A stretch of DNA of 64,000 nucleotides, taken from Turneriella sp. (GTDB lineage Bacteria; Spirochaetota; Leptospiria; Turneriellales; Turneriellaceae). The translations under genes and the position numbers were made by a program. This document shows positions 1 to 64,000 of this stretch, piece after piece. Position 1 is the stretch's first letter. Each line of letters opens with the position of its first letter. The stretch is from NCBI GenBank assembly GCA_019186965.1, contig JABARV010000023.1:1-64000 (forward strand), in the 5' to 3' direction. A model generated the notes under the pieces. It was not told the origin of the DNA and searched no databases. It worked only from the letters and a program-made list of their open reading frames with translations.

Positions 1-32
1 TCCAAAAATTTCGGCTGTTTTTTGCATTTCAT
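1..32 (-). CDS. 5' end of a leftward gene, cut by the window edge
   Basis: A strong ribosome binding site (AGGAGG, minus strand, about positions 40-45) sits 7 nt before an ATG at 32-30 and 12 nt before a second ATG at 27-25 in another frame. The first would read MKCKKQPKFL, the second MQKTAEIFG. The second resembles the N-terminus of type III glutamine synthetases, but nine residues cannot settle identity. The spacing favours the first ATG, the sequence resemblance the second. The gene diverges from the midasin-like gene at 300. Confidence 0.4.
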   Translation of the reverse strand, partial: MKCKKQPKFL

Positions 33-299
33 TGTAATTCCTCCTGTCAGGCGGATTAACTTTCGCGTAGATAACAATCTGCCCCTATATATTAAATACC
101 AGAAAACACGTAAATTTTCTCACTTTTTAGAAAAAAAGTACAATTTTTGGGAAAAAGCTGTTTTAGCTATGAAATTCCATAGCTATGGCAGTATTTCATA
201 GCTATGGAAATCCGGAGCTATGGATGGAGGCGTGTCCAATATTTAAAGCCCACATCGCCTAACTCATTTACACGCTAACCAATTTTCTCGGAAAGAACC
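33..299. promoter_or_regulatory. Divergent intergenic region with AGCTATGG palindrome array
   Basis: This 267-bp gap separates the leftward gene from the rightward gene at 300. Positions 61-160 are A+T rich and should hold the promoters, but I could not pick convincing -35/-10 pairs. Positions 164-223 hold four close copies of AGCTATGG (described separately). A 24-codon open frame (ATG at 204, stop at 276-278) begins inside the third copy and reads MEIRSYGW at its start; it has no ribosome binding site and could be chance or a leader peptide. Positions 224-236 carry GGAGGCGTGTCC, which shares an 11-mer with the gap near 42,710. Confidence 0.4.
164..223. repeat. Array of four AGCTATGG palindromic repeats
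   Basis: Copies are TAGCTATG (164-171), the perfect 12-bp palindrome CCATAGCTATGG (177-188), CATAGCTATGGAAATCCG (197-214) and GGAGCTATGG (214-223). The third copy matches in 18 of 18 bases the element over the start codon of the phospholipase D-like gene (16846-16864, other strand). Related copies lie at 17939-17954, 22228-22242, 51737-51748 and 59282-59291. The array lies between divergent genes and could bind a regulator or be a landing site for a small mobile element; the sequence alone does not decide. Confidence 0.7.
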
Positions 300-3200
300 A
301 TGATTGAAATTGCGGGTGTGCCAGTAGAGGAGGCGAGCGTATCTCCTTCCGAAAAGCACCTCATCTTCCACCAAGAGCTGGTACTTACCGAAACGACAAA
401 AGCTAACTTACGTAAAATTTTGTATCCGCTTTTAGAGGGACAAAATTTGCTTTTGGTTGGTGATGCAGGTGTGGGTAAAAATGCACTTATCTATTATATA
501 AATAAAATGCGTTCTTTACCGACAGTGCGTTTTAGTTTTAACCAAGATACGTTGCCAGAAGATTTGTCGGGGTCTTTCCGCGTACTACCAAACGGCTTCC
601 AGTGGAATAATGGTCCACTTGCGGAAGCTCTTGAGAAAGGGTATACATTTGTCGCCGACGAGATGAATTTAGCCTCTCCCGAAATCCTCAAACGTTTTGT
701 TAGCGTTTTTGACCGCCGTACATTGGCTCTTCTTGAAAAAGACGGAAGTGAAATTTGTGCAAGCGAACGTTTTTCTTTTGTTGCGACACAAAACCCTGCA
801 CGTGGCTTTGAAGGAAGAAAAAATTTGCCCGAAGTAATTATGCGGCATTTTACAACGATTTATCTCGATCATTATCCCGAGCACGAAGAAAAAGAGATTT
901 TGCGAGGGCTTTATCCCGAAGTATACGCAAGTATAGCAGATACTATTATAACCGTACAGCGTGCGCTTGAAGCAGCGATATGGAAAAATGAGTTAGCAAA
1001 AGAGGAACTTGAACATTACCATTTCAATTTACGTACCGCGCAAAGGTTTATGAATCGTGCGCTTGTTGAGGAAGTAATATCTGTAGATGATCCAAAATTT
1101 CGCGATCTCCTTTTTACTTTTTTTGTGGATGTCTTTCGTGCGGATATTGACCGTGAGGGTGCGCGTAAAATTTGTGCACAAGTTTTATTGTACGATTTTG
1201 GCGCATTTGAACGTGACTATAAAATTTACCAAGAAATACCTTCTACACCTCACGAGGCGGATGTCTCTACGGAAAGCGTTTTATCAGCGACGCGTTTATT
1301 TTTTCCTGTAACTTCTCTACGCGAGCAGTTACTTGAAAAAATAGGTGCTTCTTTAGTTGCAAGCGATAATCTTCTTCTTGAGGGCGACGATGCTGCTCGC
1401 ATGTTAGAGCTTTGCCATACATACGCTTCGCGCCAAAAGGAAGGTGTTGGTGTTACTGAGATTTTTCTTTCGCGTGGAATGCATACCAGTGATATCATCG
1501 GTGCTTTGAGGCCCGTGCTACACGGAGGTAGCAGGGGCGTCGCTGCCACGGATGGCATCGGATCGGCGGCCGTGCTACACGGAGGTAGCAGGGGCGTCGC
1601 TGCCACGGATGGCATCGGATCGGCGGCCGTGCTACACGGAGGTAGCAGGGGCGTTGCTGCCACGGATGCTAAGCAGAGCGTGCGATGGGTCGATGGTCCC
1701 TTGACCGCTGCACTCCGGCGTGGCGACCTAATTATTTTAGAAAACATAGACGCAGCAGGGAGCGAACTTGTTGAAAAACTCAATATGCTTCTTGACCATG
1801 CAGGGCGATTAGCCCTACCTCCTGAGGCAGAGGGCGTTTCGATTCTTAAAAAAGAAGGAACGTGCCGCGTGGTTGCACTTAAACGCACGCGTAAAAGCCG
1901 AAACCAACAAACGATTTCACGGGCATTGCGCAACCGCTTCTTTAGTATGCATATACCTGTTCTTGAAACGCAGGAAGAAATGGTGGATGTAGCAGCGCTT
2001 GCGCTTGAAAATGAGTTTGGAAAGGATGCTTCGGCGTTGCGGAGTAACTTTGTTAAGAAACTTGCGCTTTTTCACACGAAGGCAGACGAAGCTGCGCGTG
2101 AGAAAAAAGTGGGCGCTGCGCTTGCGGAGCGTATTCGGTACCGTGAAGAAAACCTGCTGCGCTTTATTCGCCACTTAGGTTTTTCGTCAAGTGGAGTTGG
2201 CGCACTTAGTGAAGAGGTAATGCGTCGAGGAATCGAAATCTATTATGCAGGAATTTTAGCAGATCCAGAGGAGCGCAAATTTATACGCCGACTTTTTGAA
2301 AGAATTTTTGCAGACATGCCATGGGAAGATATGTTTAGTAGTCTACAAGAAGGTAAAAAAAAAATCCTCGCACAAAAATCGCAGCGCAGTAAAAAAATAA
2401 TTCCTCCCGATTGGGATAAAAAAAAACATTTTCGTGAAGCAAACACCGGCAAAGCTAAAAAAAGGTTAAGCGGGGAAGAGTTAAAAAAGGGACTGCGCAT
2501 TGACACTCCCGAAACAGGCGGTAATATTAAAGAAGGGCCGGATGCATGGTACGGCTCCGATACGCAAGGCAACGGCGGTCAAGGGGAACCCGCTGGCGGT
2601 GGTGGCGCATGGGGATACCGTACAGAAGCGCTCTTTGAAGCGTTTCTTAAAAAGTATAAGCCAAAGTGGGAATACGATATGGGGTACTCGCTTGCCGATT
2701 TTTATGATGTATTTGGTAAAATGCTAAATGCACTGCAGATGGATTTAGAAAATGCGCTCGATGCAGAGCCTGAAATTGATCGCCGTCTTATGGCCGAAGG
2801 AAACCGCGTTGATGCACGCCGTTATATTACGTACCAGGCGTTTGCGGGAAACGACCGTATATTTGACCGCACGCGTATTTTACATTCAGAAAATAAATTG
2901 AAAGGTGTTGAATTTATTTTTATGCTTGCGAAAGGCCGCCGCATGTTTAATTTTAAAGCGGCGCTTTCTGCAATTGTCGCAGTACAGTCTGCTGCTGAAA
3001 TTTTATTTGATAGAAAAATTCCTATTAAAGTATTTGGTTACTCAGACTTTGACAATATGAAACGTGCGATAGACATCAACCGTTATATTTCGACCGAAGG
3101 CGAAAGTCCTTCGCACGAAGAAAAGAGTGCACTTTTTGACGCAATGAGCGATCATTGGAACGGCGATACGGTTGATGAAGCACAAGTATTGCGGCAGGCA

Positions 3201-3512
3201 GCAGAGGAGTTTTCTCCCGAGGCGACAACAAAATTTGTGGTTATGGTTTCTGATTTTCGCGGACACCGCGCACGCGGTGAAATTAAAAAAGAAATTTTGA
3301 GTTCACAAAGCCAGGAGCTAAAAACTCTTGTGGAAGATTATGCGCGGCAGAATATCCATGTACTTGCGGTACAAACAGGAACGCGTTCCATCGCCGAACA
3401 CCTTTTTAAGGAATGGCTTTGGCTCCACGAAGATACTTTTGACGAGGCTCCTGTCCTCTTGGCAGATGCAATTCGTGGACTAATTCTAAAATACCACCGC
3501 GTTGTGGTTTAA
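300..3512 (+). CDS. Midasin-like protein: two AAA+ modules and a C-terminal VWA-like domain
   Basis: A 1070-residue cytoplasmic protein. The first AAA_5/MoxR-type module has a clean Walker A (GDAGVGKN, residues 54-61) and Walker B (FVADEMN, 117-123). A second AAA module at about 350-650 keeps the region before Walker B (VRWVDGPLTAALRRGDLIIL) but its P-loop position reads LLEGDDAARM, so it probably cannot bind ATP normally. The C-terminal 200 residues resemble a von Willebrand A domain without the usual DxSxS metal motif (FMLAKGRRMF instead). This order recalls midasin and MoxR-VWA chaperones that remodel protein complexes; the target here is unknown. A triple in-frame repeat fills residues 405-458. 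The start has only a weak upstream GGAAAG. The 3' end overlaps the convergent PAP2 gene by 4 nt. Confidence 0.8.
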   Translation: MIEIAGVPVEEASVSPSEKHLIFHQELVLTETTKANLRKILYPLLEGQNLLLVGDAGVGKNALIYYINKMRSLPTVRFSFNQDTLPEDLSGSFRVLPNGFQWNNGPLAEALEKGYTFVADEMNLASPEILKRFVSVFDRRTLALLEKDGSEICASERFSFVATQNPARGFEGRKNLPEVIMRHFTTIYLDHYPEHEEKEILRGLYPEVYASIADTIITVQRALEAAIWKNELAKEELEHYHFNLRTAQRFMNRALVEEVISVDDPKFRDLLFTFFVDVFRADIDREGARKICAQVLLYDFGAFERDYKIYQEIPSTPHEADVSTESVLSATRLFFPVTSLREQLLEKIGASLVASDNLLLEGDDAARMLELCHTYASRQKEGVGVTEIFLSRGMHTSDIIGALRPVLHGGSRGVAATDGIGSAAVLHGGSRGVAATDGIGSAAVLHGGSRGVAATDAKQSVRWVDGPLTAALRRGDLIILENIDAAGSELVEKLNMLLDHAGRLALPPEAEGVSILKKEGTCRVVALKRTRKSRNQQTISRALRNRFFSMHIPVLETQEEMVDVAALALENEFGKDASALRSNFVKKLALFHTKADEAAREKKVGAALAERIRYREENLLRFIRHLGFSSSGVGALSEEVMRRGIEIYYAGILADPEERKFIRRLFERIFADMPWEDMFSSLQEGKKKILAQKSQRSKKIIPPDWDKKKHFREANTGKAKKRLSGEELKKGLRIDTPETGGNIKEGPDAWYGSDTQGNGGQGEPAGGGGAWGYRTEALFEAFLKKYKPKWEYDMGYSLADFYDVFGKMLNALQMDLENALDAEPEIDRRLMAEGNRVDARRYITYQAFAGNDRIFDRTRILHSENKLKGVEFIFMLAKGRRMFNFKAALSAIVAVQSAAEILFDRKIPIKVFGYSDFDNMKRAIDINRYISTEGESPSHEEKSALFDAMSDHWNGDTVDEAQVLRQAAEEFSPEATTKFVVMVSDFRGHRARGEIKKEILSSQSQELKTLVEDYARQNIHVLAVQTGTRSIAEHLFKEWLWLHEDTFDEAPVLLADAIRGLILKYHRVVV
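1513..1669 (+). repeat. Triple in-frame 57-bp palindromic repeat inside the midasin-like gene
   Basis: Units start at 1513, 1570 and 1627. The first two are identical over 57 bp; the third differs by one C-to-T and stops after about 43 bp. Each unit is about 70% GC (40 of 57 by hand count), well above its surroundings, and opens with a hairpin, CCGTG-CTA-CACGG, followed by GGTAGC...GCTGCC that can pair with one G-T. Each full unit encodes 19 residues beginning VLHGGSRGVAATDG. The insertion separates DIIGALRP from SVRWVDGPLTAALRRGD, which are close together in related AAA proteins. The reading frame is preserved throughout. Confidence 0.9.
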
Positions 3513-4282
3513 TTCTTATAACCCCAAATCGCTTTTCCCAAATAAAATACCCAATAGGCGACAAAAACCCACGCGAGGGGGGTGAGCACGAAGGCAAGTG
3601 CCTCAGTTTTTTCTTCATAGAGAAAAATGTACCCCAATGACACAATAATGCCTACGAACGCGAGTAAAAGTTTTGCCGTGTGCGCTGGAAGTGGTGTGGT
3701 GTTGAGCTTCTTGTAAAACCATTCCGCAGCAAGATACGCTATAACTCCAATAAACGTGCCTGTCGCCATGTCGCGTGGAAAATGCGCTCCGACATAAGCG
3801 CGCGACAAAATTGCAAAGAAAGAGATTATAAAAAGAAAAAGCGCACTACTAAATGAATTTTTGGGGCGTAAGTGCATAAAAAAGAGTGCAATGGAGAACG
3901 AATGCCCTGAAGGGAAGCTACGTACGGTAAGGCGTTGGCCAAGCACACACACATTTTCGCCTAAAACGCGCAAAGGCCTGTCTGCGTCGAAAAAGTATTT
4001 TGCCGAATGCAAAATAGCATTACCGAGGATAAGCGCAAAAATGAAAATAAGCAACGGAGGTGGCCAAAGGTTATTGCCAACGCTTTGTAAAAAAATAATG
4101 ATTATCACTACCCAAAAGCCATCAGCGAGAGAGGTTAAGGTAAGAAAAAAAATATCTAAGAAAAGAAATCCTTTTTTAGAGCAATTGAAGAACCAAAAAA
4201 GTGTCGTATTAAAAATAAAACTTAGGGGTATTGCGGTAAGTAAAAAAATAAAGAGAGTACGGTAAAAAATTTTTAGCGGCAT
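3509..4282 (-). CDS. PAP2-family membrane phosphatase
   Basis: A 257-residue integral membrane protein with the three motifs of the type 2 phosphatidic acid phosphatase family: KYFFDADRP (motif 1), FPSGHS (motif 2, catalytic His) and SRAYVGAHFPRD (motif 3, second His and Asp). About six hydrophobic segments surround them. Family members remove phosphate from phosphatidic acid, undecaprenyl pyrophosphate or lipid A at the outer face of the inner membrane; which lipid is used here cannot be told. It ends 4 nt inside the convergent midasin-like gene and lies 3 nt downstream of the radical SAM gene, suggesting co-transcription with that gene. Confidence 0.88.
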   Translation of the reverse strand: MPLKIFYRTLFIFLLTAIPLSFIFNTTLFWFFNCSKKGFLFLDIFFLTLTSLADGFWVVIIIIFLQSVGNNLWPPPLLIFIFALILGNAILHSAKYFFDADRPLRVLGENVCVLGQRLTVRSFPSGHSFSIALFFMHLRPKNSFSSALFLFIISFFAILSRAYVGAHFPRDMATGTFIGVIAYLAAEWFYKKLNTTPLPAHTAKLLLAFVGIIVSLGYIFLYEEKTEALAFVLTPLAWVFVAYWVFYLGKAIWGYKN

Positions 4283-4285
4283 ACT

Positions 4286-5566
4286 TTAGATTTTAAGCTT
4301 TGAGTGGATTGCTTGAAGCATCGCAAGCTCGAATTTTTCGTTTGTTTCGTACGCAAAACCAAAAAGTGGATGCCAAAATTTCGCTTCTTCCATGCATAGG
4401 TAGAAGAAAACACTCTGATGCCACGGTTGAAATTCTTTGTAAACGTGCGCAAAAAGTTCGTGTTTAATTGTGTCGGGGTAGGTAAGTTTGCCTTCAGGAT
4501 TTTCAGCAGTAAGGTTGCGCACCACTTGGGTTGTTATTCCAGCCTCACGGATTTTTTTACGCACACTGCGTGGAATAGTCATGGTTCCTAATGAAATGTA
4601 CACAATGTCTTTTGGGTTAAATCGAGAAATTACCGCTTTAACGACTGCCGAGTAAGCTTCTTGCCAACGGCTAAACCACACAATAGGATGAAAGTGGAAT
4701 GCAACGCTAAATCCGCATTTAACCATGCGTTCAGCCGCTTGTATGCGTTTTTCTAAAGACGCCGTATGTGCCTCTTCTGCGTCGATAAATTCCTGTGGAT
4801 TTAGAGACCAACTAAAAAACATGTTTGCAGGCAGATCTTTTTGTTTTTCAAACCATGCTGTATTCGAAGATTTACTTTTAAACTCTAAAAATACATTGGG
4901 GTTTGTGCGGCAAAATTCCATAAGCGCGTCAAAGACGCCATTCCTGTTTCCAAAAACTAATGAATCGGAGGATTGTCCTGTTCCAAAATGGTATTGGCGT
5001 GTAGGGTCTAATTCTACTTTGCGTAATTTTTCTAGCAAATTTACATCGACAAAAACATTATCATTTGAGTGCATCGTTTGGATTGCGCAATAATTACAAC
5101 CCATTACGCAGTTTGTTACTGCATCGATAGTTTTTAAATTACAGCATACCGTTTTTTTTGACATTACGGGGCAATCGCCAACAACCTGGTTGTCTTTGGA
5201 AAGGGGGGCAAACGAACCATGAACCCATTTTTCTGGAGTAGTTTTGCGTTCAGTAAAAGAAGGAATTCCCTCGCGTTCCTTCGCGATATATTCCATAAAC
5301 TTTTCGAGCAGCATGTTTGGTGGAATGCCATTTTTTATCTTTAAGCTATTCCATATATCGTGTACTTTTTTAGAATCCCATTGGCGTAAATCAACCGCCG
5401 CCTCGACGAAGAGGCGTGCGCGTGAAAAACTCATCCGCACTGTTGATAGTATTTCAAAAATAAAGTTTTTTTCGGTGTCGCTTAAGTGTGAAAACCCGCT
5501 TACCGCTATAGGGTCAAACTTTGTGGAGTTTGCCTCTTTTAATTTTAGAGGGGCGCCTTGCGTCAT
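4286..5566 (-). CDS. Radical SAM protein of the spore photoproduct lyase (SplB) family
   Basis: A 426-residue protein with the radical SAM cluster motif CVMGCNYC (CxxxCxxC) and downstream features of the SPL family, including FLEFKSKSSN and the YHFGTGQSSDSL stretch. Upstream Cys residues (GDCPVMSKKTVCC) may matter for folding or another cluster. True SPL repairs thymine dimers in spores; this organism is probably not a spore former, so the protein is better seen as an SPL-like paralogue, perhaps in DNA repair. The ATG at 5566 has no obvious ribosome binding site. Likely first gene of a two-gene unit with PAP2. Confidence 0.8.
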   Translation of the reverse strand: MTQGAPLKLKEANSTKFDPIAVSGFSHLSDTEKNFIFEILSTVRMSFSRARLFVEAAVDLRQWDSKKVHDIWNSLKIKNGIPPNMLLEKFMEYIAKEREGIPSFTERKTTPEKWVHGSFAPLSKDNQVVGDCPVMSKKTVCCNLKTIDAVTNCVMGCNYCAIQTMHSNDNVFVDVNLLEKLRKVELDPTRQYHFGTGQSSDSLVFGNRNGVFDALMEFCRTNPNVFLEFKSKSSNTAWFEKQKDLPANMFFSWSLNPQEFIDAEEAHTASLEKRIQAAERMVKCGFSVAFHFHPIVWFSRWQEAYSAVVKAVISRFNPKDIVYISLGTMTIPRSVRKKIREAGITTQVVRNLTAENPEGKLTYPDTIKHELFAHVYKEFQPWHQSVFFYLCMEEAKFWHPLFGFAYETNEKFELAMLQAIHSKLKI

Positions 5567-5657
5567 AGGTTACGTATGCAGCAGAATATTTCTTTGAGGT
5601 ACGGCGAGAATCTTTAATTGTGGTTCTCCGCATGAGTCGTAATACAATTCCAAACTC

Positions 5658-6584
5658 GTGCCGAAGCATGGCGTTTTTAGGCTTTTCCCTCACGCGGTTT
5701 TGAAACCCTGGGGTGGGGGGCATTTAGATTTATTTATAGAAAAAAAAAGCGATACAAAAATTGGCGAATACATTATTTTCTCCGACCTGCCGCAATTTCC
5801 TGTTCATGTAGAAACGCCCGTAGGTGTAAAACGGTTGTCCGAATTTTTGCGTGAAGAATTAGGCGGTTTAGATTTATCTTTTATGGTAAAAATTCTTTCA
5901 ACAGGAGAGCCGCTTTCTTTGCAAAACCACCCTTCGGATAGCGATGTTAAGTCGCTTGGGCTTACAGGGCGCGGTAAATTTGAATGCTGGACAATTTTGG
6001 ACGCTGAAAAAAATGCAAATGCATACCTTGGGCTTAAAGAGAAAATTCCAGTAGATATGCTTAGGGCTTTGCCAACGCAAAATGAGCCTTTGAGCTTTTT
6101 TAACGAGGTACCTTTAAAACAAGGGGACGTTGTTTTTATTGAACCTGGGCTTATACACACAACAACAGGAAGGCTTCTTTTTTACGAATTGCAACAGAAA
6201 TCCGATTATACATTTCGCATATACGATTTTAACCGGAACAGATCTTTGCAAATAGAAGAGGCAATCCAATGTGTGCGCGACCAAAAGGCTGTCGTAAAAA
6301 ATTTTTCTACACCGGTAGAAACTGAATATTTTTCTCTTGCATACCATCGTGTAAGCCAAAACGCTACAATTAACTTGTGCGGAAAAAAAATGTCGGTTAT
6401 AACTTGGTTTGGAAAGAAAGCGACGCTTGTTTTAGAAGGCAAAAAAGAGTCTATTACCTGGGGAGATTCGTTTTTGGTGTTAGAGGATACACCTATTTAT
6501 ATCGAAAAAAATGCCGAGTTAAATAGTAATCCGCCTTTGGAAAATTTGCCAATACTTGACATGCTGTTTGAAGCGTACGTGTAA
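5658..6584 (+). CDS. manA: Mannose-6-phosphate isomerase, class I
   Basis: A 308-residue cupin-type phosphomannose isomerase that interconverts mannose-6-phosphate and fructose-6-phosphate. Zn ligands are visible as Gln89 and His91 in SLQNHPSD, Glu109 in GKFECW and His167 in EPGLIHT. It is shorter than the E. coli enzyme (391 aa) and closer to the compact Bacillus/spirochaete forms. The start is GTG at 5658, with no clear ribosome binding site; the first recognisable family sequence (VLKPWGGG) begins 14 codons later. It is followed after 5 nt by the acyl-CoA dehydrogenase gene, so the two are probably co-transcribed although functionally unrelated. It diverges from the SplB-like gene. Confidence 0.87.
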   Translation: MPKHGVFRLFPHAVLKPWGGGHLDLFIEKKSDTKIGEYIIFSDLPQFPVHVETPVGVKRLSEFLREELGGLDLSFMVKILSTGEPLSLQNHPSDSDVKSLGLTGRGKFECWTILDAEKNANAYLGLKEKIPVDMLRALPTQNEPLSFFNEVPLKQGDVVFIEPGLIHTTTGRLLFYELQQKSDYTFRIYDFNRNRSLQIEEAIQCVRDQKAVVKNFSTPVETEYFSLAYHRVSQNATINLCGKKMSVITWFGKKATLVLEGKKESITWGDSFLVLEDTPIYIEKNAELNSNPPLENLPILDMLFEAYV

Positions 6585-6589
6585 GTGGT

Positions 6590-8233
6590 ATGGCCGTACA
6601 AAATATTTTTACAGGCGAAAATCCAGGGCTTAAGCCGTTTGATTTAAGCACGTATACGGGTACAAAAGATAAAAATTTTTTTACCGAAACAAAAGTTCTT
6701 TTTGAGGCTTTTGAACTCAACTCTACCAATACCGAAAAAACGTATTTAAGCGATGTAAAAAATCATTTGTCGGGGTTAGGCGCCCTTTTAGGCGGCATAG
6801 TTAATGACTTGACTGTTGCATGCCACCGCGAAGGCAAATGGGGAGAACTTGTACAATTCGATAAATTTGGTAATCGTATTGATGAAATACGCTACGCAAG
6901 CGAACAAAGAGAGCTTAGAAAAATTTTTTACGATTACGGCGTTGTAAACCTTGACTGCCACGAAAGTTGGAAGCACGACTTTACTCTTGCGCACCGGATG
7001 TCGCTAGCAATACTTTCAAATATGAATGGCGAGGGGGGGGTTGCTTGTCCTTTTGCAATGACAGAAGGTATAATCCACGCCATCCGCGCTTTGGGTACGG
7101 ACGAACAGAAAGAACGTTTTTTACCCATGCTCACCTCTACCAAGTCAACTTCGCACCTTATGGCAGGACAGTATGTAACTGAACGTGTCGGGGGCTCCAA
7201 CGTTGCCGCTAACCGCACAATTGCAACAGAACAAAAAAACGGTACTTGGCTTCTAAACGGTGAAAAGTGGTATTGTTCCAACCCTGGCGATTTATGGGTA
7301 ACAACAGCAAAAATTTCAGGAACAAATGTTGTTGGCCTTTTTTTGGTGTCTCGCTACAAGGCGGATGGCTCCTTGAACGGGTGTCGCCTTTTGCGGAAAA
7401 AAGAAATTTTAGGCTCCAAGGGAAAGCTTACCGTCGAGAGCGTTTATGAAAACTGCGAAGCGACTGCATTGGGTAGACCCTCGCATGGGCTTGCAAATTT
7501 AATCCGGTATATTTTGCGTACCTCGCGCCTCCATGTTATTTGCGGTGGGTTAGGGCATATTGCACGTGGTATTTTAGAAGCAGAAGCATACGTATCAGAG
7601 CGCCAAGCGTACGGGAAAAAGCTCGCCGAATTTCCCAGTGTAAAAAGAACTCTCGATGAATTAAAAATGTTGCAGACCGCGCTTACTCTTGTTGCGTTTC
7701 GCTCTTTTCGTTTAGCGGCAGACGAAGATGCTTTGGAGCTTCTTGTTGTGCCTCTAATGAAAGTAATTGCGACACAGTACAGCGCTGTTGTCGTCAAAGA
7801 AGCAATCATCCTCCATGGGGGTAATGGAATTTTAGAGGATTTTAGCGTTTTGCCACGCATTTTAAACGATGCGATCATTAACGAAACGTGGGAAGGAACG
7901 CACGCACTTTTGGCAGAAAATGCTCTTCGCGCACTTAGGCGCTCGAAAGTCCGTGCGAGCCTTGGAATATATTTTGAAAAAGAAAAAACAGCGATGAGAA
8001 AAGAAATAGCAGAACTTGCCGAAAAAATTTTAGCAGAGGTCGATTCGCTCATGATTTCGGAATACGATAGGGATGTAAACCGGATGTATATTTGTGAAAA
8101 GCTTTGGAGGTTTTTTGCACTTATCGAAGTTGAGCGTTGGTTAAAGAAATACCCAAGCCAAGAGAGACAAGCACAGGCAAAGCTACTTCAAACGTTTGTG
8201 TCGCAAAATGCGCGGATGCCCTATAAAATTTAG
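6590..8233 (+). CDS. Acyl-CoA dehydrogenase, AidB-like
   Basis: A 547-residue flavoprotein of the acyl-CoA dehydrogenase superfamily. The length and the motifs YVTERVGGSNVAAN, SERQAYGKKLAEFPSVK, LHGGNGILEDF and NETWEGTHALLAENALRAL match the AidB subgroup better than the roughly 380-residue fatty-acid enzymes. AidB proteins bind FAD and DNA and protect against alkylation; other members of the subgroup are true dehydrogenases of unknown substrate, so the reaction is not assigned. The ATG at 6590 follows manA by 5 nt. The downstream lipoprotein gene begins 12 nt after its stop, so a manA-acd-lipoprotein operon is likely. Confidence 0.83.
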   Translation: MAVQNIFTGENPGLKPFDLSTYTGTKDKNFFTETKVLFEAFELNSTNTEKTYLSDVKNHLSGLGALLGGIVNDLTVACHREGKWGELVQFDKFGNRIDEIRYASEQRELRKIFYDYGVVNLDCHESWKHDFTLAHRMSLAILSNMNGEGGVACPFAMTEGIIHAIRALGTDEQKERFLPMLTSTKSTSHLMAGQYVTERVGGSNVAANRTIATEQKNGTWLLNGEKWYCSNPGDLWVTTAKISGTNVVGLFLVSRYKADGSLNGCRLLRKKEILGSKGKLTVESVYENCEATALGRPSHGLANLIRYILRTSRLHVICGGLGHIARGILEAEAYVSERQAYGKKLAEFPSVKRTLDELKMLQTALTLVAFRSFRLAADEDALELLVVPLMKVIATQYSAVVVKEAIILHGGNGILEDFSVLPRILNDAIINETWEGTHALLAENALRALRRSKVRASLGIYFEKEKTAMRKEIAELAEKILAEVDSLMISEYDRDVNRMYICEKLWRFFALIEVERWLKKYPSQERQAQAKLLQTFVSQNARMPYKI

Positions 8234-8245
8234 TGGAGCTTGTAC

Positions 8246-8677
8246 GTGTTTAAAAAAGTGTTACGGTATCCTATTTTTTTAGCGGCAGCTTTCATGGCTA
8301 CTTGTTACTACGACGCAAACCCTCCTGGGGTAGACGCCATCCACGATGAAAAGCCACTCCTCTTACTCGATATCCGCTTGGGAAGTTCATCTGCGCTAAA
8401 AGGAGTTCAGATAAAATTTACCGATGTTCTGGGTACAACCACCCTCCAAGGAGCGTCTTTAACCACCGATGCTTCAGGAAGGCTTCTTTACCCGTTACGT
8501 TTGGAGCGTGGTACACGCACTTATACAATAAACTCGATTGTCGTCGACCAAAGCGGTAGTGGTACATTTAGTAATCCGGCAGATTTAACCTGGAGCGGTG
8601 CACCTCTCCCTACGCCTTTTTCGCAGGATGTTGAAACAAAAAATTTTATACTCGAACGCACAAATTTTACTCCTTAA
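8246..8677 (+). CDS. Small lipoprotein with Ig/carboxypeptidase-regulatory-like fold
   Basis: An exported protein of about 143 residues. The N-terminus has two charged residues, a hydrophobic stretch and a lipobox-like MATC, then acidic residues, so it is probably a lipoprotein. The mature part (VQIKFTDVLGTTTLQGASL then TTDASGRLLYPL) looks like the beta-rich carboxypeptidase-regulatory/CNA-B type, where a variable element is followed by TDxxGRxxyP. I chose the GTG at 8246 because a GGAG lies 7 nt before it; a TTG two codons upstream is also open. It is the first of three small exported-protein genes in a row. Confidence 0.6.
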   Translation: MFKKVLRYPIFLAAAFMATCYYDANPPGVDAIHDEKPLLLLDIRLGSSSALKGVQIKFTDVLGTTTLQGASLTTDASGRLLYPLRLERGTRTYTINSIVVDQSGSGTFSNPADLTWSGAPLPTPFSQDVETKNFILERTNFTP

Positions 8678-8723
8678 AATAAATTTACGATTTTCGTGTA
8701 GGTGTCTCTACGAAACGTGGCGT

Positions 8724-9212
8724 ATGAAGTGGCGTAGTAGATTTTTGTATGGATTTTTATTTATCGCCAGTACATGCACCGCTGGGGTACCCCACAGCGT
8801 ACAAGTTATTTTGCCGATGCCCCACAAAAACGCAGAAACCGGCGAGGCGCGGCAAACGGGAAACCTCTTTTTTTATACCGATAGAAATGTTCCTGAAACT
8901 GTCGGAGCGTATAACGCGCTTGTTTCAGGTAAAGCCGAGGAGTCGCTCAATATCCTTTCGTCGATTGACGCGGCAAACCTCCCCGGTGTGCAAAGGGCGT
9001 ACTGGCAAAACGATGTCGCAGTGTGCTTTATTTTGGCAGGGCGCTACAAAGAGGCGGATGAACTTTTAATCCAGGCAAGCGTCGTTGTAGACGAAGAACC
9101 TATTCGGCACAACCAGCGTGTAGGAATTTATCTTAAAGAAGCGTGGCGTTTAAAGAAAGAATCTAAAGAAAAACAAAAGGCAGAAATAACAACCAAAGAT
9201 GCGCCTAGGTAA
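8724..9212 (+). CDS. Exported protein with a TPR-like region
   Basis: A 162-residue protein with an N-terminal signal peptide (KWRSRFLYGFLFIASTCTA). The mature region has a helix-turn-helix pattern typical of tetratricopeptide repeats (AYNALVSGKAEESLNIL, then CFILAGRYKEADELLIQAS). I do not recognise a family. The frame is open upstream to 8598, but that would overlap the previous gene by 80 nt and would lack a signal peptide, so the ATG at 8724 is preferred. It overlaps the next gene by 14 nt, indicating co-translation. Confidence 0.6.
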   Translation: MKWRSRFLYGFLFIASTCTAGVPHSVQVILPMPHKNAETGEARQTGNLFFYTDRNVPETVGAYNALVSGKAEESLNILSSIDAANLPGVQRAYWQNDVAVCFILAGRYKEADELLIQASVVVDEEPIRHNQRVGIYLKEAWRLKKESKEKQKAEITTKDAPR

Positions 9213-9606
9213 ATGCTTTGTTTTTATTTTTTTATTTATGCGTTGTGCAGTGGGAGAGCCTGTTGCAAAAGACTACTTTAAAGGTTCGGATAAAATTGCA
9301 GGTGGACTTCCTCCGAGCGTACCTGTAGTCACCTACGATACCAACGCGGCTACTTTTACTTTTACCGCTTCAATAGATCCCGATACAGGTAGCGAAGTTA
9401 CCGATTACTTTGTATATTTTTATAAAGGCTTTCCTACAGTATATTACCAAGAGCGCGATTTAGTTCTCATCGTTCAATCTACATCAAAAACTTTTTCTAT
9501 AAATAATATTACAAGCGGTACTTACACAGTTATTGTCACAGGGTTTGATGGCCACCGCGAATCTGCAATTACCGACGATAACAAACGGAGTTTCTTAATT
9601 CCTTAA
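9199..9606 (+). CDS. Small exported protein with fibronectin type III-like domain
   Basis: A 135-residue protein with a hydrophobic signal (KCFVFIFLFMRC) that could be processed at the Cys as a lipoprotein. The rest reads like a single fibronectin III-type beta sandwich: PPSVPVVTYDTNAATFTFTA, DPDTGSEVTDYFVYF, and a closing SGTYTVIVTGFDGHRESA. No enzyme motif is visible. It overlaps the preceding gene by 14 nt and its stop overlaps the convergent TPR gene by 4 nt. The three genes from 8246 to 9606 probably form one envelope-protein unit. Confidence 0.6.
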   Translation: MRLGKCFVFIFLFMRCAVGEPVAKDYFKGSDKIAGGLPPSVPVVTYDTNAATFTFTASIDPDTGSEVTDYFVYFYKGFPTVYYQERDLVLIVQSTSKTFSINNITSGTYTVIVTGFDGHRESAITDDNKRSFLIP

Positions 9607-10544
9607 AAACGCGTTTGGAACTGTAGAGCGACATTTAAGCTGTGGAATTCGCGGCTGAGCGTACGCCATTCTTCGTTACCCAACTCTACATTATACTTGC
9701 GCGTAGAACGGTACGCTGAATACGCTTGGCCGATGTACGCTCCGGTGGCAAAGGTTGTAAATAGAATCGACTGGACCATACTATTGCGCATAAAGCCATC
9801 GTACGCTAAAAATGCTGCAGCCCCAACAAGGCTAAAACTTACGATTCCTGTATCCCACTCGCCTAAATAAAAATGACCTCCCCCCGGCAAAAGGATTGAA
9901 AAAAAAGTTGCCCAAAAAGGACTTTTGGTAGAAAGCTTGCGGGCGTCGTCCAATAGCGGGAGGGCTTTTTCAAAAAAGGTTCCATAACGCGCAGAGGCGG
10001 TATTTTTTGTATCTATTTTAGCGCTCCAATCTTTTTTAGCGTTTTCCATTGTGTGGAATGCCGCTTCAAAATTCCGGTTTCCCGCAAGCGCCATGCCGGA
10101 ATAAATTGTGTAGTCGAGAGCATAAATTTTTCCGTTTTCTTTTTCTTTAAGCTGGTTAAAAAGCCTTTCTGCATTTGAGTATTCTTCGTTTTCGTAGTAA
10201 CTTAATGCAATGTAATTTAGCGAAAGAAACTGCAATTTTTCGTCTTTAGATTCAGTCAGTGGAATCAACTCGCTTTTTGCCTGCGCAAACCTACCGCCTT
10301 CGTAGTACATTTTGCCGATTTGGAAATGGACCCAATCGAGTTTTTCGTATTTGGGAAAAAGAAAAATTACTTTTTTATATTCGGTAATTGCGCGGTAATA
10401 GTCTTGTTCGTCGGCAAAACTATCCGCCAGGTGCAAAAATGTTTGTGGCCGCGAGAAATCAGGCTGGTTTACAGGTGCGCCTACGATAGATTTTTGTATA
10501 CCCAGCGCTGCTACAAAAGAAAGGATAGCTAAAAAAATACGCAT
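9603..10544 (-). CDS. Exported/membrane TPR protein next to yidD
   Basis: A 313-residue protein with a signal peptide, about four tetratricopeptide-like repeats (residues 35-190; FADEQDYYRAITEYKKVIFL, YYENEEYSNAERLFNQL) and a C-terminal part with a glycine-rich turn and two hydrophobic segments (LLPGGGHFYLGEWDTGIVSF, then VGAAAFLAYDGF). That C-terminal pattern is common in spirochaete and Bacteroidetes proteins of unknown function. Its start codon overlaps the yidD stop, so the two are translationally coupled, which suggests a role in envelope protein biogenesis. That role is inference. Confidence 0.65.
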   Translation of the reverse strand: MRIFLAILSFVAALGIQKSIVGAPVNQPDFSRPQTFLHLADSFADEQDYYRAITEYKKVIFLFPKYEKLDWVHFQIGKMYYEGGRFAQAKSELIPLTESKDEKLQFLSLNYIALSYYENEEYSNAERLFNQLKEKENGKIYALDYTIYSGMALAGNRNFEAAFHTMENAKKDWSAKIDTKNTASARYGTFFEKALPLLDDARKLSTKSPFWATFFSILLPGGGHFYLGEWDTGIVSFSLVGAAAFLAYDGFMRNSMVQSILFTTFATGAYIGQAYSAYRSTRKYNVELGNEEWRTLSREFHSLNVALQFQTRF

Positions 10545-10912
10545 TAGTAAAGAATAGGGGGGTCTAAGGGGTACTCGCGCTGCATCGGATGGCAGCGGAT
10601 TAGCCTGTCTGTTCCCATGACGATTCCTTTAAAGAGGCCGTATTTTTGGACTGCTTCTGCAGTGTACGCAGAACAGGTGGGTACGTAGTGGCACGTTGGC
10701 CCTGAAAGGGGGCTAATATACTTTTGGTAAAAGCGGATGAGAGATATAGAGTCGCTTGGGATGTCTTTGTGGGTATGTTTTTTTTCCCAAATAGCGTCGC
10801 GTGTTACAGGGTGCCGATGCGAGATGCTCCAAGGTTCTTCTGCAAAAACGCTATTTCCTGTGGCGCTTGAAAAAAACACAAGGAAATTAAGTAGTATAAA
10901 GAAGAAACGCAT
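10544..10912 (-). CDS. yidD: YidD-family membrane protein insertion efficiency factor with signal peptide
   Basis: A 122-residue protein whose C-terminal 70 residues carry the YidD/DUF37 signature: [20 protein letters not shown], then [19 protein letters not shown]. Classic YidD is about 85 residues, cytoplasmic-facing with an amphipathic N-terminus, and sits with rnpA and yidC. Here the N-terminus is a typical signal peptide ([16 protein letters not shown]) with an extra 30-residue linker, and the neighbour is a TPR protein. The product may act on the periplasmic side, or the segment may be a membrane anchor. Transcribed leftward, divergent from the gene at 11008. Confidence 0.8.
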
Positions 10913-11007
10913 CGATTAAATTCAGGGAAAATCGTTTTGGCAGGGTGTCAATCATTCGGCATGTTTAATTTCGGTTGCATATATACCGATACTATAGAGG
11001 GAGCCTT

Positions 11008-11646
11008 ATGCGACGTTTAATCAAAATTTTTTGTATTCTTACAGTTTTTGTACCTCTTTTATATGCAGTACCTTTTCAATGGGAAAGCAAAGCAGATGAA
11101 CCTGCGTTTATAATAGACGTTCCTGCAAGTTGGGCGCGTGCGTCGCGAGCACGGAACGGGGTTGGGAATGTCCATTTTGAAAAAAAAGGAGTAAAGAACC
11201 GCGTTGCGATTGAAATACGCACATACACTAGCGAAGATACCGATGTAGAACAATTAATTTTAGCGTTACGCACACGTTTGGCTGTTAAGTACGATAGGCT
11301 CTACTTAAAAAAACGCCAAGAAATGAAGTTCCGTAAAGGAGTAGAAAAGCAGCTGTGGACTGCGCGTGTGGGAAAAGTTAACTATACACTGATAACCGCT
11401 TTTATTGTGCAAGACAGCCAAGTTTTGGAAATTTCGTGTATTGCGCCTAGTACTCTGGCGAAAAATTTCCAAATTATTTTTGATAACGCGTTACTGTCGC
11501 TTAATTTTCCCGATGGTTCAGAGGGTGGCGCAAGTAACACCCCCGCAGAGGAAACTACACCCGCACCTGCAGAAGTACAACCCGTTAGCCCTTCTCTACC
11601 CGTAACGCCACCTGCCCCAGGAAAGCCGCCCACTATTGAGTTCTAA
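11008..11646 (+). CDS. Exported protein of unknown function with proline-rich tail
   Basis: A 212-residue protein with a clear signal peptide (RRLIKIFCILTVFVPLLYA). The mature domain (residues 25-165) is mixed alpha/beta with FIIDVPASWARASRA near its start, recalling PsbP-like/DUF1795 exported proteins that begin with a 'vdvPagW' strand; this is a weak resemblance. The last 40 residues are rich in Pro, Ala and Thr, as in linkers that span the periplasm or peptidoglycan. The ATG at 11008 has GAGGGAG at 5 nt; the frame stays open upstream without a better site. The next gene starts 23 nt later. Confidence 0.6.
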   Translation: MRRLIKIFCILTVFVPLLYAVPFQWESKADEPAFIIDVPASWARASRARNGVGNVHFEKKGVKNRVAIEIRTYTSEDTDVEQLILALRTRLAVKYDRLYLKKRQEMKFRKGVEKQLWTARVGKVNYTLITAFIVQDSQVLEISCIAPSTLAKNFQIIFDNALLSLNFPDGSEGGASNTPAEETTPAPAEVQPVSPSLPVTPPAPGKPPTIEF

Positions 11647-11669
11647 AGGAGTATGTAAAAGGAAAGACC

Positions 11670-12755
11670 ATGGAAAAATTACGTAAATATATTCTCGCTA
11701 TTTTTATTGCTGCGCCTCTTATGCTCCTTGCGCAGGATGCGGCAAATTCCGATGAACACGAAGAATTAAATACCCTTGCGAAAGAAATCAGCGAATTGTG
11801 GGGTGAAAAAGTATGCGCCTCGCAGGTTACGCATAAATATGAAGAAACGGTTATTTCGGTGGCGTGTAACGCAGAGTACCGTAGTGCGGAGCGCGACCGG
11901 ATGCTCGACTATCTTTTTAAGAAGGGGTATTTTTTCCGTGGCGAGTCGTACAATGTAAAAGGTACAACAGGGCACTATTGGTATAAGCTTTCCAAAAAGG
12001 ACGGCTCGCGTACGCAAAATATTTTTGTGCGCCTACACATCACAAGCCAAGCGGCGCCGTGGGGCTCTGTAAAGCCGCCAGCGCAAATCGCCATCTACGT
12101 CGACAACCTTTCGAGCGCGGATGAACTTACCGCTTGGCAAACTTTGGGAGTGCCTATTTCTTTTGGATTAAAACCAACCGAGAGCGCAAAAGAATTGCAG
12201 CAACAAATAGAAGAATACAAGCAAGAATCGTGGGTTGCCTTAGACTTGCGGCAAGGAACTTTTTCTGAGATAGACCAGACAGCGTCGTTACGCGATATTT
12301 TAGAGCAAGATTTAATCGGGCCACACATAAAAAACTCATTAGAAATGGTTGGGAACGCGATGGGGTTTGTTATCCGTGATTTAAATAACATTACAACCAC
12401 TGTAGCTCCTGCACGTGCAGTTTTTAATGCGATGAAAGCCGAAGAGAAAACTATGGTGCTTTTGCCTGCGAAATATAACCGCGTTCTTTCGACAACCGCG
12501 AACGTTATGGGGATGAATAACCACCAAGTTAATTACGACATGGCGTTGATGTGCAGAAAAGACGCAGGAAAAATTTGGTCGTACCTTAAAGGAAAAGTGA
12601 CTTCGGGCGCCGTTGTTGTGCGTTTTCCCGCAAAAGATAAGCGTTGTGCGTATAGGTTAAGTAGAACCATGCGCCACGATGGTAAGCTTGAATTTAAGGA
12701 ACTCAGCCGTGTTTTTGGCTACAACCCTGCGTCTAAAGATTTACAAGAGAAATAA
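11670..12755 (+). CDS. Exported protein, possibly a divergent polysaccharide deacetylase-like (YibQ/DUF610-type)
   Basis: A 361-residue protein with a signal peptide (LRKYILAIFIAAPLMLLA). After an N-terminal domain of about 120 residues, the C-terminal part follows the YibQ pattern: AQIAIYVDNLSS at the first strand, GVPISFGLKP at the second, ESWVALDLRQ at the third, and alternation of strand and helix to the end. Catalytic residues of true deacetylases are not obvious, as expected for the divergent group. The assignment is tentative. It is probably co-transcribed with the gene at 11008 and ends just before the MITE at 12764. Confidence 0.5.
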   Translation: MEKLRKYILAIFIAAPLMLLAQDAANSDEHEELNTLAKEISELWGEKVCASQVTHKYEETVISVACNAEYRSAERDRMLDYLFKKGYFFRGESYNVKGTTGHYWYKLSKKDGSRTQNIFVRLHITSQAAPWGSVKPPAQIAIYVDNLSSADELTAWQTLGVPISFGLKPTESAKELQQQIEEYKQESWVALDLRQGTFSEIDQTASLRDILEQDLIGPHIKNSLEMVGNAMGFVIRDLNNITTTVAPARAVFNAMKAEEKTMVLLPAKYNRVLSTTANVMGMNNHQVNYDMALMCRKDAGKIWSYLKGKVTSGAVVVRFPAKDKRCAYRLSRTMRHDGKLEFKELSRVFGYNPASKDLQEK

Positions 12756-12763
12756 AAACGTAA

Positions 12764-12972
12764 GAGCCTGTTTATGATCTAACCAGAAGGGAACTTCCTA
12801 GAATTTTTTGGCGCTAATCTGCACAAATTCCCCCACAAATCGCCGCAATTTGTTCAGCAAGGGGCGAAGACACCCGAATTTGTGCAGATTTTTGCGTTTT
12901 GTTCGACAAATCGCGCCAAAAAATTATAGGACGTTCGCCTCTTTGTCAGATTTGGAGATCATAAACAGGCTC
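12764..12972. mobile_element. 209-bp MITE-like element with nested inverted repeats
   Basis: Perfect 17-bp terminal inverted repeats, GAGCCTGTTTATGATCT at 12764-12780 and its complement at 12956-12972. Inside are two more perfect inverted pairs: AATTTTTTGGCGC (12802-12814 with 12913-12925) and AATCTGCACAAATTC (12816-12830 with 12876-12890). The whole could fold as a long cruciform or RNA hairpin. It encodes no plausible protein. No target-site duplication is clear at the edges. It lies between two convergent genes, where it could also serve as a bidirectional terminator. The termini look like those of IS5-type elements, but no transposase with such ends is in the window. Confidence 0.85.
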
Positions 12973-12983
12973 CAAGCGAATAA

Positions 12984-13769
12984 TTATTTAGCGTACGTTA
13001 CTGGAACTATAAAGCTACCGTTTGAGAGAAGCACTTCACGCGCTCTGTTGGGACCTTCGACAAAGCGGATAACTCCGCCAAAGGAGCCTGTAAGCGCAGT
13101 TATTTTTCCGTCGACCACCGTTGGTACAAGATTTACTTGGAAGAGGGTGTTTTCGTACTGTTTTTCGCGCATAATGCCGTCGCCTGTAGCAATGCGTTGT
13201 TCGCGTGTTTTATTGACCCACGTTGGGGCCTCTTCGACGAACTCCACGCGTACTTTTCTTCTTTGCTTGCGCTGGCGTTTTATAAGCTTATTGCAGTAGT
13301 CTTTATTAAAGCGGTTTGCCGTCTCGATGTGGGGTGCATGGTGGTGGCGCGGCCAACATTCGGGAATACGCTCTTCGGGTTTATCTGTAGGATCGTCTTC
13401 CATTTCTCCTGTAACTACTTCTTTGCGGCGTATATAACGCATAAAGTCGTCGTGCGCTAATGAGGTATGGGGAATGACGCTGTACATACCCGTTGTGCTT
13501 ATAACGACTAGAGAAATAGCGTTGTTTTCGCTTGTAAGCGTTACCGGGGCTTTGAGCTCGGGAAGCTCGATGTTGAGAGCAAATTGGATACGTTGTGTTT
13601 TATCGGTTTTCCCGATGACAAGCTGCAATTTATTATTTTTTTGTACAAGCGCGGTTTGTGCTCCTGTAAGTGAATACGCCTTACCATCAAGGGTAAAGTC
13701 GAGTGTTCCATCAGCGTAGATGGCCCCTGTAGTAATGAGAAGTGCAGCGAGAAGCCTTTTTAAGTACAT
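12984..13769 (-). CDS. Exported protein of unknown function
   Basis: A 261-residue protein with a signal peptide (YLKRLLAALLITTGAIYA). Residues 22-120 form a beta-rich region (DGTLDFTLDGKAYSL). The middle has a dense basic stretch (KLIKRQRKQRRKVRV) and a His cluster (WPRHHHAPH), unusual for a secreted protein and possibly nucleic acid, metal or surface binding. The C-terminal 70 residues are again beta-rich. I do not recognise the family. Its stop lies 11 nt from the right end of the MITE. It may be co-transcribed with the phospholipase D-like gene upstream, with a 111-nt gap that holds three short repeats. Confidence 0.55.
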   Translation of the reverse strand: MYLKRLLAALLITTGAIYADGTLDFTLDGKAYSLTGAQTALVQKNNKLQLVIGKTDKTQRIQFALNIELPELKAPVTLTSENNAISLVVISTTGMYSVIPHTSLAHDDFMRYIRRKEVVTGEMEDDPTDKPEERIPECWPRHHHAPHIETANRFNKDYCNKLIKRQRKQRRKVRVEFVEEAPTWVNKTREQRIATGDGIMREKQYENTLFQVNLVPTVVDGKITALTGSFGGVIRFVEGPNRAREVLLSNGSFIVPVTYAK

Positions 13770-13840
13770 AAAAACCCTACACTATTATGCACAAAAGCAG
13801 GGAGGTCGCGCCAATTTAATAGTGAACGAGTGTTCTCTAT

Positions 13841-13893
13841 GCTGCCAACTGGTAACGTAGCTACCAACTGGTAGCATCCGCTACCAACTGGTA
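13841..13893. repeat. Three GCTACCAACTGGTA repeats at the end of the PLD gene
   Basis: Copies lie at 13841-13854 (one mismatch), 13860-13873 and 13880-13893, with 19- to 20-bp spacing. Each is a small inverted repeat (TACCA-AC-TGGTA). The rightmost copy overlaps the last codons and the TAG stop of the phospholipase D-like gene, so the present C-terminus (ending NTSW) is written partly by the repeat. The other two lie in the gap before the next gene. Possible roles are an mRNA-stabilising 3' structure, an operator or a small insertion; the sequence does not decide. Confidence 0.75.
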
Positions 13894-16856
13894 TTCGCTG
13901 CATTGGAGGTGAGGAGTGAAACCCGGAAGTGTTTCCATGCGGCTTTCCCCAAGCCGATGGTCGCGCCCATGTCAGACGACGCACGGCTAAACCCACCGTC
14001 GCCGTCGTTGCAGTTGTATAATGTATTTTCATTCGTGTCTAAATCTGCTGCAATACAAGCTGCCGCCTTTTGGATAAGGCGGTCGTTAAGTCCATACACG
14101 GGGCGCTCAGGAAGTGGCCAAAACGTCTTGAGGTTGTCGAAAAGGTGTTGCATAGGGCCTTGCACCATGGCCTTGGTAAACGATCCGTCGCGGTTGCTAT
14201 AAAATACAACGTCTTGGATTCCTTTATAAGGAAGAGTACATTCAGCGCGGCTTACATCCACAGCATCGTTTTCTCCCGTTGCGCAATACGTTAAAATAAA
14301 GACTCCGTCGGTAGCCCCAAATCCAGTAGTTTCTTGGAGCGATACCGCCATTGGGTATACTAAAGGAGAAGTGTTTCTATCGGGAAAGATAGGCGCTGCC
14401 TGATTTACCCCGATACTTAAAATATCGCCTGTATTTGCATACGCATCGTTAAACTCGTACACAAGGCGTAAGTCGGTGTCGTCGTAGTAGAAGAGTTTTA
14501 GGTTACGCACAGAACCGGCGGTGGTAATTTTTACCTCAGCCCAGTCCCTTGTACCAAAGGGGAGTTGGGTGGCAGTGCCCGCGACGCGCACCTCGTTGAG
14601 GATGGCCTTGGCGAAAGTGGTGTTAAAACCGTTGAATTGTAAAGTGCTGCCACTGGCGCTGCGTGTCCCCGAATCGGTACAGCCTGCGTTGGCGGTAACG
14701 CTATAGCGGCAGGTGGGTGATGCCATAGCGGCTGCGCTGAGTGTAACGATAACCTGCGAAGCATCGCTACCTGCTGTAAGTGTTGAGACCGTAGGGGCAC
14801 TGCAGAGAAAGCCTACATCGTCGGTTTCGGCAATGCTGATTTCTCCCGCGCCTAAACAGTTATTCGTTATATGGCCGGAAACGTTACTATCGAACGTGAC
14901 GCGAATTTTGTTGGTTTGAGTTGCCTCTGCACGCACAATTTTAGGGTTTGCTTCGGTGGCATAAATATACCCTGCGGAAGAATACGTATTGCTAGCAGAG
15001 TCGGTGCAGGCAGCAAAAGCGCCACCGTCTTGCCTTAAAGAGCAGTTATACGCTTCGGAAGTTAGGTGTGTAAACCACGATTCGGGGGATTTGCCATCGG
15101 TTGCCTGTGTGCAGATAGTTCCTGAACAACCACGCCTTTCCATCGATTGCGTTATTTTAGGCGAAGCATAGTCAACAGAAGAGCCGGCGGGAGCTTGACC
15201 GCCGTTACCTGCCTCGTCGATAAGGTTCATCGCTTTGTCGTAAAGGCGAATTTTAAACTGCGAACCTGAAAGTTTAAAATTTTTTGTGCCAGAAAATTTA
15301 AAGTGCTCTGTCGAAAGAGAGCCGCCGGTGGAGTTGCGAATTTCACCGCCGTATTCATCGTAAATAATCTGTTCGTCAGCGCCTGTTTCGGCAAACGCCG
15401 ATGGCTTTAAGTTATAAAAAAGGCGAATTTGTCCAGGGCAAATGATATTGGGTTTTGCGGTTAAATACGCGGGAAATCCGACACACGATTCTTTGTTTTC
15501 GTAGTACCAATTGTAATTATCGGGAACAGGGTAAATATTGCGTTTGTCGTTTGGACCCCACTGCACCGCCCAGTGCGATAGGTCGATGGGCTGGGCTGTG
15601 TTGTTTAAAATTTCAATAAAGTCGTCGTTGTTGTTTATTGTCGATCCATTCGATGCGCCTCCCCAACCGACTTCGGTAATAATGATATCGTTTGCATTTG
15701 CTGTATGCCCATGGTTTTGCACCTTGAGAGCCATGCCGTTGGCAATCCCCCATGCACCTTTCCATTGATCGTAAATTGCATTCACCACACGAGGCTGATT
15801 GACGATGATGACGTTTTCGTCGTTGTTGTTGATGGCGTTATTCGACCAGTTAAAAGAACCCGTCGCCATGCGTGCGTGGTCGGTACCTGCATCGACCAAG
15901 ATTGTTTTGCAGTGCATTTTTCCCCCATGCGCAGGGTTATTTTTTACCGAGGTGTTTTCGTTACCGTCCCAGCGCACAAAAGGGCCGGTGGGGTTCATCG
16001 AGCCATCGTTGTTAAAAGCTGCCGAGTAGAGCTTGGGCGCTTCTTCGGAAACACCGATAATAAAGGTAGAATCGTGTATACCGTAGACGGGGATATTTTT
16101 TTGCCGCGCCATTTTCACTAGTGACGCGTCGAGCTCGTCGTGCGTGAATGCGAATATCATGTAGTGGACGCTCGTCGTTGCTGACTCCACCAATTCGATA
16201 ATCCTGTCCATCGCTTGGTCGCCTTGGTAGGGGGAAAAATAAACTTCGAAGGGGTAGTTATTCAAGGTAAGTTTATTGGCCATGTTCCGCTGGCGTTTTT
16301 GTGAAGCAAATAGCCCGTTGTGCATTTGTAGAAACTCCTCTTTGTAGAGTTTTACTACATCCGTATTCTCAATAATATACCAGTTGTTGTTGTTGCGCAC
16401 CATGTCGGTGTCGGAAATATTTCCCGTACCCATAAAAACATACTTATCGTCGACGACGGCAAATTTGTCGTGTTGGATGCCGGTGGCGTTGCCCAACGTC
16501 ATGTTGATGTTGTTGAAATACATCGCTTGGTAGCCGCTCGTATAGAACTCGTCGATATCCCCCACAACGCGCATGTCGATGTTGCGTTTGTACGCACGCA
16601 GCACCGCTTGCACCACCGAGTCTTTGGTGAAGTTATAGACGGCGAGGTATGCGTAACGCTCGGCGCCGTCTATGAGCTTAACGAGTTCGTCGTCGACTTT
16701 TTTGTCGACCATGGTGTATTGATCGCGACCGGGCTCGGAAAAATAGACAGAAAAGCGCTCGATGCCGTCGCCCAAGCCTGGGTCACCAAAACCCGCACAA
16801 CGGAGCGATGCAAAAATAAGTAACAGTGTACAAAGTAGTAAGCGACGGATTTCCAT
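13881..16856 (-). CDS. Phospholipase D-superfamily lipoprotein with lamin-tail domain
   Basis: A 991-residue exported protein. Residues 1-20 form a lipoprotein signal ending FASLRC. Two HKD motifs are intact: His129/Lys131/Asp136 and His315/Lys317/Asp322, each followed by the GTGNIS or ATGSFN type of stretch. This is the pattern of PLD-family nucleases and phospholipases. A lamin-tail domain follows at about 385-560 (IIITEVGWGGASNGS, DDFIEILNNTAQPIDLSHWA), then an Ig-like region and perhaps a second lamin-tail-like domain (ILNEVRVAGTATQL). Lamin-tail domains commonly accompany secreted nucleases. A surface nuclease is most likely, lipid hydrolysis possible. The start codon lies in an AGCTATGG element, and the stop in a GCTACCAACTGGTA repeat. 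Confidence 0.82.
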   Translation of the reverse strand: MEIRRLLLCTLLLIFASLRCAGFGDPGLGDGIERFSVYFSEPGRDQYTMVDKKVDDELVKLIDGAERYAYLAVYNFTKDSVVQAVLRAYKRNIDMRVVGDIDEFYTSGYQAMYFNNINMTLGNATGIQHDKFAVVDDKYVFMGTGNISDTDMVRNNNNWYIIENTDVVKLYKEEFLQMHNGLFASQKRQRNMANKLTLNNYPFEVYFSPYQGDQAMDRIIELVESATTSVHYMIFAFTHDELDASLVKMARQKNIPVYGIHDSTFIIGVSEEAPKLYSAAFNNDGSMNPTGPFVRWDGNENTSVKNNPAHGGKMHCKTILVDAGTDHARMATGSFNWSNNAINNNDENVIIVNQPRVVNAIYDQWKGAWGIANGMALKVQNHGHTANANDIIITEVGWGGASNGSTINNNDDFIEILNNTAQPIDLSHWAVQWGPNDKRNIYPVPDNYNWYYENKESCVGFPAYLTAKPNIICPGQIRLFYNLKPSAFAETGADEQIIYDEYGGEIRNSTGGSLSTEHFKFSGTKNFKLSGSQFKIRLYDKAMNLIDEAGNGGQAPAGSSVDYASPKITQSMERRGCSGTICTQATDGKSPESWFTHLTSEAYNCSLRQDGGAFAACTDSASNTYSSAGYIYATEANPKIVRAEATQTNKIRVTFDSNVSGHITNNCLGAGEISIAETDDVGFLCSAPTVSTLTAGSDASQVIVTLSAAAMASPTCRYSVTANAGCTDSGTRSASGSTLQFNGFNTTFAKAILNEVRVAGTATQLPFGTRDWAEVKITTAGSVRNLKLFYYDDTDLRLVYEFNDAYANTGDILSIGVNQAAPIFPDRNTSPLVYPMAVSLQETTGFGATDGVFILTYCATGENDAVDVSRAECTLPYKGIQDVVFYSNRDGSFTKAMVQGPMQHLFDNLKTFWPLPERPVYGLNDRLIQKAAACIAADLDTNENTLYNCNDGDGGFSRASSDMGATIGLGKAAWKHFRVSLLTSNAANTSW

Positions 16857-16864
16857 AGCTATGG
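16846..16864 (-). repeat. CCATAGCTATGGAAATCCG element over a start codon
   Basis: On the minus strand the 19-mer CCATAGCTATGGAAATCCG covers the ATG (16856-16854) of the phospholipase D-like gene and encodes its first four residues, MEIR. Eighteen of its bases recur at 197-214. It includes the 12-bp palindrome CCATAGCTATGG. The gene has no purine-rich ribosome binding site, so this element occupies the place where one would be expected. Confidence 0.75.
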
Positions 16865-16867
16865 TGT

Positions 16868-16895
16868 ATTAAAATAGAGTGAGGGGCTTTGTCAA
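16868..16895 (-). promoter_or_regulatory. Sigma-70-type promoter for the PLD-like gene
   Basis: On the minus strand, TTGACA (16895-16890) and TTTAAT (16873-16868) are separated by 16 bp, matching the consensus in six and five of six positions. Transcription would begin about 5 nt before the ATG at 16856, so the message would have almost no leader. Confidence 0.55.
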
Positions 16896-16967
16896 TACTT
16901 ATCGGAATAGAATTTAAGAAGCTCTATGTTTCTCTGTACACTGCATCCAAAAATATTAACTAAACCC

Positions 16968-17747
16968 ATGCACAAACCTGTGGCACTTATTACGGGCGCG
17001 TCGGCGGGCATTGGCTTTGAGATGGCAAAAATTTTCGCCGCACGGGGGTACGACCTCGTTGTTGTGGCGCGTACCGCAAAAAAGCTTAAAGAAATCCGTA
17101 CACAAATTCCGGCGCATACCATCGTAACGGATATTCCACTTGATTTATCGCTCCCTAATGCGGCGGCAAAACTTTTTGCTGCGACGCAAAAAAAGAAACT
17201 CAAGGTGGATGTCCTCGTCAATAATGCTGGGTTTGGTAGTAATGGGCGTTTTGTCGAACTCGACCGTAAAAACGAACTACAAGAAATTGATTTAAATGTG
17301 CGCACCCTTACCGAGCTTTGCCATTTTTATGGTAAAGAGATGGCTGCGCGGGGAACGGGTAAAATTTTGAATGTCGCCTCAACCGCTGCTTTCCAACCAG
17401 GTCCCTACATGGCTGTCTACTATGCGACAAAGGCGTATGTACTCAGTTTTAGCGAAGCTATTATGGAAGAATTAAAACCCAAAGGCGTTCGTGTTTCGGT
17501 GTTGTGCCCTGGGCCAACACATACTGCTTTTGTCGAACGTGCGGGTATGCAAGGTATTCGGCTTTTTAAAAATAAATTTATGCATCCGATGAGCGCTGTA
17601 GATGTAGCGAAAATAGGGGTGAAACAGTTTTTGAGGGGTAAAAAAATTATCATCCCTGGCTTTATGAATAAACTGGTAGCATTTGCGAACCGTTTCTCTC
17701 CCCGTTTTTTGGTACGTAAAATTGCAGCCAGCCTTAATAGGATTTAG
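16968..17747 (+). CDS. Short-chain dehydrogenase/reductase
   Basis: A 259-residue NAD(P)-dependent oxidoreductase of the classical SDR family. The cofactor glycine motif is TGASAGIG, the structural motif is NNAG, and the active site is YYATKAY (YxxxK) with a Ser in NVASTAAF. The best resemblance is to the DltE/YqjQ type of acyl or ketoacyl reductases. The substrate is unknown. The ATG at 16968 directly precedes the family start (HKPVALITGAS); the frame is open 14 codons further upstream. The next gene begins 1 nt after its stop, so it is co-transcribed with the acetoacetyl-CoA synthetase-like gene, which suggests a shared role in 3-oxoacid or 3-hydroxyacid metabolism. Confidence 0.88.
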   Translation: MHKPVALITGASAGIGFEMAKIFAARGYDLVVVARTAKKLKEIRTQIPAHTIVTDIPLDLSLPNAAAKLFAATQKKKLKVDVLVNNAGFGSNGRFVELDRKNELQEIDLNVRTLTELCHFYGKEMAARGTGKILNVASTAAFQPGPYMAVYYATKAYVLSFSEAIMEELKPKGVRVSVLCPGPTHTAFVERAGMQGIRLFKNKFMHPMSAVDVAKIGVKQFLRGKKIIIPGFMNKLVAFANRFSPRFLVRKIAASLNRI

Positions 17748-17748
17748 T

Positions 17749-19704
17749 ATGGTCGATGTTTTGTGGCAACCTCCAGAAGATAATGCAATGGCTCGTTTCC
17801 GTGCATTTGTGGGTAAACGCATAGGAAGAAAATTACACAGTTATTCCGAACTCTATGACTATTCGATTAAACATAATGGAGAGTTTTGGCTCCTTTTTAT
17901 AGAATACGCCCAAATTCCATTTTTGAAGCCACCGGCTGTAGCTATGGAAATCCGCAGCCCATGGCGTAAAAGCCAGTGGTTTCCGGGTTCCTATGCCAAT
18001 TGGGCACAAATGGCGCTACAAAACCGGCGTAACGATACAAAACTGGCTGTTGAAAGTTTTGATGAAAAAGGTGCGCGTGTAAAATGGTCTTTTGCAGATC
18101 TTTACCGCCGCGTGGCGGCGTTTCAGCAACTCGTCCAAAGCGAAGGTCTTTCAAAAGGCGGTAAACTGGCTGCGTTTATGCCTAATACCGAAGAGACTCT
18201 GCTTACGCTTTTAGCTTCGGTTTCTTGCGGCGCGACTTTTAGTTCAACTTCTCCCGATTTTGGGGTAGGCGCAGCAGCGGACCGTTTAACGCAATTTAAC
18301 CCGCAAATTCTTGTTGCGTCGGCGTACTACTTTTTTAAAGGAAAAAAAATTAGCGTTCTTGAAAAAATTATTGAAATCTCGAAAAAGGTAGAGGCGCTTA
18401 AAACACTCTTCATTTTTCGCGCAGAAAAGCCGGATGTAGATTTTCTCCAGCAAACTTTACCGCAGGTAAAAATTGTTGTGGTTACGGTAGAGGAAGAAAG
18501 CGCAGAGGAAATCCGTTTTGCGCCTTATGCATTTGAAGATCCACTCTACGTGATGTATTCTTCGGGAACAACTGGCCTTCCCAAGGGTATTATACAAGGG
18601 CATGGCGTAATAATAAACCATGTTAAAGAACATACCCTCCACTGTGGTTCAAGTAGCGCGGACAAAATTTTTTATTACACAACGTGTGGTTGGATGATGT
18701 ACAATTGGTTGGTGAGCGCCCTTTGCTTTGGCGCGTCTCTTGTGCTTTTTGACGGCAATCCATTCCACCATGGATCGGAACTTCTTTTTAAACTGGCACG
18801 CGAAACGGGGCTTACCGTGTTTGGTACGAGCGCAAAATACCTTACGACGCTTATGCAGCATAAGTTTGAGGGAAAAGAAATACTGCAAAAAAGTAAAGTT
18901 CGTTTAATTTTATCTACAGGTTCGGTGCTTCCTCCCGAAGGTTTTAGATACGTGTACGAACACCTCCATCCTTCTATACACCTTGCGTCGATTTCAGGCG
19001 GCACCGACCTTAACGGTTGTTGGGCGTTGGGTAATCCTGACGAACCTGTTGTTTCAGGAGAATTGCAGTCGCGAGGGCTTGGAATGGCGGTTGAAATATT
19101 TAACGATGAAGCAAAACCGGTTGTAGACGAAATGGGAGAGTTGGTATGTACAAAACCATTCCCCTCGATGCCGCTGGGTTTTTTAGGCGATACAGATGGA
19201 GCGCGGTATAAATCTTCCTATTTTGATCGCTTTCCCCAACTCGATGTCTGGGCGCATGGAGATTTTGCCTGCCTTACAAAACGGGGTTCTATTGTATTGG
19301 GGGGGCGCAGCGATGCAACGCTCAACCCGGGTGGAGTTCGTATTGGTACGGCGGAAATTTACCGTGTACTTGAACAAATAGGCTTTATAGAAGATTCCCT
19401 CATTATTGGGCGCCCCATGAAAGAGGCGAAAGACGACGAAGAAATTGTACTTTTTGTCAAGCTGCAGGGAGAAAATTTAACCGACGAACAAATCTCTGTA
19501 ATAAAAAATACAATCCGTGAAAAAGTTTCTCCTCGGCACGTACCACAAAAAATATTTCAGGTTAAAGATATTCCGTATACGATTAATGGAAAAAAAGTCG
19601 AGCTTGCGGTTAAATATATTGCTTTAGGACGTGCCATAACTAACAGAGAAACAATTGCCAACAAAGATTCTCTTTTAGAATACGAAAAGCTACTTAAAGC
19701 ATAG
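17749..19704 (+). CDS. Acetoacetate-CoA ligase-like adenylate-forming enzyme
   Basis: A 651-residue member of the ANL superfamily, of the length and layout of acetoacetyl-CoA synthetase. It has the N-terminal ACAS extension (WFPGSYANWAQMAL), the P-loop-like YSSGTTGLPKG, the central TCGWMMYNW, the ATP motif HGDFACLTKRGSIVLGGRSD, and the C-terminal lysine motif YTINGKKVELAVK. It should activate acetoacetate or a similar short acid to its CoA ester with ATP. The start is ATG 17749, 1 nt after the SDR stop. Residues 64-69 (AMEIRS) are encoded by a copy of the AGCTATGGAAATCCG element. The gene ends 15 nt from the convergent mraY. Confidence 0.85.
   Translation: MVDVLWQPPEDNAMARFRAFVGKRIGRKLHSYSELYDYSIKHNGEFWLLFIEYAQIPFLKPPAVAMEIRSPWRKSQWFPGSYANWAQMALQNRRNDTKLAVESFDEKGARVKWSFADLYRRVAAFQQLVQSEGLSKGGKLAAFMPNTEETLLTLLASVSCGATFSSTSPDFGVGAAADRLTQFNPQILVASAYYFFKGKKISVLEKIIEISKKVEALKTLFIFRAEKPDVDFLQQTLPQVKIVVVTVEEESAEEIRFAPYAFEDPLYVMYSSGTTGLPKGIIQGHGVIINHVKEHTLHCGSSSADKIFYYTTCGWMMYNWLVSALCFGASLVLFDGNPFHHGSELLFKLARETGLTVFGTSAKYLTTLMQHKFEGKEILQKSKVRLILSTGSVLPPEGFRYVYEHLHPSIHLASISGGTDLNGCWALGNPDEPVVSGELQSRGLGMAVEIFNDEAKPVVDEMGELVCTKPFPSMPLGFLGDTDGARYKSSYFDRFPQLDVWAHGDFACLTKRGSIVLGGRSDATLNPGGVRIGTAEIYRVLEQIGFIEDSLIIGRPMKEAKDDEEIVLFVKLQGENLTDEQISVIKNTIREKVSPRHVPQKIFQVKDIPYTINGKKVELAVKYIALGRAITNRETIANKDSLLEYEKLLKA
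17939..17954 (+). repeat. TAGCTATGGAAATCCG element inside the acetoacetyl-CoA synthetase-like gene
   Basis: A perfect copy of the 16-mer also seen at 199-214 and, on the other strand, at 16846-16861. It is read in frame and gives AMEIR, in the variable linker between the N-terminal helix region and the WFPG motif. A CCATGG follows five bases later. Confidence 0.7.
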
Positions 19705-19719
19705 TCGTATAAAATATTT

Positions 19720-20835
19720 TTAAATAATTTTGAGGCTTGCTAAAGAAAGGAGGGCCAAAAGAACTCCCATAATCCAAAAACGGATTACGACTTTATTTTC
19801 GTGCCAACCAATGAGCTCAAAATGGTGGTGTATTGGCGCCATTTTGAAAATACGCTTTTTGCGTAGTTTATAAGAGCCCACCTGCAAAATGACGCTGAGC
19901 GCTTCCATAACAAAAATTCCGCCCAAGAGGATGAGCAAAACTTCGCGGTGGATGAGAATTGCGCTCATACCGATTGCACCGCCAATGGCTAAAGAACCTG
20001 TGTCTCCCATAAAAATTTGCGCGGGGTATGCGTTAAACCACAAAAACCCAATACACGCTCCGCCTAGCGCTGCAAGAAAGACAGAAATTTCATTTGCTTC
20101 GGGAACGAAAACGACGCGGAGGTAGTGTGTAACCTCTGGCAGCCCGGTAATATACGCGATTGCCGCGAGCGTTACAATAACGATTACCGAAAGCCCTGTT
20201 GCAAGCCCGTCTAAACCGTCGGTTAAATTAACCGCGTTCGATGTTCCGACGACAATCCACAGCCAAAAGAAAATAGCAAAAATCCCCATGTTGACTATGG
20301 GACTTTTAAGGAAAGGAAGAAAAAGGCTTGTGGCTTGTTCTTGCTCTCCGCGGGGCGTATACGGAAAATAAAATACTACTGTCGCAAAAGCCGCCGCAAT
20401 TAAAATCTGCCAAAAAAATTTAGTGCGTGCTCGCATCCCCCCTGGAATTTTTTTTACCGATTTGGAGTAGTCGTCGATAAACCCAAGCGCACTTAGAGCA
20501 AGCGTACATACCCAAAGGAGCGTTACATAAAGGTTTCCTAAATTTCCCCAAAGAAAAATTGAAACGCTCATGCTTGCCATAATCATAAGGCCGCCCATGG
20601 TGGGGGTGCCTGTTTTGCTCTGGTGGCTTTCGGGACCATCTTGGCGTACCGATTCGCCAAAGCGGAGTTTTTGTAAAAAACGGATAAAGCGCGGCCCAAA
20701 GGTGTATGCTAAAAGAAGCGCGGTGATTGCTGCTGCGACAAGGCGGAACGAAGTATAGTTAAAAATACGAAACCACGAAACATGCTGTTGTAGTGGGGTT
20801 AGGAGAAGCTGTAACACGGGTGACAAGTTAATCAT
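19720..20835 (-). CDS. mraY: Phospho-N-acetylmuramoyl-pentapeptide-transferase
   Basis: A 371-residue polytopic inner-membrane enzyme that transfers phospho-MurNAc-pentapeptide from UDP to undecaprenyl phosphate, giving lipid I. All family signatures are present: GTPTMGGLMI near the N-terminus, the DDxxK motif in FIDDYSKSVKK, NLTDGLDGLA, FMGDTGSLAIGG and the cytoplasmic HHHFE motif close to the C-terminus. About ten transmembrane segments are evident. It is not within a dcw (mur) cluster here but faces glmM and two small membrane proteins, a scattered arrangement. The ATG at 20835 has no visible ribosome binding site. Confidence 0.96.
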   Translation of the reverse strand: MINLSPVLQLLLTPLQQHVSWFRIFNYTSFRLVAAAITALLLAYTFGPRFIRFLQKLRFGESVRQDGPESHQSKTGTPTMGGLMIMASMSVSIFLWGNLGNLYVTLLWVCTLALSALGFIDDYSKSVKKIPGGMRARTKFFWQILIAAAFATVVFYFPYTPRGEQEQATSLFLPFLKSPIVNMGIFAIFFWLWIVVGTSNAVNLTDGLDGLATGLSVIVIVTLAAIAYITGLPEVTHYLRVVFVPEANEISVFLAALGGACIGFLWFNAYPAQIFMGDTGSLAIGGAIGMSAILIHREVLLILLGGIFVMEALSVILQVGSYKLRKKRIFKMAPIHHHFELIGWHENKVVIRFWIMGVLLALLSLASLKII

Positions 20836-20905
20836 GGGTACAGGCTGAAAATGAATTTTATTTTAGAAAAGGTGGACACAGAGCCGTGCGTTTACAGGCT
20901 TTCCC

Positions 20906-21394
20906 GTGATTTTAGTTCATCTCTTGTTTTTACTTATTTCGCTTACCGCGCTTATCGTTCAACTTGTAACGCCCGTGGTGCTCAATATTCCAGTAATGGC
21001 TGTAATACTTTTACTTTTTATTCTCACCCTAGTGTTTTTCAAAAGAGCGCGTAAGGTTCGTGTATTTCCTGTTTTTGCAAGCCTTGCGCTTTTGGTGCAA
21101 AGCGTATTTTTTATCACGAGTATCGCAATATTTTTCGCTATCACTCTTCCTTACGAAAGGCCAGAAGATTCTCCAGCGGTAGTGCAAGGAGTCCGTAAAA
21201 TGCTTAAGAAGCAAGGCTTTCTTGAAGCTTTGCCCGAAACTTCTTCACCACCGCCTACGACCAATGGAAAAGACGCAGGCACGGGTACAACGCAAGTGGA
21301 CGTAAATGCTCCCGATGCGGGAAAAATCCAAATAGAAGTTGAAGATAGCCACGATAAAAAGACAGGCGCACACGAAACGGAGGCTGTACCGTGA
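20906..21394 (+). CDS. Membrane protein of unknown function
   Basis: A 162-residue protein starting with GTG. The first 85 residues hold three hydrophobic segments (HLLFLLISLTALIVQLV, then VMAVILLLFILTLVFF, then a third), and the remainder is a soluble, Pro/Thr/Asp-rich tail without recognisable motif. It overlaps the next gene by 4 nt, and that gene also encodes a membrane protein with a charged tail. The pair is followed at once by glmM, so they may assist an envelope function. No family is recognised. Confidence 0.55.
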   Translation: MILVHLLFLLISLTALIVQLVTPVVLNIPVMAVILLLFILTLVFFKRARKVRVFPVFASLALLVQSVFFITSIAIFFAITLPYERPEDSPAVVQGVRKMLKKQGFLEALPETSSPPPTTNGKDAGTGTTQVDVNAPDAGKIQIEVEDSHDKKTGAHETEAVP

Positions 21395-21768
21395 AGAAAA
21401 CAGGAAAAGTACTGCTTATCTTTTATTTAGCAATTCTTCTCATTCTTTCTTTTTTGCCCCTTACAGGATACTACGCCGCGCTTGGAGCTCTGCCGGTACT
21501 TGCAATTTACCTTTACCGAAAAATTATTTTAGAAGAAGAGTCGCAAGGGCGTATAGTCACACGCGGTATTTTTTTGTTTGCAGGCGTTGTTTTTCTTTTT
21601 GGGTTTGTACTAAACATGTTTTGTACGCTTTATACGACGTACCGAATGGCAGAATTCCGTTCGGCGATTGAAGAGCAAAAAAAGAATTTTTATAAAGAAG
21701 AAGCATCTACTCCAGAGAAAAAAGGTGTTCCCAGCCAAAAACAAAATATTACTCCTACAAAAAAATAA
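21391..21768 (+). CDS. Small membrane protein of unknown function
   Basis: A 125-residue protein starting with GTG, overlapping the previous stop (GTGA). Three hydrophobic segments are followed by a Lys/Gln-rich tail. It resembles its upstream neighbour in layout but not in sequence. The glmM gene begins 2 nt after its stop, making a tight three- to four-gene unit. Confidence 0.55.
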   Translation: MKKTGKVLLIFYLAILLILSFLPLTGYYAALGALPVLAIYLYRKIILEEESQGRIVTRGIFLFAGVVFLFGFVLNMFCTLYTTYRMAEFRSAIEEQKKNFYKEEASTPEKKGVPSQKQNITPTKK

Positions 21769-21770
21769 TT

Positions 21771-23117
21771 ATGGAACTTACGTCTAAAACTTTAAAATTT
21801 TCAATTTCAGGCCTCCGCGGTGTTTATCCCGACGACATTTCTCCCGACAAGTGGGTAGAATATGTCCGTGCGTTTTGTGAAACTTTACCAAAAGGTCCGG
21901 TTGCCGTTGCACGCGACGCCCGCGCAACGGGACAAGCGCTACTCCAAATAACTTCGGGGGTGTTGCAACTTTTAGGAAGGGACGTGCACGATTTGGGGCT
22001 TGTTCCTACGCCAACGATTAAAGCGTACGTAAATGCAAAAAAGCTTGCAGGTGGAGTTATGGTAAGTGCATCGCATAACCCAGCAGAATATAACGCGCTC
22101 AAGTTTATCGGGAAAAATGGTTTTTTCTTCGACAAAAAAGCTAATGCTGCGTTTACGCAGGCGCTAAATGCAAAAAAGAAATGGGGTACTATAAAAAATC
22201 AAGGTAAGCGTATCGATGCACATAGCTTAGCTATGGAAATCCATTGCAAAGATATTTTACGCGTTGTACAAAAACCCAAACGGCGCTTGAAAGTAGTCAT
22301 TGACCCCGTAGGTTCGTGCGGAGGTGAAATTGCGACGCTCTTACTTAAAAAATTAGGATGTACGTTTGAAGCGATACATTTAGAAGAAACGCCTGTATTC
22401 CCGCGTCCTCCCGAACCTACGGCAGGTGCCCTAAAAAAACTAGCGGATGCGGTAAAAAAATACCGGGCAGATATTGGTTTTGCCTTCGACCCTGATGCAG
22501 ATAGGTTATCTTTGGTCGACGAAAATGGGCGTGCTATTGGCGAAGAATATACGTTGCCTTTGGCTGTTTTATCTTCTGCAAAAGAGGGTGGTACTGTCGT
22601 TGCTAACCTTTCTACATCGATGCTTACACAAAGCGCGGCCGAAATAAAAAAATGTAAATTTGTCCGTAGTGAAGTAGGTGAAGCAAATGTCGTTGCAGAA
22701 ATGCTTAAGCGTAAGTCGTCTATAGGCGGCGAAGGTAATGGCGGAGTTATTGATGCACGCCTTTATTCTTTTGGCCGTGACGCACTCTCGGGTATAGCGC
22801 ATATTGTATCTCTTGTTGCGTCGGCAAAGGAGCCACTTTCGTATTGGGTAAACCTATTGCCACGTTTTACAATGGTAAAACAAGTCTATAAGGACGTAAC
22901 TAAAGAAGGTATGGAAAAAGCTGTGGAAAGAGCCAAAGGAATCATGGCTAATACGCGGATTGATACTCGCGATGGAATCCATCTTTCTGGAAATATAGAG
23001 GGAATGCCCGCTTGGATTCACTTACGCACATCGAACACCGAACCTGTGGTGCGCCTCATTGCAGAGGCTGTATCGAAAGAAACTTTAAAGAAACTGCTTG
23101 ATGCAGCACAATTATGA
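21771..23117 (+). CDS. glmM: Phosphoglucosamine mutase / phosphohexomutase
   Basis: A 448-residue alpha-D-phosphohexomutase. The active-site phosphoserine loop is SASHNPAEYN (Ser101), the Mg2+ site is FDPDADRL, and the sugar-binding loop is GGEGNGGVI. The C-terminal phosphate-binding motif reads RTSNTEPVVRLIAEA. The sequence fits the archaeal/GlmM-ManB group; the substrate may be glucosamine-6-P, giving GlcN-1-P for UDP-GlcNAc, or another hexose-P. It follows two membrane-protein genes by 2 nt and overlaps the Nudix gene by 4 nt. Residues around 154-158 (AMEIH) come from an AGCTATGG element. Confidence 0.85.
   Translation: MELTSKTLKFSISGLRGVYPDDISPDKWVEYVRAFCETLPKGPVAVARDARATGQALLQITSGVLQLLGRDVHDLGLVPTPTIKAYVNAKKLAGGVMVSASHNPAEYNALKFIGKNGFFFDKKANAAFTQALNAKKKWGTIKNQGKRIDAHSLAMEIHCKDILRVVQKPKRRLKVVIDPVGSCGGEIATLLLKKLGCTFEAIHLEETPVFPRPPEPTAGALKKLADAVKKYRADIGFAFDPDADRLSLVDENGRAIGEEYTLPLAVLSSAKEGGTVVANLSTSMLTQSAAEIKKCKFVRSEVGEANVVAEMLKRKSSIGGEGNGGVIDARLYSFGRDALSGIAHIVSLVASAKEPLSYWVNLLPRFTMVKQVYKDVTKEGMEKAVERAKGIMANTRIDTRDGIHLSGNIEGMPAWIHLRTSNTEPVVRLIAEAVSKETLKKLLDAAQL
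22221..22242 (+). repeat. CATAGCT-T-AGCTATGGAAATCC element inside glmM
   Basis: The stretch 22221-22235 is a 15-bp inverted repeat with a single central base (CATAGCT-T-AGCTATG), continuing into GGAAATCC. The last 15 bases match the elements at 199-213 and 17939-17953. It is read in frame as SLAMEI, at a variable loop between domains 1 and 2 of the mutase. Confidence 0.7.
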
Positions 23118-23617
23118 AGGTACTTTACCGCGACAAAGAAATTGCTTTTACCCTTGTAAAAACTCGCTTCGGGGAAAAGCCGCTTTTGCAGTACCCCAGA
23201 GCAGCGGGAATTCTTGCGGTTGAGCCGGGAAAGCTCAAGAAAAAGTTTTTGTGGCTTGTGGAACAGTATAGGTTGGGTTCGGGCGCAAAATCGTGGGAGA
23301 TTCCAGCGGGGAAAAAAAAAACAAACGAGACGATTTTGGCGTGTGCGAAGCGTGAGCTTGCCGAAGAAGCAGGGCTTAAAGCACGGTTTTGGAAAAAATG
23401 TATACATTACCATCCAGCGATTAGTTTTTCAACAGAAATATTGCATTTATTTGTTGCGCGTAATTTAACCGAAAAAAAAATCCCCCACGACGACGACGAA
23501 GTTTTTTCAAATAAAAAAGCGTTTAGCGAAATGGAACTTAAACGTTTAATAAGTAACCATAAAATTACCGACAGCAAGACCCTTTTGGCTTTCTGGCTTT
23601 TTGAAAAAATAAAGTAA
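23114..23617 (+). CDS. Nudix hydrolase
   Basis: A 167-residue Nudix-fold pyrophosphatase. The Nudix box is complete: Gly66, Glu72, Arg80-Glu81 and Glu84-Glu85 followed by AGL. The upstream WEIPAGKK and the FLWLVEQYRLG stretch fit the ADP-ribose pyrophosphatase group, which hydrolyses ADP-ribose or ADP-sugars to AMP plus sugar phosphate. The substrate is inferred from family only. It overlaps glmM by 4 nt. The gpsA start is 45 nt downstream. Confidence 0.87.
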   Translation: MKVLYRDKEIAFTLVKTRFGEKPLLQYPRAAGILAVEPGKLKKKFLWLVEQYRLGSGAKSWEIPAGKKKTNETILACAKRELAEEAGLKARFWKKCIHYHPAISFSTEILHLFVARNLTEKKIPHDDDEVFSNKKAFSEMELKRLISNHKITDSKTLLAFWLFEKIK

Positions 23618-23661
23618 AAGTTTGTTATTGCCGTGTGTGCGGCGATTTGTTACGCGCCGCC

Positions 23662-24657
23662 ATGCGTATATCAGTCATTGGCGCGGGTTCTTTTGGTACC
23701 GCGCTTGCAAAACTTGTAGCAGAAAATGGGCACGACACGCTTATTTGGAGCCACTCAGAAGATACGGCAAAAGTTATTGAAGAGCACCACGAAAATTCCA
23801 TTTATCTCAAAGAGATTAAGCTGCCAGAGAAAATCCACGCAACAACCGATTTTGAAAAAGCGGCAAAATTTGCCGAGCTTCTAATTAGCGCAACGCCAAC
23901 GCAGGCAATTCGCGAAGTTTACACGTTGAACGACAGGCACCGTATGTTGAATGCCCCCATTGTTGTCGCATCCAAAGGTATTGAAAAAAAGTCGCACATG
24001 CTTGTATGCGATATTTTTACCGATGTTTTTGGAGGAGCAAAGAAAAAAAATCTTTTCTTTTTAAGCGGGCCCTCTTTTGCGCGAGAAATTGCGCTTAAAA
24101 TGCCAACCGCAATCACTATTGCAGGGTACGATGTGACGCATTTACCCGAAATCCAAAAGGTTTTTCACAACGAGTACTTTCGTGCATACGCAACCGAAGA
24201 TGTTTTGGGCGTCGAACTAGGCGGAGCTCTCAAAAACGTGATGGCAATTGCAACGGGTATTGCGGATGGCTTAAAGCTTGGCAGTAATACCCGTGCGGCG
24301 ATTATTACGCGTGGCCTTGCAGAAATTGCGCGGCTTGGTGAAAAATTAGGAGCGAAACCTATTACGTTTATGGGGCTTGCGGGAATGGGCGATTTGGTGC
24401 TTACCTGCACAGGAGATTTATCGCGCAACCGTACTGTTGGACTAAAACTTGGCCAAGGGATGACCTTAAAAGCGATCCAAAGCGAAATGCGCATGGTCGC
24501 CGAAGGAGTCCCCACGACAGAAAGCGCGTATGAACTTGCGGCAAAACTTAATGTCGATATGCCTATAACCGCAGCGGTATATAAAGTACTTTACGAAAAC
24601 ATGCCAGCAAAAGATGCAATAAAAGAACTTATGGGGCGTTCGATAAAATTTGAATAA
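23662..24657 (+). CDS. gpsA: Glycerol-3-phosphate dehydrogenase [NAD(P)+]
   Basis: A 331-residue cytoplasmic enzyme that reduces dihydroxyacetone phosphate to glycerol-3-phosphate for phospholipids. The Rossmann motif VIGAGSFGTALA is at residues 5-16, the catalytic Lys region reads LGGALKNVMAIATGIADGL, and SGPSFAREI and GLAGMGDLVLTCTG are diagnostic of the family. The ATG at 23662 places the Rossmann strand at once after the start, as in homologues; the open frame 9 codons upstream is unlikely. The gene ends 1 nt from the convergent DsbD-like gene. Confidence 0.95.
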   Translation: MRISVIGAGSFGTALAKLVAENGHDTLIWSHSEDTAKVIEEHHENSIYLKEIKLPEKIHATTDFEKAAKFAELLISATPTQAIREVYTLNDRHRMLNAPIVVASKGIEKKSHMLVCDIFTDVFGGAKKKNLFFLSGPSFAREIALKMPTAITIAGYDVTHLPEIQKVFHNEYFRAYATEDVLGVELGGALKNVMAIATGIADGLKLGSNTRAAIITRGLAEIARLGEKLGAKPITFMGLAGMGDLVLTCTGDLSRNRTVGLKLGQGMTLKAIQSEMRMVAEGVPTTESAYELAAKLNVDMPITAAVYKVLYENMPAKDAIKELMGRSIKFE

Positions 24658-24658
24658 C

Positions 24659-25903
24659 TTAGTCTTTAAGCGCAAGCCGTAATTCACGCATTGTCGCAAG
24701 CTTATTGTAGAATCCCAAAAGAGTGTGTATAAGTTCACCGTTGCTTTTTGCAAGCACAACAGTGGGAAGTCCACGGATATTGTATTTGTGCGCGAGTTTG
24801 TCTAATTCTTCTGTAGGTGTAGAATAATCGACGCGTACGGGAAGAATATTTTTTTCGAGTGCAAAGTCGATAAACTCATCTTGCGTAAAAAGTTTTTTTT
24901 CCATCTCTTCGCATGCAGCGCACCAGTCTGCCCAAAAATCAATAAAAAGAATTTTATTTTCTTTCGCTGCAATTTTTTTAGCTTCGTCTAAATTTCCATA
25001 CCATTTAAGCCGTCCTTGTGGGAGCGCCATTGGAGCTCTGTCTTTGGCTTCTTTTAGGGTAAAAGTTTCTGTCATTGGTTTTGCGTCGGCACTACCGTAT
25101 TTTACGAAAAACGAAGTAAAAAGGAATAGCCCAAGCCCAGACAAAAGTAGCATTCCCGAAGTGTTTATCTTGTACCGCATAGAAATTGCTCCCTCGCTTT
25201 TGTTAGGTTCCGCTAAAAGAAAAAATGTTACGCACATACCAAGCCCTAATAATGCAAACGGAATAAGTTGTCCTTTTGCCGGAAAATCTGCTACCAAATC
25301 CTCTGCTATATGGAATGCTGTTGCGATAAGGATAATGCCCGACGCGTACGGCAAATAATTTTGGAAACGCTGTATCTTGGGCATAAATACAAAAAGTATA
25401 GCAATAATGAAAAGTGGTAATCCTAACCCCAAAGAAAAAATAAAAGTTTCTTTAAGGATGCTTCCATTGGTGTTGTATAGACTTGTAAAAAAATTGGCCA
25501 ATGCAGTTTTTGTTAAATTAAGCGAAAGGTATATTGCTATAAATACCAAAAGGACAAGCATCCATACGGATGTATTTTTTTCTGCAAAATAGTTTTCGTG
25601 TACAAAGGGGATGCTCAATAATTTTGCATAAAAAAGCGCAAGTATTAGAAGAATAAACGCCGCTAAAAGTGTAACGTAGGGGAGGGAAAAAAAATTTAAT
25701 AACGGTAATCCTCCCAAAGTAAGGAGGGCAGTCGTAAATATAACAAAAAGGATTAAAAAAAGTAGAGCGCTAAAAAGAGCGTTTTTGCGGTTTTCTCTTT
25801 GGGGGCTCCAGAAAGCATACAAAAGAAACGGTAGTACGGGGTAAAGTGCGGTAGAAAGTGTTGAAATAAATGCCATGCCAAACGTGGTCGAAAGAGTAAG
25901 CAT
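24659..25903 (-). CDS. DsbD-like membrane thioredoxin protein lacking transmembrane cysteines
   Basis: A 414-residue protein with about eight transmembrane segments (residues 10-265) and a C-terminal thioredoxin domain carrying WCAAC (Cys328, Cys331) in FIDFWADWCAACEEMEKK, the DsbD gamma-domain signature. In DsbD and CcdA, two membrane cysteines (in TPCVLP and SPCTAP contexts) relay electrons from thioredoxin. Here the matching first stretch reads TALYPVLPF and the second has no Cys; the only membrane Cys is Cys224, elsewhere. The N-terminal periplasmic alpha domain of DsbD is also absent. It may use another relay, or act only as an anchored thioredoxin. Confidence 0.78.
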   Translation of the reverse strand: MLTLSTTFGMAFISTLSTALYPVLPFLLYAFWSPQRENRKNALFSALLFLILFVIFTTALLTLGGLPLLNFFSLPYVTLLAAFILLILALFYAKLLSIPFVHENYFAEKNTSVWMLVLLVFIAIYLSLNLTKTALANFFTSLYNTNGSILKETFIFSLGLGLPLFIIAILFVFMPKIQRFQNYLPYASGIILIATAFHIAEDLVADFPAKGQLIPFALLGLGMCVTFFLLAEPNKSEGAISMRYKINTSGMLLLSGLGLFLFTSFFVKYGSADAKPMTETFTLKEAKDRAPMALPQGRLKWYGNLDEAKKIAAKENKILFIDFWADWCAACEEMEKKLFTQDEFIDFALEKNILPVRVDYSTPTEELDKLAHKYNIRGLPTVVLAKSNGELIHTLLGFYNKLATMRELRLALKD

Positions 25904-25973
25904 GTAGGTAATATAAAAAAGAAGAGATGGCGCGACGAATATATGGATTATGCCTAAATATCTAGAGCCTGTG

Positions 25974-25979
25974 CATAAT
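25974..25979 (+). promoter_or_regulatory. Possible -10 box (CATAAT) for the spermidine-synthase-like gene
   Basis: CATAAT matches TATAAT in five positions and ends 6 nt before the ATG at 25986. No good -35 box is visible at 16-18 bp. If used, the transcript would be nearly leaderless. Confidence 0.3.
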
Positions 25980-25985
25980 TTTGCT

Positions 25986-26906
25986 ATGAAACATATTTTT
26001 ATTAAAATTTTTTTATGGAGTGCTTTTCTCGGACTTTCTCCTAATTGTTCGGGAAATTTACGCCAAAAAGATTCCAGTAAAGAAGTTATTTTAGCTAGGG
26101 AGGCATCTACGTATGGCGTTGTTACTGTAAGCCAGCGCGGTAAAATTCGTTACTTAAAACTGGGGGAACAAGAGCAATCTGCGGTCAATTTGGAAAACAA
26201 ACGGGATTGGGTTTATACTTATATGTACCTTTTCTCGTTGGGGATTTTAGCGAAAGAGCCTTTGGAAAAAACGCGTGAGCAGAAGGTGCTTATTATTGGT
26301 TTGGGAGGGGGGAGTTTTGCCGATTTTTTAGCAGAGGTATATCCGCTGTGGAAAATAGATGTGGTTGAGCTTAACGGCGCCGTTATCCGTTTGGCAAAAA
26401 AATATTTTCCCATCCACAGGCGCGTTCGCATTATAGAAGGCGATGGGCGCCAATTTTTAGAGAGAACGCACGAAGAATACGATACGATTGTTATGGATGC
26501 TTTTGGAGAGCATTACATTCCACCAGAACTTTATACAGTAGAGTATTTTACCGCCCTTAAAAAAAAGCTTAATCCCCAAGGAATTGTTTTAATGAATACT
26601 TGGGAAGATAATCCTCTCGAGAATGAGGAAATCCAAACATTACGTACAGTCTTTAGAAAAGGATTTTATATCCACCATCCCCGTGAAACTCCAGGAAATA
26701 GGATTTATATCTTGGGAGATAACCTTGCGACGTACGCTACATTAAAAAACCGAATTATATCAGAATTTTCTGCGCAACATTTTTCAGGAGAAAATCCCAA
26801 AAGTATTTTGGAGGCAATGCGCGATATTGAAAAAATTGAAACCAACACAAATGCAATTACCGATAAAACGGTGCACGGGCTTTTTCGAAAATACAGACGG
26901 AATTAA
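25986..26906 (+). CDS. Spermidine synthase-like protein with lipoprotein-type signal
   Basis: A 306-residue protein. The body is a SpeE-type class I methyltransferase fold: motif I is LIIGLGGGSFADFL, the acidic loop VVELNGAVIRLAKKYF, then EGDGRQFL and the central IVMDAFG. It therefore likely binds S-adenosylmethionine or a derivative. The usual first aspartate of the aminopropyltransferase site (DAY/DSS) appears as MDAFGEHYIP. The N-terminus is a hydrophobic signal ending LSPNC, followed by a polar stretch, so the product could be exported as a lipoprotein, odd for a SAM-dependent enzyme. The ATG at 25986 was chosen because the signal begins there. Converges with pduO after 7 nt. Confidence 0.72.
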   Translation: MKHIFIKIFLWSAFLGLSPNCSGNLRQKDSSKEVILAREASTYGVVTVSQRGKIRYLKLGEQEQSAVNLENKRDWVYTYMYLFSLGILAKEPLEKTREQKVLIIGLGGGSFADFLAEVYPLWKIDVVELNGAVIRLAKKYFPIHRRVRIIEGDGRQFLERTHEEYDTIVMDAFGEHYIPPELYTVEYFTALKKKLNPQGIVLMNTWEDNPLENEEIQTLRTVFRKGFYIHHPRETPGNRIYILGDNLATYATLKNRIISEFSAQHFSGENPKSILEAMRDIEKIETNTNAITDKTVHGLFRKYRRN

Positions 26907-26913
26907 AATTAAT

Positions 26914-27483
26914 CTACGAACTTTGCCATAAAGTTTCGTGGACATCTTCTAAAAAATTTAAATAACGCGAGAGTACAAAAAAATAATCTGAAAGGCGGTT
27001 TATATACGCAATAAGAATTAGTGGAGTGCTTTCGCTTGCAACCATTGCGCGTTCTGCACGGCGCGCTACTGTGCGACAAATATGTGCGTAAGTTGCAGGA
27101 AAAGTTCCGTCGGGTAAAATAAAGTGTTTTATTTGCGGCAATTTTTCTTGCATTGTGTCGATAGATTTTTCCAAAAAGATAATGTCTTCTTCGTTGATAC
27201 GGCGGGATAATTTTTCACGAAATTTATCGCTGCCCGTTGCAAGCTCCGCACCCAAATCAAAAAGGTGGTTTTGTATAGCAGAAAGAAACGGTAGTAGTGT
27301 TTTTGTGAACTCAGGTTCTTTTTTTAAAGTTGTGTTTTTTAAGCTTGCTTTGAGAACTCCTACGTAGCTATTTAATTCATCTACAGTGCCATACGCCTCG
27401 ACGCGGGCATCGCTTTTTTTAACGCGACCACCGCCAAAGAGTGAGGTTTCGCCTTTGTCGCCCGTTTTTGTATAAATTTTCAT
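26914..27483 (-). CDS. pduO: Cob(I)alamin adenosyltransferase, PduO type
   Basis: A 189-residue enzyme that makes adenosylcobalamin from cob(I)alamin and ATP. The N-terminal MKIYTKTGDKGETSLFGGG binds ATP and is diagnostic; the helical-bundle motifs EAYGTVDELNSYVG and TVARRAERAMV are intact. Adenosylcobalamin is the cofactor of the mutase at 59286 in this window, which makes the presence of this gene functionally coherent. It begins 1 nt before the stop of pyruvate kinase on the same strand, so the two are probably co-transcribed. Confidence 0.93.
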   Translation of the reverse strand: MKIYTKTGDKGETSLFGGGRVKKSDARVEAYGTVDELNSYVGVLKASLKNTTLKKEPEFTKTLLPFLSAIQNHLFDLGAELATGSDKFREKLSRRINEEDIIFLEKSIDTMQEKLPQIKHFILPDGTFPATYAHICRTVARRAERAMVASESTPLILIAYINRLSDYFFVLSRYLNFLEDVHETLWQSS

Positions 27484-28890
27484 TTAGAGCGCCCGTACTT
27501 GTATTGATTCTACCCTATCGGTTCCTGCGATAATATCCGAAACGATAACGACGCGGCTTCCTGCGGGTAAAAGTTTTTTCTTTACAAGTAGCGCGAACGC
27601 AGTTTTGATTGTCCTTTCGGGGTCGTTTGAAAAATCGATACGGTATGGATAGCACGCACGGTTAAGAAGCAATTTTCGCCTTATTTGCGACATATTCGTG
27701 AATGCAAAAACGACGGGGTAGTGTGGGTGGTATGCCGTTACGTAATCGGCGGTTAAGCCACGGCGCGTAAAAACAAGAATCGCATCGGCTTTTAGTTCTT
27801 CTGCAAGCTCAACAGCAGAACCTGCAAATGCGCCTTTAACAGTTTCGGATTTAAATTCGCGTGACCAGCCAATGCCACCCGATGCTTCGATACGCTTTAA
27901 AATTTTATCGAGCGTTTCAACAGCTTTTACGGGAAATTTTCCCGCCGCTGTTTCTCCCGAAAGCATTACCGAATCGACTTCTTCGTAAGCGGCGTTGGCG
28001 ACGTCTGTTACCTCCGCACGGGTGGGTATTGGATTTTCAATCATCGACTCCAAAAGGTGCGTTGCGACGATAACGCGCTTGCCTTGCCGTGCGCATTCTT
28101 TTACAATGCGGCGTTGTATAATGGGAAGCTCTTCAATTGGAACTTCGACTCCTAAATCGCCGCGCGCCACCATTACCCCATTCGAGGCAGCGATAATTTC
28201 TTTATAGTTTTGTACCGCTTGCGAATCCTCAATTTTGGCAATCACCTGCGCGTGTGCTTTGTAGCGATCAATCATACGCTTACATTCTTCCACGTCTGCT
28301 GCGGTACGCACAAACGACAGCGCAATAAAATCGACGTCGTTTTTTAGGCCAAATAAAATATCAGAAACGTCTTTTGCAGTAATAGACGGCAAATTGACGC
28401 GAATTCCGGGAAGGTTGATGTGGCGGCGCGATTTTACCACACCCCCATCAACAACGCGGCATTTAAGGCCAAAATCACTTTTTTCTACCACGTCGAGGTT
28501 GATGATTCCGTTATCCAAAGTAATGCGGTCACCCGGTTTTAAGTCTTTGAGCATGTCGCGGTAGTTGACGGTGATAACGCTTTTTGATTCGGGATTTTCT
28601 GATTTTGCGGTAATTTCAATCGTGTCGCCCACGGTGAGAGTAAAATTTTCCATTACGTCGCCGGTGCGGATTTCGGGGCCTTGCGTATCGAGTAAAATAG
28701 CAATAGGCATCGCCGCCGTTTTGTTGTACGACTTAATCCGTTGGATTACCTCTTGGTGCGACTTTTGGTCTCCATGCGACATATTGATACGCGCAATCGT
28801 CATACCCGCCTCGGCCAGTTTACGTATTTTGTCGAGGGTGTTGGTGGCGGGGCCAATTGTACAGATAATTTTTGTTTTTCGGTAAGCCAT
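27484..28890 (-). CDS. pyk: Pyruvate kinase
   Basis: A 468-residue glycolytic enzyme converting phosphoenolpyruvate and ADP to pyruvate and ATP. Visible are the N-terminal [10 protein letters not shown], the substrate/cation stretch INMSHGD, the active-site Lys region [10 protein letters not shown], and the metal-binding [12 protein letters not shown]. The C-terminal allosteric domain is complete. It is the first gene of a unit with pduO. No ribosome binding site is seen; a TATACT box ends 6 nt before the ATG. Confidence 0.96.
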
Positions 28891-28896
28891 AAGAGT

Positions 28897-28902
28897 AGTA
28901 TA
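28897..28902 (-). promoter_or_regulatory. Possible -10 box (TATACT) for pyruvate kinase
   Basis: On the minus strand TATACT ends 6 nt before the pyk ATG. The -35 region at 16-18 bp is poor. A transcript from it would begin at or next to the start codon. Confidence 0.35.
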
Positions 28903-28995
28903 CGATTAGACGATAGGCCGCAAAACATAAAATAGTATTGTAGATTTAAAAAAGCCTTGCCCGTGCTGTTTTACAATGAGGCTTAGCCACGCCCT

Positions 28996-29910
28996 ATGGA
29001 AGATTTATACACGGTAGCGCCTTCGCGTCCAGAGCAAGCGCAGGAATTTAACCGTTTGGTGCGTCTTTTGGCGCAGTCGGGAAAAAGTAATTTTAAAAAA
29101 TATTTGTACGATCCTCTTTTTATCGCCGCGTGGGAGCGCCGTGCAAACGATGCACGAAAAATTCTAGAGTATGTGCGTGCGTCGCTTAAAAATCCGGCGT
29201 ACAGAACAACGGTTGCACCCAACTGCAAAAGAATGATTGGTTCTGCAATGGCGGAAAATTTTTCAATTTTGGGAGACACCGTCCTTTTCTTTTTAGAAGT
29301 TATCCAAATGTTACCGCAGATTTCTGAGGCGGACGAAGCAAAAGAATTTTTAAATATTTTGAAAAGCCCGCTTTTCGAATGGCAAAAAATCCATAGCGAA
29401 AAAAGCGCTTATATATTCGATAGAGAGCTTAACAATATGGAGGATGCAAAAATTGCTGAAGCATTAGAGCCGGTAAAATTAGGCTCCGCCGATGCAAAAG
29501 CACACATCTCGCACGAAGTGCAAATGCTCTACCAACAAATTCTTATCGCCGCACGAACAGATAATTTTAAACGTGCAGGGCAGCTTTTGTCGCGCTATAT
29601 GATGGAATATAGCGATACGGAAGATTACGCAGAGAAAGATGTTCGTAAAGTTATCGATGCGTTAAAGGTGCGGGATTCCACTTTTGAACAAGCGCTCCAT
29701 AATTTTCTCGCTACAGATTTATATTTTCGTATTACGCAGGGAATTACGAAAGGTGATTTAAAAGTAGCTGTACGTATGATTCGTAAATACGCAATGATTT
29801 TTGAAGGTGATCCTAATATCCGTTACTACTATGAAATTGATCGTTTGGAAAGGATGCTTTACAACGTTATTACTAAAAAGAATTTATGGAAAGCGATGAA
29901 AAAAATATAG
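28996..29910 (+). CDS. Helical protein of unknown function upstream of a partner-switching set
   Basis: A 304-residue, probably cytoplasmic protein that looks all-helical, with no signal peptide or membrane segment and no enzyme motif. Positions 165-300 read like paired helices with TPR-like spacing (LIAARTDNFKRAGQLLSRYM, AVRMIRKYAMIFEGDPN). I do not recognise the family. The STAS gene begins 9 nt after its stop, preceded by a good ribosome binding site (AGGAGA), so it is probably the first gene of the signalling operon 28996-33696 and may be a partner or scaffold of that system. Confidence 0.6.
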   Translation: MEDLYTVAPSRPEQAQEFNRLVRLLAQSGKSNFKKYLYDPLFIAAWERRANDARKILEYVRASLKNPAYRTTVAPNCKRMIGSAMAENFSILGDTVLFFLEVIQMLPQISEADEAKEFLNILKSPLFEWQKIHSEKSAYIFDRELNNMEDAKIAEALEPVKLGSADAKAHISHEVQMLYQQILIAARTDNFKRAGQLLSRYMMEYSDTEDYAEKDVRKVIDALKVRDSTFEQALHNFLATDLYFRITQGITKGDLKVAVRMIRKYAMIFEGDPNIRYYYEIDRLERMLYNVITKKNLWKAMKKI

Positions 29911-29919
29911 GAGAAATTT

Positions 29920-30267
29920 ATGGCAGATGCACAAATCCAAATTCAGGAAAAAATAAACGGTAAAAAAGCTATTATCGAAATAGGGGGTGAGCTTGATGCG
30001 AAAACAACCCCTGCGTTTAAGGCGAAACTGGACGAAGTTCTTGCAAAGGGAATAGACGGCTTACTTATTGATTGTACGCGCCTTACCTACGTTGCGTCCG
30101 CTGGAATTGGCGCAATGAATGCCGCGCTAAAAACGCTCAAAGATAAAAACGGCAAAATGGCTCTTTCGGGGCTTTCAAAAGAAGTGCGCGACACAATGGA
30201 CCTCATGTTCTTGACCAAGCGAGTCCCTGCGTATGCAACCGCTGCAGAAGGTGCAAAAAATATTTAA
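29920..30267 (+). CDS. STAS-domain anti-sigma factor antagonist
   Basis: A 115-residue single-domain STAS protein. The conserved strand-loop-helix is DGLLIDCTRLTYVASAGIGA, and the Ser after VA (S in VASAGIG) is at the position phosphorylated in SpoIIAA/RsbV. The first strand region, AIIEIGGELDAKTTPAFKA, is typical. When dephosphorylated it would bind the HATPase encoded next, releasing that kinase's target; the SpoIIE protein two genes down would be the phosphatase. This makes a complete partner-switching trio. No sigma factor gene is adjacent, so the output is unknown. Confidence 0.9.
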   Translation: MADAQIQIQEKINGKKAIIEIGGELDAKTTPAFKAKLDEVLAKGIDGLLIDCTRLTYVASAGIGAMNAALKTLKDKNGKMALSGLSKEVRDTMDLMFLTKRVPAYATAAEGAKNI

Positions 30268-30269
30268 AC

Positions 30270-30734
30270 TTGCGTAATCAAATTGAATTAAAAATTTCTG
30301 GCGATTTGGCGGAGCTTAAAGGAGTGCGCGAAGCAGTTGCTATGTTTATAGACTCTAAAGAAAATAGCGCAGAGCACGAACACCATTTGGATGCCATTAC
30401 GCGAAGCCGTATTATTTTGGCTGTCGATGAAGCGCTGGCCAATGTTATCGAACACGGTTATGCGGATGAAAACTTACTGAGGGATGCGCAAATTTTTTTA
30501 ACAATGCGGAGTAACTCCGACTATATCGAATTTGAGCTACGCGATAATGGATCCGCGTTTAATCCTTTAGAACACCGTAGCAACACAGAGTTCTACTACG
30601 AAGAAGGGCTCGAAGATGGTATTGGCTTGATTGCGTTGACGACTCTCGATACGCATTATGAACGCAAGGGCTTAGAGAACGTCTTAACTTTAAAAAGAAA
30701 ATGGGAAAAAAACAATGAGAAAACACGTAACTAA
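30270..30734 (+). CDS. RsbW/SpoIIAB-type serine kinase (HATPase)
   Basis: A 154-residue GHKL ATPase-type protein. The N-box reads AVDEALANVIEHGY and the G1 box FELRDNGSAFNP; GIGLIALTTLD is the second glycine-rich part. These fit anti-sigma factor/serine kinases that phosphorylate the STAS partner. The start is TTG at 30270, 2 nt after the STAS stop, with no separate ribosome binding site, which suggests coupled translation. It overlaps the SpoIIE gene by 20 nt. Confidence 0.87.
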   Translation: MRNQIELKISGDLAELKGVREAVAMFIDSKENSAEHEHHLDAITRSRIILAVDEALANVIEHGYADENLLRDAQIFLTMRSNSDYIEFELRDNGSAFNPLEHRSNTEFYYEEGLEDGIGLIALTTLDTHYERKGLENVLTLKRKWEKNNEKTRN

Positions 30735-33696
30735 TTTTTGGAGGCGCATTGCGCCTATAATCTCTCCGGGGCTTCGCGTTAAACTTACAATTTTTACGCT
30801 TTTTTTTGTTTCGGTACTTTTGCTGGCTGGATTTTTTTTCTCGTATATAAGCCTTAAAGGGCAACTTGAAGATTCATTCCGTAAAGAAGTGCGTGCACCA
30901 GAAGAGGTTATTAGTTCGCACGTGTCGGATTTACAACGCTTTACGCAAGGCCTCGTGCAGCTTGAAACTTTCCGTATCCGTTTAAAAGAAAAGACGCAAG
31001 CTGCGCAAAAATTTCGTAAAGCAGTTGTCGTCAAAGAAGACTCGTTTGCAAACAAAGCGCGTAGTTTTTTCAAAAAATTTGGCGCACGCGTACAGTACTC
31101 GTACCAAACCCAAAGGTTTGAAACATACTATAGTAAGTACCTTACCGACCGTAACCTTAAAGACTTTGAGGCACAGTTAAAATCGGCAATAGATTCTGCG
31201 CTCCCGCGTCCCGTCGAAGCGAGCGTTTTTGCACGTTGGAAAACTTTGGCTGCGCGTGTTGCAAGCCAAGAGGTGCAAGCGGCACATTTAGAAGAGAGGG
31301 CAGAGGTTAACGATAAAATTATTCTATCTAAGAAAAATGCGGCTGCGAAGAACCGTTCAATACTAATGAACGATTTAAGCCGCGTTTTTGATACTTATTT
31401 ACAAGCAAAACTGGACAGAATGCAATTCTCACGGCAGTCAATCCGTCTTCTTTCGTATAGTACGGAACTGGAAACTCTTTTTGGCACTAAAGAAAAGGAC
31501 ACAAAAAATGCGCTCAAAAAATTTAGGATGCCGCGCCCGCTTTTTGATACCGGTATCCGTGGCGTTGCAGATACTCCAGAAAATTGGGCGCTTTTACGTA
31601 GCCCTAAATTTGCACGGTATGTTCATGATGTCTTTCGGGAACCTGAAAAACATTTTTTTAGTCAAGAAAATTCTGCAATAAACAGCACCGATTTTGACAT
31701 TAGGCTTGAAAAGCAATTGCTTACGGTTCGTTTTACGCCAATCCCCATGCAACCGCCCGTTGTAGAACGTGCAAGGCTTGTTGCGGAAGCCGAGCATAAC
31801 GGGAGTAAATTACTTAAAGCCTTCGCCGATGAAGACGCTAAGTTTGCTTCGGAACTTCGCGCAATCGCTGACAAAAAAAGTGCACGGTTAGAAGAACTGC
31901 GTAAAAAAAGTATTCCACCCTTTAAAGATAAAGAGTTTATGGATTTGTCGCGAGAATACCAGATTTTAGTGGATAAGCGCGACGCCCGTCTAGCTAGCAT
32001 CGTAGAATATGCAAAGCGAGAGAAAGAACACTTTGCACACAACACAACCTTAATTAAAGAAAAAAACGAAGCTGTGCAGACATCGACGAAGAAAATTCGT
32101 GATTATAAAAATTTATTAAAACAAATCGCTGCAAACAAAGCGCCAAAAGATTCCCCAACATTAGATGAAACAGAACAAGCACTTGAAATTGAACGCCAAA
32201 ATTTAGAAGTGTTTCGCGGTGAGCTTGCGTCACAAAAATTGCAAACGACGAGCCTAGAAGCCCCCTCTGGCGCTTCCAAAGCAATGCGAGAAAAGGCGAA
32301 TGATCTGTTAACAGCAGAGGCGCTTTTACACCTGCGCGATGCTGCCCTTTATGGGCGTATAAGGCTTAGTCTTGTGTCAGAACAGGATTTGTTGCGTGAA
32401 GAAAGAAAAAGTATTAAGGTGCGCAACGAGCAGTTAGAAAATTTTGCAGCGGTGCGCCGCTTTATTTATGCGGCAAGTAACGAAACCGACATCCCGTTAG
32501 TACGCGGGAGAAGATCGCCTCTTGCGGGGGGAGTTTTAGCGATTACCCGCTCAGAAGCGGAAGAACAAATGCACGAGCTCGATAGCCGTCCGCTTTTAGG
32601 AGAAAACGGACTTGTACGTGAATTACTCAGCGAAAATATCGCTGGCTACAATATGGTTGTTGTCGATAAAACATTTGGCTTGGATCGTATTTGGGAAACA
32701 ACCCAGAAACTACTTATTTTCTCTTCGATTATTGCGTTTATCGCAATTTTGGCAGCATGGTTTTTTTCGGGGATGGCGGTTCGCAGGATACAGTCGCTCA
32801 GCCGCACCTCGGGTGAAGTTAAAGAGGGAAAACTCGACGTTGTTTTTAACGACCGGGGGTACGATGAACTTAGTACCCTTGGGCAAAGTTTGAACGCGAT
32901 GGTTGGTGGACTTAAAGAGCGCGAAGAGCTTAGGGGCGAACTTATGGCCGCCGAAGAAATCCAAAAGCGGTTACTCCCCATGGCTGTACCTACAAATTTA
33001 AATAAGCGTGCAGATATTGCGGGCTTTTATAAAGCCATGGTAGGTATTGGTGGCGACTATTTTGACTACGTTGCGTTAGGAAAAGACCATGTCGCAATTG
33101 CGATGGGGGATGTATCGAGCCATGGAGTTGGGCCAGCGCTTGTGATGGCAATGACGCGTTCGCAGCTACATGCAGAGTTACGGGAAAAAGAAATATCGCT
33201 TTCGAAAATACTCCTGAAACTTAATGAACAGCTTTATCTCGAAACTCCTTCGCACATGTTTGTGACATTTTTCTTGGGGCTCTATAACCTAAAAACAGGG
33301 GAGCTACAGTATATTTCTGCAGGGCATTCGAAACCACTTTTTTTCAATAGCCAAACTAAAAAGGCAAAATACCTCGAAGCGGGAGGAATGCCTTTGGGGA
33401 TGGACGATAATGATTTTTTTGAAAGCACAATGGAGTTGCAAAAAGTTGTGTTGAAGCGTGGTGATGTATTTTTACAATACACCGATGGCCTTTCTGAAGC
33501 GATGAACTCCTCGCGTGAACAATTTGGGTACGAAAGGATGGAGGAAAGTTTTGTACGCGTAACCGACAAAAATGCAGGTGAAATACTTTCCAGTTTGGCG
33601 CGGGATGTCGAAAAATTTTCGGGAACAAACCTCATCGAACCAGGGCCAAGCGCACTTTCGGACGATATCGCGCTTGTGTGCCTAAAACGTGTATAA
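30715..33696 (+). CDS. Membrane SpoIIE/PP2C phosphatase with large sensor region and HAMP
   Basis: A 993-residue sensor phosphatase. Transmembrane segments lie near residues 22-47 and 667-688, bounding a roughly 620-residue outer region that is largely helical and Lys/Glu-rich, probably coiled coil. A HAMP-like linker follows (VRRIQSLSRTSGEVKEGKLD), then a SpoIIE-type PP2C domain at about 755-993 with EIQKRLLP, GGDYFDYV, AMGDVSSHGVGPALVMAMT, ISAGHSKPL and YTDGLSEAMN. The metal-binding aspartates are present. It should dephosphorylate the STAS protein when an envelope signal is sensed. The very long periplasmic coiled region is unusual for the RsbU type. Confidence 0.88.
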   Translation: MRKHVTNFWRRIAPIISPGLRVKLTIFTLFFVSVLLLAGFFFSYISLKGQLEDSFRKEVRAPEEVISSHVSDLQRFTQGLVQLETFRIRLKEKTQAAQKFRKAVVVKEDSFANKARSFFKKFGARVQYSYQTQRFETYYSKYLTDRNLKDFEAQLKSAIDSALPRPVEASVFARWKTLAARVASQEVQAAHLEERAEVNDKIILSKKNAAAKNRSILMNDLSRVFDTYLQAKLDRMQFSRQSIRLLSYSTELETLFGTKEKDTKNALKKFRMPRPLFDTGIRGVADTPENWALLRSPKFARYVHDVFREPEKHFFSQENSAINSTDFDIRLEKQLLTVRFTPIPMQPPVVERARLVAEAEHNGSKLLKAFADEDAKFASELRAIADKKSARLEELRKKSIPPFKDKEFMDLSREYQILVDKRDARLASIVEYAKREKEHFAHNTTLIKEKNEAVQTSTKKIRDYKNLLKQIAANKAPKDSPTLDETEQALEIERQNLEVFRGELASQKLQTTSLEAPSGASKAMREKANDLLTAEALLHLRDAALYGRIRLSLVSEQDLLREERKSIKVRNEQLENFAAVRRFIYAASNETDIPLVRGRRSPLAGGVLAITRSEAEEQMHELDSRPLLGENGLVRELLSENIAGYNMVVVDKTFGLDRIWETTQKLLIFSSIIAFIAILAAWFFSGMAVRRIQSLSRTSGEVKEGKLDVVFNDRGYDELSTLGQSLNAMVGGLKEREELRGELMAAEEIQKRLLPMAVPTNLNKRADIAGFYKAMVGIGGDYFDYVALGKDHVAIAMGDVSSHGVGPALVMAMTRSQLHAELREKEISLSKILLKLNEQLYLETPSHMFVTFFLGLYNLKTGELQYISAGHSKPLFFNSQTKKAKYLEAGGMPLGMDDNDFFESTMELQKVVLKRGDVFLQYTDGLSEAMNSSREQFGYERMEESFVRVTDKNAGEILSSLARDVEKFSGTNLIEPGPSALSDDIALVCLKRV

Positions 33697-33735
33697 AGTT
33701 CGATAAAACAGGCTAAAGTACCGATATTAAAATAG

Positions 33736-34152
33736 GTGGCACTTACAGAATCGCAAAAGTCGGAGCTAATGCGGAAAGGGAACGTCCTTTTTAACGAAGG
33801 GCGTTATTTTGACGCAGGACGTATTTTCACTTTAATTGGTTATAAAACTGGGCTTATCCGCTTGGGCGATTTATTCTACTTTGATAAAGAGATGCCTTTG
33901 GTCGCCTACGGCTTTTATAGGAGCGCAAAGCACCAACCCATGCTCGATAAAATAAACGATGGGTTCGTATTTGCCCTTGAGTGCCTTCTTTCGGAAGATG
34001 GTGGCGCAACCCCACAAAAGACAAGCCCAACCCAAGAAGAAACGTATAAAATCCGTACGGCGAACCCTTCGGATGCAGTAGACAAGGTTGTGCAAGAAAG
34101 CAGAGAAAGTAAAATTAACCGTGCGGTTGCGATGCTAAAAAAATTGTCTTAA
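33736..34152 (+). CDS. Small cytoplasmic TPR-like protein
   Basis: A 138-residue protein starting with GTG at 33736. Residues 12-70 resemble one or two TPR-like helical hairpins (LMRKGNVLFNEGRYFDAGRI, LGDLFYFDKEMPLVAYGFY); the rest is polar and probably flexible, with a final helix. No ribosome binding site is apparent. Similar short proteins occur beside signalling genes in leptospires, as far as I recall; no function is assigned. It lies 39 nt after the SpoIIE gene and its stop overlaps the convergent RND pump gene by 4 nt. Confidence 0.5.
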   Translation: MALTESQKSELMRKGNVLFNEGRYFDAGRIFTLIGYKTGLIRLGDLFYFDKEMPLVAYGFYRSAKHQPMLDKINDGFVFALECLLSEDGGATPQKTSPTQEETYKIRTANPSDAVDKVVQESRESKINRAVAMLKKLS

Positions 34153-37100
34153 TTCTTTTTGCTACTTTCTTTCTTTTTAGTTTTTTTTTCTACTGCTGCT
34201 GTGCTTTCAAAGTTTATTTTTTGGTATCCGTTTGCATTGTGTGCTAAAGCAGGGGTTTCTGTAGCGAAATTTTGTGGCTGTGTGTTTGCAATAGTAAGTT
34301 CAACTTCTTCATTTTTTTCAAAACGGTGTAACAGTAGATAAATACAAGGCACTACAAAAAGGGTAAAAATTGTTGAGACAACCGTTCCTCCCACAATTGC
34401 AAGCCCGATAGGGAGGCGTGTTTCGTACCCAACCCCTGCGCCAAAAATTAAAGGAAGCGCGGCAATAACAGTCGCCGAAGAAGTCATTAGGATAGGGCGC
34501 AGGCGTACAGGGCATGCTTCGATGAGCGCGTTTGTAATAGAAATATTTTTATCGTGTGCGCGAACATGGTTTGTAAATTCTACGAGAAGAATTGAATTTT
34601 TTTTCGCAATCCCCATAAGTACAATAAGCCCAATAAAACTAAAAAGGTTAAGCGATACCCCCGTAAGCCATAACGTTATAAGGGCTCCGGTTGCGCTAAA
34701 GGGTAGGGCGACTAACACGGAAATAGGGTGGACGAAGGAGTTAAACTGTACTGCTAAAATCATGTATGCGATTAGAATCCCCAAAAAGAGCGCAAGGTTA
34801 AGGCTCTTGAAAGATTCGGAAAGCCCTGCTGCACCGCCTTCGAGGGCAAAGGAATATCCTTTAGGTAAAACTTGTGCCGCGATTTTTTGTGCGCGTGCAA
34901 GGACAACCCCTTGCGATTTCCCCGGAGCGACGTTTCCAAAAACACCAATTGCGCGTTGGCGGTTTACACGGTTTATAGATTGGTACGTTTTATTTTCCTG
35001 GAATTTGACCAGCTCGGAAAGTGGAAGTATATTACCTGCGGTATTGCGTACAAGAATTTCACCAATGTTGCGCGGCGAAGTAATTTTTTCATCGGGAATT
35101 TTTACGCGTATATCGTAGCGCCTGCCATCTGCGGTAAAACGGCCTTCACGAAGCCCCGCGACTGTTGCGCCCAATGTCGAAGCAACTGCTTCAATAGAAA
35201 CCGAACGCGCAGCCATACGGTCGCGGTCGGGAATAATTAAAAGTTCGGGAAAATTTTTCTTGAAGTCTGTATCCAAATCTTGCGTAAGCCCTTCGGCATT
35301 TAATCTGTCCATAATTTCTTTTGCTTTAGCGTCGAGGATATCTAAATCTGTCCCAAAAATATTAAAAGAAACTTGAAACTGTTTTCCCGATGTAAGCCCT
35401 CGGCTTGAGAAGTCGCGCAAAGAAACCCACGCGCCTTTAATCGATTTAAACTCTTTGCGTAAATCGTTCATAATTTCTATGTGCCCTTTTTGTCTTTGTG
35501 CGCGTGGTTTAAGGCGTATGAACATCATAAATTGGTTAATTTCCGCAGAAGGACCACCTGCCCCTGCGCTTGTAGAAAAAATTTCGATATTTGGATTTTT
35601 TTTAAGTATCGCTTCAAACTCTTTCGCACGCGCAACGGTGTATGCAAGCGAAGAACCAGGAGGAGCTTGTCCGCTTGCGATAATATAGTCTTGGTCTTGG
35701 AGCGGAACAAACTCTTGTTTGATTTGGAATACAAGAAGCATCGATACCAAAAAAAGGATAAGCGAGGCGATACTCGTTATTTTGGGATGGTGTAAAACTT
35801 TCGCGAGGAAAGCGCGGTACATTTGTCCAAGCTTTGTGAATAAATCTTCAAGGTAAATTTCAAATTTTCCTGCTTTTGGAGTTACACGCAAGAACGCTGC
35901 TGTACGCATGGGAGTAATTGTCACCGCTTCGACAAGAGAGAGGAGTACCGCAGCGGACATAACAACCCCAAATTGGAAAAAGAAGTACCCGATAATTCCG
36001 TCCATAACGACGACAGGAAGAAATACTGCGATAACCGCAAGCGTCGCTGCGGTCGCTGCGGGTAGGATTTCCATAGAACCATCAAAAGCTGCCTGTGCTG
36101 CGCCTTTTCCCATGCGGTAGTGGCGAACAATATTTTCAAGAAGCATAATTGCATCGTCGACAACAATCGAGATGGCCAAAGTTAAAGCAAGGAGTGTAAA
36201 GAGGTTAAGAGTAAATCCGGCAAAGTAAATGATGAGAAAAGTTCCCACAATCGACGTTGGAATTGAAAAAAGAATGTTAATCGCCGTTTGCCAGCTTCCT
36301 AAAAATGCAAAACAGATAAGTATGGTGACAATCGCTGCAATAATAAGTTTTTCATAAGTCGTAAAAACCGTCGCTTTTGTTGCGCGTGAAAAATCGGTGT
36401 TGATGACGAGCTTGTAACCTTCGGGTAGCTTGTCTTGCAGCTCTTGAACTTTTTGGCGTACTGCGTCGGCAAGCGCAACTTCGTTTTGTCCGCGTTGTTT
36501 ACGTATACCAATACTTACGCCTTGCAAATCTGTTCCGTTTAGGCGTGCTAAACGCCTTTGGTCGCTAAGCCCGTCTTCGACGCGGGCAATGTCTCCAATG
36601 CGGAGCGCCGCGCCTGAAGCATAAATGTTTTCCGCGCCACGGCGGATAATGCGTACTTTTGCAAGGTCTTTTGGGCTCGATGCTTCTCCCATCCACCGTA
36701 CGCGTAATTCGTCTTTACCTTTAACGAATTGCCCAGCGGTACTTTCAATATGTTGTGTTTCAATCGCGGCTACAAGATCGCTTACCGTTAAATCGTAACG
36801 GCGCATTTTTTGCATGTCGGGCCAAACGCGTATATTGCGTTCAGGATAACCTGTAATCGAAGCTTCTCCAATTCCTGGGATAAACCTAAATTGGTCGAGC
36901 AAAAATATATCAACCCAAACAATAAGTTCGTGCAGTGGTCTTTCCGAGAAAAGGCTAATGTACATGAACGGCTGGTCTTCGGGGTTTGTTTTGGTGATTA
37001 CAGGGGGATCAATCCCAATGGGAAGCCGTAGTTGGCTTAATGCAGCCTGTACTTCTTGCAGGGCTACGTCGACATTACGCTTCATCTCAAGTTCAAGCAC

Positions 37101-37373
37101 CACTTGGCCCAATCCTTGCCGCGCAGTGGATTTCATTTGTTTTAATCCTTCGATACCCAAAAGACGTTCTTCGATAGGGAGTAATAAACTTGACTCAATA
37201 ACGTCGGGGGTTGCGCCTTCGTACGTAACCTTAATAGATAGAATGGGAAAATCCAAGTCAGGCAGTTGGCTTACCCCGAGCCGAAGGGCGGCCATCGCGC
37301 CAAAGATGATGAGCGCCGACATGAGGATCCATGCAAACACGGGACGGACAATCGAGATACGGACAAGATTCAT
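34149..37373 (-). CDS. RND-family efflux transporter (AcrB/HAE1 type)
   Basis: A 1074-residue inner-membrane pump subunit with the family start NLVRISIVRPVFAWILMSAL, about 12 transmembrane segments in two halves, and two large periplasmic loops. TM4 carries LAISIVVDDAIMLLEN with the paired Asp residues of the proton relay. It should expel drugs, dyes or envelope components using proton influx, with a membrane-fusion adaptor and an outer-membrane channel. Neither is encoded next to it in this window. The C-terminal 60 residues are polar and not typical of the family. Length fits the usual 1030-1060. Confidence 0.92.
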   Translation of the reverse strand: MNLVRISIVRPVFAWILMSALIIFGAMAALRLGVSQLPDLDFPILSIKVTYEGATPDVIESSLLLPIEERLLGIEGLKQMKSTARQGLGQVVLELEMKRNVDVALQEVQAALSQLRLPIGIDPPVITKTNPEDQPFMYISLFSERPLHELIVWVDIFLLDQFRFIPGIGEASITGYPERNIRVWPDMQKMRRYDLTVSDLVAAIETQHIESTAGQFVKGKDELRVRWMGEASSPKDLAKVRIIRRGAENIYASGAALRIGDIARVEDGLSDQRRLARLNGTDLQGVSIGIRKQRGQNEVALADAVRQKVQELQDKLPEGYKLVINTDFSRATKATVFTTYEKLIIAAIVTILICFAFLGSWQTAINILFSIPTSIVGTFLIIYFAGFTLNLFTLLALTLAISIVVDDAIMLLENIVRHYRMGKGAAQAAFDGSMEILPAATAATLAVIAVFLPVVVMDGIIGYFFFQFGVVMSAAVLLSLVEAVTITPMRTAAFLRVTPKAGKFEIYLEDLFTKLGQMYRAFLAKVLHHPKITSIASLILFLVSMLLVFQIKQEFVPLQDQDYIIASGQAPPGSSLAYTVARAKEFEAILKKNPNIEIFSTSAGAGGPSAEINQFMMFIRLKPRAQRQKGHIEIMNDLRKEFKSIKGAWVSLRDFSSRGLTSGKQFQVSFNIFGTDLDILDAKAKEIMDRLNAEGLTQDLDTDFKKNFPELLIIPDRDRMAARSVSIEAVASTLGATVAGLREGRFTADGRRYDIRVKIPDEKITSPRNIGEILVRNTAGNILPLSELVKFQENKTYQSINRVNRQRAIGVFGNVAPGKSQGVVLARAQKIAAQVLPKGYSFALEGGAAGLSESFKSLNLALFLGILIAYMILAVQFNSFVHPISVLVALPFSATGALITLWLTGVSLNLFSFIGLIVLMGIAKKNSILLVEFTNHVRAHDKNISITNALIEACPVRLRPILMTSSATVIAALPLIFGAGVGYETRLPIGLAIVGGTVVSTIFTLFVVPCIYLLLHRFEKNEEVELTIANTQPQNFATETPALAHNANGYQKINFESTAAVEKKTKKKESSKKN

Positions 37374-37394
37374 AGCGGAAAAATAGAGGTTCCC

Positions 37395-38060
37395 TTACCA
37401 CTCAACAATGCGCCAATCGTTTGTTTTGGCGTGTGCGCGTAATTTTCTATCGGGAGTTACACACACGGGGTTTCCCACTGCTTCCATAACAAAGCGATCT
37501 GTAAATGCATCGCCGTAATAATATGCATGCTTTAAATCAATCCCATGTTCGTCTGCATATTTTAACGCAGAAAGGTGTTTTTGCTCGCCAAAAATATAGG
37601 GGCTTGCGAAATTTCCCGTAAATTTTCCGTCTTTAACTTCAAGGTGCGTACAGATAACTCCGTCGATACCCAGCGCTTCACCGACGGGGTTGCATATATA
37701 GGGTGTTGAGGCAGAAAGAATAACTACTTTTCCTCCCGATTTTTTATGCTTTTCAACTTCGTCGATTGCAGCGGGACGCATTATCGGATAGATAGCTTCA
37801 TTAAAGAATTTTTTTGAGATAGCAAGCATTTTATCTTCGCTCCACCCTGCGAATATTTTGGCCCAGCCACGGACAAAGTCTTCGGTGTCGTCGAAGCGCA
37901 AAAGATACTTAAGAAGCGATATACCTAAAAGTGCATTTTCTGTGGGAGTGTAGAAGCCATTTTTGTTGCAGTAGTCCCAAAAAATTCGGCCACTATTTTT
38001 TGAAAGTAACGTTTCGTCCAAATCAAAAAAAGCAACGTACGGTGCAGTTTGTGGAGTCAT
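37395..38060 (-). CDS. HAD-superfamily phosphatase, subfamily IB (SerB-like)
   Basis: A 221-residue cytoplasmic hydrolase. Motif I is FFDLDETLL with the nucleophile Asp, motif II the ILSASTPYI stretch, and motifs III/IV appear as GDAFTDRFVMEAVG. The HAD-IB group includes phosphoserine phosphatase and PlsC-linked lysophosphatidate-type phosphatases; the substrate is open. The ATG at 38060 has AGAGGCT before it and directly precedes the domain. The frame is open another 57 codons upstream, but that would overlap the CHAT-like gene, so the shorter form is preferred. Confidence 0.83.
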   Translation of the reverse strand: MTPQTAPYVAFFDLDETLLSKNSGRIFWDYCNKNGFYTPTENALLGISLLKYLLRFDDTEDFVRGWAKIFAGWSEDKMLAISKKFFNEAIYPIMRPAAIDEVEKHKKSGGKVVILSASTPYICNPVGEALGIDGVICTHLEVKDGKFTGNFASPYIFGEQKHLSALKYADEHGIDLKHAYYYGDAFTDRFVMEAVGNPVCVTPDRKLRAHAKTNDWRIVEW

Positions 38061-38106
38061 ATTGTAGCCTCTTTGGCAATAAAGATAATCCATCTTGCGC
38101 AAGAAG

Positions 38107-39132
38107 TCAAGCAGAAAGAGAAAAAAATAGAAACTGGGGAAACTTGTCTTGGATAGAACGCACAGCAGAGCGAATACTGTTAGAGAATTTATAGCGTTCA
38201 AGAAATGTTTCCACCAAAGGTACATCGTCAAAATCTTCGATGGGTGAAAGCGGAGCTAAAAGTTGGGTGGAAGGCAATTTTTCAATACGCAATTTTTCCG
38301 CTTCGGGGATACACGAGAGGTGAAAATAGAGCGAATGCCCTAAAGGGATAACTTTCCAAGTCCCGTCGGAAAGCCGCCAGTTAATACTTGCTTTGTCGAC
38401 GGTGGCGTGGCCTCTATAGATAACAAGATCCCAAGCTTTGTTTGCTAAAATATTTTCGACGCGCTTTTTTGTTAGCGCTCCAAAGATGTGCCTAAACCGA
38501 AAGCCTGGAATTCCTTTCGACCAAAACGGGAGGTTTGTCTGCAAAGCTTGTAAGTTGTTGTCGGCGATATTTGTAAGCACCAAGACTTCACGTATTTCTC
38601 GAACCCTTTCAATACGAAGGTCGAACACCCGTTCGAGCTCAAAATAGATTCCGTGGTTTAATCCAAAGCGAAAAATAGCGACTGCATTTGCTAAATCGGT
38701 ATCGATGAGGGTGATATGGATTTTTTTATATTTCATCTTCCAGCGGGTAAGGATTGCACGTAACTCTCCCAACCCTTGCGCCACGCGTGAGGCAATAGCT
38801 CCTTTGTATGCTGCGTGTGCAAAAAAACGCTGCATGTGTGCATGGATGCGTATGTCGATTGCATCGTTTATTGCGCCTTGCCTTGCAAGTGTCGTAAATT
38901 CTTTCATTTCACGCACAGTTAGCGGGATGCTTTTGTCTTGTTGCATGCGAATGGGAACATTAATTGTGAGAGCGTCTTTGCGGCGCATCCATGGCGTTAA
39001 AGACTTTCCCGTACGCAAATTAGTAATCGAGAGTAAGTGACGGTAATCGTCGCTTACAATAACAAAAATACCTTTTCCTATTTTGTTGCGGTTTGTATGC
39101 AGCTTTGCTTTTGGGATTAAAAAATACTTCAA
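38107..39132 (-). CDS. CHAT-like (caspase-fold) putative protease
   Basis: A 341-residue protein I do not recognise as a whole. The C-terminal third follows the CHAT caspase-like pattern: WDLVIYRGHAT (candidate catalytic His242), strand LYFHLSCIPE (candidate Cys274), then STQLLAPLSPIEDFDDVPLV followed by ETFLERY, which matches the 'LWxvdDxxxxxlmxxFY' segment after the Cys in CHAT proteins. The N-terminal 200 residues are mixed alpha/beta. No signal peptide. It overlaps the 617-residue TPR gene by 4 nt, and CHAT proteases are often fused to or paired with TPR proteins. The assignment is by pattern and tentative. Confidence 0.5.
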   Translation of the reverse strand: MKYFLIPKAKLHTNRNKIGKGIFVIVSDDYRHLLSITNLRTGKSLTPWMRRKDALTINVPIRMQQDKSIPLTVREMKEFTTLARQGAINDAIDIRIHAHMQRFFAHAAYKGAIASRVAQGLGELRAILTRWKMKYKKIHITLIDTDLANAVAIFRFGLNHGIYFELERVFDLRIERVREIREVLVLTNIADNNLQALQTNLPFWSKGIPGFRFRHIFGALTKKRVENILANKAWDLVIYRGHATVDKASINWRLSDGTWKVIPLGHSLYFHLSCIPEAEKLRIEKLPSTQLLAPLSPIEDFDDVPLVETFLERYKFSNSIRSAVRSIQDKFPQFLFFSLSA

Positions 39133-40982
39133 AACCGCGCTCCTTTGGAATACGCTTCACATTTTTTGAGCGCTACAACTGCTCTATCAAAATTAGGCGC
39201 AAGGTTTAGTGCGCGTGCAAATGCGGCTTTGGCAAGTAATATCTCTCCCGTGTTGTAAAAAACAATTCCATCGGCATACGCTTTTAAGGCTTCTGGCGCA
39301 ATTGGCCTATCCGATTCCGCCCACTCTTGGCGTTTAAGCCGTGCTTCTATACGCGCAAAAAGCGCACGTGCTTTACCGTTTGCCGGGTCTTCAGTAAGTA
39401 GTTCGCGCAAAACATTTAACGCTGCCTGGGGGTCGTTTTGCGAAAGGAGAAGGGCACGCCTGTAAAGTGCATCAATGTATTCGGCGCTTTTGACAGATTT
39501 TTTCAAGACCTGTGTTTTTTCGGCCAGTTCTTTTTCCAGAGTTGCAATCTGTGGATTTTCGGGATCGATAAATTTTAAAATATCAAAATAGCGCCGTGCT
39601 TCAAACGGGTTTGTGTCTTTAATACGATAAATACTTTCGATGAGTTCAGCAATTGTCGTTACCTTGCGCTCTGGGTGCAAAATAATTGTACACGACATTA
39701 TATGTTGGTTTGATATACGATTTTTAGGGAATACTTCCGCAATGGCGCCAAAATGTTTTAACGCTGCATTGCAGTCGCCATTTTTGTAGCTATTAAGCCC
39801 AAGCGACGTTAGTGATTGGACAAAGCTGTAGTAGGGCGAATCGCGTTTAATAAATTCGTCGTCTTGGCGCAATAACGCTTGCTTTGCAATAGTGAGAAGT
39901 TCCTCGGCTTGCTTTTTAGTTTGCTCCTGTTTAAACTCGGTTGCGATTGTAATAACCGCTTCTAAATTTTCAACGGCAAGCGCATAATTTTCTAAAAGCA
40001 TTTGGAGTGTCGCTGCTTGGTAACGGCGTTCGAGTTCTTTGAGTTTGTCGGTAAATAGGTCGTCGTCTTGCTTTTTTTTAGCGGCGAGGCCTTTTTTAAT
40101 GAGGGCATCCCAGTCGGTTAAACGTGGATCCATCGCTTGCCCCACGCGGTATTGTTCTATTGCAAATGCAAAATCTGCGCGGCGAAAGGCGTCGTTACCG
40201 CTTGCAAGATATTCTTTTGCCAAGTTAATCCGTTCTTCGCCTGTTAGTTGCTGCTGCATCAAGTCGACAAGGGAGGCCTTGCCTTTTAACGCTTCTTGGT
40301 TTTTAGGTTCTATGCGGAGTATGCGGTCGTAGCTTCCAATCGCTTGCGCAAACCTACGCTCTTCTGTGTGTTTTTTTGCCTGCTGGAAAAGAGTTCCAAT
40401 TTTTTCTTCTTTCCCGTCTTGCTTTAAAAGTCTTTCTGCTTCTGCGTATCCCATTTGTGCATCGACAGATTGCGGAGCGACTTTTAGTGCAAGGCTATAA
40501 TGGTGCATTGCTTCGGCGTATTTACCTTGGTCCAAAGCTACTTTTGCAGCCTCCATCGATTCGTTATACGCTTTGCGCTTTTTTTCACTGAGCTTTGCTA
40601 AAACGGTACGGGTTTTTTCTTTACGTGAAGTGCGTATACGCTCGCGTAAAATGGGAATTTTGGGGTGCGTAGGGTAGTAGCTTTCTGCTTCGTCGAGCTC
40701 TGCGTCGGCAAGTTGAAATTTTTCAAATTCAATATATTTTTCTGTGTTGTGGATATAAAGTTCGGCGGTTAAGAAATCTGCAAAAGCCTGGCCGTGGTAA
40801 AGTACTGCGGGGTTGTAAGTAGAATCAATGCTGAGCGCTGTAGAGAGAAAACGGCGTGCATCGACTAAACGGCGTTGGTTGTATGCCGCGACACCCAATT
40901 TGGTATTATTTTTTACTTCATCAAAAACTTGCGCAGCTAGTGGAAAAAAAAATGCTGCGAATAAATAAAGTAGCCGTTTCAT
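39129..40982 (-). CDS. Large exported TPR protein
   Basis: A 617-residue protein with a signal peptide (KRLLYLFAAFFFPLAAQ) and at least eight tetratricopeptide-like units over its length, for instance AYNQRRLVDARRFLSTALSI, ALDQGKYAEAMHHYSLALKV, and ILLAKAAFARALNLAPNFDR near the end. Such proteins are scaffolds in the periplasm or at the outer membrane. Its ends overlap both neighbours by 4 nt (ispH upstream, CHAT-like gene downstream), so all three are probably co-translated. Because the CHAT-like protein has no signal peptide, a direct contact would require a shared compartment, which is not shown. Confidence 0.72.
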   Translation of the reverse strand: MKRLLYLFAAFFFPLAAQVFDEVKNNTKLGVAAYNQRRLVDARRFLSTALSIDSTYNPAVLYHGQAFADFLTAELYIHNTEKYIEFEKFQLADAELDEAESYYPTHPKIPILRERIRTSRKEKTRTVLAKLSEKKRKAYNESMEAAKVALDQGKYAEAMHHYSLALKVAPQSVDAQMGYAEAERLLKQDGKEEKIGTLFQQAKKHTEERRFAQAIGSYDRILRIEPKNQEALKGKASLVDLMQQQLTGEERINLAKEYLASGNDAFRRADFAFAIEQYRVGQAMDPRLTDWDALIKKGLAAKKKQDDDLFTDKLKELERRYQAATLQMLLENYALAVENLEAVITIATEFKQEQTKKQAEELLTIAKQALLRQDDEFIKRDSPYYSFVQSLTSLGLNSYKNGDCNAALKHFGAIAEVFPKNRISNQHIMSCTIILHPERKVTTIAELIESIYRIKDTNPFEARRYFDILKFIDPENPQIATLEKELAEKTQVLKKSVKSAEYIDALYRRALLLSQNDPQAALNVLRELLTEDPANGKARALFARIEARLKRQEWAESDRPIAPEALKAYADGIVFYNTGEILLAKAAFARALNLAPNFDRAVVALKKCEAYSKGARF

Positions 40983-41914
40983 GGCCCCTTAAGCTCTGTT
41001 GGAAGTTTGAAAGTAACGTCTTCATTTTTTAGGCGCACTTCTTTAATGCTATTAAAGCCAAATTCATTGCGCAGGCGTTCGGTAACTTTACGCACTAGAA
41101 TTTCAGGTGCAGAGGCGCCTGCGGTAAGCCCAATTTTTTCGATGCCGTTTGCAAAGTATTCTGCTTTTAAATCGTCGGCGTTATCGATTAAGTATGCTTT
41201 TGTGCCTTGCGCTTCGGCAATTTCTTTAAGCCGGTTCGAGTTACTCGAATTTTTTGAGCCAATCACAAACATAACATCGGTATTGGGTGCAATTACAGAA
41301 ACCGCTTCTTGCCTATTTGTCGTTGCATAGCAAATATCGCTTGAATTTGGTCCTTCGATTTGGGGAAAGCGTTCTTTGAGGCGTTCAATGAGGCCGCGTG
41401 TATCGCGCACCGAAAGTGTTGTTTGGGTGATGTAAGCAAGCTTTACATCTTTCGTAAACTCTAATGCTTCAATATCGTCTAAGGTTTCGACAATAGTGAT
41501 TTGGTCTGGGGCCTCGCCATAAGTGCCGCGTGCTTCGATATGGTCTTTGTGCCCAATAAGAACAATTTGATAACCATCGCGTGCATAGCGCCGCGCTTCG
41601 ATATGTACTTTCGTAACAAGTGGGCATGTTGCGTCTAAAATTTTTAAATTTTTTTCTTTAGCGGCTTTTGTAACAGCGGGCGAAACACCGTGGGCGCTAA
41701 AGATAACCGTTTGGTCATGTGGGATTTCGTCGATGGAGTCGACAAAAATGACGCCTTTGGCGCGTAACGATTCGACTACATATTTATTATGTACAATTTC
41801 GTGGTGTACGTAAAGCGGTACGCCGAACACTTCGAGTGCACGTTCGACGATAGAAATAGCACGGTCAACGCCTGCACAAAAGCCTCGAGGCGCGGCGATG
41901 ACAATTTCTTTCAT
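40979..41914 (-). CDS. ispH: 4-hydroxy-3-methylbut-2-enyl diphosphate reductase
   Basis: A 311-residue Fe-S enzyme of the last step of the MEP isoprenoid pathway, giving IPP and DMAPP. The conserved cluster cysteines are in RGFCAGVDRA, LDATCPLVTK and SDICYATTNR, and the active-site region (VHHEIVHNK, FSAHGVSP, IGHKDHIEARGT) is complete. The length matches the bacterial family. It overlaps the TPR gene by 4 nt and begins 3 nt after the stop of the preceding lipoprotein gene, so this essential gene sits in a mixed operon with proteins of unknown function. Confidence 0.96.
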   Translation of the reverse strand: MKEIVIAAPRGFCAGVDRAISIVERALEVFGVPLYVHHEIVHNKYVVESLRAKGVIFVDSIDEIPHDQTVIFSAHGVSPAVTKAAKEKNLKILDATCPLVTKVHIEARRYARDGYQIVLIGHKDHIEARGTYGEAPDQITIVETLDDIEALEFTKDVKLAYITQTTLSVRDTRGLIERLKERFPQIEGPNSSDICYATTNRQEAVSVIAPNTDVMFVIGSKNSSNSNRLKEIAEAQGTKAYLIDNADDLKAEYFANGIEKIGLTAGASAPEILVRKVTERLRNEFGFNSIKEVRLKNEDVTFKLPTELKGP

Positions 41915-41917
41915 AGA

Positions 41918-42397
41918 TTACTTTTGGGTCGTGGTATGCGCTGTCAAATGGTTGCAGCTTTTTGTCTGTGAAAGCTCTACCTTACTCCACTTAGAAGGAT
42001 GAGCAATGAAATCACTTAATAATCCAAAAAGGTGTTTATCACATTCTGCTTGCAAGCGTTGGAACATAGCAGAAGGTATTCCCTTCTCTGTTACAAAAAG
42101 CGCAAGAGTCAATTGGATTTCCTGTGTGCCTGTACCTTTTAAAAATAAAATCGGGTTTCGGTATTTATCAGCCTTAAGAGGTATGTCTTTTTCTTTAATT
42201 TTATACTCCAAATGTATTTTTTTAAAGTAACGTTCAAGGATGCGCCGCCTGCGTGCATACGCCCATCCATCTGCTCCTAAACCTTTAGTGGGGATGTACT
42301 CTGGGCGCTGAAAGTGTTGGCGTATTTCTTCAAGATTATTTCCGGTGTGTGTACACGCGTAAAGGCATAATAGAACTACAGAAAAGAATTTGCTCAA
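41918..42397 (-). CDS. Small lipoprotein of unknown function
   Basis: A 159-residue protein with a short lipoprotein signal (SKFFSVVLLCLYAC, then THTGNN). The mature region is basic in its centre (YARRRRILERYFKK) and alpha/beta. No family is recognised. It overlaps the upstream membrane-protein gene by 4 nt and precedes ispH by 3 nt. Confidence 0.55.
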   Translation of the reverse strand: MSKFFSVVLLCLYACTHTGNNLEEIRQHFQRPEYIPTKGLGADGWAYARRRRILERYFKKIHLEYKIKEKDIPLKADKYRNPILFLKGTGTQEIQLTLALFVTEKGIPSAMFQRLQAECDKHLFGLLSDFIAHPSKWSKVELSQTKSCNHLTAHTTTQK

Positions 42398-42693
42398 TAG
42401 TCTTTGCGTTTACGTTCGTTGTTAATTTTTGTCAATAGCCAAAGGCTAGAAAGCCCCCCAATTATGGCGGCAATGATGTTAACGTTGAAGACGCCAAAGC
42501 CGTTTTGGAGTTTGTCGATGGCGTATTTAAGAGGCATGCTGAATAAAAAAGCGCCCAAGATAGAGCCGATTAACGCCACAAGCACTCCGCCTAAAAAGCC
42601 GCCTAAGAGGTCAAAGCGCCTTAAATAGAAGAAGAGCCAGCTTAAAGCTGCGGCAAGTGCGAGGTAGACAAGTGAGTCGAGTAAAATTTGCAT
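42394..42693 (-). CDS. Small integral membrane protein
   Basis: A 99-residue protein with three to four hydrophobic segments: SLVYLALAAALSWLFFYL, a glycine-rich FLGGVLVALIGSILGAFLF, and a last segment near the C-terminus (IIAAIIGGLSSLWLLT). The glycine-rich middle recalls the transglycosylase-associated (GlsB/YeaQ) type, but the match is weak. A ribosome binding site (AGGA) precedes the ATG. It is the first gene of the leftward unit through ispH, the TPR and the CHAT-like gene. The 55-bp gap before it contains AGAGGCGTGTCCTCT, a 5-bp stem with a 5-nt loop. Confidence 0.55.
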   Translation of the reverse strand: MQILLDSLVYLALAAALSWLFFYLRRFDLLGGFLGGVLVALIGSILGAFLFSMPLKYAIDKLQNGFGVFNVNIIAAIIGGLSSLWLLTKINNERKRKDY

Positions 42694-42748
42694 AAAATCC
42701 TATGGATAAGAGGACACGCCTCTAATAACGGAGACAGGAGAGAGAGCA

Positions 42749-43777
42749 TTATTTTATTTTTCTTTTAGTGTGCTTCACTATTTTTTGGCACTTTACCGTT
42801 TCTTCTTCAAACAGGGTTTCCACTTTTTTTGGCACGCTATAATCCATAACAGAAAATGTTACAATTCTAGCTTTTGCCTTTTTTGCCTGCTTTTTTATCT
42901 TTGCTGCTATTTCTGTAAGTGTGCCAAAAGTATCTATACTTTCTGGAGAAATATTTTTTAAAATAGCGGTTGAAATAGTAAGTAAAGGAAAAGAGCAAAG
43001 TTTCCCTTGCCTGTCTGTTCCACGGTAGTAACCCGATTTTTGTTCTTCTTGCGAAAAGAAAGATAGGCTTTGTTTTGCAAAACGGCTGTGGAGTTCTTTT
43101 ACTGCGCTTGCTACATGCTTGAGTGCCCCCATTAGAAAGAAATCGTCGCCGCCGATGTGTCCCACGAAAAGTTGGTCGCGTGGCGTTTCTGCACGTAACT
43201 CGTATAAAATTTCTGAAACGATTTGGATTGCTTCGTCGCCTTTTTTCACTCCTTTTTCGTCATTAAAAGGTTTGAAATTATCTAAATCGGTGTATGCAGC
43301 GCAAAATGGCTTTTTCCTTTGTAGGCGTAAGTAGAATTCTGTTTCAATAGCTGAATTTCCGGGTAGTCCCGATAGCGCCTGCGCGTTTAGTTTTTTTCGT
43401 GTTTGGAAAAGCAAGTTTTCAATTTTTGCAATAAGGAACCTTGGAAGAACAGGTTTCATTACATAATCGTCAATACCCGATTTATACGCCTCTTCGATAA
43501 TTCCCATGTCATCTTCACCCGAAAGAAGAATAACGGGGAGTAGGTTAGAATTGGGATCGCGCCGTACCATCCGCGTCATTTTGATGCCGTTAATAGTCGG
43601 ATGGTTTAGGTTAAAATCGAAAATTAAAAGTGTAGGCTTAAATTTTTCAATAAGTGAAAAAACACGGTCGGGGTATGCAGTAAATTCAACCTTTGCAAAA
43701 GGACGTAAAGTTTCTGCAAGAATACGGGCGTACGCAAAGTCGTCTTCTAAGATGAGTATCCGCTCTTCTTGCTCCAT
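42749..43777 (-). CDS. Response regulator with GGDEF-like output domain (GGDDF)
   Basis: A 342-residue protein. Residues 5-125 form a receiver domain with the phospho-acceptor Asp54 (LIFDFNLN), acidic residues near 11-13 and Lys108 (VMKPV). A GGDEF-type domain follows from about 135 with LSGLPGN, TDLDNFKPFND and the active-site motif GGDDF at 209-213 in place of GGDEF/GGEEF. The fourth residue change is conservative; whether it still makes cyclic di-GMP is uncertain. No transmembrane segment. The adjacent gene at 43838-44947 has a canonical GGEEF and may be co-transcribed. Confidence 0.85.
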   Translation of the reverse strand: MEQEERILILEDDFAYARILAETLRPFAKVEFTAYPDRVFSLIEKFKPTLLIFDFNLNHPTINGIKMTRMVRRDPNSNLLPVILLSGEDDMGIIEEAYKSGIDDYVMKPVLPRFLIAKIENLLFQTRKKLNAQALSGLPGNSAIETEFYLRLQRKKPFCAAYTDLDNFKPFNDEKGVKKGDEAIQIVSEILYELRAETPRDQLFVGHIGGDDFFLMGALKHVASAVKELHSRFAKQSLSFFSQEEQKSGYYRGTDRQGKLCSFPLLTISTAILKNISPESIDTFGTLTEIAAKIKKQAKKAKARIVTFSVMDYSVPKKVETLFEEETVKCQKIVKHTKRKIK

Positions 43778-43837
43778 TTTTTACCCCATTACCCCTTTTA
43801 CGCATATTTGCCGCAGCAGTTGAAGGTGGGCCACTTT

Positions 43838-44947
43838 CTAATTTAAAATAACGCGGTCACGGCCAATTTTTTTTCCGTTGTACATACGCGAATCCGCCGC
43901 CGCAATAAGCTCTAACCCCGTTGAGGCATCGCGTGGGAAAAAAGCAATCCCTATTGTTGCAGATACCTTTATTTCATTATCGACGCCGTGTAAAACCGTT
44001 CTGAATTTTTCGAGCCTTTTTATAATTTTTTTAGGATCGACTTCTGGCATAATAACTGTAAATTCCTCGCCTCCGTAACGGGATACGAGATCCGAATCGC
44101 GAAAAAAAGTATCGAGTTGGTTTGCAACTTTGCGCAATATTTCGTCGCCCTTGTTATGGCCATAATTATCGTTGACTTGCTTGAAATGGTCAAGGTCAAG
44201 AAAAACAAGCGCAAAGGTCCTTTTATGCCTTTTGGACTCTGCAATTTTATATTCTAAAAATTCATCAAAAAAACGCCTGTTATGGAGCCCTGTAAGTTTG
44301 TCGTGCATCGAGGTTATCCAAAAATTGCGATTGCGGGCAACGATGGCGACAGTAAGTAACGTTATTAGTATAAGGAGGATAAACCGGCTAAATTGGGAGT
44401 CCCAACTAAACGAACCATATAAAGGGTCTACGATACCTACTGTAAGGTGCGAAGCAACAGTGGCAACAATTGCGTATTGGATAATTGCAGAAAATCCAAC
44501 AGCACGTGTGAGGTTGGGCTCTGCGCGTAGTGCAGTTGCAGCGATAACAACAATGTAAAGCGCAAATACCACCATGTTGTTGCTTGCGACAATGGGCTTA
44601 TTAGAAATTAAAAACCCAACTTCTGCAGAAGTCACCAAAATAACGTCTAAGTGTGCAGAAACCCATGAAATAGAACGGTGTGGAGTTTTTTTGCGGGCGC
44701 TTAAGAGGATTAAAGTAGCAAGAAAAAGGGCGAAAGCTGCTACAGTAACTCCAACCCAACTTTCAACTAGTTCAGGAGCGAAAACGACTGATTTTATAGG
44801 GATAAGCATTAGCGTGAGAACAAGAACAAACCGTATGCGTGCCATGAGTAGCTCGCCTTCTTGGTTTATGTCACCAATCATCGGATCGCTTACGATAAAA
44901 AGCTCGCGGACCGCATTGATGAGGGATTTGTAAAAATTTCGCTTCAT
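43838..44947 (-). CDS. Membrane diguanylate cyclase
   Basis: A 369-residue protein with about six transmembrane segments (residues 30-195) and a C-terminal GGDEF domain: LTGLHNRRFFDEFLEY, FLDLDHFKQVNDNYGHNKGD, and the active site RYGGEEFTVIMPE. It should synthesise cyclic di-GMP from two GTP. No I-site (RxxD) is evident just upstream of GGEEF beyond RDSD, which could serve (FFRDSDLVSRYGGEEF). The ATG at 44947 is chosen; an upstream TTG at 44989 is open but neither start has a clear ribosome binding site. The membrane part resembles a 7TM/MASE-like sensor of unknown signal. Confidence 0.88.
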   Translation of the reverse strand: MKRNFYKSLINAVRELFIVSDPMIGDINQEGELLMARIRFVLVLTLMLIPIKSVVFAPELVESWVGVTVAAFALFLATLILLSARKKTPHRSISWVSAHLDVILVTSAEVGFLISNKPIVASNNMVVFALYIVVIAATALRAEPNLTRAVGFSAIIQYAIVATVASHLTVGIVDPLYGSFSWDSQFSRFILLILITLLTVAIVARNRNFWITSMHDKLTGLHNRRFFDEFLEYKIAESKRHKRTFALVFLDLDHFKQVNDNYGHNKGDEILRKVANQLDTFFRDSDLVSRYGGEEFTVIMPEVDPKKIIKRLEKFRTVLHGVDNEIKVSATIGIAFFPRDASTGLELIAAADSRMYNGKKIGRDRVILN

Positions 44948-45072
44948 TTGTTTACTGTGTAAATTTATGGACTTTACTTTCTTTGTCAATTGGATTCGTG
45001 GGTGGATAGGCCCTAAACGGGCTGTGCGCCGTATCTTTAGTTTTAATTATTCCCGCAACGGGATAAAGCAGT

Positions 45073-47955
45073 ATGAGTAAAGAAAAAGAAAAAAATCCGT
45101 GGGAGCATACTATATGCCTTCCACAAACCGTATACCCAATGCGTGCAGACCTTGCGAAGCGGGAAAATGAAATTTTATCGCTTTGGGAAAAAGAAGATTT
45201 ATTTCGTTCAATTAACGCGAAGCGGCACAGTGAAGGCGCTCCAACTTTTTTACTCCACGACGGACCTCCTTATGCAAACGGTGAATTCCATTTAGGGCAT
45301 GCACTTAACAAAATACTCAAAGATATTTTAAATAAATACCACCTGTTACGCGGGTACAGGGTTCCGTATGTGCCGGGCTGGGATTGCCATGGGCTTCCGA
45401 TTGAGTTGGCTGCGTTAAAGCAGCTTTCGAAAAAAAAGGATGGTTCAGATAGGGATCCCCTACGTATTCGGCAGGCATGCCGCGAATACGCGGCGGAGTA
45501 CATCAAAATCCAGGCGGCAGACCAAACCCGCTTTGGGGTGTGGTGGCAAAATCCATGGAGGGATACAGGTTCGCAGGCGCATGGAGGCGCAGAAGCGAAC
45601 CAAAATCCATGGAGGGATACAGGTTCGCAGGCGCATGGAGGCGCAGAAGCGAACCAAAATCCATGGAGGGATACAGGTTTGCTACAGGAGGGACATTTTG
45701 AGTCAAAAGACTACTACGCAACGATGAGCCCACACTACGAGGCGTCCATCCTTAAGGCGTTTAGGGATTTATATCTTAAAGGCCTTATTTACAAAGGAAA
45801 AAAACCTGTGTATTGGGACATTACTACACAGTCTGCGCATGCCGAAGCTGAAATTGAATACGCGGAACATGAGTCGCCTTCGATTTATGTAAAATTTCCC
45901 GTTGTGGGTAAAGACGCGCTTAGCGTAGTTATTTGGACGACAACGCCGTGGACGCTACCAGCCAACTTGGCGGTGTGTTTTAACGAAAAATTTGAATATA
46001 CCGTTGCGAAAACCAATGCGGGAAATTTAATTGTTGCTAAAGAATTGCTTCCGCAAATTGCAGAACTTGCAGGTTTAGAAGTTATTGGGAGAGAGCCTTT
46101 GACTATAGATGCTTTGCGTAACTTGCATGTAAGGCATCCATTTTTGGAACGCGATTCAAAAGTTGTTTTTGGCGACCATGTTACTCTTGATGCGGGCACA
46201 GGTATTGTGCATACTGCACCCGGGCACGGCCAGGATGACTACAACGTGGGGCAGAAATATAATTTAGGAGTTTTATCTCCTGTGGACAACCGTGGCAAGT
46301 ACACAAACGAATTTGCGGAGATGGAAGGTAAGTCTGTTTTTGAAGCAAATCCGCTTATTATCGAAAAAATGCGCGAGAACGGCTCTCTTCTTTACGCGAC
46401 CTCCTTTAAGCACCAGTACCCGCATTCGTGGCGTTCGCACAAGCCGCTTATTATGCGTGCGACACCGCAATGGTTTATGCGTATAGACCCCATACGTGAA
46501 AAAGCGTTGGAAGAAATTAAAAAAGTAAAATGGATTCCCGATTGGGGGGAGAGCCGTTTTACTGCTGCGGTAAAAACGCGTCCCGATTGGTGTCTTTCGC
46601 GGCAGCGGTACTGGGGAGTACCAATTCCAGCGTTCCAGTGCAAAGGGTGTGGTCATGTGCATCTGGATGAAGCGTCTTTAAACCACGTTATTGAATTTGT
46701 CGAGAAAGAGGGCGTCGAGGTTTGGTACGAAAAATCGGCGGATGAACTTTTGCCACAAAATACAAAATGTAGCGAATGTGGTTCAGCCGAGTTTACTAAA
46801 GAGAGCGACATTTTAGATGTTTGGTTTGATAGCGGCGTAAGCTGGTACGCAGTTTTAAAGCAAAATCCCGAACTCGGTTATCCTGCGGATGTATACCTCG
46901 AAGGTTCTGACCAGCATAGGGGTTGGTTTCAATCGTCGCTTTGGCCAGCACTCGCGCTTACTGGAGAGGCGCCTTTTAAAAAAGTAATCACCCACGGGTA
47001 TATTTTAGACGCTGTGGGTCGTGCGATGTCTAAAAGTTTGGGAAACGGTATGAGCCCGCGTACGGACATTATCGATAAATTTGGCGCAGATATTTTGCGG
47101 CTTTGGGTGTCGAGTGAAGACTACCGCACAGATAACAAAATTGGGCAAGAGATGATTGGGCACCTAACCGATGCGTACCGAAAAATTCGCAATACGCTAC
47201 GCTATCTTTTAGGGAATACGCAAGATGGTAGCGCAGCCTCTCCACTTTTAGATACTGCAATTACGCAAAAGCTCGACAAGTGGGTTTTAGCAGAAGCGTT
47301 TGAACTTACTAAACAAGTGACCGACGCGTACGATAAAGGTGAGTTCCATTTGGTGTACCAACGGGTATTGCAATTTTGTACGGTAACTCTTTCTAATTTA
47401 TACCTTGATATGGTGCGTGATTCTCTCTATTGCGACGCTTCGCCTTCGGGGCAAAAAGATTCTAAAAATGCGCTTGTAATAGACGCCCTTAAGAGGCGGA
47501 ATTCTACCTTGCGTACATTACAAATTTTGGTCGAAACGCTCACGACGCTTCTTGCGCCCATTTTAAGTTTCACAGCTGAAGAAACGCAACGTGCGTTTAA
47601 TAAAGGAAAAAGTGTCTTTGAAAACCCTTGGCCAAACCTATCGCGTTTTGAAAATAAAGCGCTCTTAGATGAGTTTGAAGTACTCAAGAAAATAAGAGAC
47701 GAAGTAAATATGGCAATTGAGCCCATGCGCAAAGCAGGTGGAATTGGTTCGAACGTCGAAGTTGAGGTGGAATTACCACAAAATGCAGATGCAGAAACCC
47801 TTGTACGCTTTCTCGGGGTGTCGAGTGTGAAGACAGGGACACAAACTCTTAAGGTAAGGAAATCCGACAAACCTAAATGCCCGCGATGCTGGCTCCACCG
47901 AGACTTGAAGGAATCTTCTTTATGCGAAAGGTGCGACGCAGTTGCCTTTAAATAA
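45073..47955 (+). CDS. ileS: Isoleucyl-tRNA synthetase with a repeat-derived insertion
   Basis: A 960-residue class I synthetase. HIGH is HLGH in PYANGEFHLGHALNK, KMSKS is MSKS in AMSKSLGNGM; the CP1 editing region (VIWTTTPWTLPANLAV) and the C-terminal zinc knuckle (CPRCWLHRDLKESSLCERC) are intact. Residues 159-203 are an insertion of two identical 18-residue units plus a partial one, beginning NPWRDTGSQAHGGAEA, between RFGVWWQ and DYYATMSPHYEA. In other IleS proteins those two segments are joined by a short loop, so the insertion appears to be an add-on tolerated before CP1. Because IleS is normally essential, the repeat-bearing protein is probably functional. Confidence 0.95.
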   Translation: MSKEKEKNPWEHTICLPQTVYPMRADLAKRENEILSLWEKEDLFRSINAKRHSEGAPTFLLHDGPPYANGEFHLGHALNKILKDILNKYHLLRGYRVPYVPGWDCHGLPIELAALKQLSKKKDGSDRDPLRIRQACREYAAEYIKIQAADQTRFGVWWQNPWRDTGSQAHGGAEANQNPWRDTGSQAHGGAEANQNPWRDTGLLQEGHFESKDYYATMSPHYEASILKAFRDLYLKGLIYKGKKPVYWDITTQSAHAEAEIEYAEHESPSIYVKFPVVGKDALSVVIWTTTPWTLPANLAVCFNEKFEYTVAKTNAGNLIVAKELLPQIAELAGLEVIGREPLTIDALRNLHVRHPFLERDSKVVFGDHVTLDAGTGIVHTAPGHGQDDYNVGQKYNLGVLSPVDNRGKYTNEFAEMEGKSVFEANPLIIEKMRENGSLLYATSFKHQYPHSWRSHKPLIMRATPQWFMRIDPIREKALEEIKKVKWIPDWGESRFTAAVKTRPDWCLSRQRYWGVPIPAFQCKGCGHVHLDEASLNHVIEFVEKEGVEVWYEKSADELLPQNTKCSECGSAEFTKESDILDVWFDSGVSWYAVLKQNPELGYPADVYLEGSDQHRGWFQSSLWPALALTGEAPFKKVITHGYILDAVGRAMSKSLGNGMSPRTDIIDKFGADILRLWVSSEDYRTDNKIGQEMIGHLTDAYRKIRNTLRYLLGNTQDGSAASPLLDTAITQKLDKWVLAEAFELTKQVTDAYDKGEFHLVYQRVLQFCTVTLSNLYLDMVRDSLYCDASPSGQKDSKNALVIDALKRRNSTLRTLQILVETLTTLLAPILSFTAEETQRAFNKGKSVFENPWPNLSRFENKALLDEFEVLKKIRDEVNMAIEPMRKAGGIGSNVEVEVELPQNADAETLVRFLGVSSVKTGTQTLKVRKSDKPKCPRCWLHRDLKESSLCERCDAVAFK
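45547..45679 (+). repeat. Triple in-frame 54-bp palindromic repeat inside ileS
   Basis: Units start at 45547, 45601 and 45655. The first two are identical over 54 bp; the third is cut after about 25 bp. Each unit contains a perfect 7-bp inverted repeat, GGTTCGC...GCGAACC, with 20 bp between the arms, plus the palindrome CCATGG. Units are 57% GC (31 of 54 by hand count). The period, 54, keeps the frame. The design (two identical units plus a truncated third, internal inverted repeat, in-frame, conserved gene) is the same as at 1513-1669 although the sequences differ. Confidence 0.9.
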
Positions 47956-47995
47956 TAGCGTTTGACGCGGCGTTTTTTTGTTTGGGGGTTGTAGT

Positions 47996-48301
47996 ATGCC
48001 AACGTACGATTATAAGTGTGCCGAGTGCGGCAATGTCTTTGAAAAATTCCACGGCATGAGCGAAATACCAGTGGTCGAGTGTCCCAATTGTGCATCAAAA
48101 AACACGGCACGGCAGGTGAGTTTAGGTGCAGGTATCGTTTTTAAAGGGTCGGGGTTTTATGTAAACGACTATAAAAAAGGTGGCGAAAGCGCAACAAAAA
48201 GTGGCGCTCCAGCAAAAACCGAGACGCCCGCCGCGCAAAAAACAGAAACGGCTTCTGCACCTTCGCATGCGTGTGGGCCAAGCTGTTCCCACGGCTCGTA
48301 A
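47996..48301 (+). CDS. FmdB-family zinc-ribbon protein
   Basis: A 101-residue protein starting MPTYDYKCAECG, the standard FmdB/regulatory zinc-ribbon N-terminus, with a second CPNC pair at about 32-35. The second half is an Ala/Lys/Thr-rich linker ending in a Cys/His-rich HACGPSCSHGS tail that could bind metal. The family is often called putative regulatory protein; its function is not established. The ATG at 47996 is chosen because the family begins there. It lies 40 nt after ileS. Confidence 0.87.
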   Translation: MPTYDYKCAECGNVFEKFHGMSEIPVVECPNCASKNTARQVSLGAGIVFKGSGFYVNDYKKGGESATKSGAPAKTETPAAQKTETASAPSHACGPSCSHGS

Positions 48302-48376
48302 CCTAAAAAGTTTATAGACTCTTGTTGACAGTCTCGCCGCAATTAACAAGCATCCCAAAAAATTAGAAGAGGCGAT

Positions 48377-49270
48377 ATGGCAGATACAGAAGTAGAAAAA
48401 GAAGCTGGGGGATTTGTGCGCCCAACGGTTGAGGTAAACACGTACCGCAAGGCAAATCCGCTTACAGCAAAAATAATAGAGCACCGCATTCTCTATCGTG
48501 AAAGTGACGAAAACGACGTGCGGCACATTGTTTTGGATGCGAAAGCGATGAACTATTTCGACGGGCAAAGTGTGGGAGTTCTTCCCCCGGGAGAAAATGA
48601 TAAGGGAAAGCCGCACGCTGTTCGCCTTTATTCCATAGCCTCGCTTGCTTCGCGTGCACCGGGTTCCGAAAATTTATGCCTTATCGTAAAGCGTTACGTT
48701 GAAAAAAATCCTGAAACGGGAGAGCTTTTCCGTGGGGTTGCGTCAAACTATTTATGCGATTTAAAAGTAGGCGACGAAGTTGTACTTACAGGGCCGGCTG
48801 GACGCAAGTTTGTTCTTCCTGTCGCTCATGACATCCACCGTCCCTATATTTTTATTGCGACGGGAACAGGGATTGCGCCTTTTCGTGGTTTTTTGCAAAG
48901 GCTCTATAAGCATACGCCACAATTTAATTCTCCTGTGTATTTACTTTTTGGCGTTAAAACAACGCCAGAGCTTTACTACCACGATGAATTTAGCGAATAC
49001 AAAAATGAAAACTTCCACTATCTTAAAGCGTTAAGCCGTGAAATGAAAAATGCGCAAGGTGGGCGCTACTATGTAAACGATCTTTTGCGCGAGAACGAAA
49101 AAGAACTTTGGCCTATAATTAGCGATGAGCGAACAATCATCTATATGTGCGGTCTCAAAGGCATGGAAGAAGGGGTCGCAAAAGCTATTAACGAGATGGC
49201 TTTAAAGCACGGCAAAGGCGAAAATTATTACAGTACACTCTCGCACCGTATGGAAGACGAGGTGTATTAG
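48377..49270 (+). CDS. fpr: Ferredoxin-NADP+ reductase, Leptospira/plastid type
   Basis: A 297-residue FAD enzyme moving electrons between NADPH and ferredoxin or flavodoxin. The FAD-binding motif is RLYSIAS, the second FAD motif GVASNYLCDL, and the NADP motif ATGTGIAPFRGFL; the C-terminus ends in an aromatic residue (EVY) as in plastid-class enzymes. The N-terminal NTYRKANPLTAKI and QSVGVLPPGEN closely resemble the known Leptospira FNR, one of the main reasons for the taxonomic call. A ribosome binding site (AGAGG) precedes the ATG. The gap contains TTGACA at 48325-48330, without a matching -10. Confidence 0.9.
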   Translation: MADTEVEKEAGGFVRPTVEVNTYRKANPLTAKIIEHRILYRESDENDVRHIVLDAKAMNYFDGQSVGVLPPGENDKGKPHAVRLYSIASLASRAPGSENLCLIVKRYVEKNPETGELFRGVASNYLCDLKVGDEVVLTGPAGRKFVLPVAHDIHRPYIFIATGTGIAPFRGFLQRLYKHTPQFNSPVYLLFGVKTTPELYYHDEFSEYKNENFHYLKALSREMKNAQGGRYYVNDLLRENEKELWPIISDERTIIYMCGLKGMEEGVAKAINEMALKHGKGENYYSTLSHRMEDEVY

Positions 49271-49272
49271 CA

Positions 49273-50205
49273 ATGGACAAAAATTTTAGGCGGATTTACT
49301 CTGCGCTATTTTTTCTTTTTGTGCTGCATTTTGTATTCGCGTGCTCGATTAAAAAAATAGTTGTGCGGCAAGCCGCCGATTTTTTTACCGAAAGCCGTAA
49401 AGTCTTTGAACAAGAGACAGACTTAGAACTTGCTGAAACGGCAATCGCATCAAACCTTAAACTCCTTGAAGCGATGCAGGTACACGATCCAGAGAACGAG
49501 GAACTTAATTTGCTTATCGCCGAAATTTACTCTGTCTATACCCTTTCTTTTGTCGAAGATAAAGCCGATGCTGCCGATGCGTTAGGCCACGCAGAGGATG
49601 CGGCTAAAGAAAGGCAACGCGCTAAAGTTTTTTACTTGCGTGCGCGTGACGCAGCAGGCCGCGTACTTTTACCTAAACTTGATGTAGAAAGCCTTTCGTT
49701 TCTTACAGAAGAGGGATTGAAAGATAAACTTTCTAAAATGGATAAAGAAGATATTGCTCCGCTTTTTTGGTATGCATTTGCGTGGGGTTCTGCAATCAAT
49801 ATTGACCGCGAAGATACCGAAGCTCTTTCCAATTTACCCAAAGTCGAAATGATAATGGCGCAGGTAAAAAGCTGGGACGAGTCGTTTTATTTTGCGGGGG
49901 CGTGGCTATTTGAAGGCGTTTATTATGGCGCTCGTTCCGAAATGATGGGAGGAGATCCAAAACGCGCAAAAGAAGCATTTGAAAAAAACTTGTCGTTGAC
50001 GCAAGGCAAGCTGCTTATGACGCATTACTTCTATGCACGCACGTATTGTGTATTCGCACAGGACAAGGCATGCTTTGACGCGCACATAGCAAAAGTTTTG
50101 GATGCCTCTCTTGATATTTTTCCCGAACAAAAATTAGCGAATACTTTGGCAAAGAAGAAAGCGCTACGATTAAAAAGCCAGCGTGCAAGTTTTTTTGTAG
50201 AATAG
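49273..50205 (+). CDS. TatT-like lipoprotein (TRAP transporter-associated helical family)
   Basis: A 310-residue exported protein. The signal ends VLHFVFAC, a lipobox, and the mature part is all-helical with TPR-like hairpins (AETAIASNLKLLEAM, ENEELNLLIAEIYSVYTLSF, GDPKRAKEAFEKNLSL, HYFYARTYCVFAQ). This matches the family of Treponema TatT (Tp0956), which partners with TRAP-type transport proteins. No TRAP membrane subunits are encoded in this window. It starts 2 nt after the FNR stop and ends 4 nt before the next gene, so it lies in the same operon. Confidence 0.72.
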   Translation: MDKNFRRIYSALFFLFVLHFVFACSIKKIVVRQAADFFTESRKVFEQETDLELAETAIASNLKLLEAMQVHDPENEELNLLIAEIYSVYTLSFVEDKADAADALGHAEDAAKERQRAKVFYLRARDAAGRVLLPKLDVESLSFLTEEGLKDKLSKMDKEDIAPLFWYAFAWGSAINIDREDTEALSNLPKVEMIMAQVKSWDESFYFAGAWLFEGVYYGARSEMMGGDPKRAKEAFEKNLSLTQGKLLMTHYFYARTYCVFAQDKACFDAHIAKVLDASLDIFPEQKLANTLAKKKALRLKSQRASFFVE

Positions 50206-50209
50206 ACAC

Positions 50210-51235
50210 GTGAAAGCAATTCCGTTTAAAAAGGCAAGTGGTCCAGAAAACTTAACAATCGAAGAGTGGGTTGAACCACGAATAGAACCGCACCAAATAC
50301 TTATACAAGTGCGTGCATTTGGCGTCAATTTTGCCGACATCTTCGCACGTAAAGGGGAGTACGGCGACGCCCCACGCTTTCCGTTTGTGCCTGGATACGA
50401 AGTCTCGGGTGTTGTAAGTAAAGTGGGGGATAAGGTTACAAAATTTCGTGTAGGCGATGAGGTTATTGCCCTTACGCGTTTTGGCGGGTACGCAGAGTAT
50501 GCCGTCGCCGATGCACGCGCAACTGTAATTAAACCAGAAAGTTTAAGTTTTGTCGACGGCGCTTCGATTCCTGTAAATTTTTTAACTGCATACCACGCCC
50601 TTTTTGAAACGGGTACATTTGTAAAAGATGCCAAGGTATTAATCCACGCAGGTGCAGGGGGAGTTGGGCTTGCGGCGATACAACTGGCAAAAGAACGCGG
50701 CGCTGTTGTTTTTGCAACCGCAGGCTCTGAAAGTAAACTAAACCTCTTGCGCGAATATGCAGTGGACTATCCGATTAACTACCGCACGCACGATTACGAG
50801 CAAGAAATTTTAAGCCTTACGCGTGGCGAAAAACTCGATATTGTTCTCGACTCGGTGGGGGGCTCGTATTTTAAGAAAGACCTTAACCTCTTGCGTTCGC
50901 ATGGCCGCGTAGTCGCGTACGGAGCCTCTGCTTTTACCGACCGCAGTATTTTTCGCTTACCCACGATACTGCCGCAGCTTTTTAGTATGCTTACGCTTTC
51001 GATGGTTGATTTAATGTCGCAAAGCCATGGTTTTTATGGAGTCAATATGCTGCGCGTTGCCGAAGAAAATCCAGCTTTACTGCAAAGTGAATTTGTTAAA
51101 GTAATGGAGCTTTTTGCAGCAAAAAAAATACAGAGCGTTGTGTCGCAGCAACTGTCGTGGCGCAAAATAAAAGATGCGCACGAAGCGCTTGAGGGAAGGC
51201 AAAGTACGGGAAAAATTGTCATGGTTGTAGATTGA
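50210..51235 (+). CDS. Quinone oxidoreductase-like MDR protein
   Basis: A 341-residue medium-chain dehydrogenase/reductase without structural zinc. The catalytic-domain start (MKAIPFKKASGPENL, GVNFADIFARKGEYG) and the Rossmann motif HAGAGGVGLAAIQLA are those of zeta-crystallin/VAT-1-like NADPH:quinone oxidoreductases. The substrate is probably a quinone or an enal. The start is GTG at 50210, 4 nt after the TatT-like gene. It ends 51 nt before the next gene's ATG. Confidence 0.87.
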   Translation: MKAIPFKKASGPENLTIEEWVEPRIEPHQILIQVRAFGVNFADIFARKGEYGDAPRFPFVPGYEVSGVVSKVGDKVTKFRVGDEVIALTRFGGYAEYAVADARATVIKPESLSFVDGASIPVNFLTAYHALFETGTFVKDAKVLIHAGAGGVGLAAIQLAKERGAVVFATAGSESKLNLLREYAVDYPINYRTHDYEQEILSLTRGEKLDIVLDSVGGSYFKKDLNLLRSHGRVVAYGASAFTDRSIFRLPTILPQLFSMLTLSMVDLMSQSHGFYGVNMLRVAEENPALLQSEFVKVMELFAAKKIQSVVSQQLSWRKIKDAHEALEGRQSTGKIVMVVD

Positions 51236-51286
51236 AATTTATTGTTAACTGCTTTATCGTATGAATTTAAGTTGGAGTTATGTCGC

Positions 51287-51742
51287 ATGAGGTTTTTTGT
51301 TATTTTTCTGTTTTTAGGAACACCGCTTCTTTCGGCGTCGATTTACGCAGAAGAAGTCTATTTAACTTGTACCGTTACGCAAATTACCGCATCAGAAAAA
51401 ACGGGAAAAACAGATGCGAAGCTTAAAAAGATAATACCATTTATAAAAAAAGACGAATCGTTTAACGCATACCAGAGTTTTCGTTCTAAAAAAACAAAAA
51501 CACTCAGCGCGACAAAAAAGAAAAAAGCGTCTATTAAGCTCATAAATGGAAAAAAGTTTTCGTTAAAACCTGTATCTGTGGTGCGTGCGCATAGGCAAAA
51601 CACAGTGACGCTCGATGTTTCTCTCGATGGTAACTCTGAAAACAAAAGCTTTATCGACAGAAAGTATTTATTGATGAAAGCGGGAGATATCCCTAAAGGT
51701 GGTACGCTAATTCTTGCGGTTACTTGCCCTGTTTTTCCATAG
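51287..51742 (+). CDS. Small exported protein of unknown function
   Basis: A 151-residue protein with a signal peptide (RFFVIFLFLGTPLLSASIYA). The mature part is Lys-rich (KTKTLSATKKKKASIKLING), beta-rich and ends with a paired Cys (VYLTC near the start, LAVTC at the end), which could form a disulphide between the first and last strands. A GGAG lies 10 nt before the ATG at 51287. The coding end overlaps the palindrome at the guaA start; its stop (TAG, 51740-51742) lies inside CCATAGCTATGG. Confidence 0.6.
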   Translation: MRFFVIFLFLGTPLLSASIYAEEVYLTCTVTQITASEKTGKTDAKLKKIIPFIKKDESFNAYQSFRSKKTKTLSATKKKKASIKLINGKKFSLKPVSVVRAHRQNTVTLDVSLDGNSENKSFIDRKYLLMKAGDIPKGGTLILAVTCPVFP

Positions 51743-51748
51743 CTATGG
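51737..51748. repeat. CCATAGCTATGG palindrome joining a stop and the guaA start
   Basis: The 12-bp palindrome holds the TAG stop of the upstream exported-protein gene (51740-51742) and the ATG of guaA (51745-51747). Flanking T- and A-runs extend it to a longer imperfect palindrome. It is the third perfect copy of this 12-mer in the window. Confidence 0.7.
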
Positions 51749-53322
51749 AGAAAACTAAGAAACAAGTGGCAAAAAACAAAGATACGATACAAAAAATTGT
51801 CGTTCTTGATTTTGGCTCGCAGTACACGCAGTTAATTGCGCGTAGGTTGCGTGAACTTAGGTTTTACACCGAAATCCATCCGTACCATACGAGCATTGAA
51901 GATATTCGAAAGTTAAATCCCGTAGGGCTCATTTTTTCTGGAGGCCCTTCGTCTGTTTACGAAAAAGACGCGCCAACAGTAGATAAAGAAATTTTTAATT
52001 TGAAAATTCCCATCCTTGGAATTTGTTATGGGTTACAGCTTATTTGCCACCTAAAAGGCGGGCGTGTCGCGGCGTCAAACGAGCGTGAGTTTGGCCGTGC
52101 ACAATTGCGTGCGAAAGGGAAATCTGCGCTTTTACAGGGAATTAAAGCGGGGCAGGTGTGGATGTCCCACGCAGACCGTATTGAAAAGTTGCCAAAAAAT
52201 TTCTCTATAATTGGTGTAACGCAAAATTCACCCATGGCTGCATTTGCAGACGAAAAAAATAAAATTTATGGAGTCCAGTTCCATCCCGAAGTCCAGCATT
52301 CGACTCAAGGAAAGACAATCCTTAAAAACTTTGCTAGTGTAATTTGTGGCATGAAGCCTAATTGGACGATGAGCCGTTTTGTCGAAGAAAAAATTGCGCT
52401 TATACGCAAGCAGGTAGGTAGCAAGCGTTGCCTCTTGGGTCTTTCTGGTGGTGTCGATTCAACGGTAACTGCGAAACTTCTGCATACAGCTTTAGAAAAA
52501 CAACTCACTTGCGTTTACATCGATACAGGGCTTATGCGTAAAGGAGAAACGGAGGCGGTTAAAAAACGTTTTAAAGAAGAATTTAAAATCCCGCTTCATG
52601 TTGTGGATGCCTCGGAGCGTTTTTTGAACGCCCTTAAAGGCGTAGACGAACCTGAAAAAAAACGTAAAATAATCGGAGCGCTTTTTTTGGAAGAATTTGC
52701 CGCAAAAGCAAAAGAGCTTGGGCACCACGAATTTTTGGCGCAAGGAACACTCTACACCGATGTCATCGAGAGTGTGTCGGTAAAAGGACCTTCGCAGACG
52801 ATTAAATCACACCACAATCGGGTACAAGGAGTGCTCGATTTAATTAAAGCGGGCCGCGTTATAGAGCCTTTATCGGAACTTTTTAAAGATGAAGTGCGGC
52901 GCTTGGGGCTTGCGCTCCACATAGATAGGCGCATTCTTTACCGCCATCCGTTTCCTGGCCCCGGCCTTGCAATCCGCATTTTAACTTCTGTTACAAAAGA
53001 AAATTTGGCAACGTTGCGCGATGCAGACGCAATTATGCTCGACGAGCTAAAGGCGTCGGGATGGTACGAAAAAATTTGGCAGGCAGGAGCAATTTTTCTT
53101 CCTGTGCGTTCCGTGGGTGTAATGGGCGACATGCGTACATACGAAAATGTTATTGCGTTGCGCATGGTAACAAGCGAAGATGGAATGACCGCAGACTTTG
53201 CACACCTCCCTTACGAGGTGCTTGCAAAAATTGCTTCACGCATCATTAACGAAGTACGAGGAGTAAACCGCGTTGTTTATGATGTTTCCTCGAAACCGCC
53301 TGCAACTATCGAATGGGAATAA
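51745..53322 (+). CDS. guaA: GMP synthase (glutamine-hydrolysing)
   Basis: A 525-residue bifunctional enzyme that converts XMP to GMP. The N-terminal class I glutamine amidotransferase has the nucleophile in LGICYGLQLI and the HPE of the triad in QFHPEVQHS. The ATP pyrophosphatase domain has the P-loop LGLSGGVDSTV, and the C-terminal dimerisation domain ends PPATIEWE, the standard family end. I chose the ATG at 51745 (EKTKKQ); the open frame begins at 51724 inside the upstream gene. No ribosome binding site is visible; the position is occupied by the palindrome CCATAGCT. Confidence 0.96.
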   Translation: MEKTKKQVAKNKDTIQKIVVLDFGSQYTQLIARRLRELRFYTEIHPYHTSIEDIRKLNPVGLIFSGGPSSVYEKDAPTVDKEIFNLKIPILGICYGLQLICHLKGGRVAASNEREFGRAQLRAKGKSALLQGIKAGQVWMSHADRIEKLPKNFSIIGVTQNSPMAAFADEKNKIYGVQFHPEVQHSTQGKTILKNFASVICGMKPNWTMSRFVEEKIALIRKQVGSKRCLLGLSGGVDSTVTAKLLHTALEKQLTCVYIDTGLMRKGETEAVKKRFKEEFKIPLHVVDASERFLNALKGVDEPEKKRKIIGALFLEEFAAKAKELGHHEFLAQGTLYTDVIESVSVKGPSQTIKSHHNRVQGVLDLIKAGRVIEPLSELFKDEVRRLGLALHIDRRILYRHPFPGPGLAIRILTSVTKENLATLRDADAIMLDELKASGWYEKIWQAGAIFLPVRSVGVMGDMRTYENVIALRMVTSEDGMTADFAHLPYEVLAKIASRIINEVRGVNRVVYDVSSKPPATIEWE

Positions 53323-53335
53323 TTTGGGGCGTACG

Positions 53336-53935
53336 GTGAACTATTTGCGGCCATTAGTGTTTTCCTTAATTTTTATTTTTTCCTTTTCTAGTTTTGCAGA
53401 TAGTTGGCGCAATGAATGGAAGGCGCCTTCAGGTACAGATAAAAAAAATGCGGAAGCAGATAAATCTACCTCGCCAGCAGAGCGTCTTAGCAAAGAATTA
53501 GACGAAGTGTGGCGGATTGTTTTTCGTAACGCAAAAGGCGAAGATGTTGTGATTGATTGCGAGGTGGCGCGCACCGAAAAAGATAAGGAACGGGGGTTGA
53601 TGTTCCGCAAGACGTTGGGAAAAAATCGGGGAATGGTATTTGTTTACGAAAGTTCGCAAGAAATGAGTTTTTGGATGCAAAACACTGTACTTCCTTTAAG
53701 TATTGCGTTCATCCACGAAAATTTATTTGTTTCAAGCCTCCACGATATGAAACCCATGTCGCTCGATATCATTAGCTCGGAAGTTCCTGTGCTTTTTGCG
53801 ATTGAAGCCAACCAAGGTTGGTTTAAGACAAACGCGATTTTACCTGGAAACCGTTTAACAATTTACAAAAACCTTAATGATTACAAACCTAAGCGAAAAA
53901 ATAAATATAGGCAAAAATTACCCGAAGTAAAGTGA
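53336..53935 (+). CDS. DUF192-family exported protein
   Basis: A 199-residue protein with a signal peptide (NYLRPLVFSLIFIFSFSSFA) and a DUF192 domain in the C-terminal 120 residues: ARTEKDKERGLMFRKTLGKN, then GMVFVYESSQEMSFWMQNT and LPLSIAFI, and the closing VLFAIEANQGWF. The family's function is unknown. The start GTG at 53336 has a GGGG 6 nt before it. It begins 13 nt after guaA and abuts hflX with no gap, so guaA-DUF192-hflX is probably one operon. Confidence 0.85.
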   Translation: MNYLRPLVFSLIFIFSFSSFADSWRNEWKAPSGTDKKNAEADKSTSPAERLSKELDEVWRIVFRNAKGEDVVIDCEVARTEKDKERGLMFRKTLGKNRGMVFVYESSQEMSFWMQNTVLPLSIAFIHENLFVSSLHDMKPMSLDIISSEVPVLFAIEANQGWFKTNAILPGNRLTIYKNLNDYKPKRKNKYRQKLPEVK

Positions 53936-55078
53936 ATGGACGCATCGTCGCTTTACCAGCAAAAACTTGAATCAAAAGAAAAATACCGCGCTTTGTGCGT
54001 GGGTCAATACGGTTCTACATATTTTCCCGATAAACGTAGCCAAGAAGAGTCTCTGCGTGAACTGCTGATGCTTGCAGAAACTGCTGGAGTAAAAACTCTG
54101 CACGATTTATTTTTGCACCACAGCGAAATTAATCCAGCAAATTTTTTTACACAAGGACAAATTGAACGTGTAGAAAAAATTATACACGACTTTGGCTTGA
54201 ATTTACTTTTTGTCGATGCGCAATTAAAACCCAACCAGCTACGTAATTTAGAAGAAAGATTGCAGGTGCGTGTTTTGGGACGTATCGAAGTCATTCTCGA
54301 TATTTTTGCGATGCGTGCAAAAACGCGTGAAGCAATTTTGCAGGTAGAGCTTGCACAGCTCCTTTATATTATGCCGCGCCTTAAAGGTTTGGGGGGAGTT
54401 TTGTCGAGGCAGGGGGCAACTGGGGCGCCTGGAATTGGTACGCGTGGCCCTGGCGAAACGATGCTTGAGACCGATAGAAGGTACATCCGGCGGCGTATCC
54501 AAAAAATTCGAGAAGATTTAAAACACGTAGAAAGGCACCGTGCAACAAGTAGGCAAAGTAGAGGAAAAGAATCGCTTACGTTTGCTTTGGTCGGTTACAC
54601 AAACGCAGGTAAAAGCAGTACGTTAAATGCGTTATCTTCAAGTTCGCAGCGTGTTTTTGCAGAAAATAAACTTTTCGCGACCTTAGATACTTTCTCAAGA
54701 AAAATTTATTTAGGCGAAAAAGATTTTAAACCGTATTACGCAATCGTTACCGATACAGTTGGTTTTATACGTAATTTGCCAGCGTCGCTTTTTGCCGCCT
54801 TCCAGTCGACGCTTAGTGAAATTAAATACGCCGATTATATCATTGAAGTACACGACGCATCTTCTTTTGAGCTAGAAGCAGAAATGCTTGTCGTTGAAGA
54901 AGAACTTAAACGCCTTGAGGTTGTCCATAAACCGCGTATTCTTTATTTTAATAAAGAGGATTTAATTTTTCCCGAAGAAAAAAAGCGTTTAGAGAAATTA
55001 TTTCCGCAGGCAATTTGGGGAAACTCTCTTTCAAAAGAAGGGGTATCGAAGTTGCGTGAGAAATTAGCAAAAGTTTGA
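53936..55078 (+). CDS. hflX: GTPase HflX
   Basis: A 380-residue ribosome-associated GTPase. The N-terminal domain has the HflX signature LGRIEVILDIFAMRAKTREA, followed by the linker RGPGETMLETDRRYI, and the G domain with G1 GYTNAGKSS at about 219-227, G3 DTVGFI and G4 NKED. HflX splits stalled 70S ribosomes under stress. It starts directly after the DUF192 stop. The gene ends 30 nt before the ankyrin lipoprotein gene. Confidence 0.95.
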   Translation: MDASSLYQQKLESKEKYRALCVGQYGSTYFPDKRSQEESLRELLMLAETAGVKTLHDLFLHHSEINPANFFTQGQIERVEKIIHDFGLNLLFVDAQLKPNQLRNLEERLQVRVLGRIEVILDIFAMRAKTREAILQVELAQLLYIMPRLKGLGGVLSRQGATGAPGIGTRGPGETMLETDRRYIRRRIQKIREDLKHVERHRATSRQSRGKESLTFALVGYTNAGKSSTLNALSSSSQRVFAENKLFATLDTFSRKIYLGEKDFKPYYAIVTDTVGFIRNLPASLFAAFQSTLSEIKYADYIIEVHDASSFELEAEMLVVEEELKRLEVVHKPRILYFNKEDLIFPEEKKRLEKLFPQAIWGNSLSKEGVSKLREKLAKV

Positions 55079-55108
55079 CACAGTGTTTTTCTATACGTTC
55101 TTTGTATT

Positions 55109-56344
55109 ATGCAAAAAACAAGTGGGTCTATTTTATTTTTAACAACTATTATTTTTTTGCTTTCGTGTGCGAGTAAACAGGTGGCCGTTGAAACAGGCCC
55201 AGACGCCGATTTACGTAAAGCAGCATTGGTGGGAGATAAAAGTGGAATAGAAAAAGCATTATTTGCGGGAGCAGATCCGCTCAAAAAAGACAGCCAAGGG
55301 CGTACCGCACTCCACTTAGCGGTACTTTCAAAAAATTTTGAAGCAGTAAAAGCGCTCCTTGAGCCCAAGGCAGACTTTGTCGCAAAAAAATCTCAACGCG
55401 ACGGGGTTGCGATTCTTAACTTTTTAAACAACACAGGCTCTAAAAACAATGCGTGGATTGGCGCAAGTTTACCAGATGCCATCCAAGGTTTAATGGCGGA
55501 AAATTTTGATTTCAAACGCCCTAAACCCGAGGCAACGCAAAAAACTGCTTTGCGTAGCATTGGAAACGCCACCGAATATTCTGAGCAGCTTTTTAAAACC
55601 TTGGGTGCCAAAACAGTTGTTGCAGTAATAATCAGCGGGTCTTATACTCTTACTCCCGACGGAAAATCAACGGTAATTAAAACGCAGGTTTTTGCAACGG
55701 TCGAAAATAAATTACTTTTTGAAAATGAAATCCATGCTCCGCTCGACTCAAATATTTTTGAGGCTCTAAACCAAGTCGCTCGCGAAATTGTCGTGCGTCT
55801 TAAAGAATATGCGTCGGCTTCTTTTGCGATACGTGTAAAAAATTCGGAGCAGCCTCTTATTTCAGACGTAAACGCACGCGACCGCAATGGTATAACGCCT
55901 TTAGCTTTAGCGGGAGAAAACAATTTAAAAGAAATAGTCGATTTGCTTATTAAATCAGGCGCTGATTATCCAACCGATATAATCGAAGCGATAAATTTTT
56001 CCCAAGACTCCGTAGCGGTGTCGCTTGTGCAGAGTGCGCCCGACGTAAATTTTCGTATCGCGGGCGGTAAAACTCCTCTTATGCAAGCATCTTTTAAAGG
56101 GCGTGTACAGGTGGTTGCCGCTCTTCTTGCAAAAAAGGCAAACGCTAATTTACAAGACCTTTACGGTTTTACCGCGCTCATGTACGCGGCGCAAGAAGGC
56201 CATAGCGAGATTGTAAAAGAAATTCTTACTGCAAAAGCAAACGTGAATATAAAAACGTGGGACGGCTTTTCTGCGTTGGAAGCCGCACGGCGTAAAGGTA
56301 ACAGCAAAATTGTAGAAATGCTCGGCAAGGCGGGAGCAAAATGA
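55109..56344 (+). CDS. Ankyrin-repeat lipoprotein with an inserted LpoB/TolB-N-like domain
   Basis: A 411-residue lipoprotein (TTIIFLLSCASKQ). Residues 35-95 carry two ankyrin repeats (DSQGRTALHLAVLSKNFEAV). Residues 110-235 are a different domain, with LGAKTVVAVIISGSYTLT and a following FATVENKLLFENEI then helix, the pattern of LpoB/FlgO/TolB-N periplasmic domains; I infer this by pattern only. Ankyrin repeats resume at about 245-411 (DRNGITPLALAGENNLKEIV, GGKTPLMQASFKGRVQVV). An ankyrin domain split by a foreign domain is unusual. The last codons overlap the next gene by 4 nt. Confidence 0.75.
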   Translation: MQKTSGSILFLTTIIFLLSCASKQVAVETGPDADLRKAALVGDKSGIEKALFAGADPLKKDSQGRTALHLAVLSKNFEAVKALLEPKADFVAKKSQRDGVAILNFLNNTGSKNNAWIGASLPDAIQGLMAENFDFKRPKPEATQKTALRSIGNATEYSEQLFKTLGAKTVVAVIISGSYTLTPDGKSTVIKTQVFATVENKLLFENEIHAPLDSNIFEALNQVAREIVVRLKEYASASFAIRVKNSEQPLISDVNARDRNGITPLALAGENNLKEIVDLLIKSGADYPTDIIEAINFSQDSVAVSLVQSAPDVNFRIAGGKTPLMQASFKGRVQVVAALLAKKANANLQDLYGFTALMYAAQEGHSEIVKEILTAKANVNIKTWDGFSALEAARRKGNSKIVEMLGKAGAK

Positions 56345-56643
56345 AAACTGTCATTATGAGAAAATTAAGAGTTACTTTCCTTGCCTCTTTGTTTCTTGTA
56401 GCGGTAGGCTGCGCAACCCCCGCACACTACCAATACCAGCGTACCGTTCCGGGAAGCGACGGTACAGTGTATGTACAAGCGCTAAAAATTGAACCACGCA
56501 TTATTTACAATGCAAAAAAACCAGTTATTTTAAACTGTAAGCTGCGCGGTGAAAATTTAGCCTGCGATAGAGAACTCCAAATTAACATCGATTCAACCTA
56601 TTGGCAAAATGCGGATTACTTTGCAAAGGAGGCAACACCATGA
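56341..56643 (+). CDS. Small lipoprotein, first of three
   Basis: A 100-residue protein with a lipobox in VTFLASLFLVAVGC. The mature part ends in a two-cysteine motif, LNCKLRGENLACDRELQINI, that recurs in shortened form in the two following genes. No known family. Its ATG overlaps the stop of the ankyrin lipoprotein gene (ATGA), showing co-translation. A second ATG five codons later is also possible. A strong ribosome binding site (AAAGGAGG) for the next gene lies in its last codons. Confidence 0.65.
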   Translation: MKTVIMRKLRVTFLASLFLVAVGCATPAHYQYQRTVPGSDGTVYVQALKIEPRIIYNAKKPVILNCKLRGENLACDRELQINIDSTYWQNADYFAKEATP

Positions 56644-56849
56644 AAAAAATTATATTTATAGCTTTAGGAACCTTTTTTCTTTTGAGTGGATGCCGTAGCA
56701 TCGAGATAACAAATTTTGATGTACTCTCGAATAAAGACGGCAAAGTTGTTTATCGCGTCGACGCAGTTGAAGATACAGCGTTTTCAAAACGTCCCCTTGT
56801 AGGGATAATTTGTGTTCCTGACAGCAAAGGAGATCTTGTATGCCGTTAA
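56640..56849 (+). CDS. Small lipoprotein, second of three
   Basis: A 69-residue lipoprotein with signal KKIIFIALGTFFLLSGC. It keeps a C...C pair in IICVPDSKGDLVCR at the very C-terminus, aligned with the motif of its neighbours but lacking the following strand. Its ATG overlaps the previous stop (ATGA); a strong AAAGGAGG precedes it. It overlaps the third gene by 10 nt. Function unknown. Confidence 0.65.
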   Translation: MKKIIFIALGTFFLLSGCRSIEITNFDVLSNKDGKVVYRVDAVEDTAFSKRPLVGIICVPDSKGDLVCR

Positions 56850-57166
56850 AATTTTTCGTCGGTACAGCGCTCCTTCTTTTGGGTATTGGATGTAGCGCGG
56901 TAAAGTACAATATACACGTTGCTCCCGATGGTTCGAATGGTTTTTTACGCACGTACTATTCTTCGGAAAAAGAAAAAGTCAACAGCCGTAGCGATGGCAC
57001 AGGTATCGAGCACTGCAAAGTACAAGGTACAGAAACAATTTGCAAAGATTTAAATATTTCTTTGCCTGTTGAAAAAACTGCGGAGGGAAAAAAAGTAGGG
57101 TCCCCAGAAGCAAAATCTGTAAAAGCAGAAAGCACACCTGCGCCAGCAAAGCCTAAAAAGAAATAA
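56840..57166 (+). CDS. Small lipoprotein, third of three
   Basis: A 108-residue lipoprotein with signal PLKFFVGTALLLLGIGC. The middle contains the pair EHCKVQGTETICKDLNISL, similar in spacing and following strand to the motif in the first gene (CKLRGENLACDRELQINI). The C-terminal 35 residues are a Lys/Ala/Pro linker. AAAGGAGA precedes the ATG. The three genes look like tandem paralogues co-expressed with the ankyrin lipoprotein. They converge with the outer-membrane-like gene after 27 nt. Confidence 0.65.
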   Translation: MPLKFFVGTALLLLGIGCSAVKYNIHVAPDGSNGFLRTYYSSEKEKVNSRSDGTGIEHCKVQGTETICKDLNISLPVEKTAEGKKVGSPEAKSVKAESTPAPAKPKKK

Positions 57167-57193
57167 AATGTGCCGCGAAAGGGTGGTAAACTT

Positions 57194-58291
57194 CTACCAC
57201 GCACCGCGTACACCCACGAGGGCTGCAAGCGAACCTATCGAAGTAATGTTTCCTTGAACAAAAAGAGAAACAGCGTTTCCTTGTGCCATAGGAACAAGGT
57301 TTAGTTGCACTCCCATAAAGGCGCGAGCGCTTAAAAAATCGGGGGATGCACTGTGCGATGCGTCGAGTTTTGCAGTACCTATTGGGGTTGCGGGTAAAGA
57401 ACTTGTGCTACCATCGATTTGTGCGGTTAGGTGTATATCCGTCGTCGCTTTACCGACATTTACGTCGACTGCGCCACCTACGTAAAGTGAGAGAAAATAA
57501 AATGCCCGCATACTCGTCGAAATTTCAATGGGGAGAGTTCCCGAACCTGAGGTAATTTCCAGCGTACCCGTAGGTTTCCAGATAAGGAGTGGATCTGTGG
57601 GTGAGCTGCTACCAGCGGCGAGCATGGTGAGTTCTTTTGCACCATTTGTGGAGTTATATTTTGCGGCAAAATGTGAGTAGTCGAGTCCTGTTGTAAAAAG
57701 AATTTCACCGTACTGGAAGTGTGAACGGCCTTGAGCACGGCGCAGTTGGTACTGTATATGTGCGCCAAAAACCTGTCCCGATAAATTAAGCCCACGTACA
57801 GCGCTTGAGTTTGAAAATCCCATTACATTTACAAAAACGGTTGTGCGCGATAACTCAAAAGGGCCAAGGTAGCGTGGGGTACGCAAGTTTCCTAAGTTCA
57901 TTCCAACAAGCGCAGAAAGTTGGGCACCAACGCCGAAACGTGGCATTGTATCCCCGTCTAAATTTCCCATTTTGTCGAAAACTTCCCCAAAGGTTTGGTT
58001 CACCGCGCTTACGGCAAGCGCACCCCCGCCCCCTATAATAAACAAGTGGTCTCCCATAGCGTACGCAGTGCCGGCGCCCATTGTCGCGTTTGACTGTGCG
58101 GCAGAATTTCCTTTAACGATGTCGCTTAAAGCATCGAGCTGGTACTGCTCGGCAATTTTTTTCGTAAGGTTGGGAAGGTAAGGAGTGTACGTTCCAGGAG
58201 AAACTGTAATGTTATATTCAGGATGGTTATTTGCTAAAAGTGGGGTTGAAAATAGTAAAATAAGGATGCAATATTTCGCTCGGCTATACAT
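57194..58291 (-). CDS. Probable surface/outer-membrane beta-rich protein
   Basis: A 365-residue exported protein with signal peptide SRAKYCILILLFSTPLLA. After a helical region (residues 35-70), the rest is Gly/Ser/Thr-rich with alternating hydrophobic strands (MFLFIIGGGGALAVSA-like stretches, RFGVGAQLSALVGMNLGN, TGLDYSHFAAKY, AFYFLSLYVGGAVDVNVG) and ends in a short strand with terminal Trp, as outer-membrane beta-barrels often do. It resembles leptospiral surface proteins of the Lsa36 kind, a recollection I cannot test here. An upstream ATG (58309 or 58327) is possible; 58291 places the signal peptide best. Confidence 0.6.
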   Translation of the reverse strand: MYSRAKYCILILLFSTPLLANNHPEYNITVSPGTYTPYLPNLTKKIAEQYQLDALSDIVKGNSAAQSNATMGAGTAYAMGDHLFIIGGGGALAVSAVNQTFGEVFDKMGNLDGDTMPRFGVGAQLSALVGMNLGNLRTPRYLGPFELSRTTVFVNVMGFSNSSAVRGLNLSGQVFGAHIQYQLRRAQGRSHFQYGEILFTTGLDYSHFAAKYNSTNGAKELTMLAAGSSSPTDPLLIWKPTGTLEITSGSGTLPIEISTSMRAFYFLSLYVGGAVDVNVGKATTDIHLTAQIDGSTSSLPATPIGTAKLDASHSASPDFLSARAFMGVQLNLVPMAQGNAVSLFVQGNITSIGSLAALVGVRGAW

Positions 58292-58401
58292 ATGCGCAAA
58301 AACTGGCATGCTGTGATACTCGGTCAAGCACTAAGAGAGGTACCAATTAAAACACAATTTTTTGCTTGCCGCCGGTTATGCGCGTAGATGTGTAAACTCT
58401 T

Positions 58402-59205
58402 ATGCTTGCGATGACAAGGGAATTGATTGAGCGAAAAAAACAAAAAGGGTATCTTTTTATTCCGTATGTTGCGTACGGCGATCCCAACCCTAAAATTACT
58501 TTTGAAATTATTTGCAAACTTATCGAGGGGGGAGCGGCGTCTGTCGAAATTGGTCTACCTTTTACAGACCCTGTTGCCGATGGCCCCGCTCTCGAGCGTG
58601 CGTTTCGCCGTTCTTTGCAGAACGAATTTAAAATGGCGGATGTCCTATCGATGCTCTCGAAACTTAATCGAAAATACCCAACTTTCCCTTTTACTATTAT
58701 GGGGTATGCAAACCTTTTTTACCAAGCAGGGTTTAAATCTGTTTTAGAGAAGTTTTTTAGCGTAGGAGTTAGGGCGATCATTATTCCTGATATCCCCTTT
58801 GACGAAAAAGAATTTATTATCGAAAAAGAAAATTTGGCAGAGGTACTTACGGGTATCGCGTGGATTGATTTTATTACGCCTACAACAAGCGTAAAACGCG
58901 CACAAGAGATTGCACGCGATGCAGAAGGTTTTCTTTATATAGTTTCTTATAAAGGCGTAACAGGGCAAAAGAATTTTTCTTTGAAGTCTTTAAAGCCGCT
59001 TATAAAATCGCTGCGTAAATTGACGCGTACACCGCTTGTTGTTGGTTTTGGGGTTAGGGAAAAAGCCCACGCCGAAGAAGCAATCCAAGTTGCGGATGGA
59101 TTCATCATGGGGACAATCCTACACGAGATGATTGAGCACAATCTGGAACGCGCTCCTGCAATACCGCATGAAATTGGTTGGGCATTGCCGAGTATGTTGC
59201 CGTAG
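58402..59205 (+). CDS. trpA: Tryptophan synthase alpha chain
   Basis: A 267-residue TIM-barrel enzyme that cleaves indole-3-glycerol phosphate to indole and glyceraldehyde-3-phosphate. The catalytic Glu and Asp are in SVEIGLPFTDPVADGPALERA, and the phosphate-binding loop is PLVVGFGVREKAHA. The loop SYKGVTGQK matches the usual YxxSxxGVTG segment. No trpB, trpC or other trp gene is near, so it is an orphan here. The start may be ATG 58402 or 58411; neither has a clear ribosome binding site. Confidence 0.93.
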   Translation: MLAMTRELIERKKQKGYLFIPYVAYGDPNPKITFEIICKLIEGGAASVEIGLPFTDPVADGPALERAFRRSLQNEFKMADVLSMLSKLNRKYPTFPFTIMGYANLFYQAGFKSVLEKFFSVGVRAIIIPDIPFDEKEFIIEKENLAEVLTGIAWIDFITPTTSVKRAQEIARDAEGFLYIVSYKGVTGQKNFSLKSLKPLIKSLRKLTRTPLVVGFGVREKAHAEEAIQVADGFIMGTILHEMIEHNLERAPAIPHEIGWALPSMLP

Positions 59206-59281
59206 AAATCGTCTAGATTTTGGGGACTGCTTGTGCACTTTTGAGTCAGTTTGACGCGGTGTTTCTGTCTCCAAAACCTCC

Positions 59282-59291
59282 AGCTATGGAA
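59282..59291 (+). repeat. AGCTATGGAA element at the ecm start
   Basis: AGCTATGGAA overlaps the ATG of the mutase gene, preceded by CC instead of CCAT, so only the right half of the palindrome is kept. No ribosome binding site is visible. It is the weakest copy of the element and could be chance. Confidence 0.4.
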
Positions 59292-61301
59292 AAACAGAGC
59301 AAGCATCGCCTCTATACTAAGGAGGGGAATGCGACAAGCGATCAGGCGTGGATATTCCGTACATACGGTGGGCACTCCAATGCGCGGGCAACAAACGAGC
59401 TTTACCGAAGTGGCCTTGAGCGTGGCCAAACTGGTCTTTCAATTGCATTCGATTTAGCAACCCAGTGTGGGTATGACTCCGACCATACCATGGCGCGTCC
59501 CGAAGTGGGTAAAGTGGGAGTGCCCATCAACTCGCTTGTGGACTTCCGCATTCTTTTCGATAAAATCCCTCTCGAGAAAATGAACACCTCGATGACCATC
59601 AACGGTTCGGCGATGTGGTTACTTTCGCTTTATATTGCTTTAGCTGAAGAACGCGGAGTTGATCCAAAACTTTTGCAAGGTACAACGCAGAACGACATCA
59701 TCAAAGAGTATCTTGCGCGTGGAACGTATATTTTCCCCCCCGAGGCATCGGTGCGTCTCATTGTCGATATGTACGAGTACTGTGTGCGGCATATTCCCAA
59801 ATGGAATCCATCCAACATTTGTTCGTACCACCTCCAAGAAGCAGGCGCCACTCCTGTCCAAGAACTTTCTTTTGCTTTGGTGACGGCGATTGCGATTTTA
59901 GATGCGATAAAAGAACGTAATTGCTTTTCTGAAGAAGAGTTCGAGCAGGCTGTTGGCCGCATTTCCTTTTTTGTAAATTCGGGAATGCGTTTTATTGAAG
60001 AGATGTGCAAAATGCGTGCATTTGGTGAAATGTGGGAGACAATTACTAAAGACCGTTATGGTGTGAAGAACGAGAAATTCCGTCGTTTCCGCTATGGTGT
60101 CCAAGTGAACTCGTTGGGACTCACCGAAGAGCAACCCGAAAACAACGCATGGCGTATTCTTATAGAAGCTTTGGGAGTGACCCTGTCGCGTGACGCACGT
60201 TGCCGTGCTTTGCAACTACCTGCGTGGAACGAAGCACTTTCGCTTCCGCGCCCGTGGGACCAGCAGTGGGCGCTTCGGATGCAGCAGGTGTTGGCGTACG
60301 AAACAGATTTACTCGAGTATCCCGATATTTTTGACGGTTCGCCTGTAATTGAATCCAAAGTAAGGTCATTGGTCGAAGAGGCAAAAGCCGAAATAGAGAA
60401 AGTACTTTCACAAGGGGGAGCTATCGATGCGATTAAATCGGGTTATATGAAATCGCAACTTGTAAAAAGCCAAGCCGAACGGATGAGCCGCATTATGACG
60501 GGTGATCTCAAAATTATTGGACGCAATATTTTTACCGACGGATTGCCTTCTCCACTTTTGGGCGGTGACGATGCGGGTATTTTTAAAGTAGAGCAAGATG
60601 CCGCGCACGAAACGTTAAAAGCATTGCAGGAAGTGCGTGCAACGCGTAACCAAGCAGATGTTGAAAAGGCTCTCGCTGCTCTTGCTGCCGATGCGAAAGC
60701 AAACAAGAATTTAATGCCTGCGTCAATACAGTGCGCAAAGGCGCTTGCCACGACAGGCGAATGGGCAAATACGTTACGTAAAGTGTTTGGCGAATATAGG
60801 CCGCTTACGGGAGTAGAAGGGCAGCGTCTGTCTCTTACAGACGAAAAAGTAACTTTAGTGCGTAAGAAGGTAGAAGCGTTTAAAGAGAAGCATGGGCATA
60901 GGCCGCGTATCGTTTTAGGCAAACCTGGCCTCGACGGGCATTCCAACGGCGCAGAAATGGTTGCTGTGGCTGCACGGCATGTGGGTTTTGACGTTATCTA
61001 TTCGGGAATCCGCCTAACGCCAGAAGAAATTGCGCAAGCCGCAGTTGAGGAAAATGCGGACCTTCTGGCTGTTTCAATTTTATCGGGGAGCCATATTGAA
61101 CTTGTGGAACAATTGATGCAGCAACTTAAAAAACATAAAGCAGAAAAAGAAATTCCAGTTGTCGTCGGTGGAATTATCCCCGAGTCTGATTTTCAGAAAC
61201 TTAAGAGTATAGGTGTACAGCATATTTTTACACCAAAAGATTACGACCTTATCGCAATTATGGAAAAGAACTTGGAAGTAGCAGAAAAGTTTGCAGTGTA
61301 A
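59286..61301 (+). CDS. ecm: Ethylmalonyl-CoA mutase-type adenosylcobalamin enzyme (MeaA family)
   Basis: A 671-residue single-chain acyl-CoA mutase. The catalytic barrel has the substrate region TYGGHSNARATNELYRSGL and QTGLSIAFDLATQCG; the late barrel stretch FRYGVQVNSLGLTEEQPENN and LPRPWDQQWALRMQQVLAYE is characteristic of MeaA/ethylmalonyl-CoA mutase rather than methylmalonyl-CoA mutase. The C-terminal B12 domain has the lower-ligand motif GLDGHSNGAEM (DxHxxG) and SILSGSHIELV. Family members serve C2 assimilation by the ethylmalonyl-CoA pathway; other pathway genes are not in this window. Start ATG 59286 sits in an AGCTATGG copy. The substrate is inferred from similarity. Confidence 0.88.
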   Translation: MEKQSKHRLYTKEGNATSDQAWIFRTYGGHSNARATNELYRSGLERGQTGLSIAFDLATQCGYDSDHTMARPEVGKVGVPINSLVDFRILFDKIPLEKMNTSMTINGSAMWLLSLYIALAEERGVDPKLLQGTTQNDIIKEYLARGTYIFPPEASVRLIVDMYEYCVRHIPKWNPSNICSYHLQEAGATPVQELSFALVTAIAILDAIKERNCFSEEEFEQAVGRISFFVNSGMRFIEEMCKMRAFGEMWETITKDRYGVKNEKFRRFRYGVQVNSLGLTEEQPENNAWRILIEALGVTLSRDARCRALQLPAWNEALSLPRPWDQQWALRMQQVLAYETDLLEYPDIFDGSPVIESKVRSLVEEAKAEIEKVLSQGGAIDAIKSGYMKSQLVKSQAERMSRIMTGDLKIIGRNIFTDGLPSPLLGGDDAGIFKVEQDAAHETLKALQEVRATRNQADVEKALAALAADAKANKNLMPASIQCAKALATTGEWANTLRKVFGEYRPLTGVEGQRLSLTDEKVTLVRKKVEAFKEKHGHRPRIVLGKPGLDGHSNGAEMVAVAARHVGFDVIYSGIRLTPEEIAQAAVEENADLLAVSILSGSHIELVEQLMQQLKKHKAEKEIPVVVGGIIPESDFQKLKSIGVQHIFTPKDYDLIAIMEKNLEVAEKFAV

Positions 61302-61371
61302 AAAAAAGAAGTATACAGGTTAAAACTTGTAAAGGAAAGTTAATTTAAAGAAAGTATTGCTAAAACAAGTT

Positions 61372-63648
61372 ATGGTAAAAAAAAAGACCCCTAAATCGTT
61401 ATTTATCCTCTATGTGCAGTTTATCCAAAAGGTGTCTTTCGGTGGAGCTTTGGTGTTGCTTTCGCTACCTTTAATTCCCCTTGTGAATTCGTACGCATAT
61501 TTTTTTCTTCAAGGTATAGAAAGCGAAGTTCTTAGTAAAATTTACCAACCAGAATCTATTGCTTTTCGTTTTGCAATTTGGATTGCTCTCTTCTTTTTTT
61601 TAATTTTTGGCGGTGCTTTTCATCGCCTGGGTATTCCGTCTATTCTGTCTTCTATACGCCGGCTTGAAACATCGGTGCGCGGTTTTTCGAATGATTATAC
61701 AGTTGAAGAATTACGCCGAATTTTACTTTTGTTCTCACGAATACCGAGAGATTTTACTTTACTCACCTTGGGTATTTATACGCTTCAATTACTAATTGTG
61801 TATGGGTATGGGTTTTATGTTAGAGGAAACGCCACAGACGTTAAACTTTTTTATATTCCCAATGTTGTAACTTATGTAATGCTCGCAGGCCTTGTTTTTT
61901 CTTTCGTTGAGTTTTTATGCGGCTCACTACGTGTACGCGTTAAGCGTAGTTTGTTACTTTTAGGGGAAAGCGCAAACGATGTAGTGCCTTCCAAGAAATT
62001 AAGTTCGGGAAATTTATTTTTTATATTTTTTGTCGGCGGTATTTCAACGTTTTCGTTGATCGCTTTTTTACGTTTTAGGCACGATACTGTTTTGTGGCCT
62101 GCAATAGGTGTTTCCATAGTGACATTTGTTATCTGCGGAATTTTGCTTACAATTTATTTATACTCTTGGAAATTCTCTATATTGCAAATTGTCGAAGCGA
62201 CGCGAGACGTTGCCTCTGGCGGTCGCGGGATGTTGCCTATTTTTTCTAATTCGCGTGAGTTAACTAACCTTGCTATTAATTTTGATGCGGCAACGCACGA
62301 GATCCATTCTATACGCAACTACCTTAACGAACTGGTTGATGAAAAAACTCGTAAAGTTACAGACGCCTATAACGAACTTAAAGCGCTTAAATCACGCCAA
62401 GACGGAGATTACTACCTTACTGCAAACCTTATCGACTCGCTCAACGAAGTGCGCCCCGATAGCGCAAATGTTCTTGTAGAAACTTTCGCGAAGCAGTTTA
62501 AAACTTTTGAGTTTATGGAGCACAGCCACGAAATCGGCGGAGACATGAACTGTGCGTATGCGTTGAACCTACACGGAGAAAAATATACTCTTGTTGTGAA
62601 TGCCGATGCAATGGGTAAATCACTCCAAGGAGCAAGCGGCGTTCTTGTCTTGGGTACCGCTTTCCGGTCGCTTCTTGAAAGAACGCGTATCACCGAAGAG
62701 TTGCGCAACATGTCGCCGGAAAGATGGCTTAAAAATGCATTTCTCGAATTCCATCGCCTTTTTTCGAGTTTTAACGGTTCAATGATGGTATCGATGGTAT
62801 GCCTTCTTGTACACGATAAATCTGGTTTTACTGTGATGATAAATGCAGAGCATCCCCCTGGAATTTTATTGCGCGAAGGGCGTAGCGAGTATATTTCGGG
62901 ACACGAGGGGCTACGCAAGTTGGGTAACACTGCGGTTAAAGGACGTTTGTGGGTTGATACTTTTGTATTTAAGCCGAATGATATTATTATTTTAGGTTCT
63001 GATGGCCGTGACGATGTAATAATTGGGTATGACGAAACAGGCCAACCTATTATCAACCAAGATGAAGGGCGTATTTTGACGATAGTTAGGCTTGCGGAAG
63101 GGGATTTAACGCGGATATACCAAAACTTAAAAAAAATGGGAGAGATTGTCGATGACGTCTCCCTTGTGCGTATCAAATTTCATAAAGAGCATGATGCAGT
63201 TGATAATTCTGCTGTCGAACTTATTTGGAAAAAATACTACACAGAAAAAAGCATTGATGCTAAGCTTGAGTGCCTAAGAGAGATTTTACGGCTTGATTTA
63301 AATAACTCGAAGGCATGGAAGACATTACTACTATTCCACCTTAGGGCAGAAAATCTTGTCGATGCCGCGCAGGTAGGTGAAACTCTTGTACGGCTAACCC
63401 CGCAAAGGGATAGCCTTCTTTTTGTAACAGGGCTTTTAGCGTATCGAAACGGCGATTACGATAAAGCACTGTACTATATCGATCGCTTAACCTTACGGAA
63501 TTGGTATAGGGAAGATTACCTTATACTACTTGGTAAAATTTACGAATCTAAAAACGACGCACGGGGAATGCGTGAAGCGGGACTACTTCTTACCGAGCTT
63601 GAGCCTTTACACGAATACGGAAAAAAATTACTAGAAACGAGCGTTTAA
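61372..63648 (+). CDS. Second membrane SpoIIE/PP2C phosphatase with C-terminal TPR
   Basis: A 758-residue protein. Residues 15-275 hold about six transmembrane segments, followed by a HAMP-like helix pair, a coiled coil (KVTDAYNELKALKSRQDGDY) and a SpoIIE-type PP2C domain at about 365-605 with EIGGDMNCAYALNL, ADAMGKSLQGASGVLVLG, EHPPGILL and GSDGRDDVI. The last 140 residues look like two to three TPR units (LRAENLVDAAQVGETLVRL, YRNGDYDKALYYIDRL). It should dephosphorylate a STAS-type substrate. A TTG at 61357 is an alternative start. It overlaps the convergent EpmA-like gene by 18 nt. Confidence 0.86.
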   Translation: MVKKKTPKSLFILYVQFIQKVSFGGALVLLSLPLIPLVNSYAYFFLQGIESEVLSKIYQPESIAFRFAIWIALFFFLIFGGAFHRLGIPSILSSIRRLETSVRGFSNDYTVEELRRILLLFSRIPRDFTLLTLGIYTLQLLIVYGYGFYVRGNATDVKLFYIPNVVTYVMLAGLVFSFVEFLCGSLRVRVKRSLLLLGESANDVVPSKKLSSGNLFFIFFVGGISTFSLIAFLRFRHDTVLWPAIGVSIVTFVICGILLTIYLYSWKFSILQIVEATRDVASGGRGMLPIFSNSRELTNLAINFDAATHEIHSIRNYLNELVDEKTRKVTDAYNELKALKSRQDGDYYLTANLIDSLNEVRPDSANVLVETFAKQFKTFEFMEHSHEIGGDMNCAYALNLHGEKYTLVVNADAMGKSLQGASGVLVLGTAFRSLLERTRITEELRNMSPERWLKNAFLEFHRLFSSFNGSMMVSMVCLLVHDKSGFTVMINAEHPPGILLREGRSEYISGHEGLRKLGNTAVKGRLWVDTFVFKPNDIIILGSDGRDDVIIGYDETGQPIINQDEGRILTIVRLAEGDLTRIYQNLKKMGEIVDDVSLVRIKFHKEHDAVDNSAVELIWKKYYTEKSIDAKLECLREILRLDLNNSKAWKTLLLFHLRAENLVDAAQVGETLVRLTPQRDSLLFVTGLLAYRNGDYDKALYYIDRLTLRNWYREDYLILLGKIYESKNDARGMREAGLLLTELEPLHEYGKKLLETSV

Positions 63649-64000
63649 AAAATCGGAAGCGTTAAATTTTCCATAAAGCGCCATAAGTACTCTTTCTAAA
63701 CCAACAGCAATTCCAGATACCGAACGCATCGTTGGAAGTATAGTAAGAAGTTCTTCATCAATGGGATGGATACCAACCCCACGCAATATACGTATTTCAT
63801 TATAGCGTATCCATCTATCGCGTGCAACATCTTCACGCCACTCTTCGAGGTAGCCGTTAGCAAGCTCTAACCCTTGCCAGTAAATTTCGCCACGGCATGC
63901 AATACCATTTTCAGTAAAAGCTAATGCTCCCAAGTATTCGGGAAAATCAACTACCGCAACGAGTCCACTTTTGCTGCGCAATTGCGGCAAAATAAATTCA
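63631..64000 (-). CDS. epmA: 3' part of an EpmA/GenX-like lysyl-tRNA synthetase paralogue
   Basis: The C-terminal part of a class II aminoacyl-tRNA synthetase core, open to the right window edge, so the start is missing. Visible are the motif 2-3 region GEIYWQGLELANGYLEEW, then GIHPIDEELL and the class II motif 3 SGIAVGLERVLMALYG. ELANGY in place of the ElnD-type stretch and the absence of extra domains fit the EpmA/PoxA/GenX family, which lysylates elongation factor P, better than LysS. The partner epmB is not in view. It overlaps the 3' end of the SpoIIE gene by 18 nt. Confidence 0.78.
   Translation of the reverse strand, partial: EFILPQLRSKSGLVAVVDFPEYLGALAFTENGIACRGEIYWQGLELANGYLEEWREDVARDRWIRYNEIRILRGVGIHPIDEELLTILPTMRSVSGIAVGLERVLMALYGKFNASDFLNARF

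Follow-up and report, generated by a model that had tools for sequence, protein, structure and literature searches.

The window analysed here, a 64,000-nucleotide stretch of the genome (G000; 3.08 Mb in 27 contigs) of a Turneriella sp., a relative of Leptospira among the spirochaetes, carries an isoleucyl-tRNA synthetase gene, ileS, with a tandem array of hairpin-forming units inside its open reading frame (Table 1). When the protein is compared with the nearest solved IleRS structures, two stretches align, one on each side of the insert. A preliminary description, made from the letters of the DNA, had reported two identical 54-bp units and a partial third lying in frame within ileS, and this was borne out both by Tandem Repeats Finder, which returned a period of 54, 2.5 copies and 100% matches, and by the reading frame, which stays open across the whole array, the period being a multiple of three.

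Table 1 Features of the ileS array and of related arrays (positions refer to the window unless a contig is named).
Feature	Position	Strand	Remarks
ileS, isoleucyl-tRNA synthetase, host gene	45073..47955	+	960-aa ORF; TIGR00392, 850 bits
Whole ileS array	45547-45679		Tandem Repeats Finder
Repeat unit 1	45547..45600	+	54 bp; Tandem Repeats Finder
Repeat unit 2	45601..45654	+	54 bp, identical to unit 1; Tandem Repeats Finder
Partial third unit	45655..45679	+	head alone; 25 bp, equal to the first 25 bases of unit 1
Head hairpin	45551..45564 (unit 1), 45605-45618, 45659-45672	+	ATCC-ATGGAG-GGAT
Outer stem	45568..45601 (unit 1), 45622-45655	+	GGTTCGC/GCGAACC
Inner hairpin	45577..45590 (unit 1), 45631-45644	+	GCGC-ATGGAG-GCGC
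Residues encoded by the ileS insert			QNPWRDTGSQAHGGAEAN; predicted from the open frame
Array in AAA (dynein-related) ATPase ORF	1513..1668	+	57 bp x 2.7; in frame, sense; hairpins GCTAC-ACGGAG-GTAGC and GCC-ACGGAT-GGC
Two distinct array families in RluA-family gene	G000:C1:98359-98702		adjacent, on opposite strands, both in frame

The inverted repeat GGTTCGC/GCGAACC to which the preliminary description had drawn attention is present in both full units, but it forms only the outer stem and encloses a second hairpin. The 34-base core that it delimits has two matches at up to three mismatches, and 100 dinucleotide shuffles gave none. The predicted RNA fold of a single unit contains both hairpins and has an energy of -22.2 kcal/mol (z = -4.98). 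More telling than the inverted repeat are the two ATGGAG hexaloops of each full unit, which match the CsrA/RsmE site and which the preliminary description does not mention; the complete 133-nt array favours a long cross-unit fold in which the hexaloops are hidden.

To place the insert among relatives, six congeners (G001-G006; the G005 chromosome measures 4,384,015 bp) were compared with the window genome, together with more distant relatives, those of the same class appearing Leptospira-like. The preliminary description had held that homologues have only a short loop at this site. This is true of G002, G003, G005, G006 and every more distant relative aligned, but G001 and G004 have at this position in ileS an insert that has diverged and is present as one copy; the G001 insert retains the plan with different stems (CCC-ATGGAT-GGG and GCC-AAGGAG-GGC). 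The order of the genomes in the IleS tree (G004, G000, G006, G002, G001, then G005 with G003), when set against the list of insert carriers, makes the presence of the insert patchy.

In its own genome the 54-bp unit has ileS as its sole location by exact and near-exact search. At the strictest level set by the preliminary description, under which a family needs a second genomic copy, the family claim would fail, the exact 54-mer being unique to ileS. A protein search with the ileS insert region led to another array, which lies in rdgB on the other strand and has AAAATCCATGGANGGAT in common. The heads of the two arrays are related (z 8.9) despite their opposite insertion orientations. What defines the family is its architecture and loop motif; the stems diverge fast.

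The rdgB site offers a graded series of states across the seven genus genomes compared, since the insert is absent from G001, G002, G003 and G004, consists of one 57-bp unit in G006, of about 1.8 units in G000 and of about 3, one of them interrupted, in G005. The inserts all stop at the identical residue, ahead of a conserved EDSG motif. All three carriers have a complete unit, in which 16 of 16 stem pairs hold and none is broken; comparison of just these three species shows one double change that preserves pairing in every one of the three helices. The agreement is abolished in a control in which the pairing partners are slid along the sequence; hairpin-templated correction during replication could be an alternative source of these changes. 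Both loops likewise remain ANGGAN in the three species, even though the array lies on the strand opposite the gene. Direct repeats that match imperfectly, ATACTGGC and ATATTGGC, border the G006 insert, and slippage between them could regenerate the empty site.

The unit plan common to the family is a head hairpin followed by an outer stem that encloses an inner one, with a length of ~54-60 bp, loops of the form C-ANGGAN-G or C-AGGAN-G, and a tandem layout that reads head-body-head-body-head. A descriptor of this architecture, run over both strands of 864 kb, matched such elements exclusively and gave no match in reversed or complemented control sequence. The genomic sample comprised 1.264 Mb of the 3.08 Mb of G000, taken as stretches, together with parts of G005; the 1.264 Mb of G000 yielded 27 tandem arrays with periods of 40-75, many of which have at least two GGA hairpins and none of which has a control-loop hairpin. 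Folding energy is a less uniform property of the family, the rdgB and window AAA ATPase units folding no better than shuffles (z about -1.4).

Host genes, named by Pfam and NCBIfam, are in G000 those for the AAA ATPase, IleS, an RluA-family protein, a TANGO2-family protein, RdgB, LepA (lepA) and mtaB, and in G005 those for an M3 peptidase (prlC type), SCO1/SenC (six units), glgA (a single copy) and rdgB; an array in ccoG of G000 is probably a degenerate member. GGA-hairpin arrays also lie between genes in G000. The small coding-compatible palindromic family proposed in the preliminary description is upheld as an amplifying family present in many genes, but it is not limited to coding sequence. 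Two more short tandem repeats, of 18 and 19 bp, occur in the window at 33789-33827 and 13841-13893, and the former includes TAACG-AAGGA-CGTTA, with a GGA loop again.

The periods of the arrays differ between genes and intergenic regions. Arrays were taken as genic on the strength of open frames and family matches rather than annotation, and the rdgB arrays of two species, like the two array families in rluA, were entered separately. On this count all 12 genic arrays have periods that are multiples of three (54, 57 or 60), as against one of eight intergenic arrays (53, 55, 58, 59, 59, 59, 62 and 57; Fisher p = 1e-4). About seven of the 11 genic sites are in sense orientation; the four antisense ones are those in rdgB, glgA and mtaB and one of the rluA arrays. 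Selection acting on random landings would yield this bias in frame, and a special in-frame mechanism is unnecessary.

We also asked how widely the motif is distributed. The 12-mer GCCANGGANGGC outnumbers its reversed control by 49 to 3 in G000 and by 104 to 6 in G005, the excess in G005 coming mostly from a cassette array, and this over-representation is seen in the genus and also in certain other genomes of the class. Long cassette arrays of the chromosomal-integron type, as judged by their attC-like ends, are found at G005:C1:3460001-3620000 (L144-L147) and at G000:C1:300001-340000. The G005 cassette array has 53 attC-like ends on one strand within 80 kb, and the ANGGAN hairpins there occupy two fixed places, one ~215-280 nt ahead of an attC-like end and the other 41-55 nt beyond it (25/28), nearly all of them on the cassette strand.

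When 84,980 prokaryote genomes were scanned for pairs of GCCATGGATGGC at unit-like spacing, at least 80 loci emerged. Those among the matches listed come mostly from Gammaproteobacteria, with a few from Planctomycetota, spirochaetes and others, and many share the plan of a head and an enclosed hairpin. Similar arrays appear to be present in many Gammaproteobacteria among the matches listed, a distribution that we treat as approximate because an automatic test recognised two distinct GGA hairpins in only 27 of the 80 listed loci. Many of the 80 are a stereotyped GCCATGGATGGC pair with a period of 44-45 rather than clear tandem arrays, and were set aside; in L163, L168, L182, L200 and similar loci, two GCCATGGATGGC hairpins spaced at 44-45 bp flank a variable middle, and this type, from Lysobacterales and Solimonas-type genomes, is apparently a separate class. 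In viral contigs, 11 matches to the pattern were obtained, with the same plan clear in L127 alone, and two further patterns had no matches. A Spirochaetaceae metagenome contig (L214:1254-1348) combines paired GCCATGGATGGC hairpins with a match to the Rfam TD-2 RNA.

Taken together, we assign a probability of roughly 0.6 to the reading that the ileS insert is a member of a dispersed, tandemly amplifying family of two-hairpin palindromic elements that is filtered for frame within genes. Under this reading, units would amplify in tandem to give the head-body-head-body-head arrays and copies inserted either way round would carry the family to new sites. Within a gene, an insertion would persist only if its unit length is divisible by three, it introduces no stop in frame and the host protein can accommodate the extra loop, the surviving array then being translated as additional residues, and outside genes any period would be kept. 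The repeat itself, its in-frame position as judged by the open frame, the family, its structure and the frame filter are well supported. We infer spread between sites from the related ileS and rdgB heads, which lie in opposite orientations, and from the patchy presence of the insert. The in-frame position of such arrays in many housekeeping genes suggests that repeats of one family can pass from gene to gene and leave the genes intact.

The loops raise the question of whether CsrA is involved. An ANGGAX hexaloop placed directly on a stem is a high-affinity CsrA/RsmE target, and a pentaloop that lacks the N binds more weakly (PMC4005645), while CsrA itself is a dimer whose sites are generally paired (PMC4333381). 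Since the loops in the units have this high-affinity form, directly on the stem with a C-G closing pair, each unit on a sense transcript should offer a pair of candidate CsrA-type sites, and we infer that CsrA, whose gene was found in all seven genus genomes, may recognise the arrays. On this basis the arrays might be selected regulatory RNA, with sense copies binding or titrating CsrA, so adjusting either CsrA itself or the host gene, and with the repeats retained for this role; we consider this explanation unlikely. It draws on the exact match to the published hexaloop and its closing pair (PMC4005645), on the universal presence of csrA in the genus, on the TwoAYGGAY RNAs, which have the same two-hairpin plan and were proposed by Gardner and colleagues to be CsrA-binding sRNAs (PMC4333381), on the Spirochaetaceae contig array that is a TD-2 RNA, and on the cassette array of a congener, where GGA hairpins occupy fixed places by attC-like sites. 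The rdgB, glgA, mtaB and one of the rluA arrays are antisense, however, the host genes have no common pathway, and the arrays are patchy among congeners. Nor do the Turneriella arrays match any Rfam family even at relaxed thresholds: there was no match in the window at the gathering threshold, around ileS at E up to 5 or, with E up to 1, at any of fifteen further loci. Moreover, because the mRNA of an antisense site has no GGA loop, and yet the loops and stems of the antisense rdgB array are intact, the evidence speaks against CsrA control at the mRNA level as the sole reason for the repeats, and the cross-unit fold of the full ileS array counts against it as well.

The remaining explanations carry less weight. 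Ordinary VNTRs, in which a native loop was duplicated in place in each gene with no shared family or spread, would fit the uniqueness of the exact unit and the identity of adjacent units, which is compatible with replication slippage; they fit poorly with the repeated appearance of one unusual two-hairpin ANGGAN plan in about ten genes as well as in intergenic sequence, with its occurrence in both orientations, with the related heads of ileS and rdgB and with the absence of inserts from most of the relatives' orthologues examined, and we regard them as improbable. It is very improbable that these are REP-like elements moved by a RAYT/IS200-type Y1 transposase: the hairpins are indeed short and dispersed and five of the seven genus genomes have Y1 transposase genes, but the ~3-kb loci around those genes in the five genomes contain no ANGGAN or AGGAN hairpin. 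Misassembly, to which short tandem repeats are prone, could in principle have produced the array from a true locus with one unit or none, but with the frame open, related inserts in the corresponding position of two independent congeners (G001 and G004) and many other arrays behaving likewise, we give this almost no credence. Returning to the dispersed, frame-filtered family, a broader version of it can be advanced only tentatively, in which CsrA-type two-hairpin modules would form a mobile superfamily in spirochaetes and Gammaproteobacteria that amplifies in tandem, is defined by loops and not by sequence, and in Turneriella enters household genes in frame and in both orientations, the regulator's site itself being the selfish or spreading unit.

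If the main reading is right, a spirochaete adds another lineage, and a tandem form, to the known in-frame palindromic elements. The rdgB orthologues, with 0, 1, ~2 and ~3 units at one site, make gain, growth and loss directly testable, and the inserts in the genes for IleRS, EF4, RdgB and pseudouridine synthase are natural tests of how far proteins tolerate added loops. The loop, published as the site that a global regulator of RNA recognises, ties the spread of the repeat to CsrA networks, and the similar arrays in many Gammaproteobacteria among the matches listed suggest a largely uncatalogued class of repeat.

In-frame palindromic elements are known chiefly from Rickettsia and Wolbachia, and in the open-access papers searched we found no report of arrays like these inside genes. 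Rickettsia palindromic elements (RPE) and the palindromic coding elements of Wolbachia and Methanocaldococcus are, in the summary given in PMC2996958, short in-frame coding inserts. The likeness to RPE that the preliminary description had pointed out holds in effect, as here too short DNA that folds as a palindrome has entered unrelated housekeeping genes without loss of frame, for the most part in loops that tolerate it; the family differs in most of its genic members being tandem where RPE stand alone as single copies, in having two hairpins per unit, a fixed ANGGAN loop and divergent stems, and in its intergenic members and its lineage. PARCEL elements are likewise palindromic tandem units translated in frame, but theirs are 75-nt units encoding amphipathic 25-residue repeats, mostly in membrane proteins of unknown function (PMC2996958), whereas units of 54-60 bp here add 18-20 residues to housekeeping enzymes, with encoded residues that vary by gene and no conserved protein sequence. 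With TwoAYGGAY RNA (RF01731) and TD-2 RNA (RF03162) the arrays share modules of two paired hairpins with A-Y-GGA-Y type loops, but in Turneriella these are tandem, often within protein genes and in both orientations. CsrA/RsmE hairpins of the CsrB and RsmZ type have the same ANGGAX hexaloop on a stem with a C-G closing pair; the candidate sites here differ in lying within coding sequence, some of them antisense. REP elements and REPINs are also small, dispersed palindromes, unlike these elements in their link to a Y1 transposase, of which the ~3-kb loci around the Y1 genes of the genus showed no sign. In kind, the family stands beside the in-frame palindromic elements, as a variant form.
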